Shown here: positions 1-50,581 of the stretch, in pieces
Layout: every line of letters begins with the position of its first letter
Position numbering within the stretch: position 1 is the stretch's first letter
Translations under genes and position numbers: made by a program
Assembly (NCBI GenBank): GCA_937858155.1
Contig: CALLYM010000219.1
Span: 1-50,581, forward strand
Length of the DNA: 50,581 bases
Source: an uncultured Phycisphaerales bacterium
Lineage (GTDB): Bacteria > Planctomycetota > Phycisphaerae > Phycisphaerales > UBA1924
Reading direction: 5' to 3'
Notes under the pieces: generated by a model
The model's input: only the letters and a program-made list of their open reading frames with translations
What the model was told of the DNA's origin: nothing
Database searches by the model: none

Positions 1-29
1 GGTAGTGGGGCGGGGGGCGCACGAATGAA

Positions 30-55
30 AAACTCCCCGCCGGGGCGGGGAGTTT
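30..55 (-). terminator. Intrinsic terminator after infC
   Basis: Read on the minus strand, an 11-bp perfect stem (AACTCCCCGCC, 2-nt centre, GGCGGGGAGTT) runs directly into a T-run (GTTTTTC). It lies 17 nt past the infC stop, so infC transcription probably ends here. Confidence 0.85.
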
Positions 56-71
56 ATGAACCTGCGGTGCT

Positions 72-764
72 TTATTCCTCGTCGCCGTCGTCGTCGCCCT
101 GGGTCGCGGCAACTTCTTCCTCAAGCTGCTCGATGGTCTTTTCTTCCTCGACCTTCTCGCCGCGGGCGATCTTCTCGGCCTTTTCCTTCTCGAGCTTGCG
201 CTTGACAGCATCGACCTTGGCCTTGTCGGGCGCGATGATGATGCTGGCGGACTTGCCCATCCAGCGCGGGGGCTGCTCGACCTTGCCGATGTCGGCGAGG
301 CCGTCGCGGACGTCGGCCAGGTTCTGGAGGCCCAGCTCCTTGTGGGCGATTTCGCGCCCCTTGAAGCGCTGGGTGAACATGACCTTGTGCCCTGCGAGGA
401 GGAAGCGGCGGGCCTGATCGATGCGGACCTGGACGTCGTGGGGGTCGATCTTGACGCTGCGCCCGAGGCGCAGCTCTTTCATTTCGCTGCTTTTGGTCGC
501 GGCGCGTTGCTTGCGCTGCTTCTGGGAGAGTTCGTACTTGTACTTCCCGTAGTCCATGATCTTGCAGACCGGGGGGCGGGCCTCGGGGGAAATCTCCACG
601 AGGTCCATGCCCAGGTCCACGGCGCGACGGATCGCGTCGGACGTCTCCACGACGCCGATCTGCTCGTTGTCCGGGCCGATCACGCGCACCGGCGTGATGC
701 GGATCATGTGGTTGACACGGACACGGGGAGGACCGCTCTGCTCTCGACCGCCGAATCGACTCAT
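72..764 (-). CDS. infC: Translation initiation factor IF-3
   Basis: IF-3 binds the 30S subunit, prevents premature 50S joining and checks initiator tRNA selection. The 230-residue protein has the usual N-domain (INxxIR-like start 'VNHMIRITPVRVIG', 'AVDLGMDLVEISP', 'PPVCKIMDYGKYKYE'), a basic linker and a C-domain ('IDPHDVQVRIDQA', 'FKGREIAHKELG'). It ends in an unusual acidic tail (residues about 200-230, rich in E and D) beyond the normal end. ATG 764 was chosen because GGAAG sits 5 nt upstream and the open frame further upstream is not conserved. The usual partners rpmI and rplT are not seen; a terminator follows 17 nt after the stop. A TATCGT hexamer at 832-837 could be the -10 of its promoter. 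Confidence 0.97.
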   Translation of the reverse strand: MSRFGGREQSGPPRVRVNHMIRITPVRVIGPDNEQIGVVETSDAIRRAVDLGMDLVEISPEARPPVCKIMDYGKYKYELSQKQRKQRAATKSSEMKELRLGRSVKIDPHDVQVRIDQARRFLLAGHKVMFTQRFKGREIAHKELGLQNLADVRDGLADIGKVEQPPRWMGKSASIIIAPDKAKVDAVKRKLEKEKAEKIARGEKVEEEKTIEQLEEEVAATQGDDDGDEE

Positions 765-1071
765 AAGTACTTCCATCTCCTGGCGACACACGGACAACCG
801 CACCGGGCACGCGCCCGGCGCGACAAGATTCACGATACACGGTACCAGCGCGCCCTGCCCGGGGCGCGGTGCGGTTTCGGCCGGAGTTTGCGTGCGCCCA
901 CCGTCATGATGGGCGGGCGCTTGTGGCAGTGGGCGTGGTCATTCGCGGACGGGCTCCGGCGTGGGCACGCGGGACACCCGCGTGTGGACGATGGTAGGGC
1001 ACCACCGGCCCGAGACGGGCCGGCGCAGGAATTCCACGAGGTTTCTATTCTTCATGCGCCGAAAGGCGTGC
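765..1071. other. Intergenic region: infC leader and kinase 3' end
   Basis: No gene is supported in these 307 bases. They hold several GC-rich hairpins: 803-818 (CCGGGC/GCCCGG) in the probable infC leader, 850-867 (GCGCCC/GGGCGC), 896-914 (GCCCA/TGGGC), and 1005-1023 (perfect 8-bp stem, 3-nt loop). The last lies about 50 nt past the kinase stop and may end its transcript, but no T-run follows it. Confidence 0.5.
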
Positions 1072-2541
1072 TCAGCGCCCCATCAGCTGCACCAAGTTGA
1101 AGATCACGCTCAGCACGAGCAGGCCGCCCATGACGGCGAGGTAGAGCTGGTACCGCTTCGCCTCGCCCGCGTCGGCCTTCACGGCGGCCGCGGCGGGGGC
1201 GGTGGCGACGGCATTGGCCTCGGCGGCGGCGAGGGCGGAGAGGTCTGCGTGCCCGAAGTCGCGGTGGGCGATGGGGGGGCTCTTCTTTTCCTTCACCGCG
1301 CGCAGGTCGCCCAGCAGGTCCTTGCAGTTCTGGTAGCGGTCGAGCGGGGCCTTGGCCATCATCATCTCGATGACCTCGGAAAGACCCGCGCTCAGTTTCT
1401 GATAAACATGATCGGGGGGCACAAGCTCGGCCTTCAGGTGCTTGTGCATTACGGCGCTGGGGTTCTTGCCGTCGAAGGGGACCTGGCCGGTGACCATGTG
1501 GTAGATGGTCGCGCCGAGCGAGTAGATGTCGGCGGGGGGGCCGATCTGGAGTTCGCCGCGGATCTGCTCCGGGCTGATGTAGTAGGGCGTGCCGAAGGCC
1601 TTGCCCTGCTCGGCCTCGGCCGCTTCCTTGTCGGAGATGGCGCGGGCAAGGCCCATGTCGGCGAGTTTCGCGACGCCGCCGGTCGTGATCATGATGTTCT
1701 TGGGCTTGACGTCGCGGTGGATCAGCCCGCGCTCGTGGGCGTGGAGGAGCGCCTCGGTGGTCTGGATGGCGAGGTCGACGGCTTCCCCTTCGGGGATGCG
1801 CTTGCGCTTCACGATTTCGTCGTACACGGTGGTGCCGTCGACGAACTCCATGACGAAGAAGTGATACTCGCCCGCCTTGCCCACGTCGTAGGCCTGCACG
1901 ATGTTGGGGTGGTTGAGCTGGGCGGCGGCGCGGCCCTCGGCGTAGAAGCGCTCGATGAACTGCTTGTTGCTCGTGAACTTCTTGGGCAGCACCTTGATGG
2001 CGACCATGCGGTCGAGGCTGATCTGCTTGGCCTTGTAGACCGTCGCCATCGCGCCCGCGCCGAGCTTGCTGATGATCTTGAACCCGGGGATCTTCTGGCC
2101 CGCCTTCTCGGCGAGGGCCTGCTCGCGCAACCGCTCCATCTGGCGGCGCGTGATGAACTCGTTGTCGACAAGAAGCTCGGCCAAGGACTTCTGGTTGAGG
2201 TCCACCTGCTCGGCGCGGGCCCGCGTCAAGCACTGCTGGACTTCCTCCAGCGTTGCAAAGCCCTGGTCCAGCACGAGGCGTCCCACCACACTGTCGATGT
2301 TGCTCGCGCTCTTGGCGACCTCGTTGAGCACTTCCTCGGTGGTCGGCACCGCCGGCCCCGTTGAGCCCATCGCGGGCCCGCTGGCGGCGTTCACGCGCGA
2401 CCCGTTCGCAGCCCCACGGGATCCCCCCGCGCCGACCACGCCGGCCTGCTGGCTTCCGCTCAGGCGAGAGGTCTCGGCGAGGGAGTCCTTGGCCGGTACC
2501 CCTGAGCCGCCAACACCGGAATTTCCACGGTTTTCGTCCAT
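1072..2541 (-). CDS. Membrane-anchored Ser/Thr protein kinase
   Basis: A Hanks-type kinase of about 489 residues. A low-complexity N-terminal region (1-60) and a helical segment (about 65-148) precede the kinase domain at about 152-415. That domain has the glycine-rich loop 'LGAGAMATVYKA', the VAIK lysine (K183), catalytic 'HRDVKPKN' (275-282), 'DMG' instead of DFG (295-297) and 'GTPYYISPEQ'. One C-terminal membrane helix (about 466-486) follows a linker, so the kinase should face the cytoplasm. The start is uncertain: ATG 2541 is shown, but ATGs at 2652 and 2688 are in frame and none has a clear ribosome binding site. Substrates are unknown. Confidence 0.9.
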   Translation of the reverse strand: MDENRGNSGVGGSGVPAKDSLAETSRLSGSQQAGVVGAGGSRGAANGSRVNAASGPAMGSTGPAVPTTEEVLNEVAKSASNIDSVVGRLVLDQGFATLEEVQQCLTRARAEQVDLNQKSLAELLVDNEFITRRQMERLREQALAEKAGQKIPGFKIISKLGAGAMATVYKAKQISLDRMVAIKVLPKKFTSNKQFIERFYAEGRAAAQLNHPNIVQAYDVGKAGEYHFFVMEFVDGTTVYDEIVKRKRIPEGEAVDLAIQTTEALLHAHERGLIHRDVKPKNIMITTGGVAKLADMGLARAISDKEAAEAEQGKAFGTPYYISPEQIRGELQIGPPADIYSLGATIYHMVTGQVPFDGKNPSAVMHKHLKAELVPPDHVYQKLSAGLSEVIEMMMAKAPLDRYQNCKDLLGDLRAVKEKKSPPIAHRDFGHADLSALAAAEANAVATAPAAAAVKADAGEAKRYQLYLAVMGGLLVLSVIFNLVQLMGR

Positions 2542-2999
2542 AGCAGCCGCCGACCCGCCTACCTGGGGAACGTCCAGTACCGACCGATCCCCCGCTCCCG
2601 ATTCGACGTTCGGGGGTTCGGACTTTCGAAGAGGATGCGTCGGCAGGCCCATTCTACCCCAAACGTCCCCGGAGACAGGAAAGGGCATCCCCACGGAGGA
2701 CAAAGTCAGAATTGACAAGATTCTGTACGGGTGGTTGGTGGCGCAGGTTCCGCGGGAAGGCGGGCAATGCGGCGGCGAACCAGGCGTGCGTGGGCACTGA
2801 ATCGGGTGTTATAGCACCTAGAAGGACACACCCTCTTGACATCTCCACAAACATCCGTTCTACTAGTGTTCAGTTGTCTGCCCTTGGCTGCAACTCCGGG
2901 CCGCGAAGCGGCGCATGGATTGCGGGCAGGGGGTGTGGGGGTCTGAGCGCTGCCCGTTCTGGGCGGTGCTGGTTCGGTCATTCGGCTGGAGGCCAATCC
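2542..2999. other. Divergent intergenic region with pseudopilin leader
   Basis: These 458 bases lie between the kinase and the first pseudopilin gene. Part may encode a longer kinase N-terminus if an upstream start is used. The right half holds a sigma70-type promoter and a leader of about 130 nt with a GCCGC-GAA-GCGGC hairpin (2900-2912) enclosed by a CTGCCC/GGGCAG pair (2878-2883 with 2923-2928). No other gene is supported. Confidence 0.6.
2836..2864 (+). promoter_or_regulatory. Sigma70-type promoter of the pseudopilin cluster
   Basis: A perfect -35 TTGACA (2836-2841) is followed after 17 nt by TCTACT (2859-2864), which matches the -10 consensus at 4 of 6 positions. The expected start near 2871 gives a leader of about 130 nt to the first pseudopilin ATG. 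Confidence 0.65.
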
Positions 3000-4004
3000 A
3001 TGAAGTCCCGCACGAGCCGTGGGTTCACGCTGATCGAGTTGTTGGTAGTCATTGCGATCATCGCACTGCTCATTTCGATCCTGCTGCCCGCGATCGGGAA
3101 GATGCGCATCGTCGCTTGGAAGATCAAGTCGCTTTCGAACATCCGGAGCATTTGCTTTGCTGCCGCTACGTACCAGGAGGCGTACCAGGGTTGGCTACCC
3201 CTGTTCCCGCCCAAGACCGGTCGCGGCATGCTGCCGGAGTTCATCCCAAACTCCAGCCCCATGCAACGGAACGCCCTGAACGGCTATTGCACATGGACCT
3301 TCGCTGGGAAGAACCCCCGCGGGCAGAACAGCGCAGGCGTGCAGACATGGCCGACATACTTTGGCGGCATCTTTGACATCGAGGCGGCGGACCGTCCGCT
3401 CAACGCATACCTCACGAATCAGCCGTTCAACGCTCCGGACGCTCCGCAGTTGATGGCGGCGAACGCGCCAGAGCGTGAAAAGGCCGTGATGCCTGTGATG
3501 CACGATCCGAGCGACAAACTCGGGCACCAGTGGGGCGGGGGCGGCAACCCGCCGATGGGCGGATGGCCTAATCCCAATGCGCTTGACCCCGCGACGGGTC
3601 AGGTCTCTTGCTATGACGACGTCGGAACTTCGTACCAGTTCAACGTGAAGTGGCACGACCAACTGGTGGGCGACCCAACTGGGCCGGCGCCGGGCCAGCA
3701 GTTCGGCACGGGCGGGATGCTCAACTATTACCTCGGGCTCCGGCGATTGCGGGCGGCTGACAGCTTCAACCCGTCCAAGTTCGCCTGGCTGCACGATGAG
3801 TACGCGGACATCATCGTGTACAACACGAGTGCCACGTACCAGATCAAGAACGGCTACGGCGATTACAACCGCTCCGTCATGGGTTTCATGGATGGACACG
3901 CGGGGTATATCCGCGTCCGGTCCGGCAACCTGCAGACCCCACCGTTCGACAATTCGTTCCTCAACGACGACTACCAGTTCATCTTCCCGTGGCTGCGGCG
4001 ATAA
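3000..4004 (+). CDS. Type II pseudopilin-like protein, paralogue 1
   Basis: This 334-residue protein starts with a prepilin signal ('RGFTLIELLVVIAII'): G at -1, F at +1 and E at +5, followed by one hydrophobic helix. Prepilin peptidase should cut and methylate it, and it should be exported to the envelope. The C-terminal part is a large planctomycete-type domain with 'HDPSDKLGHQ', 'CYDDVGTSYQFNVKW', 'FAWLHDEYADI' and a terminal 'MGFMDGHA'. All of these recur in the next two genes. ATG 3000 has GGAGG 7 nt upstream. Whether it is a filament subunit or another surface protein cannot be told from the sequence. Confidence 0.9.
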   Translation: MKSRTSRGFTLIELLVVIAIIALLISILLPAIGKMRIVAWKIKSLSNIRSICFAAATYQEAYQGWLPLFPPKTGRGMLPEFIPNSSPMQRNALNGYCTWTFAGKNPRGQNSAGVQTWPTYFGGIFDIEAADRPLNAYLTNQPFNAPDAPQLMAANAPEREKAVMPVMHDPSDKLGHQWGGGGNPPMGGWPNPNALDPATGQVSCYDDVGTSYQFNVKWHDQLVGDPTGPAPGQQFGTGGMLNYYLGLRRLRAADSFNPSKFAWLHDEYADIIVYNTSATYQIKNGYGDYNRSVMGFMDGHAGYIRVRSGNLQTPPFDNSFLNDDYQFIFPWLRR

Positions 4005-4046
4005 GCTGCGCTTTCGTGAGACTGAACTCAAGTCTGGAGGCTGTTC

Positions 4047-5051
4047 ATGAAGTTCCGAGCAGGCCGAGGATTCACGCTAATCGAGTTGCTTGTGGTGATT
4101 GCGGTGATCGCCCTGCTGATTTCGCTGCTGCTGCCCGCGCTGGGCAAGATGCGGCTGGTGGCGAGGAAGGCGATCTCGCTGTCGAACATCCGGCAGATCT
4201 GCATCTCCGCCAACGCGTACGCGACGGACAACAAGGGCTGGTACCCCATCCTGCTCGCGCACAACAACAGCCTGCCCGGGTACACCAACAACCGCGGCCA
4301 CCTGCCGGACAGGCGGCCCGACACCAACGCAGAGACGCTGGCGGACGGCTGGGCGACTTGGACGTTTGGCGGTAAGAACACCAACGGCTACTGGACACCG
4401 GCGTACACGGATTGGGAGGCGGTGGACCGCCCGCTCAACCCGTACCTGATGGACAACATCGCGGGGCCGGGGCCCGGGCAGGTGATGGCCGCGAACGCGC
4501 CGGACCGCAACACGCTCCAGATTCCCGTGTTCCACGACCCCAGTGACAAGATCGGGCACCAGCGTGGTTGGGACACCGGCTCCTTTGACCCTGCCACCGG
4601 CGCCCCGCTCAACAACAACCACCCCAACATCCCGGCCAATGCCCGGTCGCTTATCTCCTGCTACGACGATGTCGGGACGAGCTACCAGTACAACGCCAAG
4701 TGGCACGAGCAGTTGACGACGGGTCCGGGGGCGCTCTACCCGGGCGGTTCCGCCAGCAACCCCAACTTCACGCGCGCGTTCCGGCTCGGCATCCGGCGCA
4801 TCCGCACGGCCGACACGTTCTCACCCTCTCTCTTCGCATGGGTGCACGACGAGTACGCGGACATCACGGTCTACAGCAACAACGCGTCGTCGCAGATCAA
4901 GAACGGCTATGGCGACTTCAACAAGTCGGTCATGGGGTTCATGGACGCCCACGCTCGGTACACGCTCATCCGCCCGGGTCGTACCACTGAATCGTACCGG
5001 AACAGCGACTACACGTTCATCTTCGACGACCTGCGGTCGCCGGGGCTGTGA
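4047..5051 (+). CDS. Type II pseudopilin-like protein, paralogue 2
   Basis: 334 residues with the prepilin signal 'RGFTLIELLVVIAVI' (cleavage G/F, E at +5) and the same large domain as its neighbours: 'FHDPSDKIGHQ', 'CYDDVGTSYQYNAKW', 'FAWVHDEYADI', 'VMGFMDAHA'. GGAGG lies 6 nt before the ATG. The 42-nt gap after paralogue 1 suggests co-transcription from the promoter at 2836. It differs mainly in a middle loop rich in N and P (residues about 175-205), so the three copies have diverged and are not recent duplicates. Confidence 0.9.
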   Translation: MKFRAGRGFTLIELLVVIAVIALLISLLLPALGKMRLVARKAISLSNIRQICISANAYATDNKGWYPILLAHNNSLPGYTNNRGHLPDRRPDTNAETLADGWATWTFGGKNTNGYWTPAYTDWEAVDRPLNPYLMDNIAGPGPGQVMAANAPDRNTLQIPVFHDPSDKIGHQRGWDTGSFDPATGAPLNNNHPNIPANARSLISCYDDVGTSYQYNAKWHEQLTTGPGALYPGGSASNPNFTRAFRLGIRRIRTADTFSPSLFAWVHDEYADITVYSNNASSQIKNGYGDFNKSVMGFMDAHARYTLIRPGRTTESYRNSDYTFIFDDLRSPGL

Positions 5052-5147
5052 ATCCTTGCGCGATGATCAGCCTGCCCTGCGGATAGCGTGTTCCGCGCAG
5101 TCATACTGTGGGCCTGCACCAACGTCGCCCTGCACGATGGAGTTTCC

Positions 5148-6083
5148 ATGCGCCGCGCCTTTACGCTTATTGAACTTCTTGTCGTGATCGCCGTGCTGGC
5201 GTTGCTCATCGCCCTGCTGCTGCCTGCTGTAGGGAGCATGCGTCTGAGTGGGTGGCGGACGGTTTCATCGGCCAACCTGCACAACATCGTGGTGGCGGGC
5301 TTTGTGTACCAGGATTCGCAGAAGGGTTACCTGCCGTGCTTCCCGGCGTTCCAGGAACGCGGGATGATGCCCGAGTTCTATCCCGGCACCACGACCCGCA
5401 TCCCGCTCTCGGCGTACTGCACGTGGACGTTTGGGGGGAAGAACCCACGCGGGTTCTGGGCGGGCACCGCGCAGGGGTTCTTTGATGTGGAAGCCGCGGA
5501 CCGCCCCCTCAACGCGTTCCTGACGGACTCGGCGATCTGGGCGCCGCCCATCCCCGAGACGCTGCCCGCGAACGCGGACGAGAGAAAGACCTTGCAGATC
5601 CCCGTGTTCCGCGACCCGAGCGACAAGCGCGGCCACCAGCGGAACTGGCCGAACCCCAACGTGGCCAGCGTGCAGGAGGGCGACATCGCGACGTGCTACG
5701 ACGACGTGGGCACGTCGTACCAGTTCAACGTCAAGTGGTTTGACCAGCTGTGCCTTCCGCAGACACCCCAGCAGGTGCTGGGCTCCCAGATCGCGATGCA
5801 GAAGTGGTACCAGGGGTTGCGGCGACTGCGCGCGGCGGATGCGTTCACCCCCTCGCGGTTTGCGTGGATCCATGACGAATACGCGGACATCACGGTGTAC
5901 AACACCAACCCGCTGGTGCAGGTCCGCAACGGGTACAAGGACTTCAACAAGTCGATGATGGGGTACATGGACGGGCACGTGGCGTACACCAAGCTCCGCC
6001 CGGGTGGACAACTGACCCCCGAGGACGACAACTCGTTCATCAACAGCGATTACCAGTTTGTGTTCCTGGACCTGCGGCAGTGA
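5148..6083 (+). CDS. Type II pseudopilin-like protein, paralogue 3
   Basis: 311 residues, third member of the tandem set, with 'FRDPSDKRGHQ', 'CYDDVGTSYQFNVKW', 'FAWIHDEYADI' and 'MMGYMDGHV'. Its signal reads 'MRRAFTLIELLVV', so the residue before the cleavage site is Ala rather than Gly. Prepilin peptidases tolerate this less well, so processing may be slower. ATG 5148 follows GGAG by 5 nt; the 20-codon upstream extension would spoil the short prepilin leader. The gene ends 2 bp from the convergent threonylcarbamoyl-AMP synthase gene, with no terminator between them. Confidence 0.88.
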   Translation: MRRAFTLIELLVVIAVLALLIALLLPAVGSMRLSGWRTVSSANLHNIVVAGFVYQDSQKGYLPCFPAFQERGMMPEFYPGTTTRIPLSAYCTWTFGGKNPRGFWAGTAQGFFDVEAADRPLNAFLTDSAIWAPPIPETLPANADERKTLQIPVFRDPSDKRGHQRNWPNPNVASVQEGDIATCYDDVGTSYQFNVKWFDQLCLPQTPQQVLGSQIAMQKWYQGLRRLRAADAFTPSRFAWIHDEYADITVYNTNPLVQVRNGYKDFNKSMMGYMDGHVAYTKLRPGGQLTPEDDNSFINSDYQFVFLDLRQ

Positions 6084-6084
6084 T

Positions 6085-7068
6085 TCAGGCCGTGGCCCTG
6101 CCCAGGCGGTCACGGAGCGCATCCCACAGCGGGCCGGTGGCGTCGGGGCGGACGATGGCGATGACCCCCGCGCCGCGAGCATCGGCATCGCGGAGCGCGG
6201 CGTAGATGGCTGTGGCGTAGGCGTGGGGGTCTGTCGGGAGCGGGATGACTTCGTGAGGGGTCGCCGGGGACATGGGGGTGTGCGTGAGGAGAACGACCTT
6301 TCCCACCGCGCGCCGGACAAATGCGGGCGCTTCCGCCGCCGACACCAACACCGCCCGTGTACGAGGGGCGTAGTGCTTTTCGAGGAGGCCCGGGCTGTCG
6401 AGCGTGGCCGACGCCGAGCCATCTGTCGCGCGTGCCGCGTCGCGGGAAAAGTCCGCATCTCGAACGACCTCGCCGAGTGTCCGCCCGACTTCTTCGGCAG
6501 AAGTGAGGCCCGGCCGCAGCACGCGGGGCGGGCGCGTGGCGAGCATAACCACCGTGCTCTCGATGCCGCCCTTGCAGGGCCCGCCGTCGAGCACGAAGAC
6601 ACTGTTGCCGAACTCCGCGCGGACATGGTCGGCGGTGGTGGGCGAGACATGGCCCGAGGCGTTGGCGCTGGGGCCGACGATGGGGCAGGCCAGCTCGCGG
6701 ATCAGCGCAAGGGTGAGGGGGTGGTCCGGGCAGCGGACAGCGACGTTGGGCGAGCCGGCGGTGACAATGTCCGGGATGCGGTCGCCCTTGGGGAGCACGA
6801 TGGAGAGGGGCCCGGGCCAGAAGGCGTGGCTGAGGCGCGACGCTTCGTTGGTCCAGTCCTTCACAACTTCGCGGGCCATGGCCTCGTCACAGACGTGGAC
6901 GATGAGCGGGTTGCTGGATGGACGACCCTTGAGCGCGAAGACCTTCGCGACGGCGGCCGCGTCGTAGGCGTTTGCGCCCAGGCCGTAGACCGTCTCCGTG
7001 GGGAATGCCACCAGCTGTCCTGCGCGGAGGGCGTCGGCGGCGGCCTTGACTTCTGGTGCCCCGGTCAT
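6085..7068 (-). CDS. Threonylcarbamoyl-AMP synthase (Sua5/TsaC family)
   Basis: It makes threonylcarbamoyl-AMP from threonine, bicarbonate and ATP, the first step of t6A formation at position 37 of ANN-reading tRNAs. The 327-residue protein has the YrdC fold ('GQLVAFPTETVYGLG', 'KGRPSSNPLIVHV', 'PNVAVRCPDHPL', 'GPSANASG') and a C-terminal Sua5 domain, so it is the long Sua5 type. The start at 7068 is chosen because TATCCT ends 6 nt before it (leaderless layout) and because the longer frame would run into the upstream gene. It lies 28 nt after the membrane-protein gene. Confidence 0.95.
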   Translation of the reverse strand: MTGAPEVKAAADALRAGQLVAFPTETVYGLGANAYDAAAVAKVFALKGRPSSNPLIVHVCDEAMAREVVKDWTNEASRLSHAFWPGPLSIVLPKGDRIPDIVTAGSPNVAVRCPDHPLTLALIRELACPIVGPSANASGHVSPTTADHVRAEFGNSVFVLDGGPCKGGIESTVVMLATRPPRVLRPGLTSAEEVGRTLGEVVRDADFSRDAARATDGSASATLDSPGLLEKHYAPRTRAVLVSAAEAPAFVRRAVGKVVLLTHTPMSPATPHEVIPLPTDPHAYATAIYAALRDADARGAGVIAIVRPDATGPLWDALRDRLGRATA

Positions 7069-7074
7069 GGGCAA

Positions 7075-7080
7075 AGGATA
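7075..7080 (-). promoter_or_regulatory. -10-like hexamer before the Sua5 gene
   Basis: TATCCT on the minus strand, 6 nt (TTGCCC) before the ATG at 7068; no Shine-Dalgarno sequence. Candidate leaderless promoter internal to the minus-strand cluster. Confidence 0.5.
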
Positions 7081-7096
7081 TGGGCAAAAATGCTGG

Positions 7097-7765
7097 TCAG
7101 GCAGCGAAGAGTTCCGGCGTCGTTCGGGCGAGGATCTGGGCGGGGGCATCAAGCATGGGGGGAAGGAGTTTCACTGCGGTGGCGCGCGGGACGTAGACCT
7201 GCAGCAGGCCCTGCGTGACGCGGATGGACCAGTCCCTGGGCGTACTGAGCAGCCATTCCTGCAGCGCCGGGGTGAGGAGGACCAGCGCGAAGTTCTCATC
7301 GTCGGTGGTCACCTGGAACGCCTTGTTGAAGGCCTCGCTGTCCAGCTGCATGCCCTTCTTTCCCAGGAGGCCCTGCAGTTTGTTCCAAAGGGTGACGCGG
7401 GTGATGGCGGTCGTGGCCCACGTGGGTGGGACGGGCGTCACGACCATCGTGTGCGTGTAAGTGCGGCGGCTCTTGCCCGCGCCGCGGGAGTACGAGTGCT
7501 CGACGATCCACAGCGGCGGCTTGGCGGTGGCGGCTTCCGCTGCCCACTTGACGCCGCCGGGACCGTCCTTCAGTTCGGGCGGGTTGCCGATGGCGTCGAG
7601 CGCTGCGGCCTTCTGCTCCTGAGTTGGTTTGATCCAGATGCTGTCGCCGCGCGATGTGAACAGGGCCTCGATGGCCTTCTTGCGCTTGTGCTCAACCCAC
7701 GCGACGAGCGCGATGAGGCCGATGACCAAGGCCGCGATGCCGCCGATGAGGAGGAACTTTTCCAT
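7097..7765 (-). CDS. Hypothetical membrane-anchored protein
   Basis: I do not recognise a family. The 222-residue product starts with one strong membrane helix (residues about 4-24), followed by a basic stretch ('EHKRKKAIE') that suggests N-out/C-in topology. The remaining 190 residues form a soluble domain with no clear catalytic motif; conserved-looking parts are 'LWIVEHSYSRGAGKS' and 'ENFALVLLTPALQEW'. It sits 44 nt after kdsA and 28 nt before the Sua5 gene on the same strand, so it could be co-transcribed with either. The ATG has no good ribosome binding site. Confidence 0.75.
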   Translation of the reverse strand: MEKFLLIGGIAALVIGLIALVAWVEHKRKKAIEALFTSRGDSIWIKPTQEQKAAALDAIGNPPELKDGPGGVKWAAEAATAKPPLWIVEHSYSRGAGKSRRTYTHTMVVTPVPPTWATTAITRVTLWNKLQGLLGKKGMQLDSEAFNKAFQVTTDDENFALVLLTPALQEWLLSTPRDWSIRVTQGLLQVYVPRATAVKLLPPMLDAPAQILARTTPELFAA

Positions 7766-7809
7766 GGTGAGCCGGGGCGCTTCGCGGACCCTGGGGTGCC
7801 ATCTTCACA

Positions 7810-8655
7810 CTACATCGAACGTGCTGCACTGATCGCGGCGAGCTGCTTGAGCAGGGCGGGCACGGTGTCGAGCGGGAGCATAGTGCTCGCATCGCTCATG
7901 GCGGTGGATGGCGTCGGGTGAGTCTCGAGAAAAATAGCGTGCACGCCCGCGGCGACGGCGGCGCGAGCGAGGAGGGGGGCGCGGTCTGGGCGGCCGCCGG
8001 TGGTTTCGCCCGCGCCGGGGAGTTGCGTGCTGTGGGTGCAATCAAAGCAGACGGGGGGAGCACCGCCTTCGACCTTGAGTTCCATCATGTCGCCCAGGCC
8101 AAGGAAGTCGTTCACCAGGCGGCCGTAGCCGAAGGTGGTGCCACGCTCGGTGAGCATGACGTTGGAGCAGCCGGCTTCCGCGAGCTTCTTGACTGGCTGG
8201 TTCATTTCGTGGGGTGCAAGGAACTGGCCCTTCTTGACGTTCACGGCGCGGGCGTGCTTGGCGGCGGCTTCGCCCACGGCGAGGAGCAGGTCTGTCTGGC
8301 GGCAGAGGAACGCGGGCACCTGGAGCAGGTCGACGACGTGCGCAGCGGGCTCGGCCTGGGACGGCTCGTGGATGTCCGTGGTCGTTGGGACATTGAGGTC
8401 GCGCTTGATGTGGGCCATCCAGGCGAGGCCCTGTTCCAACCCGGGGCCGCGCGGGGAGCGGATGGAGGAGCGGTTCGCCTTGTCGAAGGATGCCTTGAAG
8501 ATGTAGGGCAGGCTGGCGGCCGCGCAGGCGGCCTTGAGCGCGCGGCCGATGGTGAGGCCAAGGTCCAGGGATTCGAGGACGCAAGGGCCGGCGATAATGG
8601 CGAGGGGCCGCCCGTGGGCGATCGTGAGCGGGCCGACGGTGCAGGAGCGGGGCAT
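7810..8655 (-). CDS. kdsA: 3-deoxy-8-phosphooctulonate synthase (KDO-8-P synthase)
   Basis: It condenses phosphoenolpyruvate with arabinose 5-phosphate to KDO 8-phosphate, the precursor of the lipopolysaccharide inner-core sugar Kdo. The 281 residues cover the full family length: 'IAGPCVLES', 'FKASFDKANRSS', 'TDIHEP', 'DLLQVPAFLCRQTDLL', 'NVKKGQFLAP', 'LTERGTTFGYGRLVND' and 'FDCTHSTQLPG'. Cys in 'GPCVLES' (Asn in the E. coli enzyme) marks the metal-dependent class. TACCCT ends 5 nt before the ATG. A Kdo gene implies a Gram-negative outer membrane, although other Kdo/lipid A genes are not in the window. Confidence 0.96.
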   Translation of the reverse strand: MPRSCTVGPLTIAHGRPLAIIAGPCVLESLDLGLTIGRALKAACAAASLPYIFKASFDKANRSSIRSPRGPGLEQGLAWMAHIKRDLNVPTTTDIHEPSQAEPAAHVVDLLQVPAFLCRQTDLLLAVGEAAAKHARAVNVKKGQFLAPHEMNQPVKKLAEAGCSNVMLTERGTTFGYGRLVNDFLGLGDMMELKVEGGAPPVCFDCTHSTQLPGAGETTGGRPDRAPLLARAAVAAGVHAIFLETHPTPSTAMSDASTMLPLDTVPALLKQLAAISAARSM

Positions 8656-8660
8656 GGCAC

Positions 8661-8666
8661 AGGGTA
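8661..8666 (-). promoter_or_regulatory. -10-like hexamer before kdsA
   Basis: TACCCT on the minus strand with a 5-nt spacer (GTGCC) to the kdsA ATG; no Shine-Dalgarno sequence. Candidate leaderless promoter. Confidence 0.55.
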
Positions 8667-8719
8667 GTTGCGCCGCGCGCGGCAGTGAAACCAGTGACGG
8701 GCGGCGACGAATGACCCGC

Positions 8720-8725
8720 TATGCT
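8720..8725 (+). promoter_or_regulatory. -10-like hexamer before the ABC ATPase gene
   Basis: TATGCT with a 7-nt spacer to ATG 8733. It overlaps the alternative ATG at 8721, which favours 8733 as the start. Confidence 0.5.
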
Positions 8726-8732
8726 CAGGGCC

Positions 8733-9584
8733 ATGCTGCGTCTCACGGACTTACGCAAGTCGTTTGGATCGGTGACGGCGGTCGATGGGCTTTCGCTGGA
8801 CGTTCGGCGGGGTGAGGTGTTCGGGTTGCTTGGTCCGAACGGAGCGGGGAAGAGCACGACGATCGGGATGGCGGTGGGGCTGGTCGCGCCGGATTCTGGG
8901 GACGTCGAGATAGAGGGCGCCGGGTCTCCTACGACGCCGGCGGCCCGGCGGCACCTGGGCGTGGCGCCGCAGGCGCTGGCGTTGTACGAAGAGCTGACGG
9001 CGGAGGAAAACCTGCGGTTTTTCGGGTCGTTGTACGGGCTTTCGGGCTCGGCTCTGGTCGCACGCGTGGACGATTCGCTACGGATGGTCGGGCTGGAGGC
9101 GCGCCGGCACGACCGGGTGAAGACGTACTCGGGCGGCATGAAGCGGCGGATCAACCTCGCCGCGGCGATGGTGCACGACCCGCCGGTGCTGCTGCTGGAC
9201 GAACCGACCGCGGGCGTGGACCCGCAGAGCCGCAACAACTTGCTCGATGTGGTGCGGCAGCTCGCGGCGGCGGGCAAGACCGTGGTGTACACGACGCACT
9301 ACATGGAAGAGGCGAGCAAGCTGTGCGACCGGATCGCGATCATGGACCATGGGAAAGTCATCGCGCAGGGAACAGTGGCGGAGTTGACGTCACGCTTTGG
9401 CGGCAAGAGCGTGGTGACGGTGACTCGCGGCGAGAACGCGCACGAGCGGATCGAGACCGATGCGCCGGTGCGGGAGATAGAGCGGGTCATGGCCGGCGGC
9501 GGCGTGACAAATGTGCGGGTGGACCAGCCGGACCTGGAGACTGTTTTTCTTTCGCTGACAGGGCGCAGCCTGCGTGACGGGTAG
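8733..9584 (+). CDS. ABC transporter ATP-binding protein
   Basis: The nucleotide-binding subunit of an ABC-2 type exporter, about 283 residues. Walker A is 'GPNGAGKST', the Q-loop is 'APQALALYEELT', the signature is 'YSGGMKRR' and Walker B with D-loop is 'LLLDEPTAGVDPQSR'; the switch His lies in 'YTTHYMEEA'. The layout is that of the drug/sodium/lipid exporter group (NatA/CcmA-like). Start 8733 is preferred over 8721 because of the -10-like TATGCT at 8720-8725. The permease gene follows directly, so the two should form one transporter. The cargo cannot be told from sequence. Confidence 0.95.
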   Translation: MLRLTDLRKSFGSVTAVDGLSLDVRRGEVFGLLGPNGAGKSTTIGMAVGLVAPDSGDVEIEGAGSPTTPAARRHLGVAPQALALYEELTAEENLRFFGSLYGLSGSALVARVDDSLRMVGLEARRHDRVKTYSGGMKRRINLAAAMVHDPPVLLLDEPTAGVDPQSRNNLLDVVRQLAAAGKTVVYTTHYMEEASKLCDRIAIMDHGKVIAQGTVAELTSRFGGKSVVTVTRGENAHERIETDAPVREIERVMAGGGVTNVRVDQPDLETVFLSLTGRSLRDG

Positions 9585-9642
9585 CGGTTGCCGTCTTCGC
9601 GCGGTTTCGCTGTTGTTGAGACTTGTGTCTGGGGAACCTCCG

Positions 9643-10965
9643 ATGCCGATTCTTACGCTGGCTCTCAAGGACCTCCGCCTGCTCGTCCGTGACCGGATGA
9701 ACTGCTTTTTCACTTTCATTTTCCCGGTGCTGTTCGCGATCCTGTTCGGGCTCATTTTCAGCGGCGGCGGGGGCGGTGAGAAGGGGGGCGTGCCGCTGGC
9801 CGTCGTCAACGAAGATGGAGGGGCAGCGGCGAAGGAGTTCATCGCGGACCTCGGGAAGGATTCGGCGCTCGAAGTGACGGAGGTGGCATCACGAGCGGAG
9901 GGAGAGGGGCTTGTGCGGAAGGGATCGGCGAGCGCGTGCGTGGTGGTGCCGCAGGGCTACTCGGCATCTGGCTTGTTCGCCGGGAAGGCCACGAAGCTGG
10001 AGGTGCTGGTCGACCCGGCGCGGGGAGCGGAGTCGGGCTTGCTTCAGGGCAAGCTCACGCAGATCGCATTCCAGGGCATGGGGCGGATGTTCACCGACCG
10101 CTCCCGCATGCTGGACGCGCTGAAGGATTCACGGGTCCGCGTGGCCAGCACGCCGGGGTTTACACCGACACAGCGGGGGGCGTTCGACAGCATGTTCAAT
10201 GCAGCGGACCAACTCCAGCAACAGCTGAGCGAGGACGACTCGCCGGCAAAGGGGGAGGAGGGTGGGCAGTCGGGCGGCGGCTTCGCCTGGTCGCCGGTTG
10301 ATATCAGGGTGCAGGAACTGACGCCCAAGGAGGTGACGGGCAAGCCCAAGAGCGCGTTCCAGATTTCGTTTGCGCAGGGCGTAGTATGGGGGCTCGTGGG
10401 GTGCGTCGCCGCGTTTGTGTCGTCGCTCGCGGCGGAGCGTCAGCAGGGCACGCTGGGGCGGCTCCTTGGCTCGCCGCTCGCGCCGTGGCAGGTGCTCGCG
10501 GGCAAGGCTCTTGCGTGCTTCCTCTCGTGCGTGCTGGTGCAGGTGATCCTCCTGGGGTCGGTCATGGTGATCGCGCGCGTGATCGAGCACAAGGCGTTCA
10601 TCGTGTCCAACTGGCCCATGCTCGTGGTTGCGATTCTCGCCGCCGCGGCGGCGTTCACCGGCATCATGATGGCGTTCGCGAGCCTGACCAGGACGGAGGC
10701 TTCGGGTGGTGGCCTTGCAAGGGCCGTCATGCTCGTGCTCGCGATGATCGGTGGCGGCACGATCCCGCTCTTCCTGCTCCCCCGGTGGATGCAGACGGTG
10801 TCGGGTGTGAGCCCCTTCCGCTGGGCGGTGCTGGCGCTGGAAGGGGGCATTTGGCGCGGCATGACCGCGCGGGAGATGCTGCTGCCCCTGGGTGTGCTGA
10901 TCGGGCTGGCCGTCGCAGGCTTCGTGGCGGGAGCGGTGGGGGTGCGTCGCGTGCGGGTGGCGTAG
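9643..10965 (+). CDS. ABC-2 type transporter permease
   Basis: 440-residue membrane partner of the preceding ATPase. One N-terminal helix ('FFTFIFPVLFAILFG') is followed by a large extracytoplasmic domain (about residues 45-255), a Gly-rich linker and five further helices. This is the usual ABC-2/YhgE-like exporter topology. ATG 9643 is chosen because GGGGA lies 9 nt upstream; a start at 9574 would overlap the ATPase gene and add a non-conserved leader. The N-terminal half resembles linearmycin/drug export permeases. Substrate unknown. Confidence 0.9.
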   Translation: MPILTLALKDLRLLVRDRMNCFFTFIFPVLFAILFGLIFSGGGGGEKGGVPLAVVNEDGGAAAKEFIADLGKDSALEVTEVASRAEGEGLVRKGSASACVVVPQGYSASGLFAGKATKLEVLVDPARGAESGLLQGKLTQIAFQGMGRMFTDRSRMLDALKDSRVRVASTPGFTPTQRGAFDSMFNAADQLQQQLSEDDSPAKGEEGGQSGGGFAWSPVDIRVQELTPKEVTGKPKSAFQISFAQGVVWGLVGCVAAFVSSLAAERQQGTLGRLLGSPLAPWQVLAGKALACFLSCVLVQVILLGSVMVIARVIEHKAFIVSNWPMLVVAILAAAAAFTGIMMAFASLTRTEASGGGLARAVMLVLAMIGGGTIPLFLLPRWMQTVSGVSPFRWAVLALEGGIWRGMTAREMLLPLGVLIGLAVAGFVAGAVGVRRVRVA

Positions 10966-10971
10966 GGCACT

Positions 10972-10977
10972 TAGAAT
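10972..10977 (+). promoter_or_regulatory. -10-like hexamer before tRNA-Val
   Basis: TAGAAT ends 13 nt before the mature 5' end of the tRNA. The same hexamer precedes thrC. No clear -35 box is visible. Confidence 0.45.
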
Positions 10978-10990
10978 AATGTCTACCCCC

Positions 10991-11063
10991 GGGCGGGTAG
11001 CTCAGCGGCTAGAGCATTCGCCTTACACGCGAAGGGTCCAGGGTTCGAATCCCTGCCTGCCCA
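10991..11063 (+). tRNA. tRNA-Val (anticodon TAC)
   Basis: A full cloverleaf of 73 nt: acceptor GGGCGGG/CCTGCCC with one G-T pair, D-stem GCTC/GAGC, anticodon stem TTCGC/GCGAA with loop CTTACAC (TAC, reading GTA and other GTN codons), T-arm CAGGG-TTCGAAT-CCCTG, discriminator A. The 3' CCA is not encoded (CTT follows), so it must be added by the CCA enzyme. Confidence 0.97.
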
Positions 11064-11073
11064 CTTGGAAGGG

Positions 11074-11150
11074 AGCGGAGAACGGAGACCAGAGAGCGGA
11101 GCGCCGCGCGTTCCGCTCAAGCGTTCTTCTGTTCTCTGTTCTTTTTCTCT
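11074..11150 (+). repeat. Degenerate heptad repeats forming an inverted pair
   Basis: The tRNA-aat spacer holds successive 7-mers AGCGGAG, AACGGAG, ACCAGAG and AGCGGAG (11074-11101), a GC centre, then TTCTTCT, GTTCTCT and GTTCTTT (11124-11144), which are roughly the reverse complement of the first set. The whole can fold into a long imperfect hairpin. The heptad style resembles the in-frame insert inside the following aat gene. Confidence 0.7.
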
Positions 11151-11166
11151 ACGCTGCACCTTCCCC

Positions 11167-11934
11167 ATGTCCACCCACCGCGACCGCCAAATCCTCCTCG
11201 TGGACAAGGCCCTCGCCCTGTACCGCCAGGGCTGGTTCCCCATGTTTGATGACGAGCGGCGCGTGCTGGAATGGGTGCAGCCGCACGAACGCGGTCTATT
11301 GCCGCTGGACGAGCGGTTCCGTGTGACGCGCTCGTTGCGGCAGCGCGTGCGGAGCGCGAAGTTTGTAGTCACGTGCGACCGGGCCTTCGGACGGGTCATC
11401 CGCGAGTGTGGTGTTCCGGCGCCGGGGCGTGAGCGTACCTGGCTGTGCCCGGAGATCATCGAGTTGTTCGAGGCGTTGCACGCCGCGGGGTACGCGCACA
11501 GCATCGAGGCGTGGGTCGAAGAACCAAGCGTCCGGCACCCGTCCCTCGGTGTTCGAGACGAGCCGAGTTCACAGCAAAGAACGCCGAACACCGAGCGCCG
11601 AATGCCGCTTCCTGCGGTTGGCGGCACGCTCGTTGGCGGCCTCTATGGCCTGGTCCTCGGCGGTGCGTTCTGTGGCGAGTCGATGTTCTCACGCCCCGAC
11701 CTTGGGGGCACAGACGCGAGCAAGGTGTGCCTGGTACACCTGGTAGAGCACCTGCGCGCGATCGGCTGTGTGCTGCTGGACGCGCAGCTGGCCAACGACC
11801 ACCTGGAGCAGTTCGGACTCTTTGAAGTACCGATGGAGGAGTACCTTCAGCGCCTTGCAGATTCAGCGCGGCGCCCCGTGGCATGGGGAGTGTTCGACCC
11901 CGCGCGTGCGGTCAAGCCGGGGGGCAACGCGTGA
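11167..11934 (+). CDS. aat: Leucyl/phenylalanyl-tRNA-protein transferase
   Basis: It transfers Leu or Phe from charged tRNA to N-terminal Lys or Arg of proteins, marking them for ClpS/ClpAP under the N-end rule. The 255 residues show 'YRQGWFPMF', 'CPEIIELFEALHAAGYAHSIEAW', then 'GGLYGLVLGGAFCGESMFS' and 'DASKVCLVHLVEHL'. The family usually goes almost directly from the HS(I/V)E(A/V)W motif to LVGGLYG. Here about 35 extra residues lie between (about 119-153), encoded by heptad repeats. ATG 11167 is chosen by homology; TACGCT ends 11 nt upstream. Activity despite the insert is likely because the frame and downstream motifs are intact, but this is untested. Confidence 0.92.
   Translation: MSTHRDRQILLVDKALALYRQGWFPMFDDERRVLEWVQPHERGLLPLDERFRVTRSLRQRVRSAKFVVTCDRAFGRVIRECGVPAPGRERTWLCPEIIELFEALHAAGYAHSIEAWVEEPSVRHPSLGVRDEPSSQQRTPNTERRMPLPAVGGTLVGGLYGLVLGGAFCGESMFSRPDLGGTDASKVCLVHLVEHLRAIGCVLLDAQLANDHLEQFGLFEVPMEEYLQRLADSARRPVAWGVFDPARAVKPGGNA
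11545..11604 (+). repeat. In-frame heptad/palindromic insert in aat
   Basis: CTCGGTGTTCG (11545-11555) and its exact reverse complement CGAACACCGAG (11585-11595) form an 11-bp stem. The second arm lies in a run of heptads of form nnnCCGA (ACGCCGA, ACACCGA, GCGCCGA, ATGCCGC). The insert keeps the aat reading frame. Confidence 0.75.
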
Positions 11935-12632
11935 TTTCCATAACGCAAAGGCCTTTCACGCGGCAGGAATATCCGGAAGGCTGGGCGCGGCTTGATGCTG
12001 AGCGTCGGGCGCTGTACGGACGATCGGTGCGGTGCGCGGTGCCGGCACTCCTGGGGCTTGCGCTTGCCGTCTGGTTTGCACTTCAACGTCCGGCGTTCTT
12101 CTGGGGACGGGAGGTAAGCATCGGCCTCGCCTGCATGTTCGGAGCGGGGGCCGTCATGCTCGCGGCTGAATCCGTCCGGTGCGTATCGAAGGGAGTTCGA
12201 AGCAAGTTGGACCTGAACGCGGCGGCGGCCCAGGGCGCGGACTTCATGGAGATAGTGGAGCTCGAAGCTTCTCGTGCGTGGGATTGCGGCGATGCGCACG
12301 GCAGCGCCATGCTCTTTGAGGTGGGTCCGGACACGCATGTCTGGGTCTGGACCGATGAGTGGCTCGACCACATCCCTCTCGACTGTCCGTCAAGTGAGCG
12401 GGAAGTCCATGCACGGTGGCGATTCGAGGTGCGGGGAGATTACATTTGGAGCCTGATACCCGTCCCGGGCCCCTCGATCCGATTGATCGAGGCGACCGAC
12501 GACCTGAACAGCTCGACGGAGGTGGAATGGTCGTTCCGTGTGTTCCGCCGCGCGGAATTACCGTCACCGCTCGCTCGGATCGTGGGTGACGCGGCGCCGA
12601 CGGCCCCCCGTCGAGCGACCGGCGGCTCGTAG
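11931..12632 (+). CDS. Hypothetical membrane protein
   Basis: 233 residues, family not recognised. Two membrane helices near the N-terminus (about residues 35-53 and 61-82, '[14 protein letters not shown]' and '[14 protein letters not shown]') are followed by a soluble domain of about 145 residues with many aromatic residues ('HVWVWTDEW', '[14 protein letters not shown]'). The start is a GTG whose last two bases plus the next A form the aat stop (GTGA overlap), with a G-run 8 nt upstream. It should therefore be translationally coupled to aat. The link to N-end rule degradation is positional only. Confidence 0.75.
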
Positions 12633-12662
12633 CGGGGGTGTGTTCAGGCCCCTTGCGTTGTT

Positions 12663-12668
12663 TAGAAT
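12663..12668 (+). promoter_or_regulatory. -10-like hexamer before thrC
   Basis: TAGAAT with a 5-nt spacer (ACCGC) to the thrC ATG; no Shine-Dalgarno sequence. Candidate leaderless promoter. Confidence 0.55.
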
Positions 12669-12673
12669 ACCGC

Positions 12674-14293
12674 ATGACCCAGGCCGCCACGACCGGACGG
12701 AGTTCTCCCGCGCCTGCAACATCGCACGCTGTGCAACGCTGTATCCACGCAGGGTGTGCACACTCTTTCCCGATTGCGAGCACACTGGTCGCGTGCCCCG
12801 CGTGCGGGAACCTGCTGGACGTGGACTACGACTGGTCGGGCAGGGCACCCGCTTCCTGGAGCCTCTTTGAATCTCGCTCATCCACGCGTGGGGAGCGGGG
12901 CGCTGCTGGAGCATTCCCTTCCACGCCCGCGATGCTGGACTTTTCGGGTGTGTGGCGATTCCGAGACCTGCTCCCGTTCTACCGAGATGAGTCGCAGATC
13001 GTGACGATCGGCGAAGGACGCACCAACCTGCAGAAGGCCGATCAGTTGGCGCGGGTGCTCGGGTTCGATCCCGAAGCGCGCAGCGGCGCTGGCGGCCTGT
13101 TCCTTCAGTACGAGGGGTATAACCCCTCTGGCTCCTTCAAGGACAACGGCATGACCGCCGCGTTTACGCACGCGAGAATGGTGGGTGCAACCCGCGTGGC
13201 GTGCGCGAGCACGGGGAACACGAGCGCGGCGCTCGCGGTGTACGGCACCGCCACGGGCATGCAGTGCTACGTGTTCATAGGTGACGGCAAGATCGCCTAC
13301 GGCAAGCTCAGCCAGGCCCTTGACTACGGCGCGACGACGCTGCAGATAGCGGGTGACTTTGACGCCTGCCTTGCCCGCATCAAACACATCGCCGAGAAGA
13401 TGCCGGAAGTCGGTGTGTACCTCATGAATTCGGTGAACCCCTTCCGTCTCGAAGGGCAGAAGGCCATCATGTTCCGCGTGCTGGAAGGGCTCCAATGGGA
13501 AGTGCCGGACTGGATCATCGTCCCGGGGGGAAATCTGGGCAACTGCTCCGCGTTCGGCAAGGCATTCATCGAGTTGAAAGCACTGGGCCTCATCAAGAAG
13601 GTGCCGCGGCTTGCGGTGATCCAGGCACAGGGGTCAAGGACGCTGGACCGGATCGTCAACGAGCTCGGGGTGCGCTGGAGCCCCGCGAGTGAGCAACGCG
13701 GGAGAGAGCAGCCAGGGAGTGAGCGAAGGCCTGCCCGTCCCCTTCCCGCGCATGGGTCTGCGTGCACACTCACGGGCACGTGGGATGTACAAGCCGTGGA
13801 CGACGAGTACGCCCGCATGGACGCCAAGAACGAACGGGCGCACACGATCGCGACCGCCATCGAAATCAACCGCCCGGTCAACCTCCCCAAGGCTTTGCGG
13901 GCCCTCCACGCCATGAACGGTGTCGTGCGGAGCGTGCCCGATGCGGTGATCGTGGAACACAAGGCGATGGTGGGACGCTACGGCTTTGGCTGCGAACCCG
14001 CCAGCGCCGCGAGTGTCGCCGGGGCCGGTCTGCTCCTTCGTGAGGGCGTCATCAAGGCCGACGAGCGTGTTGTGTGCATCCTGACGGGGCATCAACTGAA
14101 GGACCCCGATGTGACGGTTGCCTATCACACACGGGATTCGAGGCGAGAGTCCGGCCCGAAGGGAGCCGATGCCGTCCCGCTTGTTCCCAAGGATTCAGCG
14201 GTCGCGGACGCGGCGGGGAAGTTTGCCAACGCGCCCATCCGCGTCGCGGACGATCTGAACGCGATCCTCCGGGCCATGGGCGTCCGCGGATGA
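12674..14293 (+). CDS. thrC: Threonine synthase with N-terminal zinc ribbon
   Basis: A PLP enzyme converting O-phosphohomoserine to threonine, 539 residues. The N-terminus has a four-Cys ribbon ('CIHAGC' and 'CPACGN', residues about 17-41). The PLP lysine is in '[11 protein letters not shown]', followed by '[13 protein letters not shown]' and '[15 protein letters not shown]'; the C-terminal part has '[12 protein letters not shown]' and '[12 protein letters not shown]'. Between the two halves (residues about 338-362) lies an Arg/Pro/Glu-rich segment encoded by three 15-bp repeats. It is not a normal part of the fold and is probably a surface loop. ATG 12674 is preferred because TAGAAT ends 5 nt upstream and the ribbon begins soon after. 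Confidence 0.95.
13687..13731 (+). repeat. Three degenerate 15-bp direct repeats inside thrC
   Basis: GAGTGAGCAACGCGG, GAGAGAGCAGCCAGG and GAGTGAGCGAAGGCC are head to tail with no spacer. Fifteen is divisible by three, so they read as five-residue units ([15 protein letters not shown]) and leave the frame open. Confidence 0.75.
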
Positions 14294-14361
14294 CAGGCTT
14301 TTGGCCGGGTATCGGATATCATGCACCGCTCGCCGGGGTGCGGCGGCACACGGAGCCCGTC

Positions 14362-14508
14362 ATGCCTATCTCACGGATGAAGTCGCGCATCACCCTGCTC
14401 TTCCTTGCGATCGCTACGGCCGCTCTGGCCGCCTGTCATACCGTGCAGGGTCTAGGCCAGGACATCACGTACATCGGCGAGAAGGGCGAAGAGGCCATCT
14501 CTCAATAG
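14362..14508 (+). CDS. Entericidin-like small lipoprotein
   Basis: 48 residues: a short signal peptide ending in the lipobox 'LAAC', then 'CHTVQGLGQDITYIGEKG', which resembles the CNTVxGxGKDIxxxGE pattern of entericidin A/B lipoproteins. It should be lipid-modified and held in the envelope. In enterobacteria this family is linked to stress and osmotic response and to a toxin-antidote pair; no second copy is present here. GGAG lies 6 nt before the ATG, and a TATCAT hexamer about 45 nt upstream may be its -10. The SDR gene follows after 7 nt. Confidence 0.85.
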   Translation: MPISRMKSRITLLFLAIATAALAACHTVQGLGQDITYIGEKGEEAISQ

Positions 14509-14515
14509 CCCAATC

Positions 14516-15316
14516 ATGGCTACCGACCTCCGAGGCCTGCCCATTGCCATCACCGGGGCCAGCAGCGGCATAGGCCTCGCGATGGCGATCGCGTGCGCAC
14601 GCGCGGGGATGCCGGTGGTGCTTGCGGCGCGGCGCATCGACCGGCTGGAGAGCGGCGTCAAGCAGATCACGAGCGAGGGAGGGAGGGCCGTCGCGGTGCC
14701 CTGCGACGTCACGCGCCCGGAGGACTGCGAGCGTCTCATGCAGGCCGCGGAGGACGCGTTCGGCCCCTTGTACAGCGTGTTCGCGAACGCGGGGTACGGA
14801 ATTGAGGGCCCGGTGCTCGAGGTGCCGGACGAAGCGATGCGGGCGATTTTCGAGACCAACTTCTACGGCACGCTGCACACCGTCCGCCCGGCCATGAAGA
14901 GGTTCCTGGCGCGGAAACGGGGTCATGTCCTGATTTGTTCGTCGTGCGTGAGCAAGGCGGGCATTCCCTACCTGTCCGCGTACAGCGCGACGAAGGCGGC
15001 CCAAGACCATATAGGTCGGGCGTTGCGTGTGGAGGTGGCGTCGGCCGGCGTGCACGTCTCGACGGTCCATCCAATCGGCACCGACACGGAATTCAGCGAG
15101 GTTGTCACCAAGAAGTCCACCGGCCCGCGGCGTGCCCGTGCCCCCAAGGCGTTCCGCCAGACCTCCGAGCATGTCGCGGAGGTGGTCGTTCGCTGCCTGC
15201 GCAGGCCCAAGGGCGAGGTGTGGACGAGCATGCCGGCGAGAGTCGTCGCGGCGATCAGCGTCGTGACGCCCGGAATCTTCGACTGGGGGCTGCGGCGCCG
15301 GTTCGAGCAGACGTAA
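14516..15316 (+). CDS. Short-chain dehydrogenase/reductase (SDR)
   Basis: 266-residue NAD(P)-dependent oxidoreductase of the classical SDR family. The nucleotide-binding motif is 'TGASSGIG' (residues about 13-20), the NAG motif reads 'FANAGYG', the catalytic Ser lies in 'LICSSCVSKAG' and the catalytic Tyr/Lys in 'YSATK'. The 'AARR' after the second strand suggests NADPH use. The substrate cannot be predicted. It starts 7 nt after the entericidin-like gene and is probably co-transcribed; it ends 2 bp from the convergent ispF. Confidence 0.93.
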   Translation: MATDLRGLPIAITGASSGIGLAMAIACARAGMPVVLAARRIDRLESGVKQITSEGGRAVAVPCDVTRPEDCERLMQAAEDAFGPLYSVFANAGYGIEGPVLEVPDEAMRAIFETNFYGTLHTVRPAMKRFLARKRGHVLICSSCVSKAGIPYLSAYSATKAAQDHIGRALRVEVASAGVHVSTVHPIGTDTEFSEVVTKKSTGPRRARAPKAFRQTSEHVAEVVVRCLRRPKGEVWTSMPARVVAAISVVTPGIFDWGLRRRFEQT

Positions 15317-15318
15317 AC

Positions 15319-15810
15319 CTACGCGTGTTCGAGGAGCGCAACGACGTGCACCTCGACCGCGCGACCCTCACCAACCGCGTCCACCTTCTCGTGCGTCTTG
15401 CCTTTCACGTTGACGCGAGATGCCTCCACCCCAAGCACGCGCGCAATGTTCGCACGCATCGCGTCCTTGTGGGGGCCAACCTTGGGCTTCTCGAGGATCA
15501 ACGTGCAGTCCAGGTTGCCCACGCGGTACCCAGCCTTTGCGACACGGGCCGCCGCTTCCTTGAGGAAGCCCGCGGAGTCACGCCCGGCATTCGCATTATC
15601 CGTGTCAGGGAACAACTGCCCGATGTCCGGGTCGCCGATTGCGCCCAGCAGGGCATCGGTGACGGCGTGGTAGAGGGCGTCGCCGTCGCTGTGAGCGACG
15701 GGCCCTCGGTCGCTCTCGATCGTGACGCCGCCAAGCACCAGCGGCTTGCCGAGGCCCGCCGGCGGGCGGTATTCCAGGCGGTGAAGGTCGTACCCATGCC
15801 CGATTCTCAT
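15319..15810 (-). CDS. ispF: 2-C-methyl-D-erythritol 2,4-cyclodiphosphate synthase
   Basis: It closes CDP-methylerythritol 2-phosphate to the cyclic diphosphate in the non-mevalonate isoprenoid pathway. The 163 residues are the normal length. The metal ligands lie in 'GYDLHRL' (Asp and His) and 'AHSDGDALYHA'; 'DIGQLFPDTD' and 'NVKGKTHEKVDAVGEG' complete the active site and trimer core. TACCCT ends 5 nt before the ATG. Confidence 0.97.
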   Translation of the reverse strand: MRIGHGYDLHRLEYRPPAGLGKPLVLGGVTIESDRGPVAHSDGDALYHAVTDALLGAIGDPDIGQLFPDTDNANAGRDSAGFLKEAAARVAKAGYRVGNLDCTLILEKPKVGPHKDAMRANIARVLGVEASRVNVKGKTHEKVDAVGEGRAVEVHVVALLEHA

Positions 15811-15815
15811 GAGCG

Positions 15816-15821
15816 AGGGTA
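15816..15821 (-). promoter_or_regulatory. -10-like hexamer before ispF
   Basis: TACCCT on the minus strand, 5-nt spacer (CGCTC) to the ispF ATG; no Shine-Dalgarno sequence. Confidence 0.55.
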
Positions 15822-15888
15822 GCGATGTCTAAGCCAAAGGCCGGGGTTTCGGGACGCGCCGATCAACCCCGCGGCCTCCCTGGGCCGA

Positions 15889-15894
15889 TACACT
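15889..15894 (+). promoter_or_regulatory. -10-like hexamer before the lipoprotein at 15901
   Basis: TACACT, 6-nt spacer (TTCCCC) to the ATG; no Shine-Dalgarno sequence. Confidence 0.5.
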
Positions 15895-15900
15895 TTCCCC

Positions 15901-16269
15901 ATGACCACCCGCAGCCTTCTCGCTTCCTTCACCGTGACCGGTACCCTCCTGTGCCTTGCGGCATGCGGCAGCCCCGAGCGTGTCTCCTACCGATCCGAGA
16001 CGTGGTCCCCCAAGACGATCACCGTGCTCGACACCCGGACCGGCGAGAGCGTCGTCACGATCGATGTGCCGGTGGGTAAGCAGGCAAACCTGTGGTTCAA
16101 GAAGGACCGCAACCGGGCCGAGAGCGATGGCAGCGACGAGCTGACATACGCCATCCGCCCATGGGGGGATAATGTCACAATCCCCGGCACCACGCTCACG
16201 GTGCCGCCGCCGTCGGCCAGGCGCATCGACATGACGCTGCGCAAGGTGCCCGAGCAGGCCGCGAAGTGA
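15901..16269 (+). CDS. Small lipoprotein of unknown function
   Basis: 122 residues with a lipoprotein signal (hydrophobic core, lipobox 'LAAC', mature Cys at about residue 22). The mature part has a pattern of short strands ('ITVLDTRTGESVVTIDVPVG', 'NVTIPGTTLTVP') and looks like a small beta-rich domain, with no recognised family. It lies alone between ispF and the convergent threonine aldolase gene; only 3 bp separate the two stops. Confidence 0.8.
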   Translation: MTTRSLLASFTVTGTLLCLAACGSPERVSYRSETWSPKTITVLDTRTGESVVTIDVPVGKQANLWFKKDRNRAESDGSDELTYAIRPWGDNVTIPGTTLTVPPPSARRIDMTLRKVPEQAAK

Positions 16270-16272
16270 GTT

Positions 16273-17334
16273 TCAGCGCATCGACGAACCACACGCTTGT
16301 GCGATAGCCTCCACCGCGCGCGTGACACCGGCGAGGTTGACGTCCAGGTGCGTCACCGCCCGGACTTTCCTCGGGCCGGTGGGGAGCATGAGCACGCCCA
16401 GCGATTGAATGCGGGCGCACAACGTTGGAGCGTCAAAGGGCACAGCGCTCCCCAGGTCAAAGAGCACGATGTTCGATTCGACCCCGAACGGGCCGTGGCA
16501 TGCGTCGAGCGTGATGCCCTTCACCTTGACGACCCCTTCGGCGAACGCACGGGCGTTCGCATGGTCGTCCGAGAGGCGGGCGATGTGGTGGTCTAAGGCG
16601 TGCGACGCCGCGGCGGCGAGCAGCCCGCTCTGGCGCATGCCCCCGCCGAGCATCTTCCGTATGCGCCGAACCTTCGCGACCAGATCGTTCGTTCCCGCCA
16701 CAGCGCTGCCCACGGGGGCCCCGAGACCCTTGCTGAAACAGCACGACACGCTGTCAAAGTACCGCGCGTAGTCTCGGGCGGTGACGCCCCCCGCAACGCA
16801 CGCGTTCCACAAGCGCGCGCCATCCATGTGTGTCCGCATGGAGTGCTGCCGGGCCGCGCCGGTGACAGCCTCGATGTCCTCCAACGCCCACACCGCACCG
16901 CCGCCCCTGTTGTGGGTGTTCTCGACGACCAGCAGTCTCGAGCGTGGGAAGTGGACATTGTCGGCACGGACGGCGGACACCACGTCCGCTTTGGAGAACT
17001 GCCCGCGCGGGCCCCGAAGCCCCCTCACCATGCACCCACTGATGGCGGCGGGGCCGCCCCCTTCGTACAGGATGATGTGGCTGTCTTCGTGGGCGATGAC
17101 CTCGTCACCCGGCTCGGTGTGGGCGCGGATGGCGCATTGATTTCCCATCGTGCCGCTGGGAACAAAGCACGCGGCCTCCTTGCCAAGGAGCGCCGCGACC
17201 TTGTGCTCAAGGGCCGCGACGCTTGGGTCGTCGCCGAGCACATCGTCGCCGATCGGCGCTCGGGCCATGACGTCCCACATGGCTGGGGTGGGCCGCGTGA
17301 CAGTGTCGCTGCGGAGATCGACGGGGACTTTCAT
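16273..17334 (-). CDS. ltaE: Low-specificity L-threonine aldolase
   Basis: A PLP enzyme of fold type I that cleaves L-threonine or allo-threonine to glycine and acetaldehyde. The 353 residues show 'DLRSDTVTRPTPAMW' at the N-terminus, 'PSGTMGNQCA', 'ENTHNRGGGAVW', 'HMDGARLWNA' and the PLP lysine in 'CFSKGLGAPVGS'. TACCCT ends 5 nt before the ATG. It is divergent from hsp20 and 3 bp from the lipoprotein stop. Confidence 0.95.
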   Translation of the reverse strand: MKVPVDLRSDTVTRPTPAMWDVMARAPIGDDVLGDDPSVAALEHKVAALLGKEAACFVPSGTMGNQCAIRAHTEPGDEVIAHEDSHIILYEGGGPAAISGCMVRGLRGPRGQFSKADVVSAVRADNVHFPRSRLLVVENTHNRGGGAVWALEDIEAVTGAARQHSMRTHMDGARLWNACVAGGVTARDYARYFDSVSCCFSKGLGAPVGSAVAGTNDLVAKVRRIRKMLGGGMRQSGLLAAAASHALDHHIARLSDDHANARAFAEGVVKVKGITLDACHGPFGVESNIVLFDLGSAVPFDAPTLCARIQSLGVLMLPTGPRKVRAVTHLDVNLAGVTRAVEAIAQACGSSMR

Positions 17335-17339
17335 GATAA

Positions 17340-17345
17340 AGGGTA
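17340..17345 (-). promoter_or_regulatory. -10-like hexamer before ltaE
   Basis: TACCCT on the minus strand, 5-nt spacer (TTATC) to the ltaE ATG; no Shine-Dalgarno sequence. Confidence 0.55.
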
Positions 17346-17387
17346 TTCATGGGGGCAACTTCCGTGCCTGCCACTGCTGCAGGGGGC

Positions 17388-17400
17388 TGCCACACTGGCA
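17388..17400 (+). promoter_or_regulatory. Palindrome upstream of the sigma54-type promoter
   Basis: TGCC-ACACT-GGCA, centred about 108 bp before the expected hsp20 transcription start. The distance fits a binding site for a sigma54 activator (enhancer-binding protein); inference from position and symmetry only. Confidence 0.4.
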
Positions 17401-17475
17401 CCACCGCGCGCTCATCGGCGTACAAACGCGCTGCGAACACGTCCGCCTACGCGGGCATCGGCCACGGGGCGCGAT

Positions 17476-17491
17476 TGGCACACTCCTTGCA
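17476..17491 (+). promoter_or_regulatory. Sigma54-type promoter of hsp20
   Basis: TGGCAC-N5-TTGCA: the -24 GG (17477-17478) and -12 GC (17489-17490) have the required 10-bp spacing and both half-sites match the RpoN consensus. The expected start is near 17502, giving a leader of about 68 nt. Confidence 0.75.
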
Positions 17492-17569
17492 ATTCACTGG
17501 ACTGAGCGTACTGCAGCACCAGATGAAGCAGTCCGGTGTTGCGAGTACGCAAGGAGAAAGGAACACGCC

Positions 17570-18001
17570 ATGACACTCAACCTTGTTCACCGGAGCCGCG
17601 GCACCCCTTCGTACCCGAGCCTTCTCGAGGAATTCCTGAGCGAGCCCTTCCTGATGGTCGCACCGATGACTCAGCAGGCGCAGTCGCTCGCTGTCGACGT
17701 TTCTGAGGCCGAAAGCGATGTGGTTGTGCGCGCGAGCGTTCCGGGCTTCCGAAAGGATCAGATAGCCATCGAGGTGCACGATGATGTGCTCACGATCCGC
17801 GCGGAAAAGTCCGAGGAGGTGGAGGAAAAGAACGAGCGGTACACGCGGCGCGAGAGGCGTGCCGGCAGCTTTGCGCGGTCCCTCGCGCTCCCCGCGCCCG
17901 TGGCCACGGAAAAGGCCCAGGCAGAGCTCAAGGACGGTGTGCTGACGCTGACGATTCCAAAGAATCAGAAGGCCCAGCCGCGGAAGATCAGCATCAACTG
18001 A
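17570..18001 (+). CDS. Small heat-shock protein (Hsp20/alpha-crystallin)
   Basis: An ATP-independent holdase of 143 residues. The alpha-crystallin domain covers about residues 40-132 ('VDVSEAESDVVVRASVPGF', 'DDVLTIRAEKSEE', 'RRAGSFARSLALP', 'LKDGVLTLTIPK'), with a short N-terminal arm and a C-terminal tail ending 'PRKISIN' (I-x-I motif for oligomer contacts). ATG 17570 has AGGAG 13 nt and AAAGGA 7 nt upstream. Transcription appears to start from a sigma54-type promoter; no CIRCE element is seen. A strong hairpin follows at 18029-18057. Confidence 0.94.
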   Translation: MTLNLVHRSRGTPSYPSLLEEFLSEPFLMVAPMTQQAQSLAVDVSEAESDVVVRASVPGFRKDQIAIEVHDDVLTIRAEKSEEVEEKNERYTRRERRAGSFARSLALPAPVATEKAQAELKDGVLTLTIPKNQKAQPRKISIN

Positions 18002-18028
18002 CAATCATCGCGGCGGTAAATCCGGTAC

Positions 18029-18057
18029 CAAGGGCGGACGCAGAGCGTCCGCCCTTG
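18029..18057. terminator. Hairpin between convergent hsp20 and MFS genes
   Basis: A perfect 13-bp stem (CAAGGGCGGACGC / GCGTCCGCCCTTG) with a 3-nt loop, 28 nt after hsp20 and 25 nt from the MFS stop. There is no T-run on either side, so it may act as an mRNA 3' end stabiliser as well as a two-way terminator. Confidence 0.6.
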
Positions 18058-18081
18058 TGTGCCAGGGCCTCGTTCGAGCGT

Positions 18082-19551
18082 TCAGTGCTTCTTCGCTTCT
18101 TCCACCGCTTTGCCCATTTTCCACCGCAGAGAGACAAACCCCGCCGCCCCGGCTACGCCGACCATCAGCGATGACGCCTGGACCCAGAGGTGCGCATCCA
18201 TCCCGGCACGTTTGAGGGCTTCGTACCCGGTCGTCACGGCGACGGGCGCGAGCAGGCCCCGCACGCCGTTGAGTGTGACGTGCGTCGCCATGTACCGGCT
18301 GGTCTCGCTCGGGCGGGCAAAGTCCACGTGACCCAGGTGCCAGGCGATCTGGCCGCCGCCGTACCCGATCCCCATGAGCGCCGCGCCGATGAAGTAGAAC
18401 CAGATGGCGTGCCCGCCAATGAAGCGGTCGATGAGCGCGCCGGTCGTGAAAAAGGTCCCGGCGACGACGAACGTCCAGGAATGGACGGAGCGGAACTTCA
18501 CGACGTGGGCCTTGTCGAGGAAACGCCGCCAGATCGGGAGTGCCAGCAGCGTCAGGAGTGCAGGGATGCTGCTCGTGACGAGCACGCTGGGAAAGTAGGT
18601 GAGGCCGTACTCCTCTTTCAGCGAGATAACCAGGCACGGCACGACCATGAGGTTGCTGAAGCCCAGGACGAACATCCACAGCATGAACTGGGCGTACCAG
18701 CGGTCCTGGCGCAGAACGCGGAGCACCACGACGGGGCCGTGCCAGGGTCTCATGACCTTCGTTGCTCCGTCGCCGGTTTCTTCCTGCAGTACCCGCCCTT
18801 CCCGGCGCACGCGGATGCGTCCATAGGCAAAGACGCCGATCATCCCCAGCCCGGCCGCGATGGGGAGGAAGTAGCGGTACGCGCCCGGGCTGTTGTCCAG
18901 GCACCACGCCAGCGACGCACCGATGACCGCGACCAGCAGCACTTCCACCCCCGACAGCACGCCGACAATGCGTGTGCGGTCGGCGGATCGGTAGTTGGCA
19001 CGCCACACGGTTGGGCGTAGCGTGAGCATCCCGCTCCAGCAAACGCGCGCCCCCATCACCAGCACCAGCAGCAGGCACAGTGGCAGCGCCCCGCTGGTGG
19101 GCAGCAGTGCGATGAGGCCCACGCAGAGCATCATCCCCGCCTGCATCAGCGAGATCAGCCCGATCTTGGCCCTCCCGTGCGCCAGGCCGCTCCAGAAGAA
19201 GCTGAGGATGTTGGCCAGCTGCGGTGTCGCGCCAATCAGCCCGACCATGAAGTTGAGCAGGGCAGGGGGCACGCTGTCCGTGAAACTCTGTTTCGCGAAA
19301 ACCGCGATCACACCGCCCTCAATGGTCGCCATCGCGAGCATGAGAAAAATGGTCGCCGTGATTTCCAGGGTGAACGCTCGGCGCGACATCCACGGGAGTT
19401 CGCGGGGCCGCACAATGGGCAGCACCCGCGAAACCGCGGCGACGCCCGCATCGAACGGGATGGTGGCCCGTACCGCTCGCAGCACTTCACCCGCATGATA
19501 GGGGAGTATGCTGGGTCTTTTCGTGCATCCCGTGCGTTCCGCGAACCCCAT
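18082..19551 (-). CDS. Major facilitator superfamily transporter
   Basis: A 489-residue inner-membrane protein with about 12 hydrophobic helices, beginning near residue 60 ('FLMLAMATIEGGVIAVF') and ending with a basic tail. An N-terminal stretch of about 54 residues ('IVRPRELPW' then 'MSRRAFTLEITA') precedes the first helix and is probably cytoplasmic. The loop between helices 6 and 7 is long and charged ('RIRVRREGRVLQEE'). The substrate cannot be predicted. The start at 19551 is tentative; an internal ATG at 19389 would remove the N-terminal stretch. Confidence 0.85.
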   Translation of the reverse strand: MGFAERTGCTKRPSILPYHAGEVLRAVRATIPFDAGVAAVSRVLPIVRPRELPWMSRRAFTLEITATIFLMLAMATIEGGVIAVFAKQSFTDSVPPALLNFMVGLIGATPQLANILSFFWSGLAHGRAKIGLISLMQAGMMLCVGLIALLPTSGALPLCLLLVLVMGARVCWSGMLTLRPTVWRANYRSADRTRIVGVLSGVEVLLVAVIGASLAWCLDNSPGAYRYFLPIAAGLGMIGVFAYGRIRVRREGRVLQEETGDGATKVMRPWHGPVVVLRVLRQDRWYAQFMLWMFVLGFSNLMVVPCLVISLKEEYGLTYFPSVLVTSSIPALLTLLALPIWRRFLDKAHVVKFRSVHSWTFVVAGTFFTTGALIDRFIGGHAIWFYFIGAALMGIGYGGGQIAWHLGHVDFARPSETSRYMATHVTLNGVRGLLAPVAVTTGYEALKRAGMDAHLWVQASSLMVGVAGAAGFVSLRWKMGKAVEEAKKH

Positions 19552-19737
19552 CCCTTCTTACGTGCGTGCGTTGTTGCTGAAGACAACGAGCTTGAACGGG
19601 CGATAACACCATCCCCCGCGGGCCGGGGCGCAATCCGCAAAGCCCCCGCGCTCGTGTGGACGAAGAAGCAGTGAGATGCACGCATAAATCTTGCTGACGA
19701 CCGCCGAAAGTCCCGCAACTCTGACGCCTTGCCTTCG

Positions 19738-19743
19738 TACGGT
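19738..19743 (+). promoter_or_regulatory. -10-like hexamer before the methyltransferase gene
   Basis: TACGGT, 8-nt spacer to ATG 19752; no Shine-Dalgarno sequence. Confidence 0.4.
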
Positions 19744-19751
19744 TGACACCC

Positions 19752-20624
19752 ATGAGTTCAGCGACTGTCCATCCGCCTTCCAAACCCGCCACGCCCGCCC
19801 AGGGCGCCGAGTACGTCCTCGGCACGGGGAGCGACGAAACCGCCCGCCTGGGCTTGCAGCACCGGCTGTGGTCCGCTGCGGCCCACGAATGCTGGGAGCG
19901 GGCCCGCTTGCAGCCCGGTCACACGGCGCTTGACCTGGGCTGCGGCCCCGGGCACGCGACCGTGGACATGGCGCAGATCGTCGGCCCGCGTGGGCGCGTG
20001 ATCGCCGTGGACGAGTCCGCGGCGTTCCTCAAGCAGCTCCACGGCCAGGCGGAATCACGCCGCCTGACCAACGTCGAGCGGATCCTGGGGGACGTGCAGG
20101 AGCTGACCGAGTGCATCCATGATGGTCAGGGCACGATCGATGTGGCGTATGCACGGTGGGTGTTCTGCTTCCTGAACGATCCGGAATCGGTGGTGAAGGG
20201 TCTCGCAACGCTCGTGAAGCAGGGCGGGCGCGTCGCGATCCACGATTACTTCAACTACGACCGCTGCCTCACGCTCGCGCCCCGGCGCGAGGCGTTCAGC
20301 AAGGTCATCCACGCGGTCGGCGCTTCCTGGCGCGCCCGTGGCGGGGATACGGACGTTATGGGGCGCCTCCCGGGCCTCTTCCAGAAGCATGGGTTCGAGG
20401 TCACCCACCTGGATGTCATCCAGCGTATCGCGCGCCCGGGCAGCACCATGTGGCACTGGCCAAACTCCTTCTGGCAGACGTTCGTGCCAAAGCTTGTGGA
20501 AACCGGGTTCATCACGCGCGAGGACGAGCAGGCATTCCACAAAGCGTGGAACGACGCGAGCAACGACCCCGCGTCGTTCATCCAGCTCCCGCCCGTGTTC
20601 GAGCTCATCGCCACCCGCCGGTAG
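19752..20624 (+). CDS. Class I SAM-dependent methyltransferase
   Basis: 290 residues with a Rossmann-type methyltransferase core: motif I 'ALDLGCGPGHATVDMAQ' (about residues 58-74), motif II acidic residue in 'VIAVDES', then 'IDVAYARWVFCFLNDP' and 'LVKQGGRVAIHDYF'. The C-terminal 100 residues ('MWHWPNSFWQTFVPKL') form a less common cap with several Trp residues and probably shape the acceptor pocket. It is like the UbiE/COQ5-type group, but the acceptor (small molecule, lipid or protein) cannot be named. ATG 19752 is chosen over the in-frame TTG at 19743. Confidence 0.88.
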   Translation: MSSATVHPPSKPATPAQGAEYVLGTGSDETARLGLQHRLWSAAAHECWERARLQPGHTALDLGCGPGHATVDMAQIVGPRGRVIAVDESAAFLKQLHGQAESRRLTNVERILGDVQELTECIHDGQGTIDVAYARWVFCFLNDPESVVKGLATLVKQGGRVAIHDYFNYDRCLTLAPRREAFSKVIHAVGASWRARGGDTDVMGRLPGLFQKHGFEVTHLDVIQRIARPGSTMWHWPNSFWQTFVPKLVETGFITREDEQAFHKAWNDASNDPASFIQLPPVFELIATRR

Positions 20625-20641
20625 GCCGCCCCGGCCCGGCT

Positions 20642-22912
20642 TCACGGCTCCTTCTTTGGCTGTGACTTCCTGATCTCTGCGCGCACACGTCGTCCGGCGT
20701 CCGTGGCTTCTTTTCCACCGTCCTGAAGCTCCTTGTACGCCGCTTCCAGCCTGGCAAGCGCCTCCGCCGGCCTGCCGGCGTCCTTCATGGCGCGTGCGGT
20801 GAACAGCACGCGATCGATCCGCTCCGGGTAGTCCAGCGGCGCGATGAGCACACAGTCGTCCCGGCGGAGACTGTCCGCGAGCGCTTCGTCGTACCGCTTC
20901 TGCCGCTGGTAGAGCTGGGCACGCAGGGAAAAAAAGTTCCCAAGCAGTGGCGAGCGTGCGTCGGCAACGGTGCTCAACCGGTCGATGGCGGCGGTTGTCT
21001 GTTCGAGCGCCTCGTCGAGGCGGCCCTCATCCCTCAGGAGGCGGAGCTGGTTGTGAACCACCCCGAGCACGAGCGGATCGTTCTTGTCTGTCCCCGGCGG
21101 GATCGCGGCGAGAGCGAGTTCGTAATAGTGGCGGGCCGCGTCAAAGCGCTTGCGGGCACGCTCCATGCTCCCCAGGTTCCTCAGTGTCTCCGCAGGTTTG
21201 GCGTCCCGCTCGCCGTGCAGCGCGATCCGGACGAACAGCGCTTCGCTCAGCATCCGCTCCGAGCCGTCGTAGTCTTTGAGCAGGAAGAGCATGATGCCCC
21301 AGTTGTTGGCCGCCCAGGCGGCCTCCTCACTCACCTCCCCCTGCGTGTCACGCAGAGTGGTGTAGGCGCGCCGGTACCGATCCTCGGCGCCGCGGTTGTC
21401 GTGGCGACGCTCTCGGCAGAGCCCTTCCACCATGAGCCATCGACCATACGGGGCTGAATGCAGGCCGTACACACGCTCCGCGAGTGGCATCCCGCACGAT
21501 ACAGCCTGCTCAGACACGGTCGAGTCACCCAGCTTGGACGCCACGCGTGCGACGTCGTACCACAACGACTCCGCCAGCGCAGGATCCGCGTCCGAGTCAA
21601 TCTGCTCGATGGTCGCCACCGCGTTCTGGGTGACATGGAACACCGACCCGGGCGCGCTCGCCGCGACCGACTCGCTCACCGAAGAGAGCGTGTCACGCAG
21701 TGTCTGCGCAAGTGTCTGGGAGCGTGCCGCGCTCCTCCGGGCCTCCTCCGCGTGCTCCCGAGACTGCTGAACCGCGGCCGCGAGGGCCTCCCCGCGCGCC
21801 GCGAGCCGCACAGCGAGAATTGTGGAGACGACGGCGGACGCAACAACGGCCAGCACGCACGCGGCCGCGATTGCGGAGGCAACAGGGCGTCTGCGCACAA
21901 GTTTCGTCAGGCGGTATGCCAGCGTCGGGGGATGCGCCAAGACCGCCTCGCCCCGCTGCCACCGCCGGATATCCGCGAGCATCGCATCGGCGGACTGATA
22001 GCGGCGTTCGGGCTCGGGTGCCATCGCCGTCGTCACGATCGTGCAAAGGTCGGCGGGGATTCCGGGCGACACCGCGCGGGGCGATGGCGCTTGGGTCGTG
22101 CGGCGCGACCCATCGCTCCCGTGCGGGAGCTGCCCTGTCAGCACAACATACAGCAGGCAGCCGAGGGCGTAGACGTCGCTCCGCGTGTCGACCGCGCCGG
22201 TGCCGGGAGAAATCTGCTCCGGAGCTGCGTACGCGGGAGTCCCCACCACGCTCGCCTGCTTCGGGCGTGACCCGGAGACACCGCGCCGGGCGCCGGTCAA
22301 TGCCGCGAGACCGAAGTCGAGCACGCGCGGCTGGCCGTCCCTCACCACCAGCACATTGCTGGGCTTGATATCGCGGTGGATGATGCCGCGCTGGTGGGCG
22401 TACGCGATAGCGCTGCACACGGCGCCCACCGCCTCCGCGCGGTCGTGAAGGCTCTTGCCCGCCGCCCATTCGTCCATCGGCACCCCGTCCACATACTCCA
22501 TGACCAAGGCCGAGTGCTGGTGGGGGGGCGCGGTTTCGATCACACCATAGACCGAAACAATGGCAGGGTGTCGGAGGGAACTGAGGACACTGACCTCACG
22601 CTCGAATCGCTCCTTCGCCACTGCCCCCGCCAGCGGGCCGGCGGCGATGTGCTTGAGCGCGACCTCCCTGCCCGTCCCGGGCTGCACCGCGCGGAAGACC
22701 GCACCCTGGGCCCCGCGTCCAACTTCTGCGAGCAGCCGGTACCCCGCGAATTCACCCAATGCCGGAGGAGCGATGCTCTCCCGCACCAAGCCCATCCATG
22801 CGTCGTCTTCAAGGTCAAAGCCCATGGAGGGCGTCCGCTCGCCGGTCCCATTGTGCTCGTGGCGGGGCAGCGTGCTCAGTCGTGCGGCTTTGTTCAAAGG
22901 GCGGTCAGCCAT
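20642..22912 (-). CDS. Ser/Thr protein kinase with C-terminal TPR repeats
   Basis: A 756-residue membrane kinase. The kinase domain spans about residues 55-325: 'VGRGAQGAVFRA', VALK lysine, 'HRDIKPSNVL', intact 'DFGLA', 'GTPAYAAPEQ' and 'DVYALGCLLY'. One membrane helix (about 350-372, 'AIAAACVLAVVASAVVSTIL') separates it from an extracytoplasmic part with a coiled segment and several TPR units (about 465-740), probably for ligand or partner binding. The ATG overlaps the sigma factor stop (ATGGCTGA), so the two are translationally coupled; the kinase may control that sigma factor. Confidence 0.93.
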   Translation of the reverse strand: MADRPLNKAARLSTLPRHEHNGTGERTPSMGFDLEDDAWMGLVRESIAPPALGEFAGYRLLAEVGRGAQGAVFRAVQPGTGREVALKHIAAGPLAGAVAKERFEREVSVLSSLRHPAIVSVYGVIETAPPHQHSALVMEYVDGVPMDEWAAGKSLHDRAEAVGAVCSAIAYAHQRGIIHRDIKPSNVLVVRDGQPRVLDFGLAALTGARRGVSGSRPKQASVVGTPAYAAPEQISPGTGAVDTRSDVYALGCLLYVVLTGQLPHGSDGSRRTTQAPSPRAVSPGIPADLCTIVTTAMAPEPERRYQSADAMLADIRRWQRGEAVLAHPPTLAYRLTKLVRRRPVASAIAAACVLAVVASAVVSTILAVRLAARGEALAAAVQQSREHAEEARRSAARSQTLAQTLRDTLSSVSESVAASAPGSVFHVTQNAVATIEQIDSDADPALAESLWYDVARVASKLGDSTVSEQAVSCGMPLAERVYGLHSAPYGRWLMVEGLCRERRHDNRGAEDRYRRAYTTLRDTQGEVSEEAAWAANNWGIMLFLLKDYDGSERMLSEALFVRIALHGERDAKPAETLRNLGSMERARKRFDAARHYYELALAAIPPGTDKNDPLVLGVVHNQLRLLRDEGRLDEALEQTTAAIDRLSTVADARSPLLGNFFSLRAQLYQRQKRYDEALADSLRRDDCVLIAPLDYPERIDRVLFTARAMKDAGRPAEALARLEAAYKELQDGGKEATDAGRRVRAEIRKSQPKKEP

Positions 22913-23534
22913 CGACTCGATCCTCGTCGCGCACCTGCTCCTCAATGAGTTCCTGCATCCGGGCACGTACCCGCTGACGAACTTTGTACACAGCCTCCTC
23001 CGACATCCCGTATTCCTGCGCCAGGAGTGACACCGGCACTCCAGACACGTTCCGCTCGAACAGCGAGATACTCCGTTCTTCGAACTGTGACCTCACCATC
23101 GCGAGCGCGCGCCGATAATGGTGCGCGACCCACTCCCTTTCCCACGCCTGATCCTCGGCCGGGCTCGGGGAGCTGCTGGATTCGTGCGCATCACAGCACG
23201 CGCCCGTTCCCAATTCTGATAGTCCTTCAACCCCCGTCATTGGACGCTTCCGGGCGAATAATCCTGAAATCGCATTGCGGGTCGCCCGGAATAGGTAGTC
23301 TCGGAATCTCCCTCGGCCCGGGTCATAGGCAAACGTTGGCAGTGTCTTTGCCAGGTTGCTGAACACGACCTGCACCACGTCTTCAGCGTCGGCATGCTGC
23401 ACCCGCTGGGAGAGACAGAACCGCACCAGCATCTCGCGGTACGTACTTTCGAACTCCTGCCACGCCGCGAGGTCGCCCGTGTCGCGCACACGCGAGAGCA
23501 AGGTCAACCGTGTTTGGTTTGGTGCGGCACCCAT
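22905..23534 (-). CDS. ECF-like RNA polymerase sigma factor
   Basis: 209 residues with sigma region 2 ('QHADAEDVVQVVFSNL', 'FRDYLFRATRNAISG') and region 4 ('ISLFERNVSGVPVSLLAQEYGMSEEAVYKV'), the latter a helix-turn-helix for -35 recognition. A longer than usual linker joins them. It is the type common in planctomycetes and often encoded beside a Ser/Thr kinase, as here. No anti-sigma factor is visible, which supports control through the kinase (inference). ATG 23534 is preferred over earlier in-frame codons; TACATT (23544-23549) ends 9 nt upstream. Confidence 0.9.
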   Translation of the reverse strand: MGAAPNQTRLTLLSRVRDTGDLAAWQEFESTYREMLVRFCLSQRVQHADAEDVVQVVFSNLAKTLPTFAYDPGRGRFRDYLFRATRNAISGLFARKRPMTGVEGLSELGTGACCDAHESSSSPSPAEDQAWEREWVAHHYRRALAMVRSQFEERSISLFERNVSGVPVSLLAQEYGMSEEAVYKVRQRVRARMQELIEEQVRDEDRVDG

Positions 23535-23639
23535 TAGGACATCAATGTACCAGACATTGTCCGATTGCCAAGCGTGCTCCGCGTGTTCCTGCTTCCAAAG
23601 GCGCTGCAAACCGCCCGCAATCGGGGCGGTGGTCCGTCA

Positions 23640-24497
23640 TTACCGGCCCGTTGCTCCGTGCAGTTCGCGGCGGAGCGCCCGCGCTGCCTCCTCCACCCCT
23701 GCGATCCATGAACCGCCCGCCGCGGGGGCATAAATCACGCTGCGCGACGCCGTGACGAGCACGCCCGCACCGTCGCGTCCGTTGCGGACCATCGCGCGGA
23801 TGTCGTCCACCGTACCCCCCTGAGACCCGTAGCCTGGGATCAGAAAGTACGAATCAGGCATCCGTGCCCGTAATGCCAGGGCATCTGCTGCCTTGGTGGC
23901 ACCGACGACCGCCCCGACGGAGGAAAGTTCGCCACCGTGCTTCGCCAGATCATCCTTGGCCAGGAGGGAGACCATGTCCGCCATCGATTCCGCCACTGTT
24001 CTTCCATCCACGAGGCGTTGGCTCTGAACGACATCGCTATCGGGATTACTGGTGCGCACCAGGATAAATACCCCCAGGCCCGCGTCCAAGAAGGGCTTGA
24101 TAGTGCTGGGGCCCATGTAGCCGGAAAGCGTGACAGCGTGAGCGCCGGTCCGGCGTGCCGCCTCGGCATAGTGACCCGCTGTCAGGCCGATATCGCCCCG
24201 CTTGACATCCAGCACCACCACCAGCCCTGCGCGGACCGCTTCCGCGATGCACTCCTCAAGGAGGAGTACCCCGCGCCCGCCGTACCGCTCGAAGCAAGCG
24301 GATTGAAACTTCACCGCGGCCGCATGCCCGTGCACCGCGCGTATGACCCCATGGCAGAACTCAGAGATGGCGGCCAGAGCCTCGTGGTGTCGTGCTCGGA
24401 CTTCCGCGGGCAGCTGATCATGCACAGGATCAAGCCCAACGCACGCGAAGGAGCCGGTCTCGGCGATGCGCCGGGAAAGCACGTCGGAAAACGCCAT
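23640..24497 (-). CDS. pyrF: Orotidine 5'-phosphate decarboxylase
   Basis: It decarboxylates OMP to UMP, the last step of de novo pyrimidine synthesis. The 285 residues match the longer type 2 family: 'CVGLDPVHDQLP', 'AAVKFQSACFERYG', catalytic 'DVKRGDIG', 'VTLSGYMG', 'FILVRTSNPDS', 'GAVVGAT' and 'IPGYGSQGG'. ATG 24497 is chosen by homology; TACGCT ends 3 nt upstream. It diverges from ribH across 116 bp. Confidence 0.95.
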   Translation of the reverse strand: MAFSDVLSRRIAETGSFACVGLDPVHDQLPAEVRARHHEALAAISEFCHGVIRAVHGHAAAVKFQSACFERYGGRGVLLLEECIAEAVRAGLVVVLDVKRGDIGLTAGHYAEAARRTGAHAVTLSGYMGPSTIKPFLDAGLGVFILVRTSNPDSDVVQSQRLVDGRTVAESMADMVSLLAKDDLAKHGGELSSVGAVVGATKAADALALRARMPDSYFLIPGYGSQGGTVDDIRAMVRNGRDGAGVLVTASRSVIYAPAAGGSWIAGVEEAARALRRELHGATGR

Positions 24498-24500
24498 GCG

Positions 24501-24506
24501 CGAGCG
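24501..24506 (-). promoter_or_regulatory. -10-like hexamer before pyrF
   Basis: TACGCT on the minus strand, 3-nt spacer (CGC) to the pyrF ATG, closer than in the other cases; no Shine-Dalgarno sequence. Confidence 0.4.
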
Positions 24507-24600
24507 TAGGAAACCGGCGAGCTCACCGCGAGTGCATCTCGTGGCGGTATTCTCGGGCACGGCCCACGCCTTGTCGCCTGTGCAGGCCGCGACGCATTCC

Positions 24601-24606
24601 TACACT
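24601..24606 (+). promoter_or_regulatory. -10-like hexamer before ribH
   Basis: TACACT, 7-nt spacer (CCGCCCC) to the GTG start of ribH; no Shine-Dalgarno sequence and no FMN riboswitch in the 116-bp divergent spacer. Confidence 0.5.
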
Positions 24607-24613
24607 CCGCCCC

Positions 24614-25141
24614 GTGACCAAAGGAACCGCCAGAATCCGCCCGATTGCCATCGCCGTCAGCAGGTACAACGCCAGCGTGACCGAGCCTCTGCTGCAGGGC
24701 GCTATCGGCGTTTACACCCGCGCAGGGGGGCGTGAACGCGACCTCCTGATCCTCGATGCGCCGGGCGCGTTCGAGCTGCCTGTACTCGCGGCGGCGGCCC
24801 TGCGTCGGAAGAACATCGCGGGTGTCGTGGCGCTCGGGTGCGTCGTGAAGGGTGAAACCCGCCACGACCGGGTGCTGGGCAGCACCGTCACGCAGGCCCT
24901 GTGCGACCTGAGCGTCCGCGCGCTGAAGCCCGTCGGTCTGGGCGTGCTGACGGTGGAGAACGCTGAGCAGGCCCACGCCCGGGCCGGAGGCGACAAGGGC
25001 AACAAGGGCGCGGAAGCGATGGAAGCCGTGCTCATGACGCTCAACTCCATCGAAGGAGCCGGCGGCAAACGCACGGGCGCCTCCGTGACACCACGCCCTG
25101 ACAAGGCCCGGCGTTCAGCCGCGGGCGGGGGGCGCGCATGA
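24614..25141 (+). CDS. ribH: 6,7-dimethyl-8-ribityllumazine synthase
   Basis: It joins 5-amino-6-ribitylaminouracil with dihydroxybutanone phosphate in riboflavin synthesis. 175 residues with 'AIAVSRYNASVTEPLLQGA', 'DAPGAFELPV', 'GCVVKGETRHD' (catalytic His) and 'GLGVLTVENAEQA'. A basic tail of about 25 residues follows the normal end. GTG 24614 is the start: it leaves the usual short N-terminus before the first strand, and TACACT ends 7 nt upstream. The stop overlaps the nusB start (ATGA). Confidence 0.94.
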   Translation: MTKGTARIRPIAIAVSRYNASVTEPLLQGAIGVYTRAGGRERDLLILDAPGAFELPVLAAAALRRKNIAGVVALGCVVKGETRHDRVLGSTVTQALCDLSVRALKPVGLGVLTVENAEQAHARAGGDKGNKGAEAMEAVLMTLNSIEGAGGKRTGASVTPRPDKARRSAAGGGRA

Positions 25142-25728
25142 CCGAGCAAGCACCGACCACCGCGCCCGACTTGGTGAGACGCCTCGGGTTTGAGTGTGTG
25201 TACCGCCTTCCCCAGTTCGACTTTGCCGGCGCTCTGTCCGCTCAGCACACCCCCGTGGACGCCGACGCGGCCATGCGCGGCATGACACCCGAGCAGCGCG
25301 ACCGTGTCCATAACGTCGCGGCGCGACGGCTTGCGTTCCAGCTGCTCTACCAGCTGGAAGCATCCGGCTGTGGGAACGACGCGAGTTCTGTCGTCGCCGC
25401 CGAGCTTGCTCGCGTGACGGACTTGGGCCCTCTCGCGGCGGAAAAGGTTTCTGCCCTTGTGACGGGCGCGTGGATCGGCCGATCCCAGGCCGATGCAGCA
25501 TTCACCGCGCTCGCACCCCAGTGGCCCTCGCACCGCCAGGCGGGCGTGGATCGGGCCATCCTGAGGCTCGCCCACCATGAAGTTACCAAGGGCGTGACAC
25601 CCGCGCGAATCGCCATAAACGAGGCCGTGGAGTTGGCCCGCGCATTCAGCACGGAGAAGAGCCCGGCCTTTATTAATGCGCTTTTGGACAAGGTCGCGGC
25701 CAAGGCCGCCGGGGCCGGTGGGGCGTAG
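25138..25728 (+). CDS. nusB: Transcription antitermination factor NusB
   Basis: NusB with NusE (S10) binds boxA in rRNA leaders and stops early termination. The 196-residue protein is longer than the usual 130-150: about 58 extra residues precede the family start 'RVHNVAARRLAFQLLYQLEA'. The C-terminal half has 'RQAGVDRAILRLAHHEV' and 'ARIAINEAVELARAFSTEKSPAFINALLDKV'. The ATGA overlap with ribH and the 2-nt gap to ftsY place all three in one operon. An internal start that removes the extension is possible. Confidence 0.93.
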   Translation: MTEQAPTTAPDLVRRLGFECVYRLPQFDFAGALSAQHTPVDADAAMRGMTPEQRDRVHNVAARRLAFQLLYQLEASGCGNDASSVVAAELARVTDLGPLAAEKVSALVTGAWIGRSQADAAFTALAPQWPSHRQAGVDRAILRLAHHEVTKGVTPARIAINEAVELARAFSTEKSPAFINALLDKVAAKAAGAGGA

Positions 25729-25730
25729 CC

Positions 25731-26687
25731 ATGGCGTTCTTCCGTTCCATCGCGGGCGCCTTCAAAAAGGGGCTGGAAAAGACGCGGGACGCGCTGGTCT
25801 CCGGCGTGCAGGGTCTCCGGAGCATCCTGACGGGCCGAACGCTCGACGAGGCACTCATCTCCGAAGTGGAACGCCGCCTGCTCCAGGCCGACGTTGGCAC
25901 AAAGACGACTGCCAAGCTCATCGATGGGCTCCGCGCCGACTTCCGGGCGGGCAAAATGAAGAGTGGTGACGAAGCACTCGCGTACCTCAAGCGGGAGATC
26001 GCCGCCCTCTGGCCACAGCAGGACCGCACACTCCACCTCGCGCCGGTGGGCCAGAAGCCGTCGGTCATCCTGGTCACCGGCGTCAACGGCGTGGGCAAGA
26101 CCACCAGCATCGCGAAGATCGCCGCGGCCCTGCGACGCGACGGGAAGACGGTGCTGCTCGGTGCGTGCGACACGTTTCGGGCGGGCGCGGTGGCACAGCT
26201 GGAGGTCTGGGCTCAGCGCCTGGGTGTGGAAGTGGTCAAGGGCCAGCAGGGTGGCGACCCCGCGGCGGTCGCATTCGATGCGTGCACCGCCGCGAAGGCG
26301 CGCGGCGTCGACGTGCTGGTGCTCGACACCGCGGGGCGGCTGCATACCCAGGACCCGCTCATGCGCCAGCTCTCCAAGATCCGCTCGGTGGTCCAGAAGC
26401 AGGTCCCGGACGCGCCCCACGAGGTGCTGCTCGTGCTCGACGCCACCAGCGGGCAGAACGCCCTGCGCCAGGCCGAAGAATTCAGCAAGGCCGCGGGCGT
26501 GACGGGGATATTCCTTTCCAAGCTCGACGGCACCGCGAAAGGCGGCATCGTCGTTGCCGTGCGGGACGTGACCGACATCCCCGTCAAGTTTGTGGGCGTG
26601 GGCGAGACCCCGGACGACGTGCAGCCGTTCGACCCCGGTGCGTTCGTGGAAGCGTTATTTTCCGAGGAACGCCGGGAGAACGCGTGA
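25731..26687 (+). CDS. ftsY: Signal recognition particle receptor FtsY
   Basis: A GTPase that docks SRP-ribosome complexes at the membrane for co-translational insertion. The 318 residues comprise the N domain (about 1-95) and G domain: G1 'GVNGVGKTT' (117-125), 'DTFRAGAVAQLE', G3 'DTAGRLHT', 'SKLDGTAKGG' and C-terminal 'GVGETPDDVQPFDP'. The acidic A domain of E. coli FtsY is absent, as in many bacteria; membrane contact would rely on the amphipathic N-terminus ('FFRSIAGAFKKGLEK'). Confidence 0.96.
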   Translation: MAFFRSIAGAFKKGLEKTRDALVSGVQGLRSILTGRTLDEALISEVERRLLQADVGTKTTAKLIDGLRADFRAGKMKSGDEALAYLKREIAALWPQQDRTLHLAPVGQKPSVILVTGVNGVGKTTSIAKIAAALRRDGKTVLLGACDTFRAGAVAQLEVWAQRLGVEVVKGQQGGDPAAVAFDACTAAKARGVDVLVLDTAGRLHTQDPLMRQLSKIRSVVQKQVPDAPHEVLLVLDATSGQNALRQAEEFSKAAGVTGIFLSKLDGTAKGGIVVAVRDVTDIPVKFVGVGETPDDVQPFDPGAFVEALFSEERRENA

Positions 26688-26690
26688 CGT

Positions 26691-28421
26691 TCACGCCCGG
26701 CGCACGAGCGAGACCGGGCTCTTTCCCTCGCGTATGGATTGGCGGATCTGGGCCAGCCTCAGCAGGGCCGGTTTGGGCGTGCCGTCAGCCTTGAGCAGCG
26801 CCCCGCCGGGCATTTCTGGGGGCACCGGCGCGTTCGAGTCCGTGAGTTCGTGCCAGCACACAGAATGCACATAAGGCTTGCTCAGCGCAATGCTCAGTGC
26901 CTGTGTCATCCACTGCACCTGCACAGCCTCGCTCCAGGGCTGTCGCCAATACCCCGGCTCGTAAGGATCATCAGGCTCGGCGCCCGCGCGCGGTACAAAC
27001 GGCTTGGGCGAGATCGGGCTGCTGGGGGCCCCGATGGCGGACACCGCGATCGGCTTCTCCAGCGCAGCGAACTTGTCCAGCATCGCGGAAAAACTCAGCA
27101 TGTCCCGCGTGCTCGTGCCAGGTTCCGCGGCCCCCATCTGCACCCGCAGCGCGATCGCGTCGATCGGCAGCCCCGCCGTGAGCGCCGCCTCGGCGTACAG
27201 GTACGGTGGGATGCTCCGCTTGTTCGTCGTGTGGTACTCGCCCCAGGGCTGGGTTACTTCCAACTGCACCTTCGCGTTGGGGTGCAGCTTCTTCACCAGC
27301 AGCACGCAGATCCGCGTCAGGTCCATGATCTGCTCAAACGAAATCTTGAAGTTCGTGTTGACATGCAGGCCGCTCGCCACCGTCCACCGCGAGATCGTCT
27401 TGCGGTACCGCGTCACGATCGCCTGCACGTGCTCGAACACCAGGTCCCGCAGCGTCTCGTAGTCGTTCTCCCAGATGAACAGCCACTCCGGTGCGCACTG
27501 CGGGCGGAAGTCGATCACGGGCCCGCCCACGATCGGCAGTTTCGCCGTCCGCACCGCCCACTCGATCCACCGGTCGGTGCTCGTGAAGTTGTACTTGCCC
27601 TCCACCGGCTCCATGTCGATCCACCGCATGGGCATCGTGACAAAGTCGCACGCCGCGCTCAGGGCCCTGGTCTGGGCTTCCGTCACCGGCCCCGGCGACA
27701 CCGCGCACCCCACCAGCGGCGGCGTTGCGAGCACCGCCTGCCCGCTGCCCGGCACCACGATCGGCGCGTTCGCCGCAGGGACCTCGCTCGTGATCTTGGC
27801 CGCCTGGGCACGAGCGGCCTTGTGCCCCTCGCCCGAGATACGCAGCCGCGCCTGCCGGTCGGCCTGGATCAGAGCCAGTTCTTCACCCGCCTCCATGGAG
27901 AGCGCAAGGGCCTGGGCCGCCGCCTTGTTCGCCGCGGGGTTGTATTCGCCGTTGCCATTCCCCCCCGGCAGGCTCTGGGCCACGAGAGCATCGCAGAACC
28001 CTGTGCGGGCCAGCTCAAACTGCTCCATGACCGGATGGTCCGCGGGAAGGTCCGTCAACTGCCAGTCCTCAAGCTTGTTGAGCAGCAGCATGATCTGGCG
28101 TCGCGCCAGCTCGATCATGAGCAGGTAGGGCTTTTCGCGTTCGGGCAGCAGGCACGTGTGCACCGTGAGAAGCCCCATCGACTCGCCGTGCGGAGTCGGC
28201 TGGTGCTTCGCGAGGCCCTCCGGCAACCGCGGACTGGGCACCAGAAGCTGCACCGCGAGCCCCGCCGCCTGCGGCGCCGGCTTGACGCACCGCACAAGGC
28301 TCGGGGAGAGGTCGATACTCCCCTGCAGCGGCACCTCGTCCGCCCCGACAAGGAATGCATGACGCGGCGGGAAGTGCGCCACGTCTACGCCGTCACTGTC
28401 AAAGACCACGAAGGAAAGCAT
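26691..28421 (-). CDS. GH10-xylanase-like protein without catalytic glutamates
   Basis: 576 residues with no signal peptide. An N-terminal domain (about 1-230) of unknown type is followed by a barrel resembling glycoside hydrolase family 10: 'FVTMPMRWIDMEPVEGKYNF' (260-279), 'WTVASGLH' at the acid/base site (346-353), 'PIAVSAIG' at the nucleophile site (457-464) and 'CWHELTDSN' near the end. Active GH10 enzymes have N-E and T-E at those two sites; here they read S350-G351 and S461-A462, so xylanase activity is unlikely. It may bind carbohydrate or act on something else. TAGACC ends 6 nt before the ATG. Confidence 0.75.
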   Translation of the reverse strand: MLSFVVFDSDGVDVAHFPPRHAFLVGADEVPLQGSIDLSPSLVRCVKPAPQAAGLAVQLLVPSPRLPEGLAKHQPTPHGESMGLLTVHTCLLPEREKPYLLMIELARRQIMLLLNKLEDWQLTDLPADHPVMEQFELARTGFCDALVAQSLPGGNGNGEYNPAANKAAAQALALSMEAGEELALIQADRQARLRISGEGHKAARAQAAKITSEVPAANAPIVVPGSGQAVLATPPLVGCAVSPGPVTEAQTRALSAACDFVTMPMRWIDMEPVEGKYNFTSTDRWIEWAVRTAKLPIVGGPVIDFRPQCAPEWLFIWENDYETLRDLVFEHVQAIVTRYRKTISRWTVASGLHVNTNFKISFEQIMDLTRICVLLVKKLHPNAKVQLEVTQPWGEYHTTNKRSIPPYLYAEAALTAGLPIDAIALRVQMGAAEPGTSTRDMLSFSAMLDKFAALEKPIAVSAIGAPSSPISPKPFVPRAGAEPDDPYEPGYWRQPWSEAVQVQWMTQALSIALSKPYVHSVCWHELTDSNAPVPPEMPGGALLKADGTPKPALLRLAQIRQSIREGKSPVSLVRRA

Positions 28422-28457
28422 GCAGAGGGTCTACGCAGGAGCCAAGCCCGCCTGCGC

Positions 28458-28475
28458 CCCGCGAACAGACGCGGG
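28458..28475. other. Hairpin in the spacer upstream of the GH10-like gene
   Basis: CCCGCG-AACAGA-CGCGGG, a perfect 6-bp stem in the 183-nt gap between the MEMO-family gene stop and the GH10-like start. It has no T-run and its role is unclear. Confidence 0.35.
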
Positions 28476-28604
28476 CCCAGCCGGTGCGAATCGGTCATTG
28501 TGGGTAGGGAGCGGGGCCTTGGCAACCCCCCCAGCAACCTTTTGCGGGAGATTCGAGCCTCCCAGCGTCCGACCGAAACACTCCGACAAACCCGCCCGAG
28601 CGTC

Positions 28605-29963
28605 CTACGCCATCACCATGCTCGCGCTCGTGACAAGGGTGGTCCCTTCCGGGTCCATTGCGCCCGAGTACGACAGCATCTCGACCCGGTTCGGGTTCGC
28701 GAGCTTGCACGCGGCCACCAGGTTGCCCAGCGAGCACCAGCGGGTGGCGTTGCCCTGCCACGACATGGCCGACACCATCTCGTCGGGCTTGAGTTCTGTG
28801 AGCATTCGGAGCAGGTCCTGGTCGTGCCGGAACACGTTGTTGCGCGCCTCAACCACCTGTGGGTCGTCTCCCGCCATGGCGAGCTGATCACCGAACGCGG
28901 GCCCCACGTGCGACAGGTCCGCGCTGCTCACGATCAGCGTCTTGCCCGGCGACGTGGCCAGGGTCTTCCGCATGGACTCGAGAAACGGGTCCAGGGCCAG
29001 GCCCTTGCCGTCATACGACTCGCCGTTGTTCGCGGCGGGGTCATGCACCAGCGCGGCGAACACCATGGGGAACCTCCCGGTATCGCCCTTCCCCAGGCAA
29101 TGCTGGATCCACGGGATCTGCAGCTCGATCGAATGCTCGCGCTCGTGGTCGAACCGGTTCTTGAACAAAAGGTCCGTGTGTGCGCCACCCAGGTTCTTGC
29201 CGAGCGCGTCGATGAACCAGGTGTCGGCCTCGCACGTGCCCAGAGGAGACTCGTACCCCTTGGGGCTGCCCGTCACGCCCGTGCCTTCGCCGAAGTGGTT
29301 CGTCCCCAGGATGATCACGCGGTCCGGGCGGTCGACCACACGCATCCGGCCCCACGTGGCGCCGTAATTGACCCACCCTCGCGGGTAATCCAGGTGCGGC
29401 GCCACCACCGCGCGCGGAAGCGAGTCAAAAGAGGGCTTCTCGGCGTCCTTGAGCGCCATGGACATCCACTCGTCAAAGTGGAACCGCATCCGCTCCGCGC
29501 CAAGGGCGCCCTTCTGCTCCGCGCTCAACGCCTCGAACTTTTCCTGGGACCCAAGGTGAGAAGCGGCCATCGCGTCCGCCATCGCCGCGGTCGAGCCCGG
29601 CGGCAGGTTGGGCGCAGAATCAAAGTCTGTGTGAATTTTCGAGATGATCGCGTTGTACACAGGGCCTTCCAGCAGTCCCGCGTCGTCGAGCTGCGCGACA
29701 AGCTGCTCGAGGATCGGGCGTGTCAGCCCGCGGCCCACCGCGCTCACGACCTCGTCCAGGTTCTTCTGCCCATCCAGCATGGGGAGCACGAACTGCGCTG
29801 CCGGGCTGGTCACCACCGCACGCTCCGAGACCTGCCGCGCGTCCGCGATGCCCATGAGCTGCTGCCCCTGCACTTCCGCCGGGAACACGCGTACCTGCCG
29901 CAGCTTGGGGCGCTGCTGGTGCGGGGCCTGGGGGTTGAACTTCGGTTGTGGAGACTCGCTCAT
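28605..29963 (-). CDS. AmmeMemoRadiSam system protein B (MEMO family) with N-terminal extension
   Basis: 452 residues. The C-terminal 270 residues are a MEMO-type dioxygenase-like domain: 'VVAPHLDYPRGWVNYG' (H190), 'ILGTNHFG', 'FDHEREHSIELQIPW' and 'IVSSADLSHVG', which supply the expected His/Asp/Glu metal site. The N-terminal 185 residues are extra; residues about 55-100 ('PMLDGQKNLDEVVSAVG', 'EQLVAQLDDAGLLEGP') look like a PqqD-type peptide-binding domain (inference). The partner proteins AmmeA and the radical SAM enzyme are not in the window. ATG 29963 is chosen because TACGAT ends 5 nt upstream. Confidence 0.88.
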   Translation of the reverse strand: MSESPQPKFNPQAPHQQRPKLRQVRVFPAEVQGQQLMGIADARQVSERAVVTSPAAQFVLPMLDGQKNLDEVVSAVGRGLTRPILEQLVAQLDDAGLLEGPVYNAIISKIHTDFDSAPNLPPGSTAAMADAMAASHLGSQEKFEALSAEQKGALGAERMRFHFDEWMSMALKDAEKPSFDSLPRAVVAPHLDYPRGWVNYGATWGRMRVVDRPDRVIILGTNHFGEGTGVTGSPKGYESPLGTCEADTWFIDALGKNLGGAHTDLLFKNRFDHEREHSIELQIPWIQHCLGKGDTGRFPMVFAALVHDPAANNGESYDGKGLALDPFLESMRKTLATSPGKTLIVSSADLSHVGPAFGDQLAMAGDDPQVVEARNNVFRHDQDLLRMLTELKPDEMVSAMSWQGNATRWCSLGNLVAACKLANPNRVEMLSYSGAMDPEGTTLVTSASMVMA

Positions 29964-29968
29964 GCTCA

Positions 29969-29974
29969 ATCGTA
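29969..29974 (-). promoter_or_regulatory. -10-like hexamer before the MEMO-family gene
   Basis: TACGAT on the minus strand, 5-nt spacer (TGAGC) to ATG 29963; no Shine-Dalgarno sequence. Confidence 0.55.
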
Positions 29975-30017
29975 GCGGTGGTGAACGGGGTTCAACGCTG
30001 GGAACGCGTCTCCGGCT

Positions 30018-30581
30018 TCACGCGCCCTTCAGCAGCCAGAGCCGCAGCGCCGCCTGAAGGATCACCGCCGCGTACAGGCCCGCGAACAGGTCGTCCAGCA
30101 GAATCCCCCAGCCCTGCCGCGCCGCCTGAATCTGTTTCGCGGGCCACGGCTTGACGATGTCCAGCAACCGGAACAGCACGAATGCGGCCGCGACGGTGCC
30201 CACAGCCCACCAGAACTTCTGGAAGCACGCGCCGGGCAGGAACAGCAGGGGCAGGCACTGGCCCGCCGTCTCGTCGGCGACGACCTCGCCAGGGTCCTTG
30301 CCCCAGCGTTGCTCGGCCTGCCCACCCTGCACGATACACGCGACGCTGAACACCACGAGGATCACCGCCATGACGGCGTTGAAAACCACGGTCCCGGTCT
30401 GCCCGTGCGCCGGGGTGAGCCCAGCCAGCCACAGGCACCCGGCGATCACGCACGGGGGCAGCGAGCCCCACGTGCCTGAGGCAATCTTCATGTGCCCCAG
30501 GCCAAAGGTCGTCAGCAGTGGAAGTCGTGGCTGTGCCAAGGCGACAAGCATACCAGCCGTAGGCATTGACCTCCGCGTCAT
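30018..30581 (-). CDS. pgpA: Phosphatidylglycerophosphatase A
   Basis: It dephosphorylates phosphatidylglycerol phosphate to phosphatidylglycerol. The 187-residue membrane protein has the family pattern 'FGLGHMKIASGTWGSLPP' near the N-terminus and 'LLDDLFAGLYAAVIL' near the C-terminus (acidic metal site), with about four membrane helices. ATG 30581 has GGAG 7 nt upstream, so it is preferred over internal ATGs at 30566 and 30551. It diverges from the hydrolase gene across 34 bp. Confidence 0.93.
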   Translation of the reverse strand: MTRRSMPTAGMLVALAQPRLPLLTTFGLGHMKIASGTWGSLPPCVIAGCLWLAGLTPAHGQTGTVVFNAVMAVILVVFSVACIVQGGQAEQRWGKDPGEVVADETAGQCLPLLFLPGACFQKFWWAVGTVAAAFVLFRLLDIVKPWPAKQIQAARQGWGILLDDLFAGLYAAVILQAALRLWLLKGA

Positions 30582-30604
30582 TCACGATCTCCGCCAGACC
30601 TTTC

Positions 30605-30610
30605 TACGCT
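30605..30610 (+). promoter_or_regulatory. -10-like hexamer before the hydrolase/NTF2 gene
   Basis: TACGCT, 5-nt spacer (TCCCC) to ATG 30616; no Shine-Dalgarno sequence. Confidence 0.55.
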
Positions 30611-30615
30611 TCCCC

Positions 30616-31866
30616 ATGATCGCCCCAACCCCGCTCGCCCTCCTCTGCTCGCTCGTGATATCTCTCCTCGCCCTGCCGGCTTCCGCGCAGCAGTACACAG
30701 CGCGCGACTGGCAGACCGTCAAGATCGACGCCAAGACCACCATGAAGTTCGCGATGGTCTTCCCCAACGGCTTTGACAAAGACCGCGAATACCCCGTGCT
30801 CCTTGCGCTGCCGCCCGGCGCCCAGGACGAGAACATGACCGAGGACGCGCTCGCCCGCTACTGGGAACGGGAGGCCAAGTCCCGTGGCTGGGTCGTCGTG
30901 GCGCCAGTCTCCACCGAGGACGGCGCGAATCTCCGCTGGGAGATAGACCCGCTCCTGGACGAAGTCGCCAAGCGCGTCAAGGTGGAGGGTGGGAAGTTCC
31001 ATATCGCGGGTATCAGCAACGGCGGGCTCTCCGCGTTCAACCTCGCCGTGCGCGAGCCCGAGCGTTTTGCGAGCCTCACGACCCTGCCGGGGCACCCGCC
31101 CAACGCCGTGGACTTCGGCAAACTGTTCAGGATCAAGGACATCCCTGTCACCATGTTCGTGGGCGAGCAGGATGTCAAGTGGCACGACGAGGGCCAGAAG
31201 ACCGAAGAGAAACTCAAGAAGCTGGGTGGCAAGGTCCGCTTCGAGATCGTGAAGGGGGAGGGGCACGTCATGAACCTGAAGCCCAAGGACCTCTTCGATC
31301 TGTTCGAGTCCAATCGCCCCAAGGCTGCCCCGGTGCCGCCGCCGGAAACCCCGGAGAAGACCGCCGCGAAGGAGGAGATCGGCGCGGTGCTCGATGACTT
31401 TCACAACGCCGCGTCCAAAGCCGACTTTGATCGTTACTTCGCCCACTTCACCGACTCGGCCGTGTTCATCGGCACCGACTCGACCGAGCGCTGGACCGTG
31501 GACGAGTTCAAGAAGTACTGCGAGCCCAACTTCCGGATCGGCAAGGGCTGGACCTACACGCCCGTGGACCGCCACATTGAACTCAACGCCCGCGCGGACA
31601 CCGCGTGGTTTGATGAGCTGCTCGAGAACTCCAAGTACGGACTGTGCCGGGGCTCGGGCGTGCTCACGCGTGACGCGGTTGTCGGCGTCGGCGCCGACGG
31701 CAAGCCTGGAGCAAAGGTCAGGTGGCGCATCCAGCACTACGTGCTGTCGATGACAGTCCCTAACGACACCGCCGAGAGCGTCGTCCGCATCATGAAACCA
31801 AAGCAGAAAAAGCCGCAGCCACCCACAGACGACCCGGATGGCAAGAAAAAGCCCTCGGGAAAGTAG
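30616..31866 (+). CDS. Secreted alpha/beta-hydrolase fused to an NTF2-like (SnoaL-type) domain
   Basis: 416 residues. A signal peptide ('LALPASA', cut after about residue 24) is followed by an esterase-like alpha/beta-hydrolase domain (about 30-230) with nucleophile elbow 'GISNGG' (S134), a likely acid in 'FVGEQDVKWHD' and His in 'GEGHVMN'. After a Pro-rich linker (about 234-248), residues 252-395 match the SnoaL/NTF2-like fold ('LDDFHNAASKADFDRYFAHF', 'SAVFIGTDSTERW', 'WRIQHYVLSMTVPN'). The tail is rich in Lys and Pro. The NTF2 part may bind ligand or dimerise. Start 30616 puts the signal peptide at the N-terminus. Confidence 0.85.
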   Translation: MIAPTPLALLCSLVISLLALPASAQQYTARDWQTVKIDAKTTMKFAMVFPNGFDKDREYPVLLALPPGAQDENMTEDALARYWEREAKSRGWVVVAPVSTEDGANLRWEIDPLLDEVAKRVKVEGGKFHIAGISNGGLSAFNLAVREPERFASLTTLPGHPPNAVDFGKLFRIKDIPVTMFVGEQDVKWHDEGQKTEEKLKKLGGKVRFEIVKGEGHVMNLKPKDLFDLFESNRPKAAPVPPPETPEKTAAKEEIGAVLDDFHNAASKADFDRYFAHFTDSAVFIGTDSTERWTVDEFKKYCEPNFRIGKGWTYTPVDRHIELNARADTAWFDELLENSKYGLCRGSGVLTRDAVVGVGADGKPGAKVRWRIQHYVLSMTVPNDTAESVVRIMKPKQKKPQPPTDDPDGKKKPSGK

Positions 31867-31953
31867 CGGGGTACAAAGTCCAAAGCCCCTGCGCAAACCA
31901 TTGATTGGCAGTGCCTTGCAGGGATACTCCTGTTCGGATACGTTATCCGGGTC

Positions 31954-32790
31954 ATGCCGGAGGGTGAATCTCACTCGGCGTTCTGGTGGCTCGACCCGAC
32001 CAAGGTCGCCGCCCTGCACCACGAAGCCGCGCAACTCGAAGCGCGGGTTCGGACGTTGCGGACCGAGCGCGACGTGCTGGAAAAGGCGGGCGCGATCCCC
32101 CACGACAGCGATGCCTTGAAGTCGGCCTACGAGCAGGCGTACCGGGACTCATTCGTCAAGGTGTCCGAGCGCGGGAAGTTCGTGGGCGCCGTGCTGGCCG
32201 GCGTGCTCGCCGCCATCCTCTTCGGCCTGATCACCGTGTGGGGCGCGTCGTGCCAGGCGAAGAACGAACGGACCATCGCCCAACGCGTCGCATTCCAGGC
32301 GGACCTGTTCCAGAAACAGTCCAGCGCGGTGGACCGGTTCGGTGAACAATTTCCGGCGGCCGCCTATCGCGCGTTCCAACTCCGGTTGGAATACGCCGAG
32401 ATCATGAAGGAATACGCCACGCTGGGCGCGCCGCCGCCGCAAGACGCCCCGGATGCCGCGAAGCTCTCTTACGCGAGCGGCCTTGCCGATTACTCGCTCC
32501 ACCTGTCCACGTTCAACCGCATGACAGTGGCGGACTACCTCTCAAAGCCCAACATCCTGACCCTCGCGTCCACGGCGGACGCCTTCTTTGGCGATCAGAC
32601 CCGCGTGCTCGCCGACACGCTCCGCGCCGACGCTGATGCGCTCATGGACGCCGGGAACGAACAAGAGGCAAAGACCCGGTACGACCGCCTCGACCAGCGG
32701 TATACCGAGGTGATGAAGGCAATGACAAGTGAACTCCGCAAGACGAAGGACGATCTTGAGACCATGCAGTACGACCCCAGGGGTATCTGA
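31954..32790 (+). CDS. Single-pass membrane protein with coiled-coil regions
   Basis: 278 residues, family not recognised. An N-terminal coiled segment (about 16-75) precedes one membrane helix (about 77-98, 'VGAVLAGVLAAILFGLITVWG'), then a helical domain of about 180 residues ('LFQKQSSAVDRFGEQFPAAAY', continuing to the end) with a Pro-rich break ('GAPPPQDAP'). It is probably an envelope scaffold or sensor-type protein. TACGTT ends 9 nt before the ATG. It is followed at 13 nt by a small lipoprotein gene and then by the papain-like lipoprotein gene. Confidence 0.8.
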   Translation: MPEGESHSAFWWLDPTKVAALHHEAAQLEARVRTLRTERDVLEKAGAIPHDSDALKSAYEQAYRDSFVKVSERGKFVGAVLAGVLAAILFGLITVWGASCQAKNERTIAQRVAFQADLFQKQSSAVDRFGEQFPAAAYRAFQLRLEYAEIMKEYATLGAPPPQDAPDAAKLSYASGLADYSLHLSTFNRMTVADYLSKPNILTLASTADAFFGDQTRVLADTLRADADALMDAGNEQEAKTRYDRLDQRYTEVMKAMTSELRKTKDDLETMQYDPRGI

Positions 32791-32803
32791 AAGGGCAAGA
32801 AAC

Positions 32804-32959
32804 ATGAATACCACTTTACAGACTCGGCGGATGATGGCGTGCGTCCTCGTAGTCGCCGCCGCATGCATCCCACTCGCCTCGTGCACAAAGAAGTACGGCG
32901 GGCACCTGGCGCCCGTGCCGCCACCCCCGCCCCCGCCGCCCGCGGCGGGTGGCAAGTAG
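32804..32959 (+). CDS. Small proline-rich lipoprotein
   Basis: 51 residues: signal peptide, lipobox 'LASC', and a mature part of only about 24 residues with eight prolines in a row near the end ('PVPPPPPPPPAAGGK'). The polyproline tail suggests a short spacer or protein-binding tether at the membrane. ATG 32804 lies 13 nt after the preceding stop, so the two are probably co-transcribed. Proline-run translation would need EF-P. Function unknown. Confidence 0.7.
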   Translation: MNTTLQTRRMMACVLVVAAACIPLASCTKKYGGHLAPVPPPPPPPPAAGGK

Positions 32960-33019
32960 CACCCGCTGGAACGCCGCTTCCCCAGGGTGCGGCAACCGAC
33001 CTTTCTCATGGAGCAACCC

Positions 33020-33889
33020 ATGTGCGTCACCGCTCGAACTATCGTCCTTGCTTGTGCATGCGCGATTCTGGCCCTGCCCGGGTGTGAGAAGAACGCGTCA
33101 CGCGAGGCAGTCCTCACCGGCTATCAGGCGTCCGCCCGTACGGATGAAAGTCGTGCCACGCTCACACGCAACGGCGATAACGACTTCACGGTCACGTGCA
33201 AGAACGCACCGGCGAGCATCGCCCAGCAGAAGAACCCCGCGTGGTGCTGGGCCGCCTGCGCCGAGACGCTCCTCAACTCCACGGGAGCGCGTGCGCCGGG
33301 CGGCGCGCCGTGGTCGCAGGATGAGCTCATCCGGATGTTTGCTCACCACAACACCAACCAGGCCGCGGAGCGGGAAGGAGTGCTCCTCGCGCTCGCGCCG
33401 GAGCTCCGCGACGAATACCTACGCGCCCGTCAGCGTGCCGACACCGTGTACAACGAGCGGGCCACCGCCAATAACGTCAACCTGCAGTTCAACGAGCACA
33501 TGCCCGACTTCCCGGGCGTGGGCGCTCTCGTCGATGAGATGTCCATGGGGCGTCCTGCTATTGTCGCGGTGGACGGCGCGAGCAACTCCGGCGGGCACGT
33601 GATGCTTGCCTATGGCGTCCGGTACAGCATCGCGGAAGTGAGCGGACTCACCCGCAGGATCCCGTACAGGGTCACCGAGATCATGGTGCTGGACCCCTGG
33701 GATGCAACCACCAAGACGCTCACGGCGGAGGCCGACCGGGTCAGCGTGGCGGCGAGCAGGGAGCTCGCGGTCGCGTGGACGCAGGAGAGGATCAACGGTC
33801 TCCACCACGCCCAATGGGAAAGCACCGAAAACTCCAGCAACAACTCGGGCAGCTTCAACCTCGGGAACTGGATAAAGAACCGCTTCTAG
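33020..33889 (+). CDS. Papain-like cysteine peptidase lipoprotein
   Basis: 289 residues. A lipoprotein signal ends at 'LPGC' (C22). The mature part has the papain-type active site: oxyanion-hole Gln in 'IAQQKNPAWCWAAC' with nucleophile C76, His193 in 'SNSGGHVMLAYG' and Asp225 in 'MVLDPWD'. This matches bacterial papain-like/C39-like peptidases ('NWCWAA' group). A long helical insertion lies between Cys and His (about 100-160), and the C-terminal 50 residues are polar with an Asn/Ser-rich stretch. GGAG sits 5 nt before ATG 33020. The substrate may be an envelope protein or peptide. Confidence 0.85.
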   Translation: MCVTARTIVLACACAILALPGCEKNASREAVLTGYQASARTDESRATLTRNGDNDFTVTCKNAPASIAQQKNPAWCWAACAETLLNSTGARAPGGAPWSQDELIRMFAHHNTNQAAEREGVLLALAPELRDEYLRARQRADTVYNERATANNVNLQFNEHMPDFPGVGALVDEMSMGRPAIVAVDGASNSGGHVMLAYGVRYSIAEVSGLTRRIPYRVTEIMVLDPWDATTKTLTAEADRVSVAASRELAVAWTQERINGLHHAQWESTENSSNNSGSFNLGNWIKNRF

Positions 33890-33904
33890 CGATTGGGTGC
33901 CGGG

Positions 33905-33910
33905 TACGCT
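33905..33910 (+). promoter_or_regulatory. -10-like hexamer before folK
   Basis: TACGCT, 6-nt spacer (CTCCGT) to ATG 33917; no Shine-Dalgarno sequence. Confidence 0.55.
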
Positions 33911-33916
33911 CTCCGT

Positions 33917-34414
33917 ATGCACGCCCAGGCCCGCGCCGCCATCGCCCTCGGCAGCAATCTTGTTTCATCCAAAGGGGACAGCACCGCGACCGTGCTGGCC
34001 GCGATCGCTCAACTCGGTCGCCTGCCCGGGACGAGCGTCCTCGCATCGTCCGGACTGCACACGACACTGCCCGTGGGTCCTCCCCAGCCGCCCTACATCA
34101 ACGCGTGCGTGCTTGTTGCAACAAGCCTTGGGCCCCGCGAGCTGCTCGCGCACATACTGAGCATCGAGAGGGCGTTCGGGCGCGACCGCTCACGCGAGCA
34201 GCGGTGGGGGCCCCGGATACTGGACCTCGACATGATCGCGTTCGAGGATCAGGTCATCGAGGAACCAGGCCTCCACGTTCCGCACCCTCGCATGCATGAA
34301 CGCGTGTTTGTGCTCGCACCACTCGCCGAGGTGTGGCCGGAGTGGGTCCACCCGGTGCTGCACACGCCCGTTCGTGAACTGCTGGCAATCAGGAAAGCCG
34401 CCGTCGATTCTTAG
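33917..34414 (+). CDS. folK: 6-hydroxymethyl-7,8-dihydropterin pyrophosphokinase
   Basis: It transfers diphosphate from ATP to hydroxymethyldihydropterin in folate synthesis. 165 residues of normal length: 'AAIALGSNL', 'PPQPPYINACV', 'ERAFGRDRSREQRWGPRILDLD' (ATP and Mg binding) and 'PHPRMHERVFVLAPLAEV'. No other folate gene is adjacent. The last 4 bp overlap the convergent coiled-coil gene. Confidence 0.96.
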   Translation: MHAQARAAIALGSNLVSSKGDSTATVLAAIAQLGRLPGTSVLASSGLHTTLPVGPPQPPYINACVLVATSLGPRELLAHILSIERAFGRDRSREQRWGPRILDLDMIAFEDQVIEEPGLHVPHPRMHERVFVLAPLAEVWPEWVHPVLHTPVRELLAIRKAAVDS

Positions 34415-35541
34415 CGTTGTGTGTCCCGAATCACCGCCGTGAGGTTCCTGCCGACCTGGTCCGCCGCGCCCAGCAACTGCACCAGCCAAGCCCCCGCCTG
34501 CTGGGCGTGGGCGGTGGCGTGCTGCAGTTCGTTGACGATGCCTGTTGCCGCGGGCAGCACAGACGAATCCCGGCATCCACTGCCACCGGCCGGATTCTGC
34601 AGGTTCATCGTGTCGGCCGCGAGGGCCGCCGCCTCCACGCGCTCGCTGAGGTCTCGCAGCATCGTGTCACCGCGCGCAAGCAGCGCCCGCAGCTCGCCCA
34701 CGTGGGCGCCCAGGCGTGCGACCGCCTCGTCGCTCGTGGCGGTGATGGAGGTGTTGGCCGCGGCCGCCGCAGCGTGCACCCGGCGTTCCGCGTCGGACGC
34801 TTCCCCCCCCGCATGCTCCGCGCCGACGGACCTGCCCAGCCCCTCCCGCGCATCGGCAATGATCCTCGCCGCGTCTACCCGCAGCGCCGCCAGCTGCTCA
34901 CAGATCTCCGTGGCCGCGGCCTCGGTCCGGCGTTCGGCGTCCGCCGCCCGTGCGTTCAATGCCTCACCCACGCCCGCTCGCGCCCGCTCGACCTCGTCAC
35001 GCACCAGCGCCCGCACCGCCTGGCGTACTTCTTCCGCGACCTGTTCCTTCGCCGAGGCGACGATCTTCGCTCGCTCGTCCTCCACAGCCTTGATGACCGC
35101 GTCACGCACCTCCCGCGCCTTTGAGAGTGCGGCCTCGTGCGTCACGCGCGCCGACAGTTCTTGCACTCGCTTGCCCTGCTGCTCGAGCAGCGGCAGCACC
35201 TTCGTGGCGCTGTCCGTGCGCTGCTGCAGTTCACGCATCAGCGCCCGCAGCTGCTCGGTCACACCGCGCACCTGATCGCCGGTGGTGATCAGGCCCTTGC
35301 CCTGCGCCGCCGCCTCCCGGACTACCCGCTGCAGCGTCCCCGTCAGGTCGTCAAACGCCCTCTGGTCGACCACGCGGGGCGAGAGAAAGACCTGCTCGGC
35401 GGCACGTTCAAGGCTCTGCTCCACAGGGTCAACGCCGGGCTTGGAGGGAACCGGCGATGCCGCCGGCGTACCGGGGACACCCTCCACCATCGATGCGGAG
35501 TCCTGCTTGTGCGTGCGACCGTTCTGCATCGTGGGCGGCAT
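34411..35541 (-). CDS. Coiled-coil protein of unknown function
   Basis: 376 residues, almost all predicted helical with heptad-like runs rich in Ala, Arg and Glu (about 55-360: 'LIKAVEDERAKI'-type segments, repeated 'ADAERRTEAAATE' style). No signal peptide, membrane helix or enzyme motif is visible. The N-terminal 30 residues are Pro/Ser-rich ('GTPAASPVPSKPG'). The style recalls methyl-accepting or RmuC/SMC-like rods, but no defining motif supports either. ATG 35541 has GGAG 8 nt upstream; the long upstream open frame is not coding-like. Confidence 0.75.
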   Translation of the reverse strand: MPPTMQNGRTHKQDSASMVEGVPGTPAASPVPSKPGVDPVEQSLERAAEQVFLSPRVVDQRAFDDLTGTLQRVVREAAAQGKGLITTGDQVRGVTEQLRALMRELQQRTDSATKVLPLLEQQGKRVQELSARVTHEAALSKAREVRDAVIKAVEDERAKIVASAKEQVAEEVRQAVRALVRDEVERARAGVGEALNARAADAERRTEAAATEICEQLAALRVDAARIIADAREGLGRSVGAEHAGGEASDAERRVHAAAAAANTSITATSDEAVARLGAHVGELRALLARGDTMLRDLSERVEAAALAADTMNLQNPAGGSGCRDSSVLPAATGIVNELQHATAHAQQAGAWLVQLLGAADQVGRNLTAVIRDTQR

Positions 35542-35684
35542 GAAAAGCTCCGGGTAACCCGCCCCTCCGGGGCGGTGGTCTCTGCGCCAACCCTCTGTAT
35601 CGGCAGTGCTTGGAAAGTGAATCCAGAATCGGTGGCGCCCGGCTGCACCCAGGCGTCCGCAAGGCGAGTGACCCCGGAAACCCA

Positions 35685-35690
35685 TACGCT
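35685..35690 (+). promoter_or_regulatory. -10-like hexamer before the pseudouridine synthase gene
   Basis: TACGCT, 5-nt spacer (GACGC) to ATG 35696; no Shine-Dalgarno sequence. Confidence 0.55.
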
Positions 35691-35695
35691 GACGC

Positions 35696-36685
35696 ATGAC
35701 AACCACTCCCACGGGCCAGCGACTCCAACGCGTCCTTGCCGACGCCGGTATCGCCGCCCGGCGTGCCTGCGAAACGATGATCGAGGAAGGCCGGGTGTCG
35801 GTCAATGGCGAAGTGGTTCGCCGTTTGCCGGTATTCGTCGACCCCGAAATCGACCGAATTGCGGTGGATGGTCGCCCTATCCCGCGCCCAGAGCGGCCTC
35901 TTTACATCATGGTCCACAAGCCCGAGCGGTGCCTGGTGACGACCGCCGATGAGCCCGGCATGGGCCGGCGCACCGTGCTTGATCTGGTGGACCACCCCGG
36001 CGCACGACGCCTCTTTCCGGTGGGCCGGCTCGATTATGACACCACCGGCCTGGTTCTGCTCACCAACGACGGCGAACTCGCCAACCGCCTCTCCCACCCC
36101 AGCTTTTCGATCTCCAAAACCTACCACGCCACGCTCAAGGGTGAGGTCACCCCGGAACTGCTGGACTACATCCAGAGGCGGGCCAAGGACGTGGCGAAAA
36201 AGCGGTCCGCCGAAGACCGCAGCGAGCGGCGTGAGCGCCTGGGGCCAGGCCCCCAGCCGGGCCAACGGAAACGGGACCTCGCGCCCCTTCACGCCCGCAT
36301 CATCGGCTTCCAAGACGGAAAGACCACTCTGGAAATCACCCTGGTGGAGTCACGCCAGCGACCCATCAAGGAAATCCTGCTTTCTATTGGGCTCCCTCTA
36401 CGCCACCTGTCCCGGGTCGCGATAGGCCCTCTGGAACTCCGCCACCTGGCTTTGGGTGGTTGGCGGGAACTGACGCGGGATGAGATGTGGAGCATCCGCA
36501 AGGCCGCCGCTGGGAAGCCCACTCGCGTGCCGCTGGGTGTCAAGCCCCGCCGGGCGGGTCCCCCAAGACCCAAGGCACGCCCGTCTGGTCCTAGACGTCC
36601 GGAACAGCCGAAAGTACGGGGCGCCCGAGGCGGTGTCGCCCCGCCCTTCAACTCCCGTGGAACCAACCGTGCTCGACGCCCATGA
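35696..36685 (+). CDS. Pseudouridine synthase, RsuA/RluB family
   Basis: It isomerises uridine to pseudouridine in rRNA (RluB-type enzymes act on 23S U2605, RsuA on 16S U516). 329 residues: S4 RNA-binding domain ('RLQRVLADAGIAARRACETMIEEG', residues about 8-31 in part), then the catalytic motif 'GRLDYDTTGLVLLTNDGEL' with Asp. A basic insertion (about 162-195, 'KDVAKKRSAEDRSERRERLG') splits the catalytic domain, and a basic, Pro-rich tail of about 55 residues follows the normal end; both may add RNA contacts. The exact target base cannot be set from sequence alone. Confidence 0.93.
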   Translation: MTTTPTGQRLQRVLADAGIAARRACETMIEEGRVSVNGEVVRRLPVFVDPEIDRIAVDGRPIPRPERPLYIMVHKPERCLVTTADEPGMGRRTVLDLVDHPGARRLFPVGRLDYDTTGLVLLTNDGELANRLSHPSFSISKTYHATLKGEVTPELLDYIQRRAKDVAKKRSAEDRSERRERLGPGPQPGQRKRDLAPLHARIIGFQDGKTTLEITLVESRQRPIKEILLSIGLPLRHLSRVAIGPLELRHLALGGWRELTRDEMWSIRKAAAGKPTRVPLGVKPRRAGPPRPKARPSGPRRPEQPKVRGARGGVAPPFNSRGTNRARRP

Positions 36686-38390
36686 CATCCAGCACGCCTT
36701 CGCAATGGGCCTGCTCGCGCGCCTCAAGGTGCTCGGGAAAGTCGCCGGTCACCGGTACCGCAGCAGTCAGATCACCCAGATGGCCGCGGCCCTGTCCTTC
36801 CGCAGCATTTTCGGCCTGATCCCGATGCTCGCTGTGGGCCTCGTCGTGCTGCATTCGTTCGTCAACGAGGCGCAGATGCGCCGCGTGATCGCCACCATGC
36901 TCGACTACACCGGCATGGCGAGCATTTATATCGATACGGGCAAGGTGAGCGCGGGCTCGACGCCCGTCGACGATATTTTTCTGTTCGGGCCGCCGAGCCC
37001 TGCCCAGCGCCAGGCCGTGGAGCAGGCCCAGATCGCCGAGGCCGTGCACAAAGAACGCCTGGACGAATGGATTACCAGGTTCCTCGACCGGGTTGGCGCG
37101 GTGAACTTCGGCGCGGTGGGAATCGTGGGCCTGGTCCTGCTTATCTACGCGGCACTCTCGATTATCGTGGAGGCGGAAAAGAGTTTCAACCAGATCATTG
37201 AGGTTGCGACGGGCAAGAACTGGGTTCGACGCGTCCGCGACTACTGGGCACTGCTCACCCTGGGTCCACTCCTGCTCGTCATGAGCTTTGGCGTGCGTCA
37301 GGGTGCTAAGTCGCTCGCGGAATCATGGACGCGCAGCGCCGAGGCCACGCAGGTCAGCCAGGCAGCCCCCGACGCAGGCGAAACCATCGTTGCAGCGGAA
37401 GCCAAGGCCCTCGTGAGTGCTGCCAAGTCGGAGGTCGCTCAGGTCGCGCAACCCCCGTCCGAGGTACCAACGACCGCGCCCGCCCCTGAAATCAGCACCG
37501 GCTGGCGCGGCGCGTTGACCGGCTCGGTCGGCTTCTTCGCCACCGTGATCATCACCACTCTTGCGCTCGTCATTGTGTATACCAGTGTGCCCAACGCCAG
37601 CGTTCAGGTCGTGCCCGCGTCCGCCGGCGCCGCCTTCGCGGCCCTCCTGTGGGAGGCCAGCAAGTGGGCCTTCACCTCCTACATCGAATACTCCACCACC
37701 TACGCGCGTCTTTACGGCGTTCTCGCCCTCCTTCCGCTCTTCCTCCTCTGGGTCTATGTCACGTGGATGATCGTTCTGCTGGGCTTCCAGGTGACCGCCA
37801 TCCTGCAGCGTTACCAGAGCATCTCCCGCGAGGGGTTCAAGGACTCGGTCCTGATGGCCCTGGGAATCGTGGAAGACCCCGAGGACGCCAAGCACCATGG
37901 CCTGCACCTTGTGGACCCCGCCTCCGTGCTCCTGGTCATGGCGGTCGTGACAGACCACTTCGTGCGCGGGCTGCCCGCCACCCCCGCGGAGATCGCGGAC
38001 GAGACCGGGCTCGAGCATCAGGTTGTCATCGATCTCCTCCAGAGACTGTGTGAAATCGCCCTCCTGCACCGTGTCCTCGCCACACCCAAGCCCGCGCTCC
38101 CCAACCCATCCAAGGTCACCATGCTTGGCGCGATGGGTGTCCGTGGCGCGCAAGGAACAGCGGCGACAGACCTCGACGCCACCCCCAGGTACTCCCTCTC
38201 CCGCCCGCCCGACGCCATCTCCGCCTCCGAGGTGCTCAAAGTGGGGGACTCGTTCCTCTCCCGGGATGCCTCCCGCCCCGCCCCCATCCTGGATGCGATG
38301 CGGGAAGCAAAGATGCGGGCACTGGACGGCAAGACCCTCGCGGACATCCACGCCACCCTGCACCGCCGCCAGCCGCCGGTGCTCGCCTAG
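36669..38390 (+). CDS. YihY/BrkB family membrane protein
   Basis: About 573 residues. The membrane part has about six helices: 'ALSFRSIFGLIPMLAVGLVV', then a loop, 'FGAVGIVGLVLLIYAALSII', 'YWALLTLGPLLLVMSFG', and three after a long extracytoplasmic loop rich in A and P (about 225-275). The C-terminal third is soluble, with a winged-helix-like part ('TPAEIADETGLEHQVVIDLL') seen in other YihY proteins. The family was once labelled RNase BN, which is not supported. Start is uncertain: GTG 36669, overlapping the previous gene by 17 bp, is shown; ATG 36705 is the alternative. Confidence 0.88.
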   Translation: MLDAHDIQHAFAMGLLARLKVLGKVAGHRYRSSQITQMAAALSFRSIFGLIPMLAVGLVVLHSFVNEAQMRRVIATMLDYTGMASIYIDTGKVSAGSTPVDDIFLFGPPSPAQRQAVEQAQIAEAVHKERLDEWITRFLDRVGAVNFGAVGIVGLVLLIYAALSIIVEAEKSFNQIIEVATGKNWVRRVRDYWALLTLGPLLLVMSFGVRQGAKSLAESWTRSAEATQVSQAAPDAGETIVAAEAKALVSAAKSEVAQVAQPPSEVPTTAPAPEISTGWRGALTGSVGFFATVIITTLALVIVYTSVPNASVQVVPASAGAAFAALLWEASKWAFTSYIEYSTTYARLYGVLALLPLFLLWVYVTWMIVLLGFQVTAILQRYQSISREGFKDSVLMALGIVEDPEDAKHHGLHLVDPASVLLVMAVVTDHFVRGLPATPAEIADETGLEHQVVIDLLQRLCEIALLHRVLATPKPALPNPSKVTMLGAMGVRGAQGTAATDLDATPRYSLSRPPDAISASEVLKVGDSFLSRDASRPAPILDAMREAKMRALDGKTLADIHATLHRRQPPVLA

Positions 38391-38410
38391 TGCCACCCCG
38401 GGGAACCACG

Positions 38411-38416
38411 TACCCT
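38411..38416 (+). promoter_or_regulatory. -10-like hexamer before the lipoprotein at 38422
   Basis: TACCCT, 5-nt spacer (CCTGA) to the ATG; no Shine-Dalgarno sequence. Confidence 0.5.
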
Positions 38417-38421
38417 CCTGA

Positions 38422-38703
38422 ATGACCGCACGCCGTTGCCGAGTCCTCGTTGCGCCCGCCTGCTGCGCGTGTCTGCTCACGCTGAGCGCGTGCTACGAAC
38501 GCACCGTGTACGCCCAGGGCATGGGTGCCAAGAGCATGACCGTGCAGAAGCCCTACCGATCCGAATCGTCGCTGGACAAGTGGTGGGACAGCGAAGTCAT
38601 GGGCAACAAGCCCGTGCAGCGCCGCCCGGGCGGCACGGTCAGCACCGTGGCGCCCGCGCCCAGCAACGCGGCCCGCAAGAGCTGGACCACGCCGCCGCAG
38701 TGA
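38422..38703 (+). CDS. Small lipoprotein of unknown function
   Basis: 93 residues with a Cys-rich signal peptide and lipobox 'LSAC' (mature Cys at about residue 24). The mature part is short and polar ('SLDKWWDSEVMGNKP') and ends in a Pro/Ala-rich tail. No family recognised. It is convergent with the tyrosine autokinase gene; 10 bp separate the stops, and no terminator is visible between them. Confidence 0.75.
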   Translation: MTARRCRVLVAPACCACLLTLSACYERTVYAQGMGAKSMTVQKPYRSESSLDKWWDSEVMGNKPVQRRPGGTVSTVAPAPSNAARKSWTTPPQ

Positions 38704-38713
38704 TTGCCTGTGC

Positions 38714-40942
38714 TCACACCTCGTCCTGATAGGCGGCCGCGGCCTTGATATTGCCCTTGAGGTACCCGCCCGCGGCGTGGCGTACGCCGTTGACGACGAT
38801 GCCCAGGAACTCCGCCCGCGACTCGGCGAGCTCGTTCTTGATGCGGGCGACCATGCCGCGCTTTTCGAACAACGCCCGCACCACGAGGATGCTCGCGTCG
38901 CACTTCTGCGCCAGCGCGAGGCCGTCGCCCGCGACGATGGCCGGGGCGGCGTCGACCAGCACGATGTCGTAATGGGCGCGAGCCTTGGCGAGGAGGTCGA
39001 TCATCGCCTGCGTGGACAGCCGCTCGTAGATGCGGTGCTCACGCGACCCGACCGGCAGCAGGTCCAGGTTGGGGGTGCTCGATGCCTGCACAAAGGGCTT
39101 GAAGTCACGCCCTTCGCCCAACGCGTCGGCAAGGCCCGGCCCCTCGGGCAGGCCCAGCACCCGGTGCAGCGAAGGCTTGCGGAAGTTCGCGTCGATGATC
39201 AGCACCTTGCGGTCGCTCGCCGCGAACGCGTGGCCGAGGTTCGAGACCAGCGTGCTCGAGCCCGAGCCCGGCAGGCCGCTCATGACCAGGATGGTGCGGT
39301 GGTCGGCCAGCTGGATGCGCTTGATGATCGCGCCCCGCAGCTGGCGGAACGACTCGGCGACGACGCCCTTGCTGCGGTCCCGGAACGCCGTCTCGGCGGC
39401 GCCCTGGCCGGCGGGGTCTTCCGACGCGTCGGGGATGTAGCCCAGGAGCCGTGTACGCGGGATCAGGGCGATGTCCGAGGGGCCCTTCACCCGCTGGTCC
39501 ACGAGTTCACGCAGGAACAGCACGCCCGCGACCAGTGCCAGCGTCACGATCATCCCCGCGGGGATCAGGATCTTGAGCTTCGGGAAGTCAGGCACCGTCG
39601 GCGGCCGCTCCTGCTGCTGCAGGGACACGCGGTTGGCGGAGTCCAGCAGCGTCACGGCAGTCAGCTTCTGCAGTTCCTGCTGCAGCAGGTTCTTCTGCTC
39701 CACCGCGGTCTGGATCTGCTGCTTGAGGTCCTGCACCTGCTCCGCCGCCTTGTTGAGCTCCACCAGGCGGGTCTGCAGGGCCGTGCGCTCGGCCCGCATG
39801 CCGTCCACGCGGATCTTGTACCGCTCGGCGGACTTGCGCCGGGAGTCGAGCTCGCCGTCAAAGATCCGCCGGAGGACTTCCTTGCGCTTGACCTCGATGT
39901 TGTCGCGCTCGCCCGAGAGACGAGCGTCCAGCTGCTTGTAGGCCATGTGGTCACGCCCGTACTGCACGAGCATGGACTGCAGCTGGGCCTCCAGCTGCGT
40001 GATGCGCCCGCGCGCGTCCTGGATCACAGGGTCCTTCTCGGCGTCGGCCTCCATGTCCTGGCCGAACTGCGGTCCGGCGGGGCTGTTCTTCTCCGCCTCC
40101 ATCTGCTTCACGATCTCTTCCAGCTGGGTCTGGCTGCCCTCGTCGTCCAGGATCTGCTGGTTGAGCTGCTGCAGCTGCGTGGCCGTGGCGCTCACGCGCC
40201 CCTCGATGTCGTCCAGCTGCTTCTCGTTGATGAGCGTCTCGCGCCGCGTGGCGAGCGTGGCGATGCTGCGGTCCACCGACTCGATCTGCTTCGTGAGCGC
40301 GGACAAGCTGTCGTTGAACTTCCGCTGCCCCTGCTCGCGCAGCTGCTGCATGTACTTCTCGCGGACGATCTTCACCACCGCCGTCGCGTCGTCCTTGTGC
40401 TTGTACGTGAGCGACAGCATGATGAGGTTGGTCGTGGGGATGACGCGCGCATCGATGTCCTCACCCAGCTCACGCGTCGCGTCCTCGGGGCTGAAGCGTG
40501 TCGTCCCCGTGCTCTTGTCCAGCTTCTTATACTGCTCGCACCACAGCGGCGCCTCGCGCTGGATGGCGGGGTCCTCCATCGCCTTGCTCAGCACACCCTC
40601 CGACTTCATGACCTTCGCCTCAGTCTGCATGAAGCGGTTCATCTCGTCGGTGTTGATCTGAGTCGCCCACACGTCCGAAATCTGCGCCACCGGCGGGTCT
40701 ACCTTGAAGTACGCGAACGGACGCCACCGGGGGTAGAACTTCATCAGCGCAAAGTGCGACGCCGTCCCCAGCACCGCCCCCAGGAACACCGACAGCAGCA
40801 GTACCCACTTGTACTTCTGCAGCAGCTTGACCGGGTCCACCGTGCCCGCAGACGACGGGCCCGCACCGCCCGCGCCGTGCGCGAGCGGACGGGCGGTGGG
40901 TGCCGCCAGGGCCTGACTGGGGGAAACGGGGATCGTGGTCAT
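38714..40942 (-). CDS. Wzz-type chain-length regulator / bacterial tyrosine kinase, degenerate Walker A
   Basis: 742 residues. The Wzz part has membrane helices at about 45-67 and 465-485, flanking a large periplasmic coiled-coil region. The cytoplasmic BY-kinase domain (about 535-742) has Walker A' 'LIIDANFRKP' (D584) and Walker B 'IVLVDAAP' (D664). Walker A reads 'GLPGSGSST' (556-564): the invariant Lys before S/T is Ser562. The C-terminus has only two Tyr (727, 738) rather than a full cluster. Normal BY-kinases control polysaccharide polymerisation and export with a Wza-type pore; this one may bind nucleotide weakly and act structurally. Start ATG has AGGAAGG 8 nt upstream. Confidence 0.9.
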   Translation of the reverse strand: MTTIPVSPSQALAAPTARPLAHGAGGAGPSSAGTVDPVKLLQKYKWVLLLSVFLGAVLGTASHFALMKFYPRWRPFAYFKVDPPVAQISDVWATQINTDEMNRFMQTEAKVMKSEGVLSKAMEDPAIQREAPLWCEQYKKLDKSTGTTRFSPEDATRELGEDIDARVIPTTNLIMLSLTYKHKDDATAVVKIVREKYMQQLREQGQRKFNDSLSALTKQIESVDRSIATLATRRETLINEKQLDDIEGRVSATATQLQQLNQQILDDEGSQTQLEEIVKQMEAEKNSPAGPQFGQDMEADAEKDPVIQDARGRITQLEAQLQSMLVQYGRDHMAYKQLDARLSGERDNIEVKRKEVLRRIFDGELDSRRKSAERYKIRVDGMRAERTALQTRLVELNKAAEQVQDLKQQIQTAVEQKNLLQQELQKLTAVTLLDSANRVSLQQQERPPTVPDFPKLKILIPAGMIVTLALVAGVLFLRELVDQRVKGPSDIALIPRTRLLGYIPDASEDPAGQGAAETAFRDRSKGVVAESFRQLRGAIIKRIQLADHRTILVMSGLPGSGSSTLVSNLGHAFAASDRKVLIIDANFRKPSLHRVLGLPEGPGLADALGEGRDFKPFVQASSTPNLDLLPVGSREHRIYERLSTQAMIDLLAKARAHYDIVLVDAAPAIVAGDGLALAQKCDASILVVRALFEKRGMVARIKNELAESRAEFLGIVVNGVRHAAGGYLKGNIKAAAAYQDEV

Positions 40943-41012
40943 GGCAGAGAGAACCTTCCTCTAGAGCATCGAGAGCGGGGTCGTGGGGGTCACCCCGGGC
41001 AGGCCGCTCGAA

Positions 41013-41035
41013 GCCCTCCCGATAGTGGGGAGGGC
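41013..41035. other. Hairpin in the leader of the tyrosine autokinase gene
   Basis: GCCCTCCC-GATAGTG-GGGAGGGC, 8-bp perfect stem, about 70 nt before the kinase ATG on the minus strand. No T-run follows on the minus strand. Confidence 0.55.
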
Positions 41036-41073
41036 CATCGTTGGCTCGCTCCCTTGAGCGGGCGCAACCGATG
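41036..41073. other. Long hairpin in the leader of the tyrosine autokinase gene
   Basis: CATCG/CGATG, TTG/CAA and GCTCGCTC/GAGCGGGC stack into about 16 bp with two single-base bulges and a CCTT loop. It abuts the hairpin at 41013-41035, giving two tandem stems. Confidence 0.6.
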
Positions 41074-41090
41074 CTCTCTTCATCCATTCG

Positions 41091-41154
41091 GTCCGATAGG
41101 CGTGGGTGATTGAGCGGACCTTTCCGCTACGCCTCCGACCCGCCTTGGGATCGG
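41091..41154. other. Alternative-pairing elements upstream of the tyrosine autokinase gene
   Basis: AGCGGA-CCTT-TCCGCT (41113-41128) is enclosed by GGCGT/ACGCC (41098-41102 with 41129-41133). CGGACC (41115-41120) could instead pair with GGTCCG (41091-41096), so two exclusive folds are possible. A further stem pairs CCGACCC with GGATCGG at about 41135-41154. The arrangement is riboswitch-like but matches no class I can name. Confidence 0.4.
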
Positions 41155-41186
41155 CCCACCTACCAAAGTTTGCGCGATTGCTGAAG

Positions 41187-44100
41187 TTAATGGCCCTCCA
41201 GCCTGGTGCGCAAGTCCTGCACCTTCTTCGTCACATCCTCCGTGAACAGCGCCGGCGACCGCTCCTGCAGGGCATCGATGGACTTCATGGCCAGCTTTGC
41301 CCCTTCGTAGTTCTCGCTCTTGATCTGGGCATCGATCAGGTGGAGCGCGATGGTCATCGCGTTGCGTGGGTCAGTGGCCTTCGTCAAGGCCCTCTCAAAG
41401 TGGGGGACCGCTTCCTTGGCCTTCCCCGTCAGGAGGAGAACAGTGCCGAAGGTGTCCTGCACGTCGGGGCTCCCGGGCGCGAGGTCCGCGGCCCGCTTGG
41501 CGATCGGCTCGGCCTCCTCCGGACGGTGGAGGACCTCCGCGAGCACGTACGCGGCGTTGTTGTGCATCTCGGCGTTGTTCGGGAACGCGGCGATGCCCTC
41601 CTTCCACACCTTGACCGCCTCCTCGTTGTTGCCCAGGAGCATGTGGGCGCGCCCGAGCTCAAACGATGCGGACTCCCGCAGCGGGGGGAGCTTCGCCGTG
41701 GTGGCGATCTGCTTCATGCCCGCCAGCCCGTCCGAGCGCAGGCTGGGGTCGTTGATCATGTCCGCGGAGCGGTAGTAGAGCATCCATTCCGGTGCGAGGC
41801 CGGCCCGCCCGGTGTTGTCCATGTACTGGATGCGTTCCTTGAAGTCCGGCAGCATCCGGGCGAGGTCTGCGATCCACGCGTTCATGTGCGCGGGGTTATT
41901 GGGGTCGGCGAGGCGCAGGGCTTCCTGCGCGATGCGGAGCGCATCGGCCTTCCTGCCCTGCATCATGCGGATGCGGGCCAGGGTCATCTGGAAGCCCGGG
42001 CTCTTCTTGGCCTTGTCGCCCGCGTCGGAGATGATCTTCTCCGCGGCGACGGGGTCAGAGCCGGGGTCACTCAGGAGCGAGCCGATGTACTGGAGCGCGT
42101 TGTACTCGCTGTCGTCGAGCTTGTAGGCGGCCTCGAAGTACTGGCGGATGAAGCCCATGTTCCGCGTGCGGGCCGCGGTGTCGCCCGGCTTGACCGGGAT
42201 TTTCTGGTAGAACAGGCCCATCGCCTGCTGGAGCGACGCGTCGCGCGAACGCTGGCGGGCCGCCTCGGAGGCAAGGTCCGCCATGTCCTGGTCGCGCTCC
42301 AGCCGGAACAGCTGGGTAAGGGTGCCGAAGAGCAGGTCGTTATCCCCGGGCGCGAGCCGCACGGCGTCACGCATGTCCGTGATGGCGGCGTCCACGCTGT
42401 CCATCTGCATCCGCAGCTGCGCACGGCGCTGGCGGAGCACAGAATCCTGCGGAGAAATCTCGATGGCTTTGGTGAGGTCCGCCTCGGCGTCCTTCAGCGT
42501 CTTGGAGTTCTTCATGAAGAACTCCGCCCGCTTCAGGAACGTCGTCGGGTTGTTCGGGAACTTCGCGACCGCCTGGTTGAGGGCGTCGATCTCCGTGCCC
42601 TGGTCCTTGCGGGCATTCGCGAGGTTCGCCGAAAGCAGCAGCGTGATGGCGTCCGGGTCCTTGCCCGTCAGCAGCTTCGCGAGCTCGGACTTCGCTTCGT
42701 CGAGCTGCCCCGACGCCGTCAGCAGTTCCACCGTGCGCTTCTGGTACAGGTGCTCGGGCGTGTCGGCGTTGCCCCCCGTGACCGCGCGGGCCGCCGTCAG
42801 GGCCTCCGCGTGCTTGCCCATCCGGGTGTAGAGGTCCGACAGTGCGCGGTCGATCTCCATGCGGGCGGGGTCCTGCTTCGCGCGGGCCCCCTCCAGCGCT
42901 GCGACCGCGCCCGCCACATCCCCGCGGTCGATCAGGAACCCGGCGTACACCCCGGTGACGCCCGTCAGGTCCTTCGCGTCGGCCTTGGCGATGAAGTCCG
43001 TGTAGATCTTGCGGGCCTCGTCGGGCTTGCGCTGGCTCCAGTGCCACAGCGCGTCGAGGTTCACCGAGTCGAGGTTGTCGCTGGTGCTGCGGACGGTGTC
43101 GATGAGCGGGCGGGCCTTGTCAAACTTGTTGGACTGGATGTACAGGGTCGCCAGCGCCATGAGGTTTGCGCGGTCGTCGGGACGGTTGCGCAGCATCTGC
43201 TCACGCCGGGTCACCGCCAGGTCGCGGTCGCCCACCTCGGCCTCGATGTCCAGCCACACGGGGATGAAGCGCGTGTCGCCCTCGCCGTAGCGCTGGAATT
43301 CGCGGGCCGCGGACAATGCCTCGGCCATCTGGCCCGAACGGACGAGTGTCTGCAGCAGGTCCACCGCCGTGGGCACGTCGGTGGGACGCATCCGCAGCGC
43401 GTCGCGGAACGCCTGCGCGGCGTCCGCGATGCGGCCTTCCCGCATGAGCGTCCGGCCGTACAGGCGGTAGACCTCGGGCTGAGCGCCGCCGCGGTCGATG
43501 CAGCCCTTGAGGATCGTCACCGCCTGCTTGGTGTCGCCCTGCTCGGTGAGCAGGCGTGCGCGGTAGGTATCACCGCCCTGGCTGTCGGCGTTGACCTTCC
43601 CCGCCTTGTCCGCGAAGGCCTTGGCCTCGTCAAACTTCTTGTTCTCCACCGCGCGCAGGAATTGGAGCTCCAGCACGCGAGGGTCTTCGGGGGCAATCTT
43701 CACGGCCTTGTCGAGCGCGGCGAGCGCCTTGGGATCGTTCCCCTGCGAGACGCTGAGCGCGAACAATTGCAGCTGCTTGTCCAGATCGGAGATGTTTGCC
43801 TCCTGGATCTTTTTCTCGATGTCGCCAATAGGGTCGTTACTCGCGATCGCGGCCCGCCGCTCCTTCAGGAACGCGTTCTCCGGGTCCTTCGCCAGCGCCT
43901 CGTCGAGCACCTGGACGGCCTTGTCCTTCTGGTTGTCGCCCGCCAATGACGTGGCGTACGCCACCGCGAGGCGCGGGTCCTTGTACTGGGACCAGCCGTC
44001 CGACAGGATCTGGAGGATCTTCTTGATGTTCTCCGGGTTCACCCCGTCCTTGCGGACGAGCTCAGCCTCGATGATCTTCCTCACCACCGGGTCGCTCGAC

Positions 44101-45779
44101 ACGCTCTTGCCCGAGAGTGCGGCCATGAGCTCCGCGCCCTGCTTGGCCATCTCGTTGGTGGGGTCCAGGTTCAGGGCCTTGGTGTAGTACGCGAGCGCGG
44201 GTGTGTATTCCTGCAGCTGGGCGTGGATCTGCGCAAGCTGCATGATCGCGCCCAGGTTCGTGGGCTGCAGCTTCAGGGTCTCTTCGTAGAAGTCGCGGGC
44301 GGCGCCGACCTCGTTCCGCTTGAGCGCCACCATCGCCGCGAGCTGCAGCGCCTCGGGGTTGGTGCGGTTGGTCTTGCGGTTGTACTGGTCGAGGAGCTGG
44401 GCCGCGTGCGTCGTGCTCTCGGATGTGCCCTCCAGGATGGCGAGCGTGGCGTCGACCAGCAGCAGGCGGGCGGAGTCCGCCGACTCCAGGGCCGCGAGCT
44501 TGGACCGCAGCTCCTTCGCGAGCGTGATGGACGCCTCCCGGTCGGAGCCCGCGTTCTTGCCAAGAGCGCTGCGGGCCGAGAGGTAGGCCTGCTGAGAAAG
44601 CGCGGCCTTCCGCATGTCAAACAGCATGCGACCCTCGAGGCTGATGGGGGGCGTCGCGAGCTTGCTGATCTTGTCGTACTGCTCGATCGCGCTGGGGATG
44701 TCGTTGCGGATCGTCAGCACGTCCGCAAGGAACCCCAGGTGCGTGGGGCTGTCGGGCCTGGCACGCAGGCTCTCACGAACCAATTCCTCGGTCCGCGTGA
44801 GCTGGGTACCCACCGCAAGCGACTCCACGTTGCGGAACTTGATGAGCAGGTTCTCGTTCGCGGGCTGGGGGAGCTTCTTCGCCGCCGCCAGCGCACGGTC
44901 CAGCACGGGGAGTGTGCGCGCCGAGAACGCCTTGGACTCCTCCTCCGCGTTGCCCTTGCCCTGGGACTCGAGCAGCTTGCGCTGCGTGCGGATGACGTCG
45001 CGCTGGATGATCGAGAGCAGGACGTCAGGATTGTCGGGGTTTGACGCGAGGAACGCGCTCAGAACGTCGTCGCCCTCCTTTTCGAAGGCCGCGTACTCGT
45101 CCTTGTTGAGGTCCTGGTACGCCTTCGCCGCCTTGCGAAGCGAGATGTCCGCGAGCGCGACCGCGCTCTCGCTGTCCGCCGGGTCCGCCTTGAGCGCGGC
45201 CTTCAGGTCCGTCACCGCCTGCGTGAGGAGTTCGTCCTTGGGAGTGGGGGAGTTGAAGTAGAGCGTCGAGTTCGCCATGCCCCGGTAACGCTTCAGCACC
45301 TCCCAGGGCCCGGCACCCTTCACCTCGTGCAGGCGGATCATCGTGTCCGCCTCGCCCGCCAGGAACTGGTAGGACTCCGCGGCGAAGGGACCACCATCCA
45401 CCAGGCGACGCTGCAGGTCCAGGTACTCGCGCTGCGCGGGCAGGTTCTCGGCGTCCACCACCGCCAGCTGGCGCTTGGCGTTGCTCCAGTCCATGTACAG
45501 CTTCTCGTACTTGACCTGTGTGTCGGAGTTGCACTTGGACAGCGCGTCCACCCACTTGGCCAGGTACGCGGTGTTCGTCTTCTCCTTGTTCACCGCCTTG
45601 CCGTACTGCTCGGCCGCCTGGTTGAAGTCCCCCTGCGAAACCAGCCGGTCGCCCGCGCGCACGTTGTCCGCCGCTGTGTTATTGAGGAAGTACAGCGTCG
45701 CGCCCACGACCACAACGCACGCGGCCACCAGGCCCAGCGCGAGCGTCACGACGAACTTGGTGTTGACCTTGGAAGCCAT
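41187..45779 (-). CDS. Large membrane-anchored TPR protein of the exosortase/EPS locus
   Basis: 1530 residues. One N-terminal membrane helix (about 10-32, 'VTLALGLVAACVVVVGATLYF') is followed by about 1480 extracytoplasmic residues made of many TPR-like units (e.g. 'GDFNQAAEQYGKAV', 'QEYTPALAYYTKALNLDPTNEMAKQG', 'APGSPDVQDTFGTVLLL' in part). Its size and position recall the PrsT-type TPR proteins of PEP-CTERM/exosortase loci, which act as assembly scaffolds for secreted polymer. GGAG lies 6 nt before ATG 45779. EpsI and exosortase lie just upstream, so one transcript is likely. Confidence 0.88.
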   Translation of the reverse strand: MASKVNTKFVVTLALGLVAACVVVVGATLYFLNNTAADNVRAGDRLVSQGDFNQAAEQYGKAVNKEKTNTAYLAKWVDALSKCNSDTQVKYEKLYMDWSNAKRQLAVVDAENLPAQREYLDLQRRLVDGGPFAAESYQFLAGEADTMIRLHEVKGAGPWEVLKRYRGMANSTLYFNSPTPKDELLTQAVTDLKAALKADPADSESAVALADISLRKAAKAYQDLNKDEYAAFEKEGDDVLSAFLASNPDNPDVLLSIIQRDVIRTQRKLLESQGKGNAEEESKAFSARTLPVLDRALAAAKKLPQPANENLLIKFRNVESLAVGTQLTRTEELVRESLRARPDSPTHLGFLADVLTIRNDIPSAIEQYDKISKLATPPISLEGRMLFDMRKAALSQQAYLSARSALGKNAGSDREASITLAKELRSKLAALESADSARLLLVDATLAILEGTSESTTHAAQLLDQYNRKTNRTNPEALQLAAMVALKRNEVGAARDFYEETLKLQPTNLGAIMQLAQIHAQLQEYTPALAYYTKALNLDPTNEMAKQGAELMAALSGKSVSSDPVVRKIIEAELVRKDGVNPENIKKILQILSDGWSQYKDPRLAVAYATSLAGDNQKDKAVQVLDEALAKDPENAFLKERRAAIASNDPIGDIEKKIQEANISDLDKQLQLFALSVSQGNDPKALAALDKAVKIAPEDPRVLELQFLRAVENKKFDEAKAFADKAGKVNADSQGGDTYRARLLTEQGDTKQAVTILKGCIDRGGAQPEVYRLYGRTLMREGRIADAAQAFRDALRMRPTDVPTAVDLLQTLVRSGQMAEALSAAREFQRYGEGDTRFIPVWLDIEAEVGDRDLAVTRREQMLRNRPDDRANLMALATLYIQSNKFDKARPLIDTVRSTSDNLDSVNLDALWHWSQRKPDEARKIYTDFIAKADAKDLTGVTGVYAGFLIDRGDVAGAVAALEGARAKQDPARMEIDRALSDLYTRMGKHAEALTAARAVTGGNADTPEHLYQKRTVELLTASGQLDEAKSELAKLLTGKDPDAITLLLSANLANARKDQGTEIDALNQAVAKFPNNPTTFLKRAEFFMKNSKTLKDAEADLTKAIEISPQDSVLRQRRAQLRMQMDSVDAAITDMRDAVRLAPGDNDLLFGTLTQLFRLERDQDMADLASEAARQRSRDASLQQAMGLFYQKIPVKPGDTAARTRNMGFIRQYFEAAYKLDDSEYNALQYIGSLLSDPGSDPVAAEKIISDAGDKAKKSPGFQMTLARIRMMQGRKADALRIAQEALRLADPNNPAHMNAWIADLARMLPDFKERIQYMDNTGRAGLAPEWMLYYRSADMINDPSLRSDGLAGMKQIATTAKLPPLRESASFELGRAHMLLGNNEEAVKVWKEGIAAFPNNAEMHNNAAYVLAEVLHRPEEAEPIAKRAADLAPGSPDVQDTFGTVLLLTGKAKEAVPHFERALTKATDPRNAMTIALHLIDAQIKSENYEGAKLAMKSIDALQERSPALFTEDVTKKVQDLRTRLEGH

Positions 45780-45907
45780 GCGAATCTCCGAAGGGCCTCC
45801 GGGGCGCCCGCTGTCTTGGAACCGTGGAAAGGCCCGCATCATTCGGGGCCCGGACATCGAAAACCATACCCGAACACCCACAAACCACCACCGCCCGGGG
45901 GCGACCG

Positions 45908-46750
45908 TTACTGCTTCGCCGCCTCCTCCGGGGGATAGCGGTGCTGCTCAACCTCGACCCAGTCGGGCGTGCAGAGCATTACATCGGGGAACAACTCGTC
46001 GAGCATGCTCGCGGCCTGCTGCGCAAGTTCCTCCCCGCTCCCCACGCTGCTGCTCGTAAACTGCAGCTTGAGGTAGTACGCGTACTTGGTCTTGAGGTCG
46101 AACGCGAGCAGGCGCACGTCCTCGGCGTTGCTCACCGTGCCGCCGTTGGCCACAAAGAAGTAGCCCGCGTAGAAGGGCCTCCCGCCCTTGTCCAGGAACT
46201 GGAAGGTACGCAGCTTGATACTGGATGCCTCACGCGGCAGCCGCACGTACGAGCCCGAGCCCGACCGCATCGTCACCACGTGGTCCTTGAACTCTTCGGG
46301 CACGTTGATGTCGCTCCACTTGTTCTTATCCAGCGGCAAGGGCAGGTCGCCCAGCGGCTTGCCGATGCTCATGCCCCCGCCGATGAAGCACCGGTCCGGC
46401 ACGTGGGGCACCGTGTCGATCATGCCCGTGTAGTACGCGGCGTGGAAGTCGATGATGACCGTGGGCTCGTCTTCCTTGCGCCCCTTGCGGATGTACTGGC
46501 GCGAGAGGTAGTTCTGCGTGCCCAGCGTTTCTTCCACCTCGGGGCTCTCGCGGCGGTCCGCCTGGTACCGAATCCAGTGCTCGGTCTCGGGCGGGATCGT
46601 GTTCAGCAGGCGGTTATCCGCGGGGTGTATCGGCTCCTTGTGGAGCATCAGCTTGTAGTGCACGACGGCCGCGGAAAATCCCACAGCGCCCAGGGACAGA
46701 AGCCCAACGGCGGCCAGCACGGCGGGGTTGCTCCAGCGGAGCCCTTTCAT
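45908..46750 (-). CDS. EpsI-like protein (DUF3485 type), exosortase-associated
   Basis: 280 residues with an N-terminal membrane helix (about 9-31) and an extracytoplasmic domain. The pattern 'VPHVPDRCFIGGGMS' matches the conserved Cys motif of EpsI/DUF3485 proteins, which in other bacteria are separate from, or fused to, exosortases. Other segments include 'AAYYTGMID' and 'FYAGYFFVANGG'. The ATG overlaps the exosortase stop (ATGA), so translation is coupled. The exact role is not established; it is thought to help polysaccharide or sorting function. Confidence 0.85.
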   Translation of the reverse strand: MKGLRWSNPAVLAAVGLLSLGAVGFSAAVVHYKLMLHKEPIHPADNRLLNTIPPETEHWIRYQADRRESPEVEETLGTQNYLSRQYIRKGRKEDEPTVIIDFHAAYYTGMIDTVPHVPDRCFIGGGMSIGKPLGDLPLPLDKNKWSDINVPEEFKDHVVTMRSGSGSYVRLPREASSIKLRTFQFLDKGGRPFYAGYFFVANGGTVSNAEDVRLLAFDLKTKYAYYLKLQFTSSSVGSGEELAQQAASMLDELFPDVMLCTPDWVEVEQHRYPPEEAAKQ

Positions 46751-47739
46751 GCCGACGCCCCCTTGGGCCTGGGCCCGTCCTCCGAAACCATACGTTTGAG
46801 CGCCCACTCGATGCTCAGGAAGAGGAACAGGCCCGGGATGAGCAGCAGCGTGCCGATGATCATGTGGGCATTGCCCGCCGCGAGGTTGGCGTTAAAGAGC
46901 GACGCGAGCCCCAGCACAGCGACGCGCAAGATATTCATGAACACCGCGACGGGCATCGCGAGCGAGAACAGCGCGATCCGCTGCCACCAGTGCTTGCAGG
47001 ACAGCACCGCCACCGCCGCGCCCAGCGCGACAAACGCGATGACCATCCGCATGCCCGAGCACGCCTCGGCGACGCTGAGCGGGATGAACTTGCCCTTGTA
47101 GGTCAGCTCCAGCACGTTGCCGCTGGCCTCGACCATGAACCACGAGCCCGGCAGGCTGATCACCTTCAGGATGAGCCACGCGCCCTTCGTCGCTATCAGC
47201 TGGAGCGGGAAGGTCATCTTGATCATGACCTGCTCCGCGAGTGTGATGCCAAAGAGCAGGTAGGCGATCGGGATGAACAGGAGCTGAAACACGCGCACGC
47301 CCAGCACCAGCAGGGCGACACCCGCGATCGTGAGCACTACCGACGCGCCCTGCAGCATGTGGTTGGGCACGCCCACCACGAAGAAGAAGTAGCACATGAT
47401 GCCCAGGCCCGCCACCAGCAGGCCGGGCCAGAACGCGCGGGCCTCCATCTTCGCCATCGCATCCCGCTGACGCCAGACCATGTAGCCCGAGAAGAACGGC
47501 ACGACGAACGCGTGCCCCCAGTCGTCCAGCCGGTCGATGCTGTGCTCGCCCTGCTTTGCGAACCAGCGCCAGAACAGCGCGACCACCGTGATCAGCACCG
47601 CGACGCCGATGCTGGCCTCCGTGGCGCCCCATGCCGGGGCCTGCGCAGCGACCCTCCGAGGCGTGAGCGGGGATACGGGTTGGGCGGGGGTAGAGGTCAC
47701 GGTTCTTGGGGATAAGTGGGCGCGCCGGAGATGGTGCAT
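46747..47739 (-). CDS. Exosortase
   Basis: A multi-pass membrane cysteine transpeptidase that processes proteins with a C-terminal PEP-CTERM-type sorting signal, by analogy with archaeosortase. 330 residues with about eight helices and the catalytic triad in order: Cys227 in 'VAEACSGMRM', Arg272 in 'MNILRV' and His292 in 'NAHMIIG'. No target protein with a PEP-CTERM tail is found in the window. The start is uncertain: ATG 47739 is shown, GTG 47700 is an in-frame alternative, and neither has a strong ribosome binding site. Adjacent export genes make this a polysaccharide-linked exosortase locus of the planctomycete type (inference). Confidence 0.92.
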   Translation of the reverse strand: MHHLRRAHLSPRTVTSTPAQPVSPLTPRRVAAQAPAWGATEASIGVAVLITVVALFWRWFAKQGEHSIDRLDDWGHAFVVPFFSGYMVWRQRDAMAKMEARAFWPGLLVAGLGIMCYFFFVVGVPNHMLQGASVVLTIAGVALLVLGVRVFQLLFIPIAYLLFGITLAEQVMIKMTFPLQLIATKGAWLILKVISLPGSWFMVEASGNVLELTYKGKFIPLSVAEACSGMRMVIAFVALGAAVAVLSCKHWWQRIALFSLAMPVAVFMNILRVAVLGLASLFNANLAAGNAHMIIGTLLLIPGLFLFLSIEWALKRMVSEDGPRPKGASA

Positions 47740-47867
47740 CGGCGGTTTGTGGATGTCTCCAAATGCCTAAGGCACTGCGGGAACGCTGATACGCCGTCCG
47801 GGGCTGTCCAGGTTCGTCTCGGCACGCTCCAAACCGGCCCGATAAGGCCCAGAACCCCTCAAGAAAA

Positions 47868-47890
47868 TCACCCCGCGCGGGGCGGGGTGA
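47868..47890 (-). terminator. Intrinsic terminator after the polysaccharide export gene
   Basis: On the minus strand a 9-bp stem (TCACCCCGC / GCGGGGTGA, 5-nt loop) is followed by TTTTCTT. It lies 64 nt past the export gene stop and before exosortase, so the exosortase operon probably has its own promoter. Confidence 0.8.
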
Positions 47891-47953
47891 GTGTGTCTCC
47901 GTGCAGCCCGCCCGCCATTGTTCGCAGGTGGGCCAAGGCACGCCAATGTGGGG

Positions 47954-49483
47954 TTACTGACCCACTTGGTTGACCGGGGGCGGGCCGAAGATGTCGTTCG
48001 AGAGGTTCCGGTCCAGAATGAACCCAAAGCCGTACGACGCGCGGAACCCGTTGCGGATAACCGCGACGGGCAGCGCCCACCATGTCGTGCCAATCATCAC
48101 CTGATCGCTGGGCTTCAGGAAAATGTCGGGCTGCGTGTGCTCCGAGATCGCCTGCAAGTCAAGCTTGATGACCGCCTGGCGATTGCCGGGCAGCATGCGG
48201 GTCAGTTCCACCTTCTGAGGGATGGCCGTCTCACCCAACCCGCCCGCGGACGTGATCGCACGCAGCAGCGTGAAGTCCGACGTGACCTGGTAGGGGCCCG
48301 GCCGTGCCACCTCACCCCCCATGTACACAAACCCGGAGCTGGTGGTTGGGAACCTTACGACATCGCCGGGGCGGATGATGATGTTGACCGACTGATACCC
48401 CTGCAGCAGCTGCTTCATCGGCACGCGGATGACGCGCTGTGTGATGAGCTCGTCGGGCTTCGCCTTGACAGCCAGCGCCTCCTGCGGCGTGGGGGACTTC
48501 ACCTTCACCCACTTGCCGTTCAGGAAGATCCACGACGCGCCATCGCCTGCCGGAGCCACGGCGGTGGGCTTCTCATCCTCGATGAGGTCCACGACAGGCT
48601 TTGCAGCAGGAGTCGGCGGGCTGGTCTGAGCCGAGTCCTGCCCGCCGAACATGCCGGGGGAGGGCTTGGGCTTCTTGGGCGCATCCGTCGGTGCATCCTT
48701 CTTTGCACCATTCTCCGGCGCGATCTGATCAATGATATCGATCAGGTCCTGGCCCTTAGGCTGCTCGGCCTGCTTCGGCGGCGTGGTCGTGGGGGCGGGG
48801 GTCGCGGGGCTGAAGTGGTTCAGCCCGGGTATAACGCCGGAAACCTCTTCGCTCAGCGGCACCTGCCGGATGATGTACACCTCCTTGGTGGTCTCATCGA
48901 ACGTGCCGGCGGACGCGAGCGCCTCGAGCAGCCTGTAGTCCGCGCGCGGGATGGGGTACAGCCCGGGGCTCTGGATCGCGCCCAGCACCGTGTACGTCTG
49001 CTGACGCTGAGAGAGCGTGAGCACCTGCACCAGCGGGTCCTGCACCAGCCCCTTGGCGCGGATGGCGGCGACGATCTCGTTGACCGCCTCCTCCGTGGTG
49101 CGCCCCGCGACATTAATGCGTCCCAGCTGCGGGATTTCCACCATGCCGCGCGCGTCCACGGGCACCTCATACTCCTCACGCTGCCCGATGATGATGAGGT
49201 CGTGCGCGATCACGCGGAGCGCGTCGCCGGGGCCGATGCGGTAGGACTCGGGTTGGGGGATAAGGTCCTCGGTCAGGGGATCGGAATATTCCACCACCTG
49301 CCCGCTGTCATCCTCGATCGACGCGATGCGGTCCAGGATGGGCATCACGCGCGGCGTATCGCCGAAGCCGCCCAGCTTGGTCGGGTCCATGAAGGACTTG
49401 GCACACCCCGTCAGGGACGCGCCGGTCAAGGCGAGGCCGCAAAGGGCGAAGATGTGCGGGGCGGAGGTGGGTCGCGTCTTCAT
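47954..49483 (-). CDS. Wza-like polysaccharide export lipoprotein (SLBB domains)
   Basis: 509 residues. A lipoprotein signal ends at 'LTGC' (C27). A polysaccharide export domain ('YRIGPGDALRVIAHD', about 80-160) and two SLBB-like beta-grasp parts ('TYTVLGAIQSPGLYPI' and 'FVYMGGEVARPGPYQV') are separated by a long Pro/Lys-rich linker (about 225-310). The C-terminus ('GFGFILDRNLSNDIFG') may cross the outer membrane. It should form the outer-membrane pore partner of the Wzz/BY-kinase encoded 7 kb away on the same strand. GGAA lies 8 nt before the ATG. Confidence 0.93.
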   Translation of the reverse strand: MKTRPTSAPHIFALCGLALTGASLTGCAKSFMDPTKLGGFGDTPRVMPILDRIASIEDDSGQVVEYSDPLTEDLIPQPESYRIGPGDALRVIAHDLIIIGQREEYEVPVDARGMVEIPQLGRINVAGRTTEEAVNEIVAAIRAKGLVQDPLVQVLTLSQRQQTYTVLGAIQSPGLYPIPRADYRLLEALASAGTFDETTKEVYIIRQVPLSEEVSGVIPGLNHFSPATPAPTTTPPKQAEQPKGQDLIDIIDQIAPENGAKKDAPTDAPKKPKPSPGMFGGQDSAQTSPPTPAAKPVVDLIEDEKPTAVAPAGDGASWIFLNGKWVKVKSPTPQEALAVKAKPDELITQRVIRVPMKQLLQGYQSVNIIIRPGDVVRFPTTSSGFVYMGGEVARPGPYQVTSDFTLLRAITSAGGLGETAIPQKVELTRMLPGNRQAVIKLDLQAISEHTQPDIFLKPSDQVMIGTTWWALPVAVIRNGFRASYGFGFILDRNLSNDIFGPPPVNQVGQ

Positions 49484-49557
49484 GCGTCGATTTCCGTGTC
49501 AAACTGATCCGGGCATTCAAAGGCCCCGGGCGAGGAGGAAAGTCCGTTCCCCCATCG

Positions 49558-49585
49558 AAGGTACACCACGCCCCGCTGTTTGCAA
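49558..49585 (-). promoter_or_regulatory. Candidate promoter of the polysaccharide export gene
   Basis: On the minus strand TTGCAA (49580-49585) and TACCTT (49558-49563) are 16 nt apart, giving a leader of about 65 nt before the ATG. It is a normal leadered promoter, unlike the hexamers that abut many other genes here. Confidence 0.4.
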
Positions 49586-49731
49586 GGAAAGGTGCCCGGT
49601 GTGGCGGAACGATACGGCGCAGCAAGGCCGTGTGTGCGGACAGAATCATAGTTCCCGGACGAGCTTTTCGTCCGACACGAACGCGCAGAATCTACTCGGA
49701 CGCAGACAGCCGAGCCGCACGGGCGTTCACC

Positions 49732-49737
49732 TACGAT
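49732..49737 (+). promoter_or_regulatory. -10-like hexamer before lipA
   Basis: TACGAT, 6-nt spacer (CCCTCG) to ATG 49744; no Shine-Dalgarno sequence. Confidence 0.55.
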
Positions 49738-49743
49738 CCCTCG

Positions 49744-50581
49744 ATGACGCCCGTACCGCCCTCGACTCCCCAAACGCCCCCATCGGGCGACGCACTCACG
49801 CGCACGCTCACCCGCCACCCACGCCCCCTGGGAGGAGACCCGCTCCGCACTCTGGACCCCCCGAAGGTCAGCCTCTCCTCCATGGTCCTCAACAACAGGA
49901 CCGAAGACGGTGCAGACGCCAAGCAACAGCTCTCCCTCAAGAAAAAACCCGATTGGCTCCGCGCCAAGGTCCCCGGCGGCCCTGAGTACCTCCGCCTCAA
50001 GAAGGTCCTGACCGAGCACAAACTCTTCACCGTCTGCGAAGAAGCCAACTGCCCCAACATGGGCGAGTGCTGGAGCCGCGGCGTCGCCACCATCATGATC
50101 CTGGGCGACACCTGCACCCGCGCCTGCGGGTTCTGCAACGTCAAGACCGGCCGCCCACCCACGCTCGACAAGGATGAGCCAAGGCGCGTCGCCGAGTCCA
50201 TGCGCCTCATGTGGGAGCACGCCCGCCTCAAGCACATCGTCATCACCAGCGTCAACCGCGATGAGCTCACCGACGGCGGCGCCGCCATCTGGGCCGAGAC
50301 CATCATCCGCACGCGCGAAGCCTGCCCCGGCCTCTCTATTGAAGTCCTCATCCCGGACTTCGAGGGCAACTGGCCCGCCCTCCAGATGGTCATCGACGCC
50401 AAGCCGCACATCATCAACCACAACCTTGAGACTGTCCGCCGAATGTACCCCGCCGTGCGCCCCAGCGCCAAGTTCGACCGCAGCCTCGAGCTCCTCCGCC
50501 GCGTGAAGGAACAGGGCGGCGTCGCCAAGACCGGCATCATGGTCGGCATCGGCGAGAAGGACGAGGAGGTCGCCTCCGCGA
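49744..50581 (+). CDS. lipA: Lipoyl synthase (C-terminus beyond the window)
   Basis: A radical SAM enzyme that inserts two sulphurs into octanoyl groups of lipoyl domains. About 279 residues are visible, cut at the window end. It carries both cluster motifs: 'CEEANCPNMGEC' for the auxiliary [4Fe-4S] cluster and 'CTRACGFC' (CxxxCxxC) for the radical SAM cluster; 'ITSVNRDELTDGGA' and 'IIRTREACPGLSIEVLIPDF' follow as expected. The first 60 residues are Pro/Thr-rich and not part of the usual core; ATG 49744 is kept because TACGAT ends 6 nt upstream, but an internal ATG near 49882 is possible. Confidence 0.96.
   Translation, partial: MTPVPPSTPQTPPSGDALTRTLTRHPRPLGGDPLRTLDPPKVSLSSMVLNNRTEDGADAKQQLSLKKKPDWLRAKVPGGPEYLRLKKVLTEHKLFTVCEEANCPNMGECWSRGVATIMILGDTCTRACGFCNVKTGRPPTLDKDEPRRVAESMRLMWEHARLKHIVITSVNRDELTDGGAAIWAETIIRTREACPGLSIEVLIPDFEGNWPALQMVIDAKPHIINHNLETVRRMYPAVRPSAKFDRSLELLRRVKEQGGVAKTGIMVGIGEKDEEVASA

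Follow-up and report, generated by a model that had tools for sequence, protein, structure and literature searches.

A sigma54-type promoter and an upstream palindrome before a small heat-shock gene of a Phycisphaerales bacterium, and their recurrence before other chaperone genes

The bacterial heat-shock response is generally attributed to alternative sigma70-type factors or to repressors. One of the closest known cases to the locus described here is E. coli ibpB, whose sigma54-dependent promoter likewise serves a small heat-shock gene (PMC4316790, naming Kuczynska-Wisnik et al. 2001; PMC4370416); there, the sigma54 promoter is an extra one within a sigma32-controlled operon. On a wider scale, a study of 2025 found predicted sigma54 promoters to be enriched for the GroEL, GroES, IbpA, GrpE, DnaJ and DnaK groups in Planctomycetota and Bacteroidota, mainly in Planctomycetia and less in Phycisphaerae (PMC12316311). 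It gives promoter statistics at the COG level; its main text mentions neither a palindrome nor an upstream activating sequence, and no activator was seen to be assigned to the chaperone promoters. In Rhodopirellula baltica, a heat-shock array of 2009 recorded the induction of ClpB, GroEL, DnaJ, GrpE, Hsp20, DnaK and ClpP, with rpoH, rpoE and rpoN unchanged, and the authors suggested a significantly different response cascade; the same paper refers, in addition, to a sigma54 promoter proposed for a thioredoxin (PMC2754498).

The DNA analysed, called here the window, is a stretch of 50,581 nucleotides from an uncultured Phycisphaerales bacterium, whose genome assembly is fragmented (3.8 Mb, 296 contigs, 83% complete). 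The region of hsp20 contains the following features:

17388 to 17400, + strand: putative activator-site palindrome TGCC-ACACT-GGCA (CTGCCACACTGGCAC including flanks), centre at 17394, about -108
17476 to 17491, + strand: sigma54 promoter core TGGCAC-ACTCC-TTGCA (TGGCACACTCCTTGCA), with the -24 GG at 17477-17478 and the -12 GC at 17489-17490
17502, + strand: expected transcription start, inferred from the sigma54 promoter geometry, about 12 bp past the -12 GC; there are no mapping data
17506 to 17550, + strand: stable leader hairpin GCGTACT-GCAGCACC / GGTGTTGC-G-AGTACGC, a predicted fold
17551 to 17564, + strand: AAGGAGAAAGGAAC, ribosome-binding region rich in purines, which the predicted fold leaves largely unpaired
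17570 to 18001, + strand: hsp20, small heat-shock protein of 143 aa plus stop (PF00011 HSP20, E 3.2e-23)

A preliminary description of this DNA had read three things before hsp20, and all were seen again: the core TGGCAC-N5-TTGCA, in which the spacing from the -24 GG to the -12 GC is exactly 10 bp, the palindrome TGCC-ACACT-GGCA, centred about 108 bp upstream of the start expected at about 17502, and a leader of 68 nt from that start to the ATG at 17570. Moreover, TTGGCACACTCCTTGCAA at 17475-17492 is an exact match to the sigma54 consensus YTGGCAC-N5-TTGCW. A terminator scan near hsp20 gave nothing, and a search of named genomes with the Hsp20 protein returned two distant relatives only. An ECF factor encoded in the window scored far below the cut-off of a Rhodopirellula/Verrucomicrobium sigma-factor model.

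Hsp20 relatives are present in 43 of 61 genomes. The upstream regions of the 30 best hsp20 loci were compared, a sigma54-type site being counted at a score of at least 17. Such a site was observed on the sense strand in 15 of the 30 loci (1 antisense, 0 reversed, 0.2 in shuffles), and the palindrome TGYC-N5-GRCA in 19 of them (1 reversed, 0.4 in shuffles). When only the hsp20 of the window and its ten closest orthologues are considered, the sigma54 site is present in 11 out of 11 and the palindrome lies 42-96 bp further upstream in 9 of these 11. Distant Hsp20 paralogues of some families in the order have neither element.

Taken singly, neither the sigma54 site nor the palindrome is above chance. 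The window contains 3 palindromes of this class, with 2.0 expected, and, if one mismatch is allowed, 4 sigma54 cores, with 5.0 expected, of which only the one before hsp20 is exact; genome-wide, TGGCACN5TTGCW occurs 7 times and the reversed pattern 3. Instead, the excess is in the pair and in the conservation of the pair: 4 of the 14 exact TGGCACN5TTGC sites of the genome have TGCC-N5-GGCA upstream, where 0.03 would be expected, and three of these four stand before hsp20 (gap 75), dnaK (gap 92) and groEL (gap 93). The preliminary description had proposed searching the genome for the palindrome near other RpoN-type promoters; this search found it before dnaK, groEL and a nucleotidyltransferase with a SMODS domain (CBASS-like). 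The last of these follows the fourth paired site (L160, G000:C63:5759-5773, - strand); this pairing may be due to chance, or it could connect the chaperone regulon with a gene of defence type.

Of 400 genomes searched in the order, 99 contain the composite pattern of palindrome and sigma54 site (about 110 matches, the reversed pattern giving 6); across the phylum, it occurs in 63 of 392 genomes (about 75 matches, the reversed pattern giving 11). The strict composite is limited to about a quarter of the genomes of the order. In the retrieved DNA, 111 of 131 composite sites precede chaperone-class genes (representatives were checked with Pfam), namely those of DnaK (51), Hsp20 (36), GroEL (12), Clp ATPases (8), GroES (2), DnaJ (1) and ClpP (1), and a thioredoxin is among the non-chaperone genes. 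The 131 sites include repeat loci, the distinct chaperone-class sites being 106; owing to common descent among related sites and proteins, the counts are not independent. Also outside the chaperone set, in one relative the composite stands upstream of an AAA ATPase-like ORF (L116, G022:C1:120046-120146, + strand).

In the composite sites, the positions not fixed by the search pattern are occupied as in known sigma54 promoters: a pyrimidine precedes TGG in 88% of cases, CAC is followed by G in 64%, and TTGC is completed by its C in 90%. The palindrome consensus of the 106 distinct chaperone-class sites extends to CTGCCA-N3-TGGCAG, and a palindrome of this class precedes hsp20, dnaK and groEL of the source genome. 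The gaps between palindrome and promoter peak at 51-53, 61-63 and 71-73 bp, with a helical phasing R of 0.44-0.47, and the peaks are common to the DnaK and Hsp20 sets. The nominal p-value of this phasing is too small, since the sites are related by descent; on the other hand, peaks at the spacing of DNA turns fit an activator bound on one face of the DNA, and that the gaps recur from one gene family to another is difficult to account for if they have no function.

The genome encodes rpoN (G000:C235; PF04552, E 9.7e-59), with a match also to the N-terminal AID. The absence of this gene, which according to the preliminary description would have refuted the sigma54 reading, is therefore excluded. 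Six proteins with a strong PF00158 sigma54-activation domain were found in the genome and none of them is inside the window, from which an enhancer-binding protein had already been reported missing; the one required is likely encoded on another contig. The candidate is the following:

G000:C77:22874-23851, - strand: REC-AAA-Fis protein, candidate activator, locus L006/L171 (PF00158 and PF02954 HTH_8)

Its sequence contains GAYTGA, a GAFTGA-like loop, and a Fis-type HTH was matched. Of 14 small genomes that have the element, 11 encode exactly one strong activator-domain protein, and this lone protein is a REC-AAA-Fis protein whose C-terminal end is LLGIGERTLYRKLKEYGL or nearly so. Over the AAA and Fis domains L006/L171 is 53-58% identical to the small-genome activators, the other complete activators in the source genome reaching 36-47%. 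The search with the candidate gave one strong match each in 60 of 61 genomes. The 43 complete proteins compared share the recognition helix GIGERTLYRKL without a single difference and, with a truncated member, make up one clade; the phosphorylation residues of REC are kept in the 42 relatives compared. In the source genome, REC begins at profile position 17, near the contig end, and lacks the N-terminal acidic pair; at L171 (G000:C77, about 23851-24448, - strand) it is of a different, N-terminally incomplete type with respect to its own genus, and it may be diverged, swapped or misassembled.

We consider it highly probable that hsp20 is driven by sigma54 together with an enhancer-binding protein and belongs to a general chaperone (heat-shock) regulon, with L006/L171 as the likeliest activator. 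The sigma54 RNA polymerase would transcribe the gene from the site at 17476-17491, and the enhancer-binding protein would bind the palindrome at 17388-17400 and loop back to the polymerase, thus switching transcription on. That this protein is the REC-AAA-Fis protein L006/L171 is most likely, a choice resting on co-occurrence only, with no binding data. Phosphorylation of the REC domain is inferred as the possible trigger, and heat or misfolded protein would, by a similar inference, induce the regulon. The occurrence of the same palindrome and promoter before dnaK and groEL here, and before the DnaK, Hsp20, GroEL, ClpB/ClpC and further chaperone genes of relatives, would make hsp20 one member of this regulon. 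The preliminary description had suggested sigma54-type control of hsp20 alone; the presence of rpoN and the retention of both elements across related genera support it, RpoN dependence being still an inference without experimental data, and the single-gene picture widens to dnaK, groEL and the chaperone genes of many relatives.

It remains possible, even if we regard it as unlikely, that the sigma54 promoter is real but the palindrome is bound by some other protein, such as a repressor, a bending protein or a different enhancer-binding protein, so that the activator named here would be wrong; five further strong activator-domain proteins in the source genome, and the lack of palindrome-binding data, leave room for this. 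By contrast, most small genomes that carry the composite encode a single strong activator-domain protein, which always belongs to the L006/L171 clade, its invariant recognition helix pairs with a strongly conserved palindrome, and the helical phasing of the palindrome to the promoter fits an activator.

The activator that we prefer, L006/L171, shares with NtrC-type enhancer-binding proteins the AAA+ domain with a GAFTGA-like loop, the Fis-type HTH and, although atypical and N-terminally incomplete in the source genome, the REC domain; the proposed system, like theirs, places its dyad site 50-100 bp ahead of the promoter and favours one face of the helix. Unlike in NtrC-type systems, the targets are general chaperones, and in many relatives the activator gene comes after ruvC, no histidine kinase gene having been seen next to it. 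The targets dnaK, groEL, groES, hsp20 and clp are those of the HrcA/CIRCE and sigma32 regulons, from which the present one would differ in that control is by activation through sigma54. HrcA was observed in none of 61 genomes, control genomes being positive, and no RpoH exceeded the TIGR02392 cut-off in the same number of genomes, in which only weaker sigma70-family matches were obtained; a non-canonical factor cannot be excluded. No CIRCE element was found in the window within 3 mismatches. Differently from E. coli ibpB, sigma54 appears here to serve the main chaperone set, with canonical RpoH and HrcA not found.

With less confidence than for hsp20 itself, we think it fairly probable that in the whole order, and possibly in much of the phylum, sigma32 and HrcA have been replaced by one dedicated sigma54 activator, a heat-shock master regulator acting via CTGCCA-N3-TGGCAG. 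A sigma54 activator switched by modification, and not by its amount, would fit the unchanged rpoH, rpoE and rpoN of the Rhodopirellula array (PMC2754498). A heat-shock regulon that requires an ATP-driven sigma54 activator would represent a third type of control, one that is tightly shut off when inactive and receives its signal via the receiver domain, and the naming of both activator and site makes the regulon directly testable. What was already known is the sigma54-chaperone enrichment, predicted in 2025; in the literature searched we found neither the palindrome nor a role of the present activator in chaperone control described, and the work of Studholme and Dixon 2004 on Pirellula activators may overlap.

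A different explanation places the heat control of hsp20 after transcription, with the leader hairpin at 17506-17550 as an RNA thermometer or mRNA stabiliser. The hairpin, on which the preliminary description is silent, is a strong one, directly before the ribosome-binding region: the leader at 17502-17590 has a predicted fold of -32.7 kcal/mol (z -3.75), and its main stem counts 15 pairs with one bulge. A thermometer of the ROSE or fourU type was rejected, as the ribosome-binding region lies mostly outside the stem and unpaired, which is not what a classical thermometer has, and no Rfam match, thermometer families included, was obtained near the leader. A conserved feature was likewise ruled out, no comparable fold being present in about 20 other hsp20 leaders. 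We therefore judge post-transcriptional control to be improbable; the hairpin may be incidental, or it could supplement, and not replace, control by sigma54.

That a sigma54-like string and a short palindrome stand before hsp20 by accident and without function, the gene being driven by a sigma70-family promoter, is hardly credible: neither element, taken alone, exceeds chance in the window, and sigma70-family factors of RpoH-like size do exist below the cut-off, but both elements are kept before hsp20, dnaK, groEL and clp genes across genera, and no sigma70-like promoter was found in 17300-17620.

Further sigma54-type sites were observed in the genome. Close to hsp20, the one-mismatch site AGGCACGGAAGTTGC (17355-17369, - strand) faces the divergent aldolase gene (16273-17334, - strand), with the palindrome just upstream; taken alone, this site is at chance level. 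A site without palindrome lies about 160 bp upstream of rpoN (L167, G000:C235:1570-1584, + strand), and autoregulation is possible. Finally, a site before a glutamate dehydrogenase-like gene (L166, G000:C232:10551-10565, - strand), also without palindrome, fits a separate, nitrogen-related use of sigma54.
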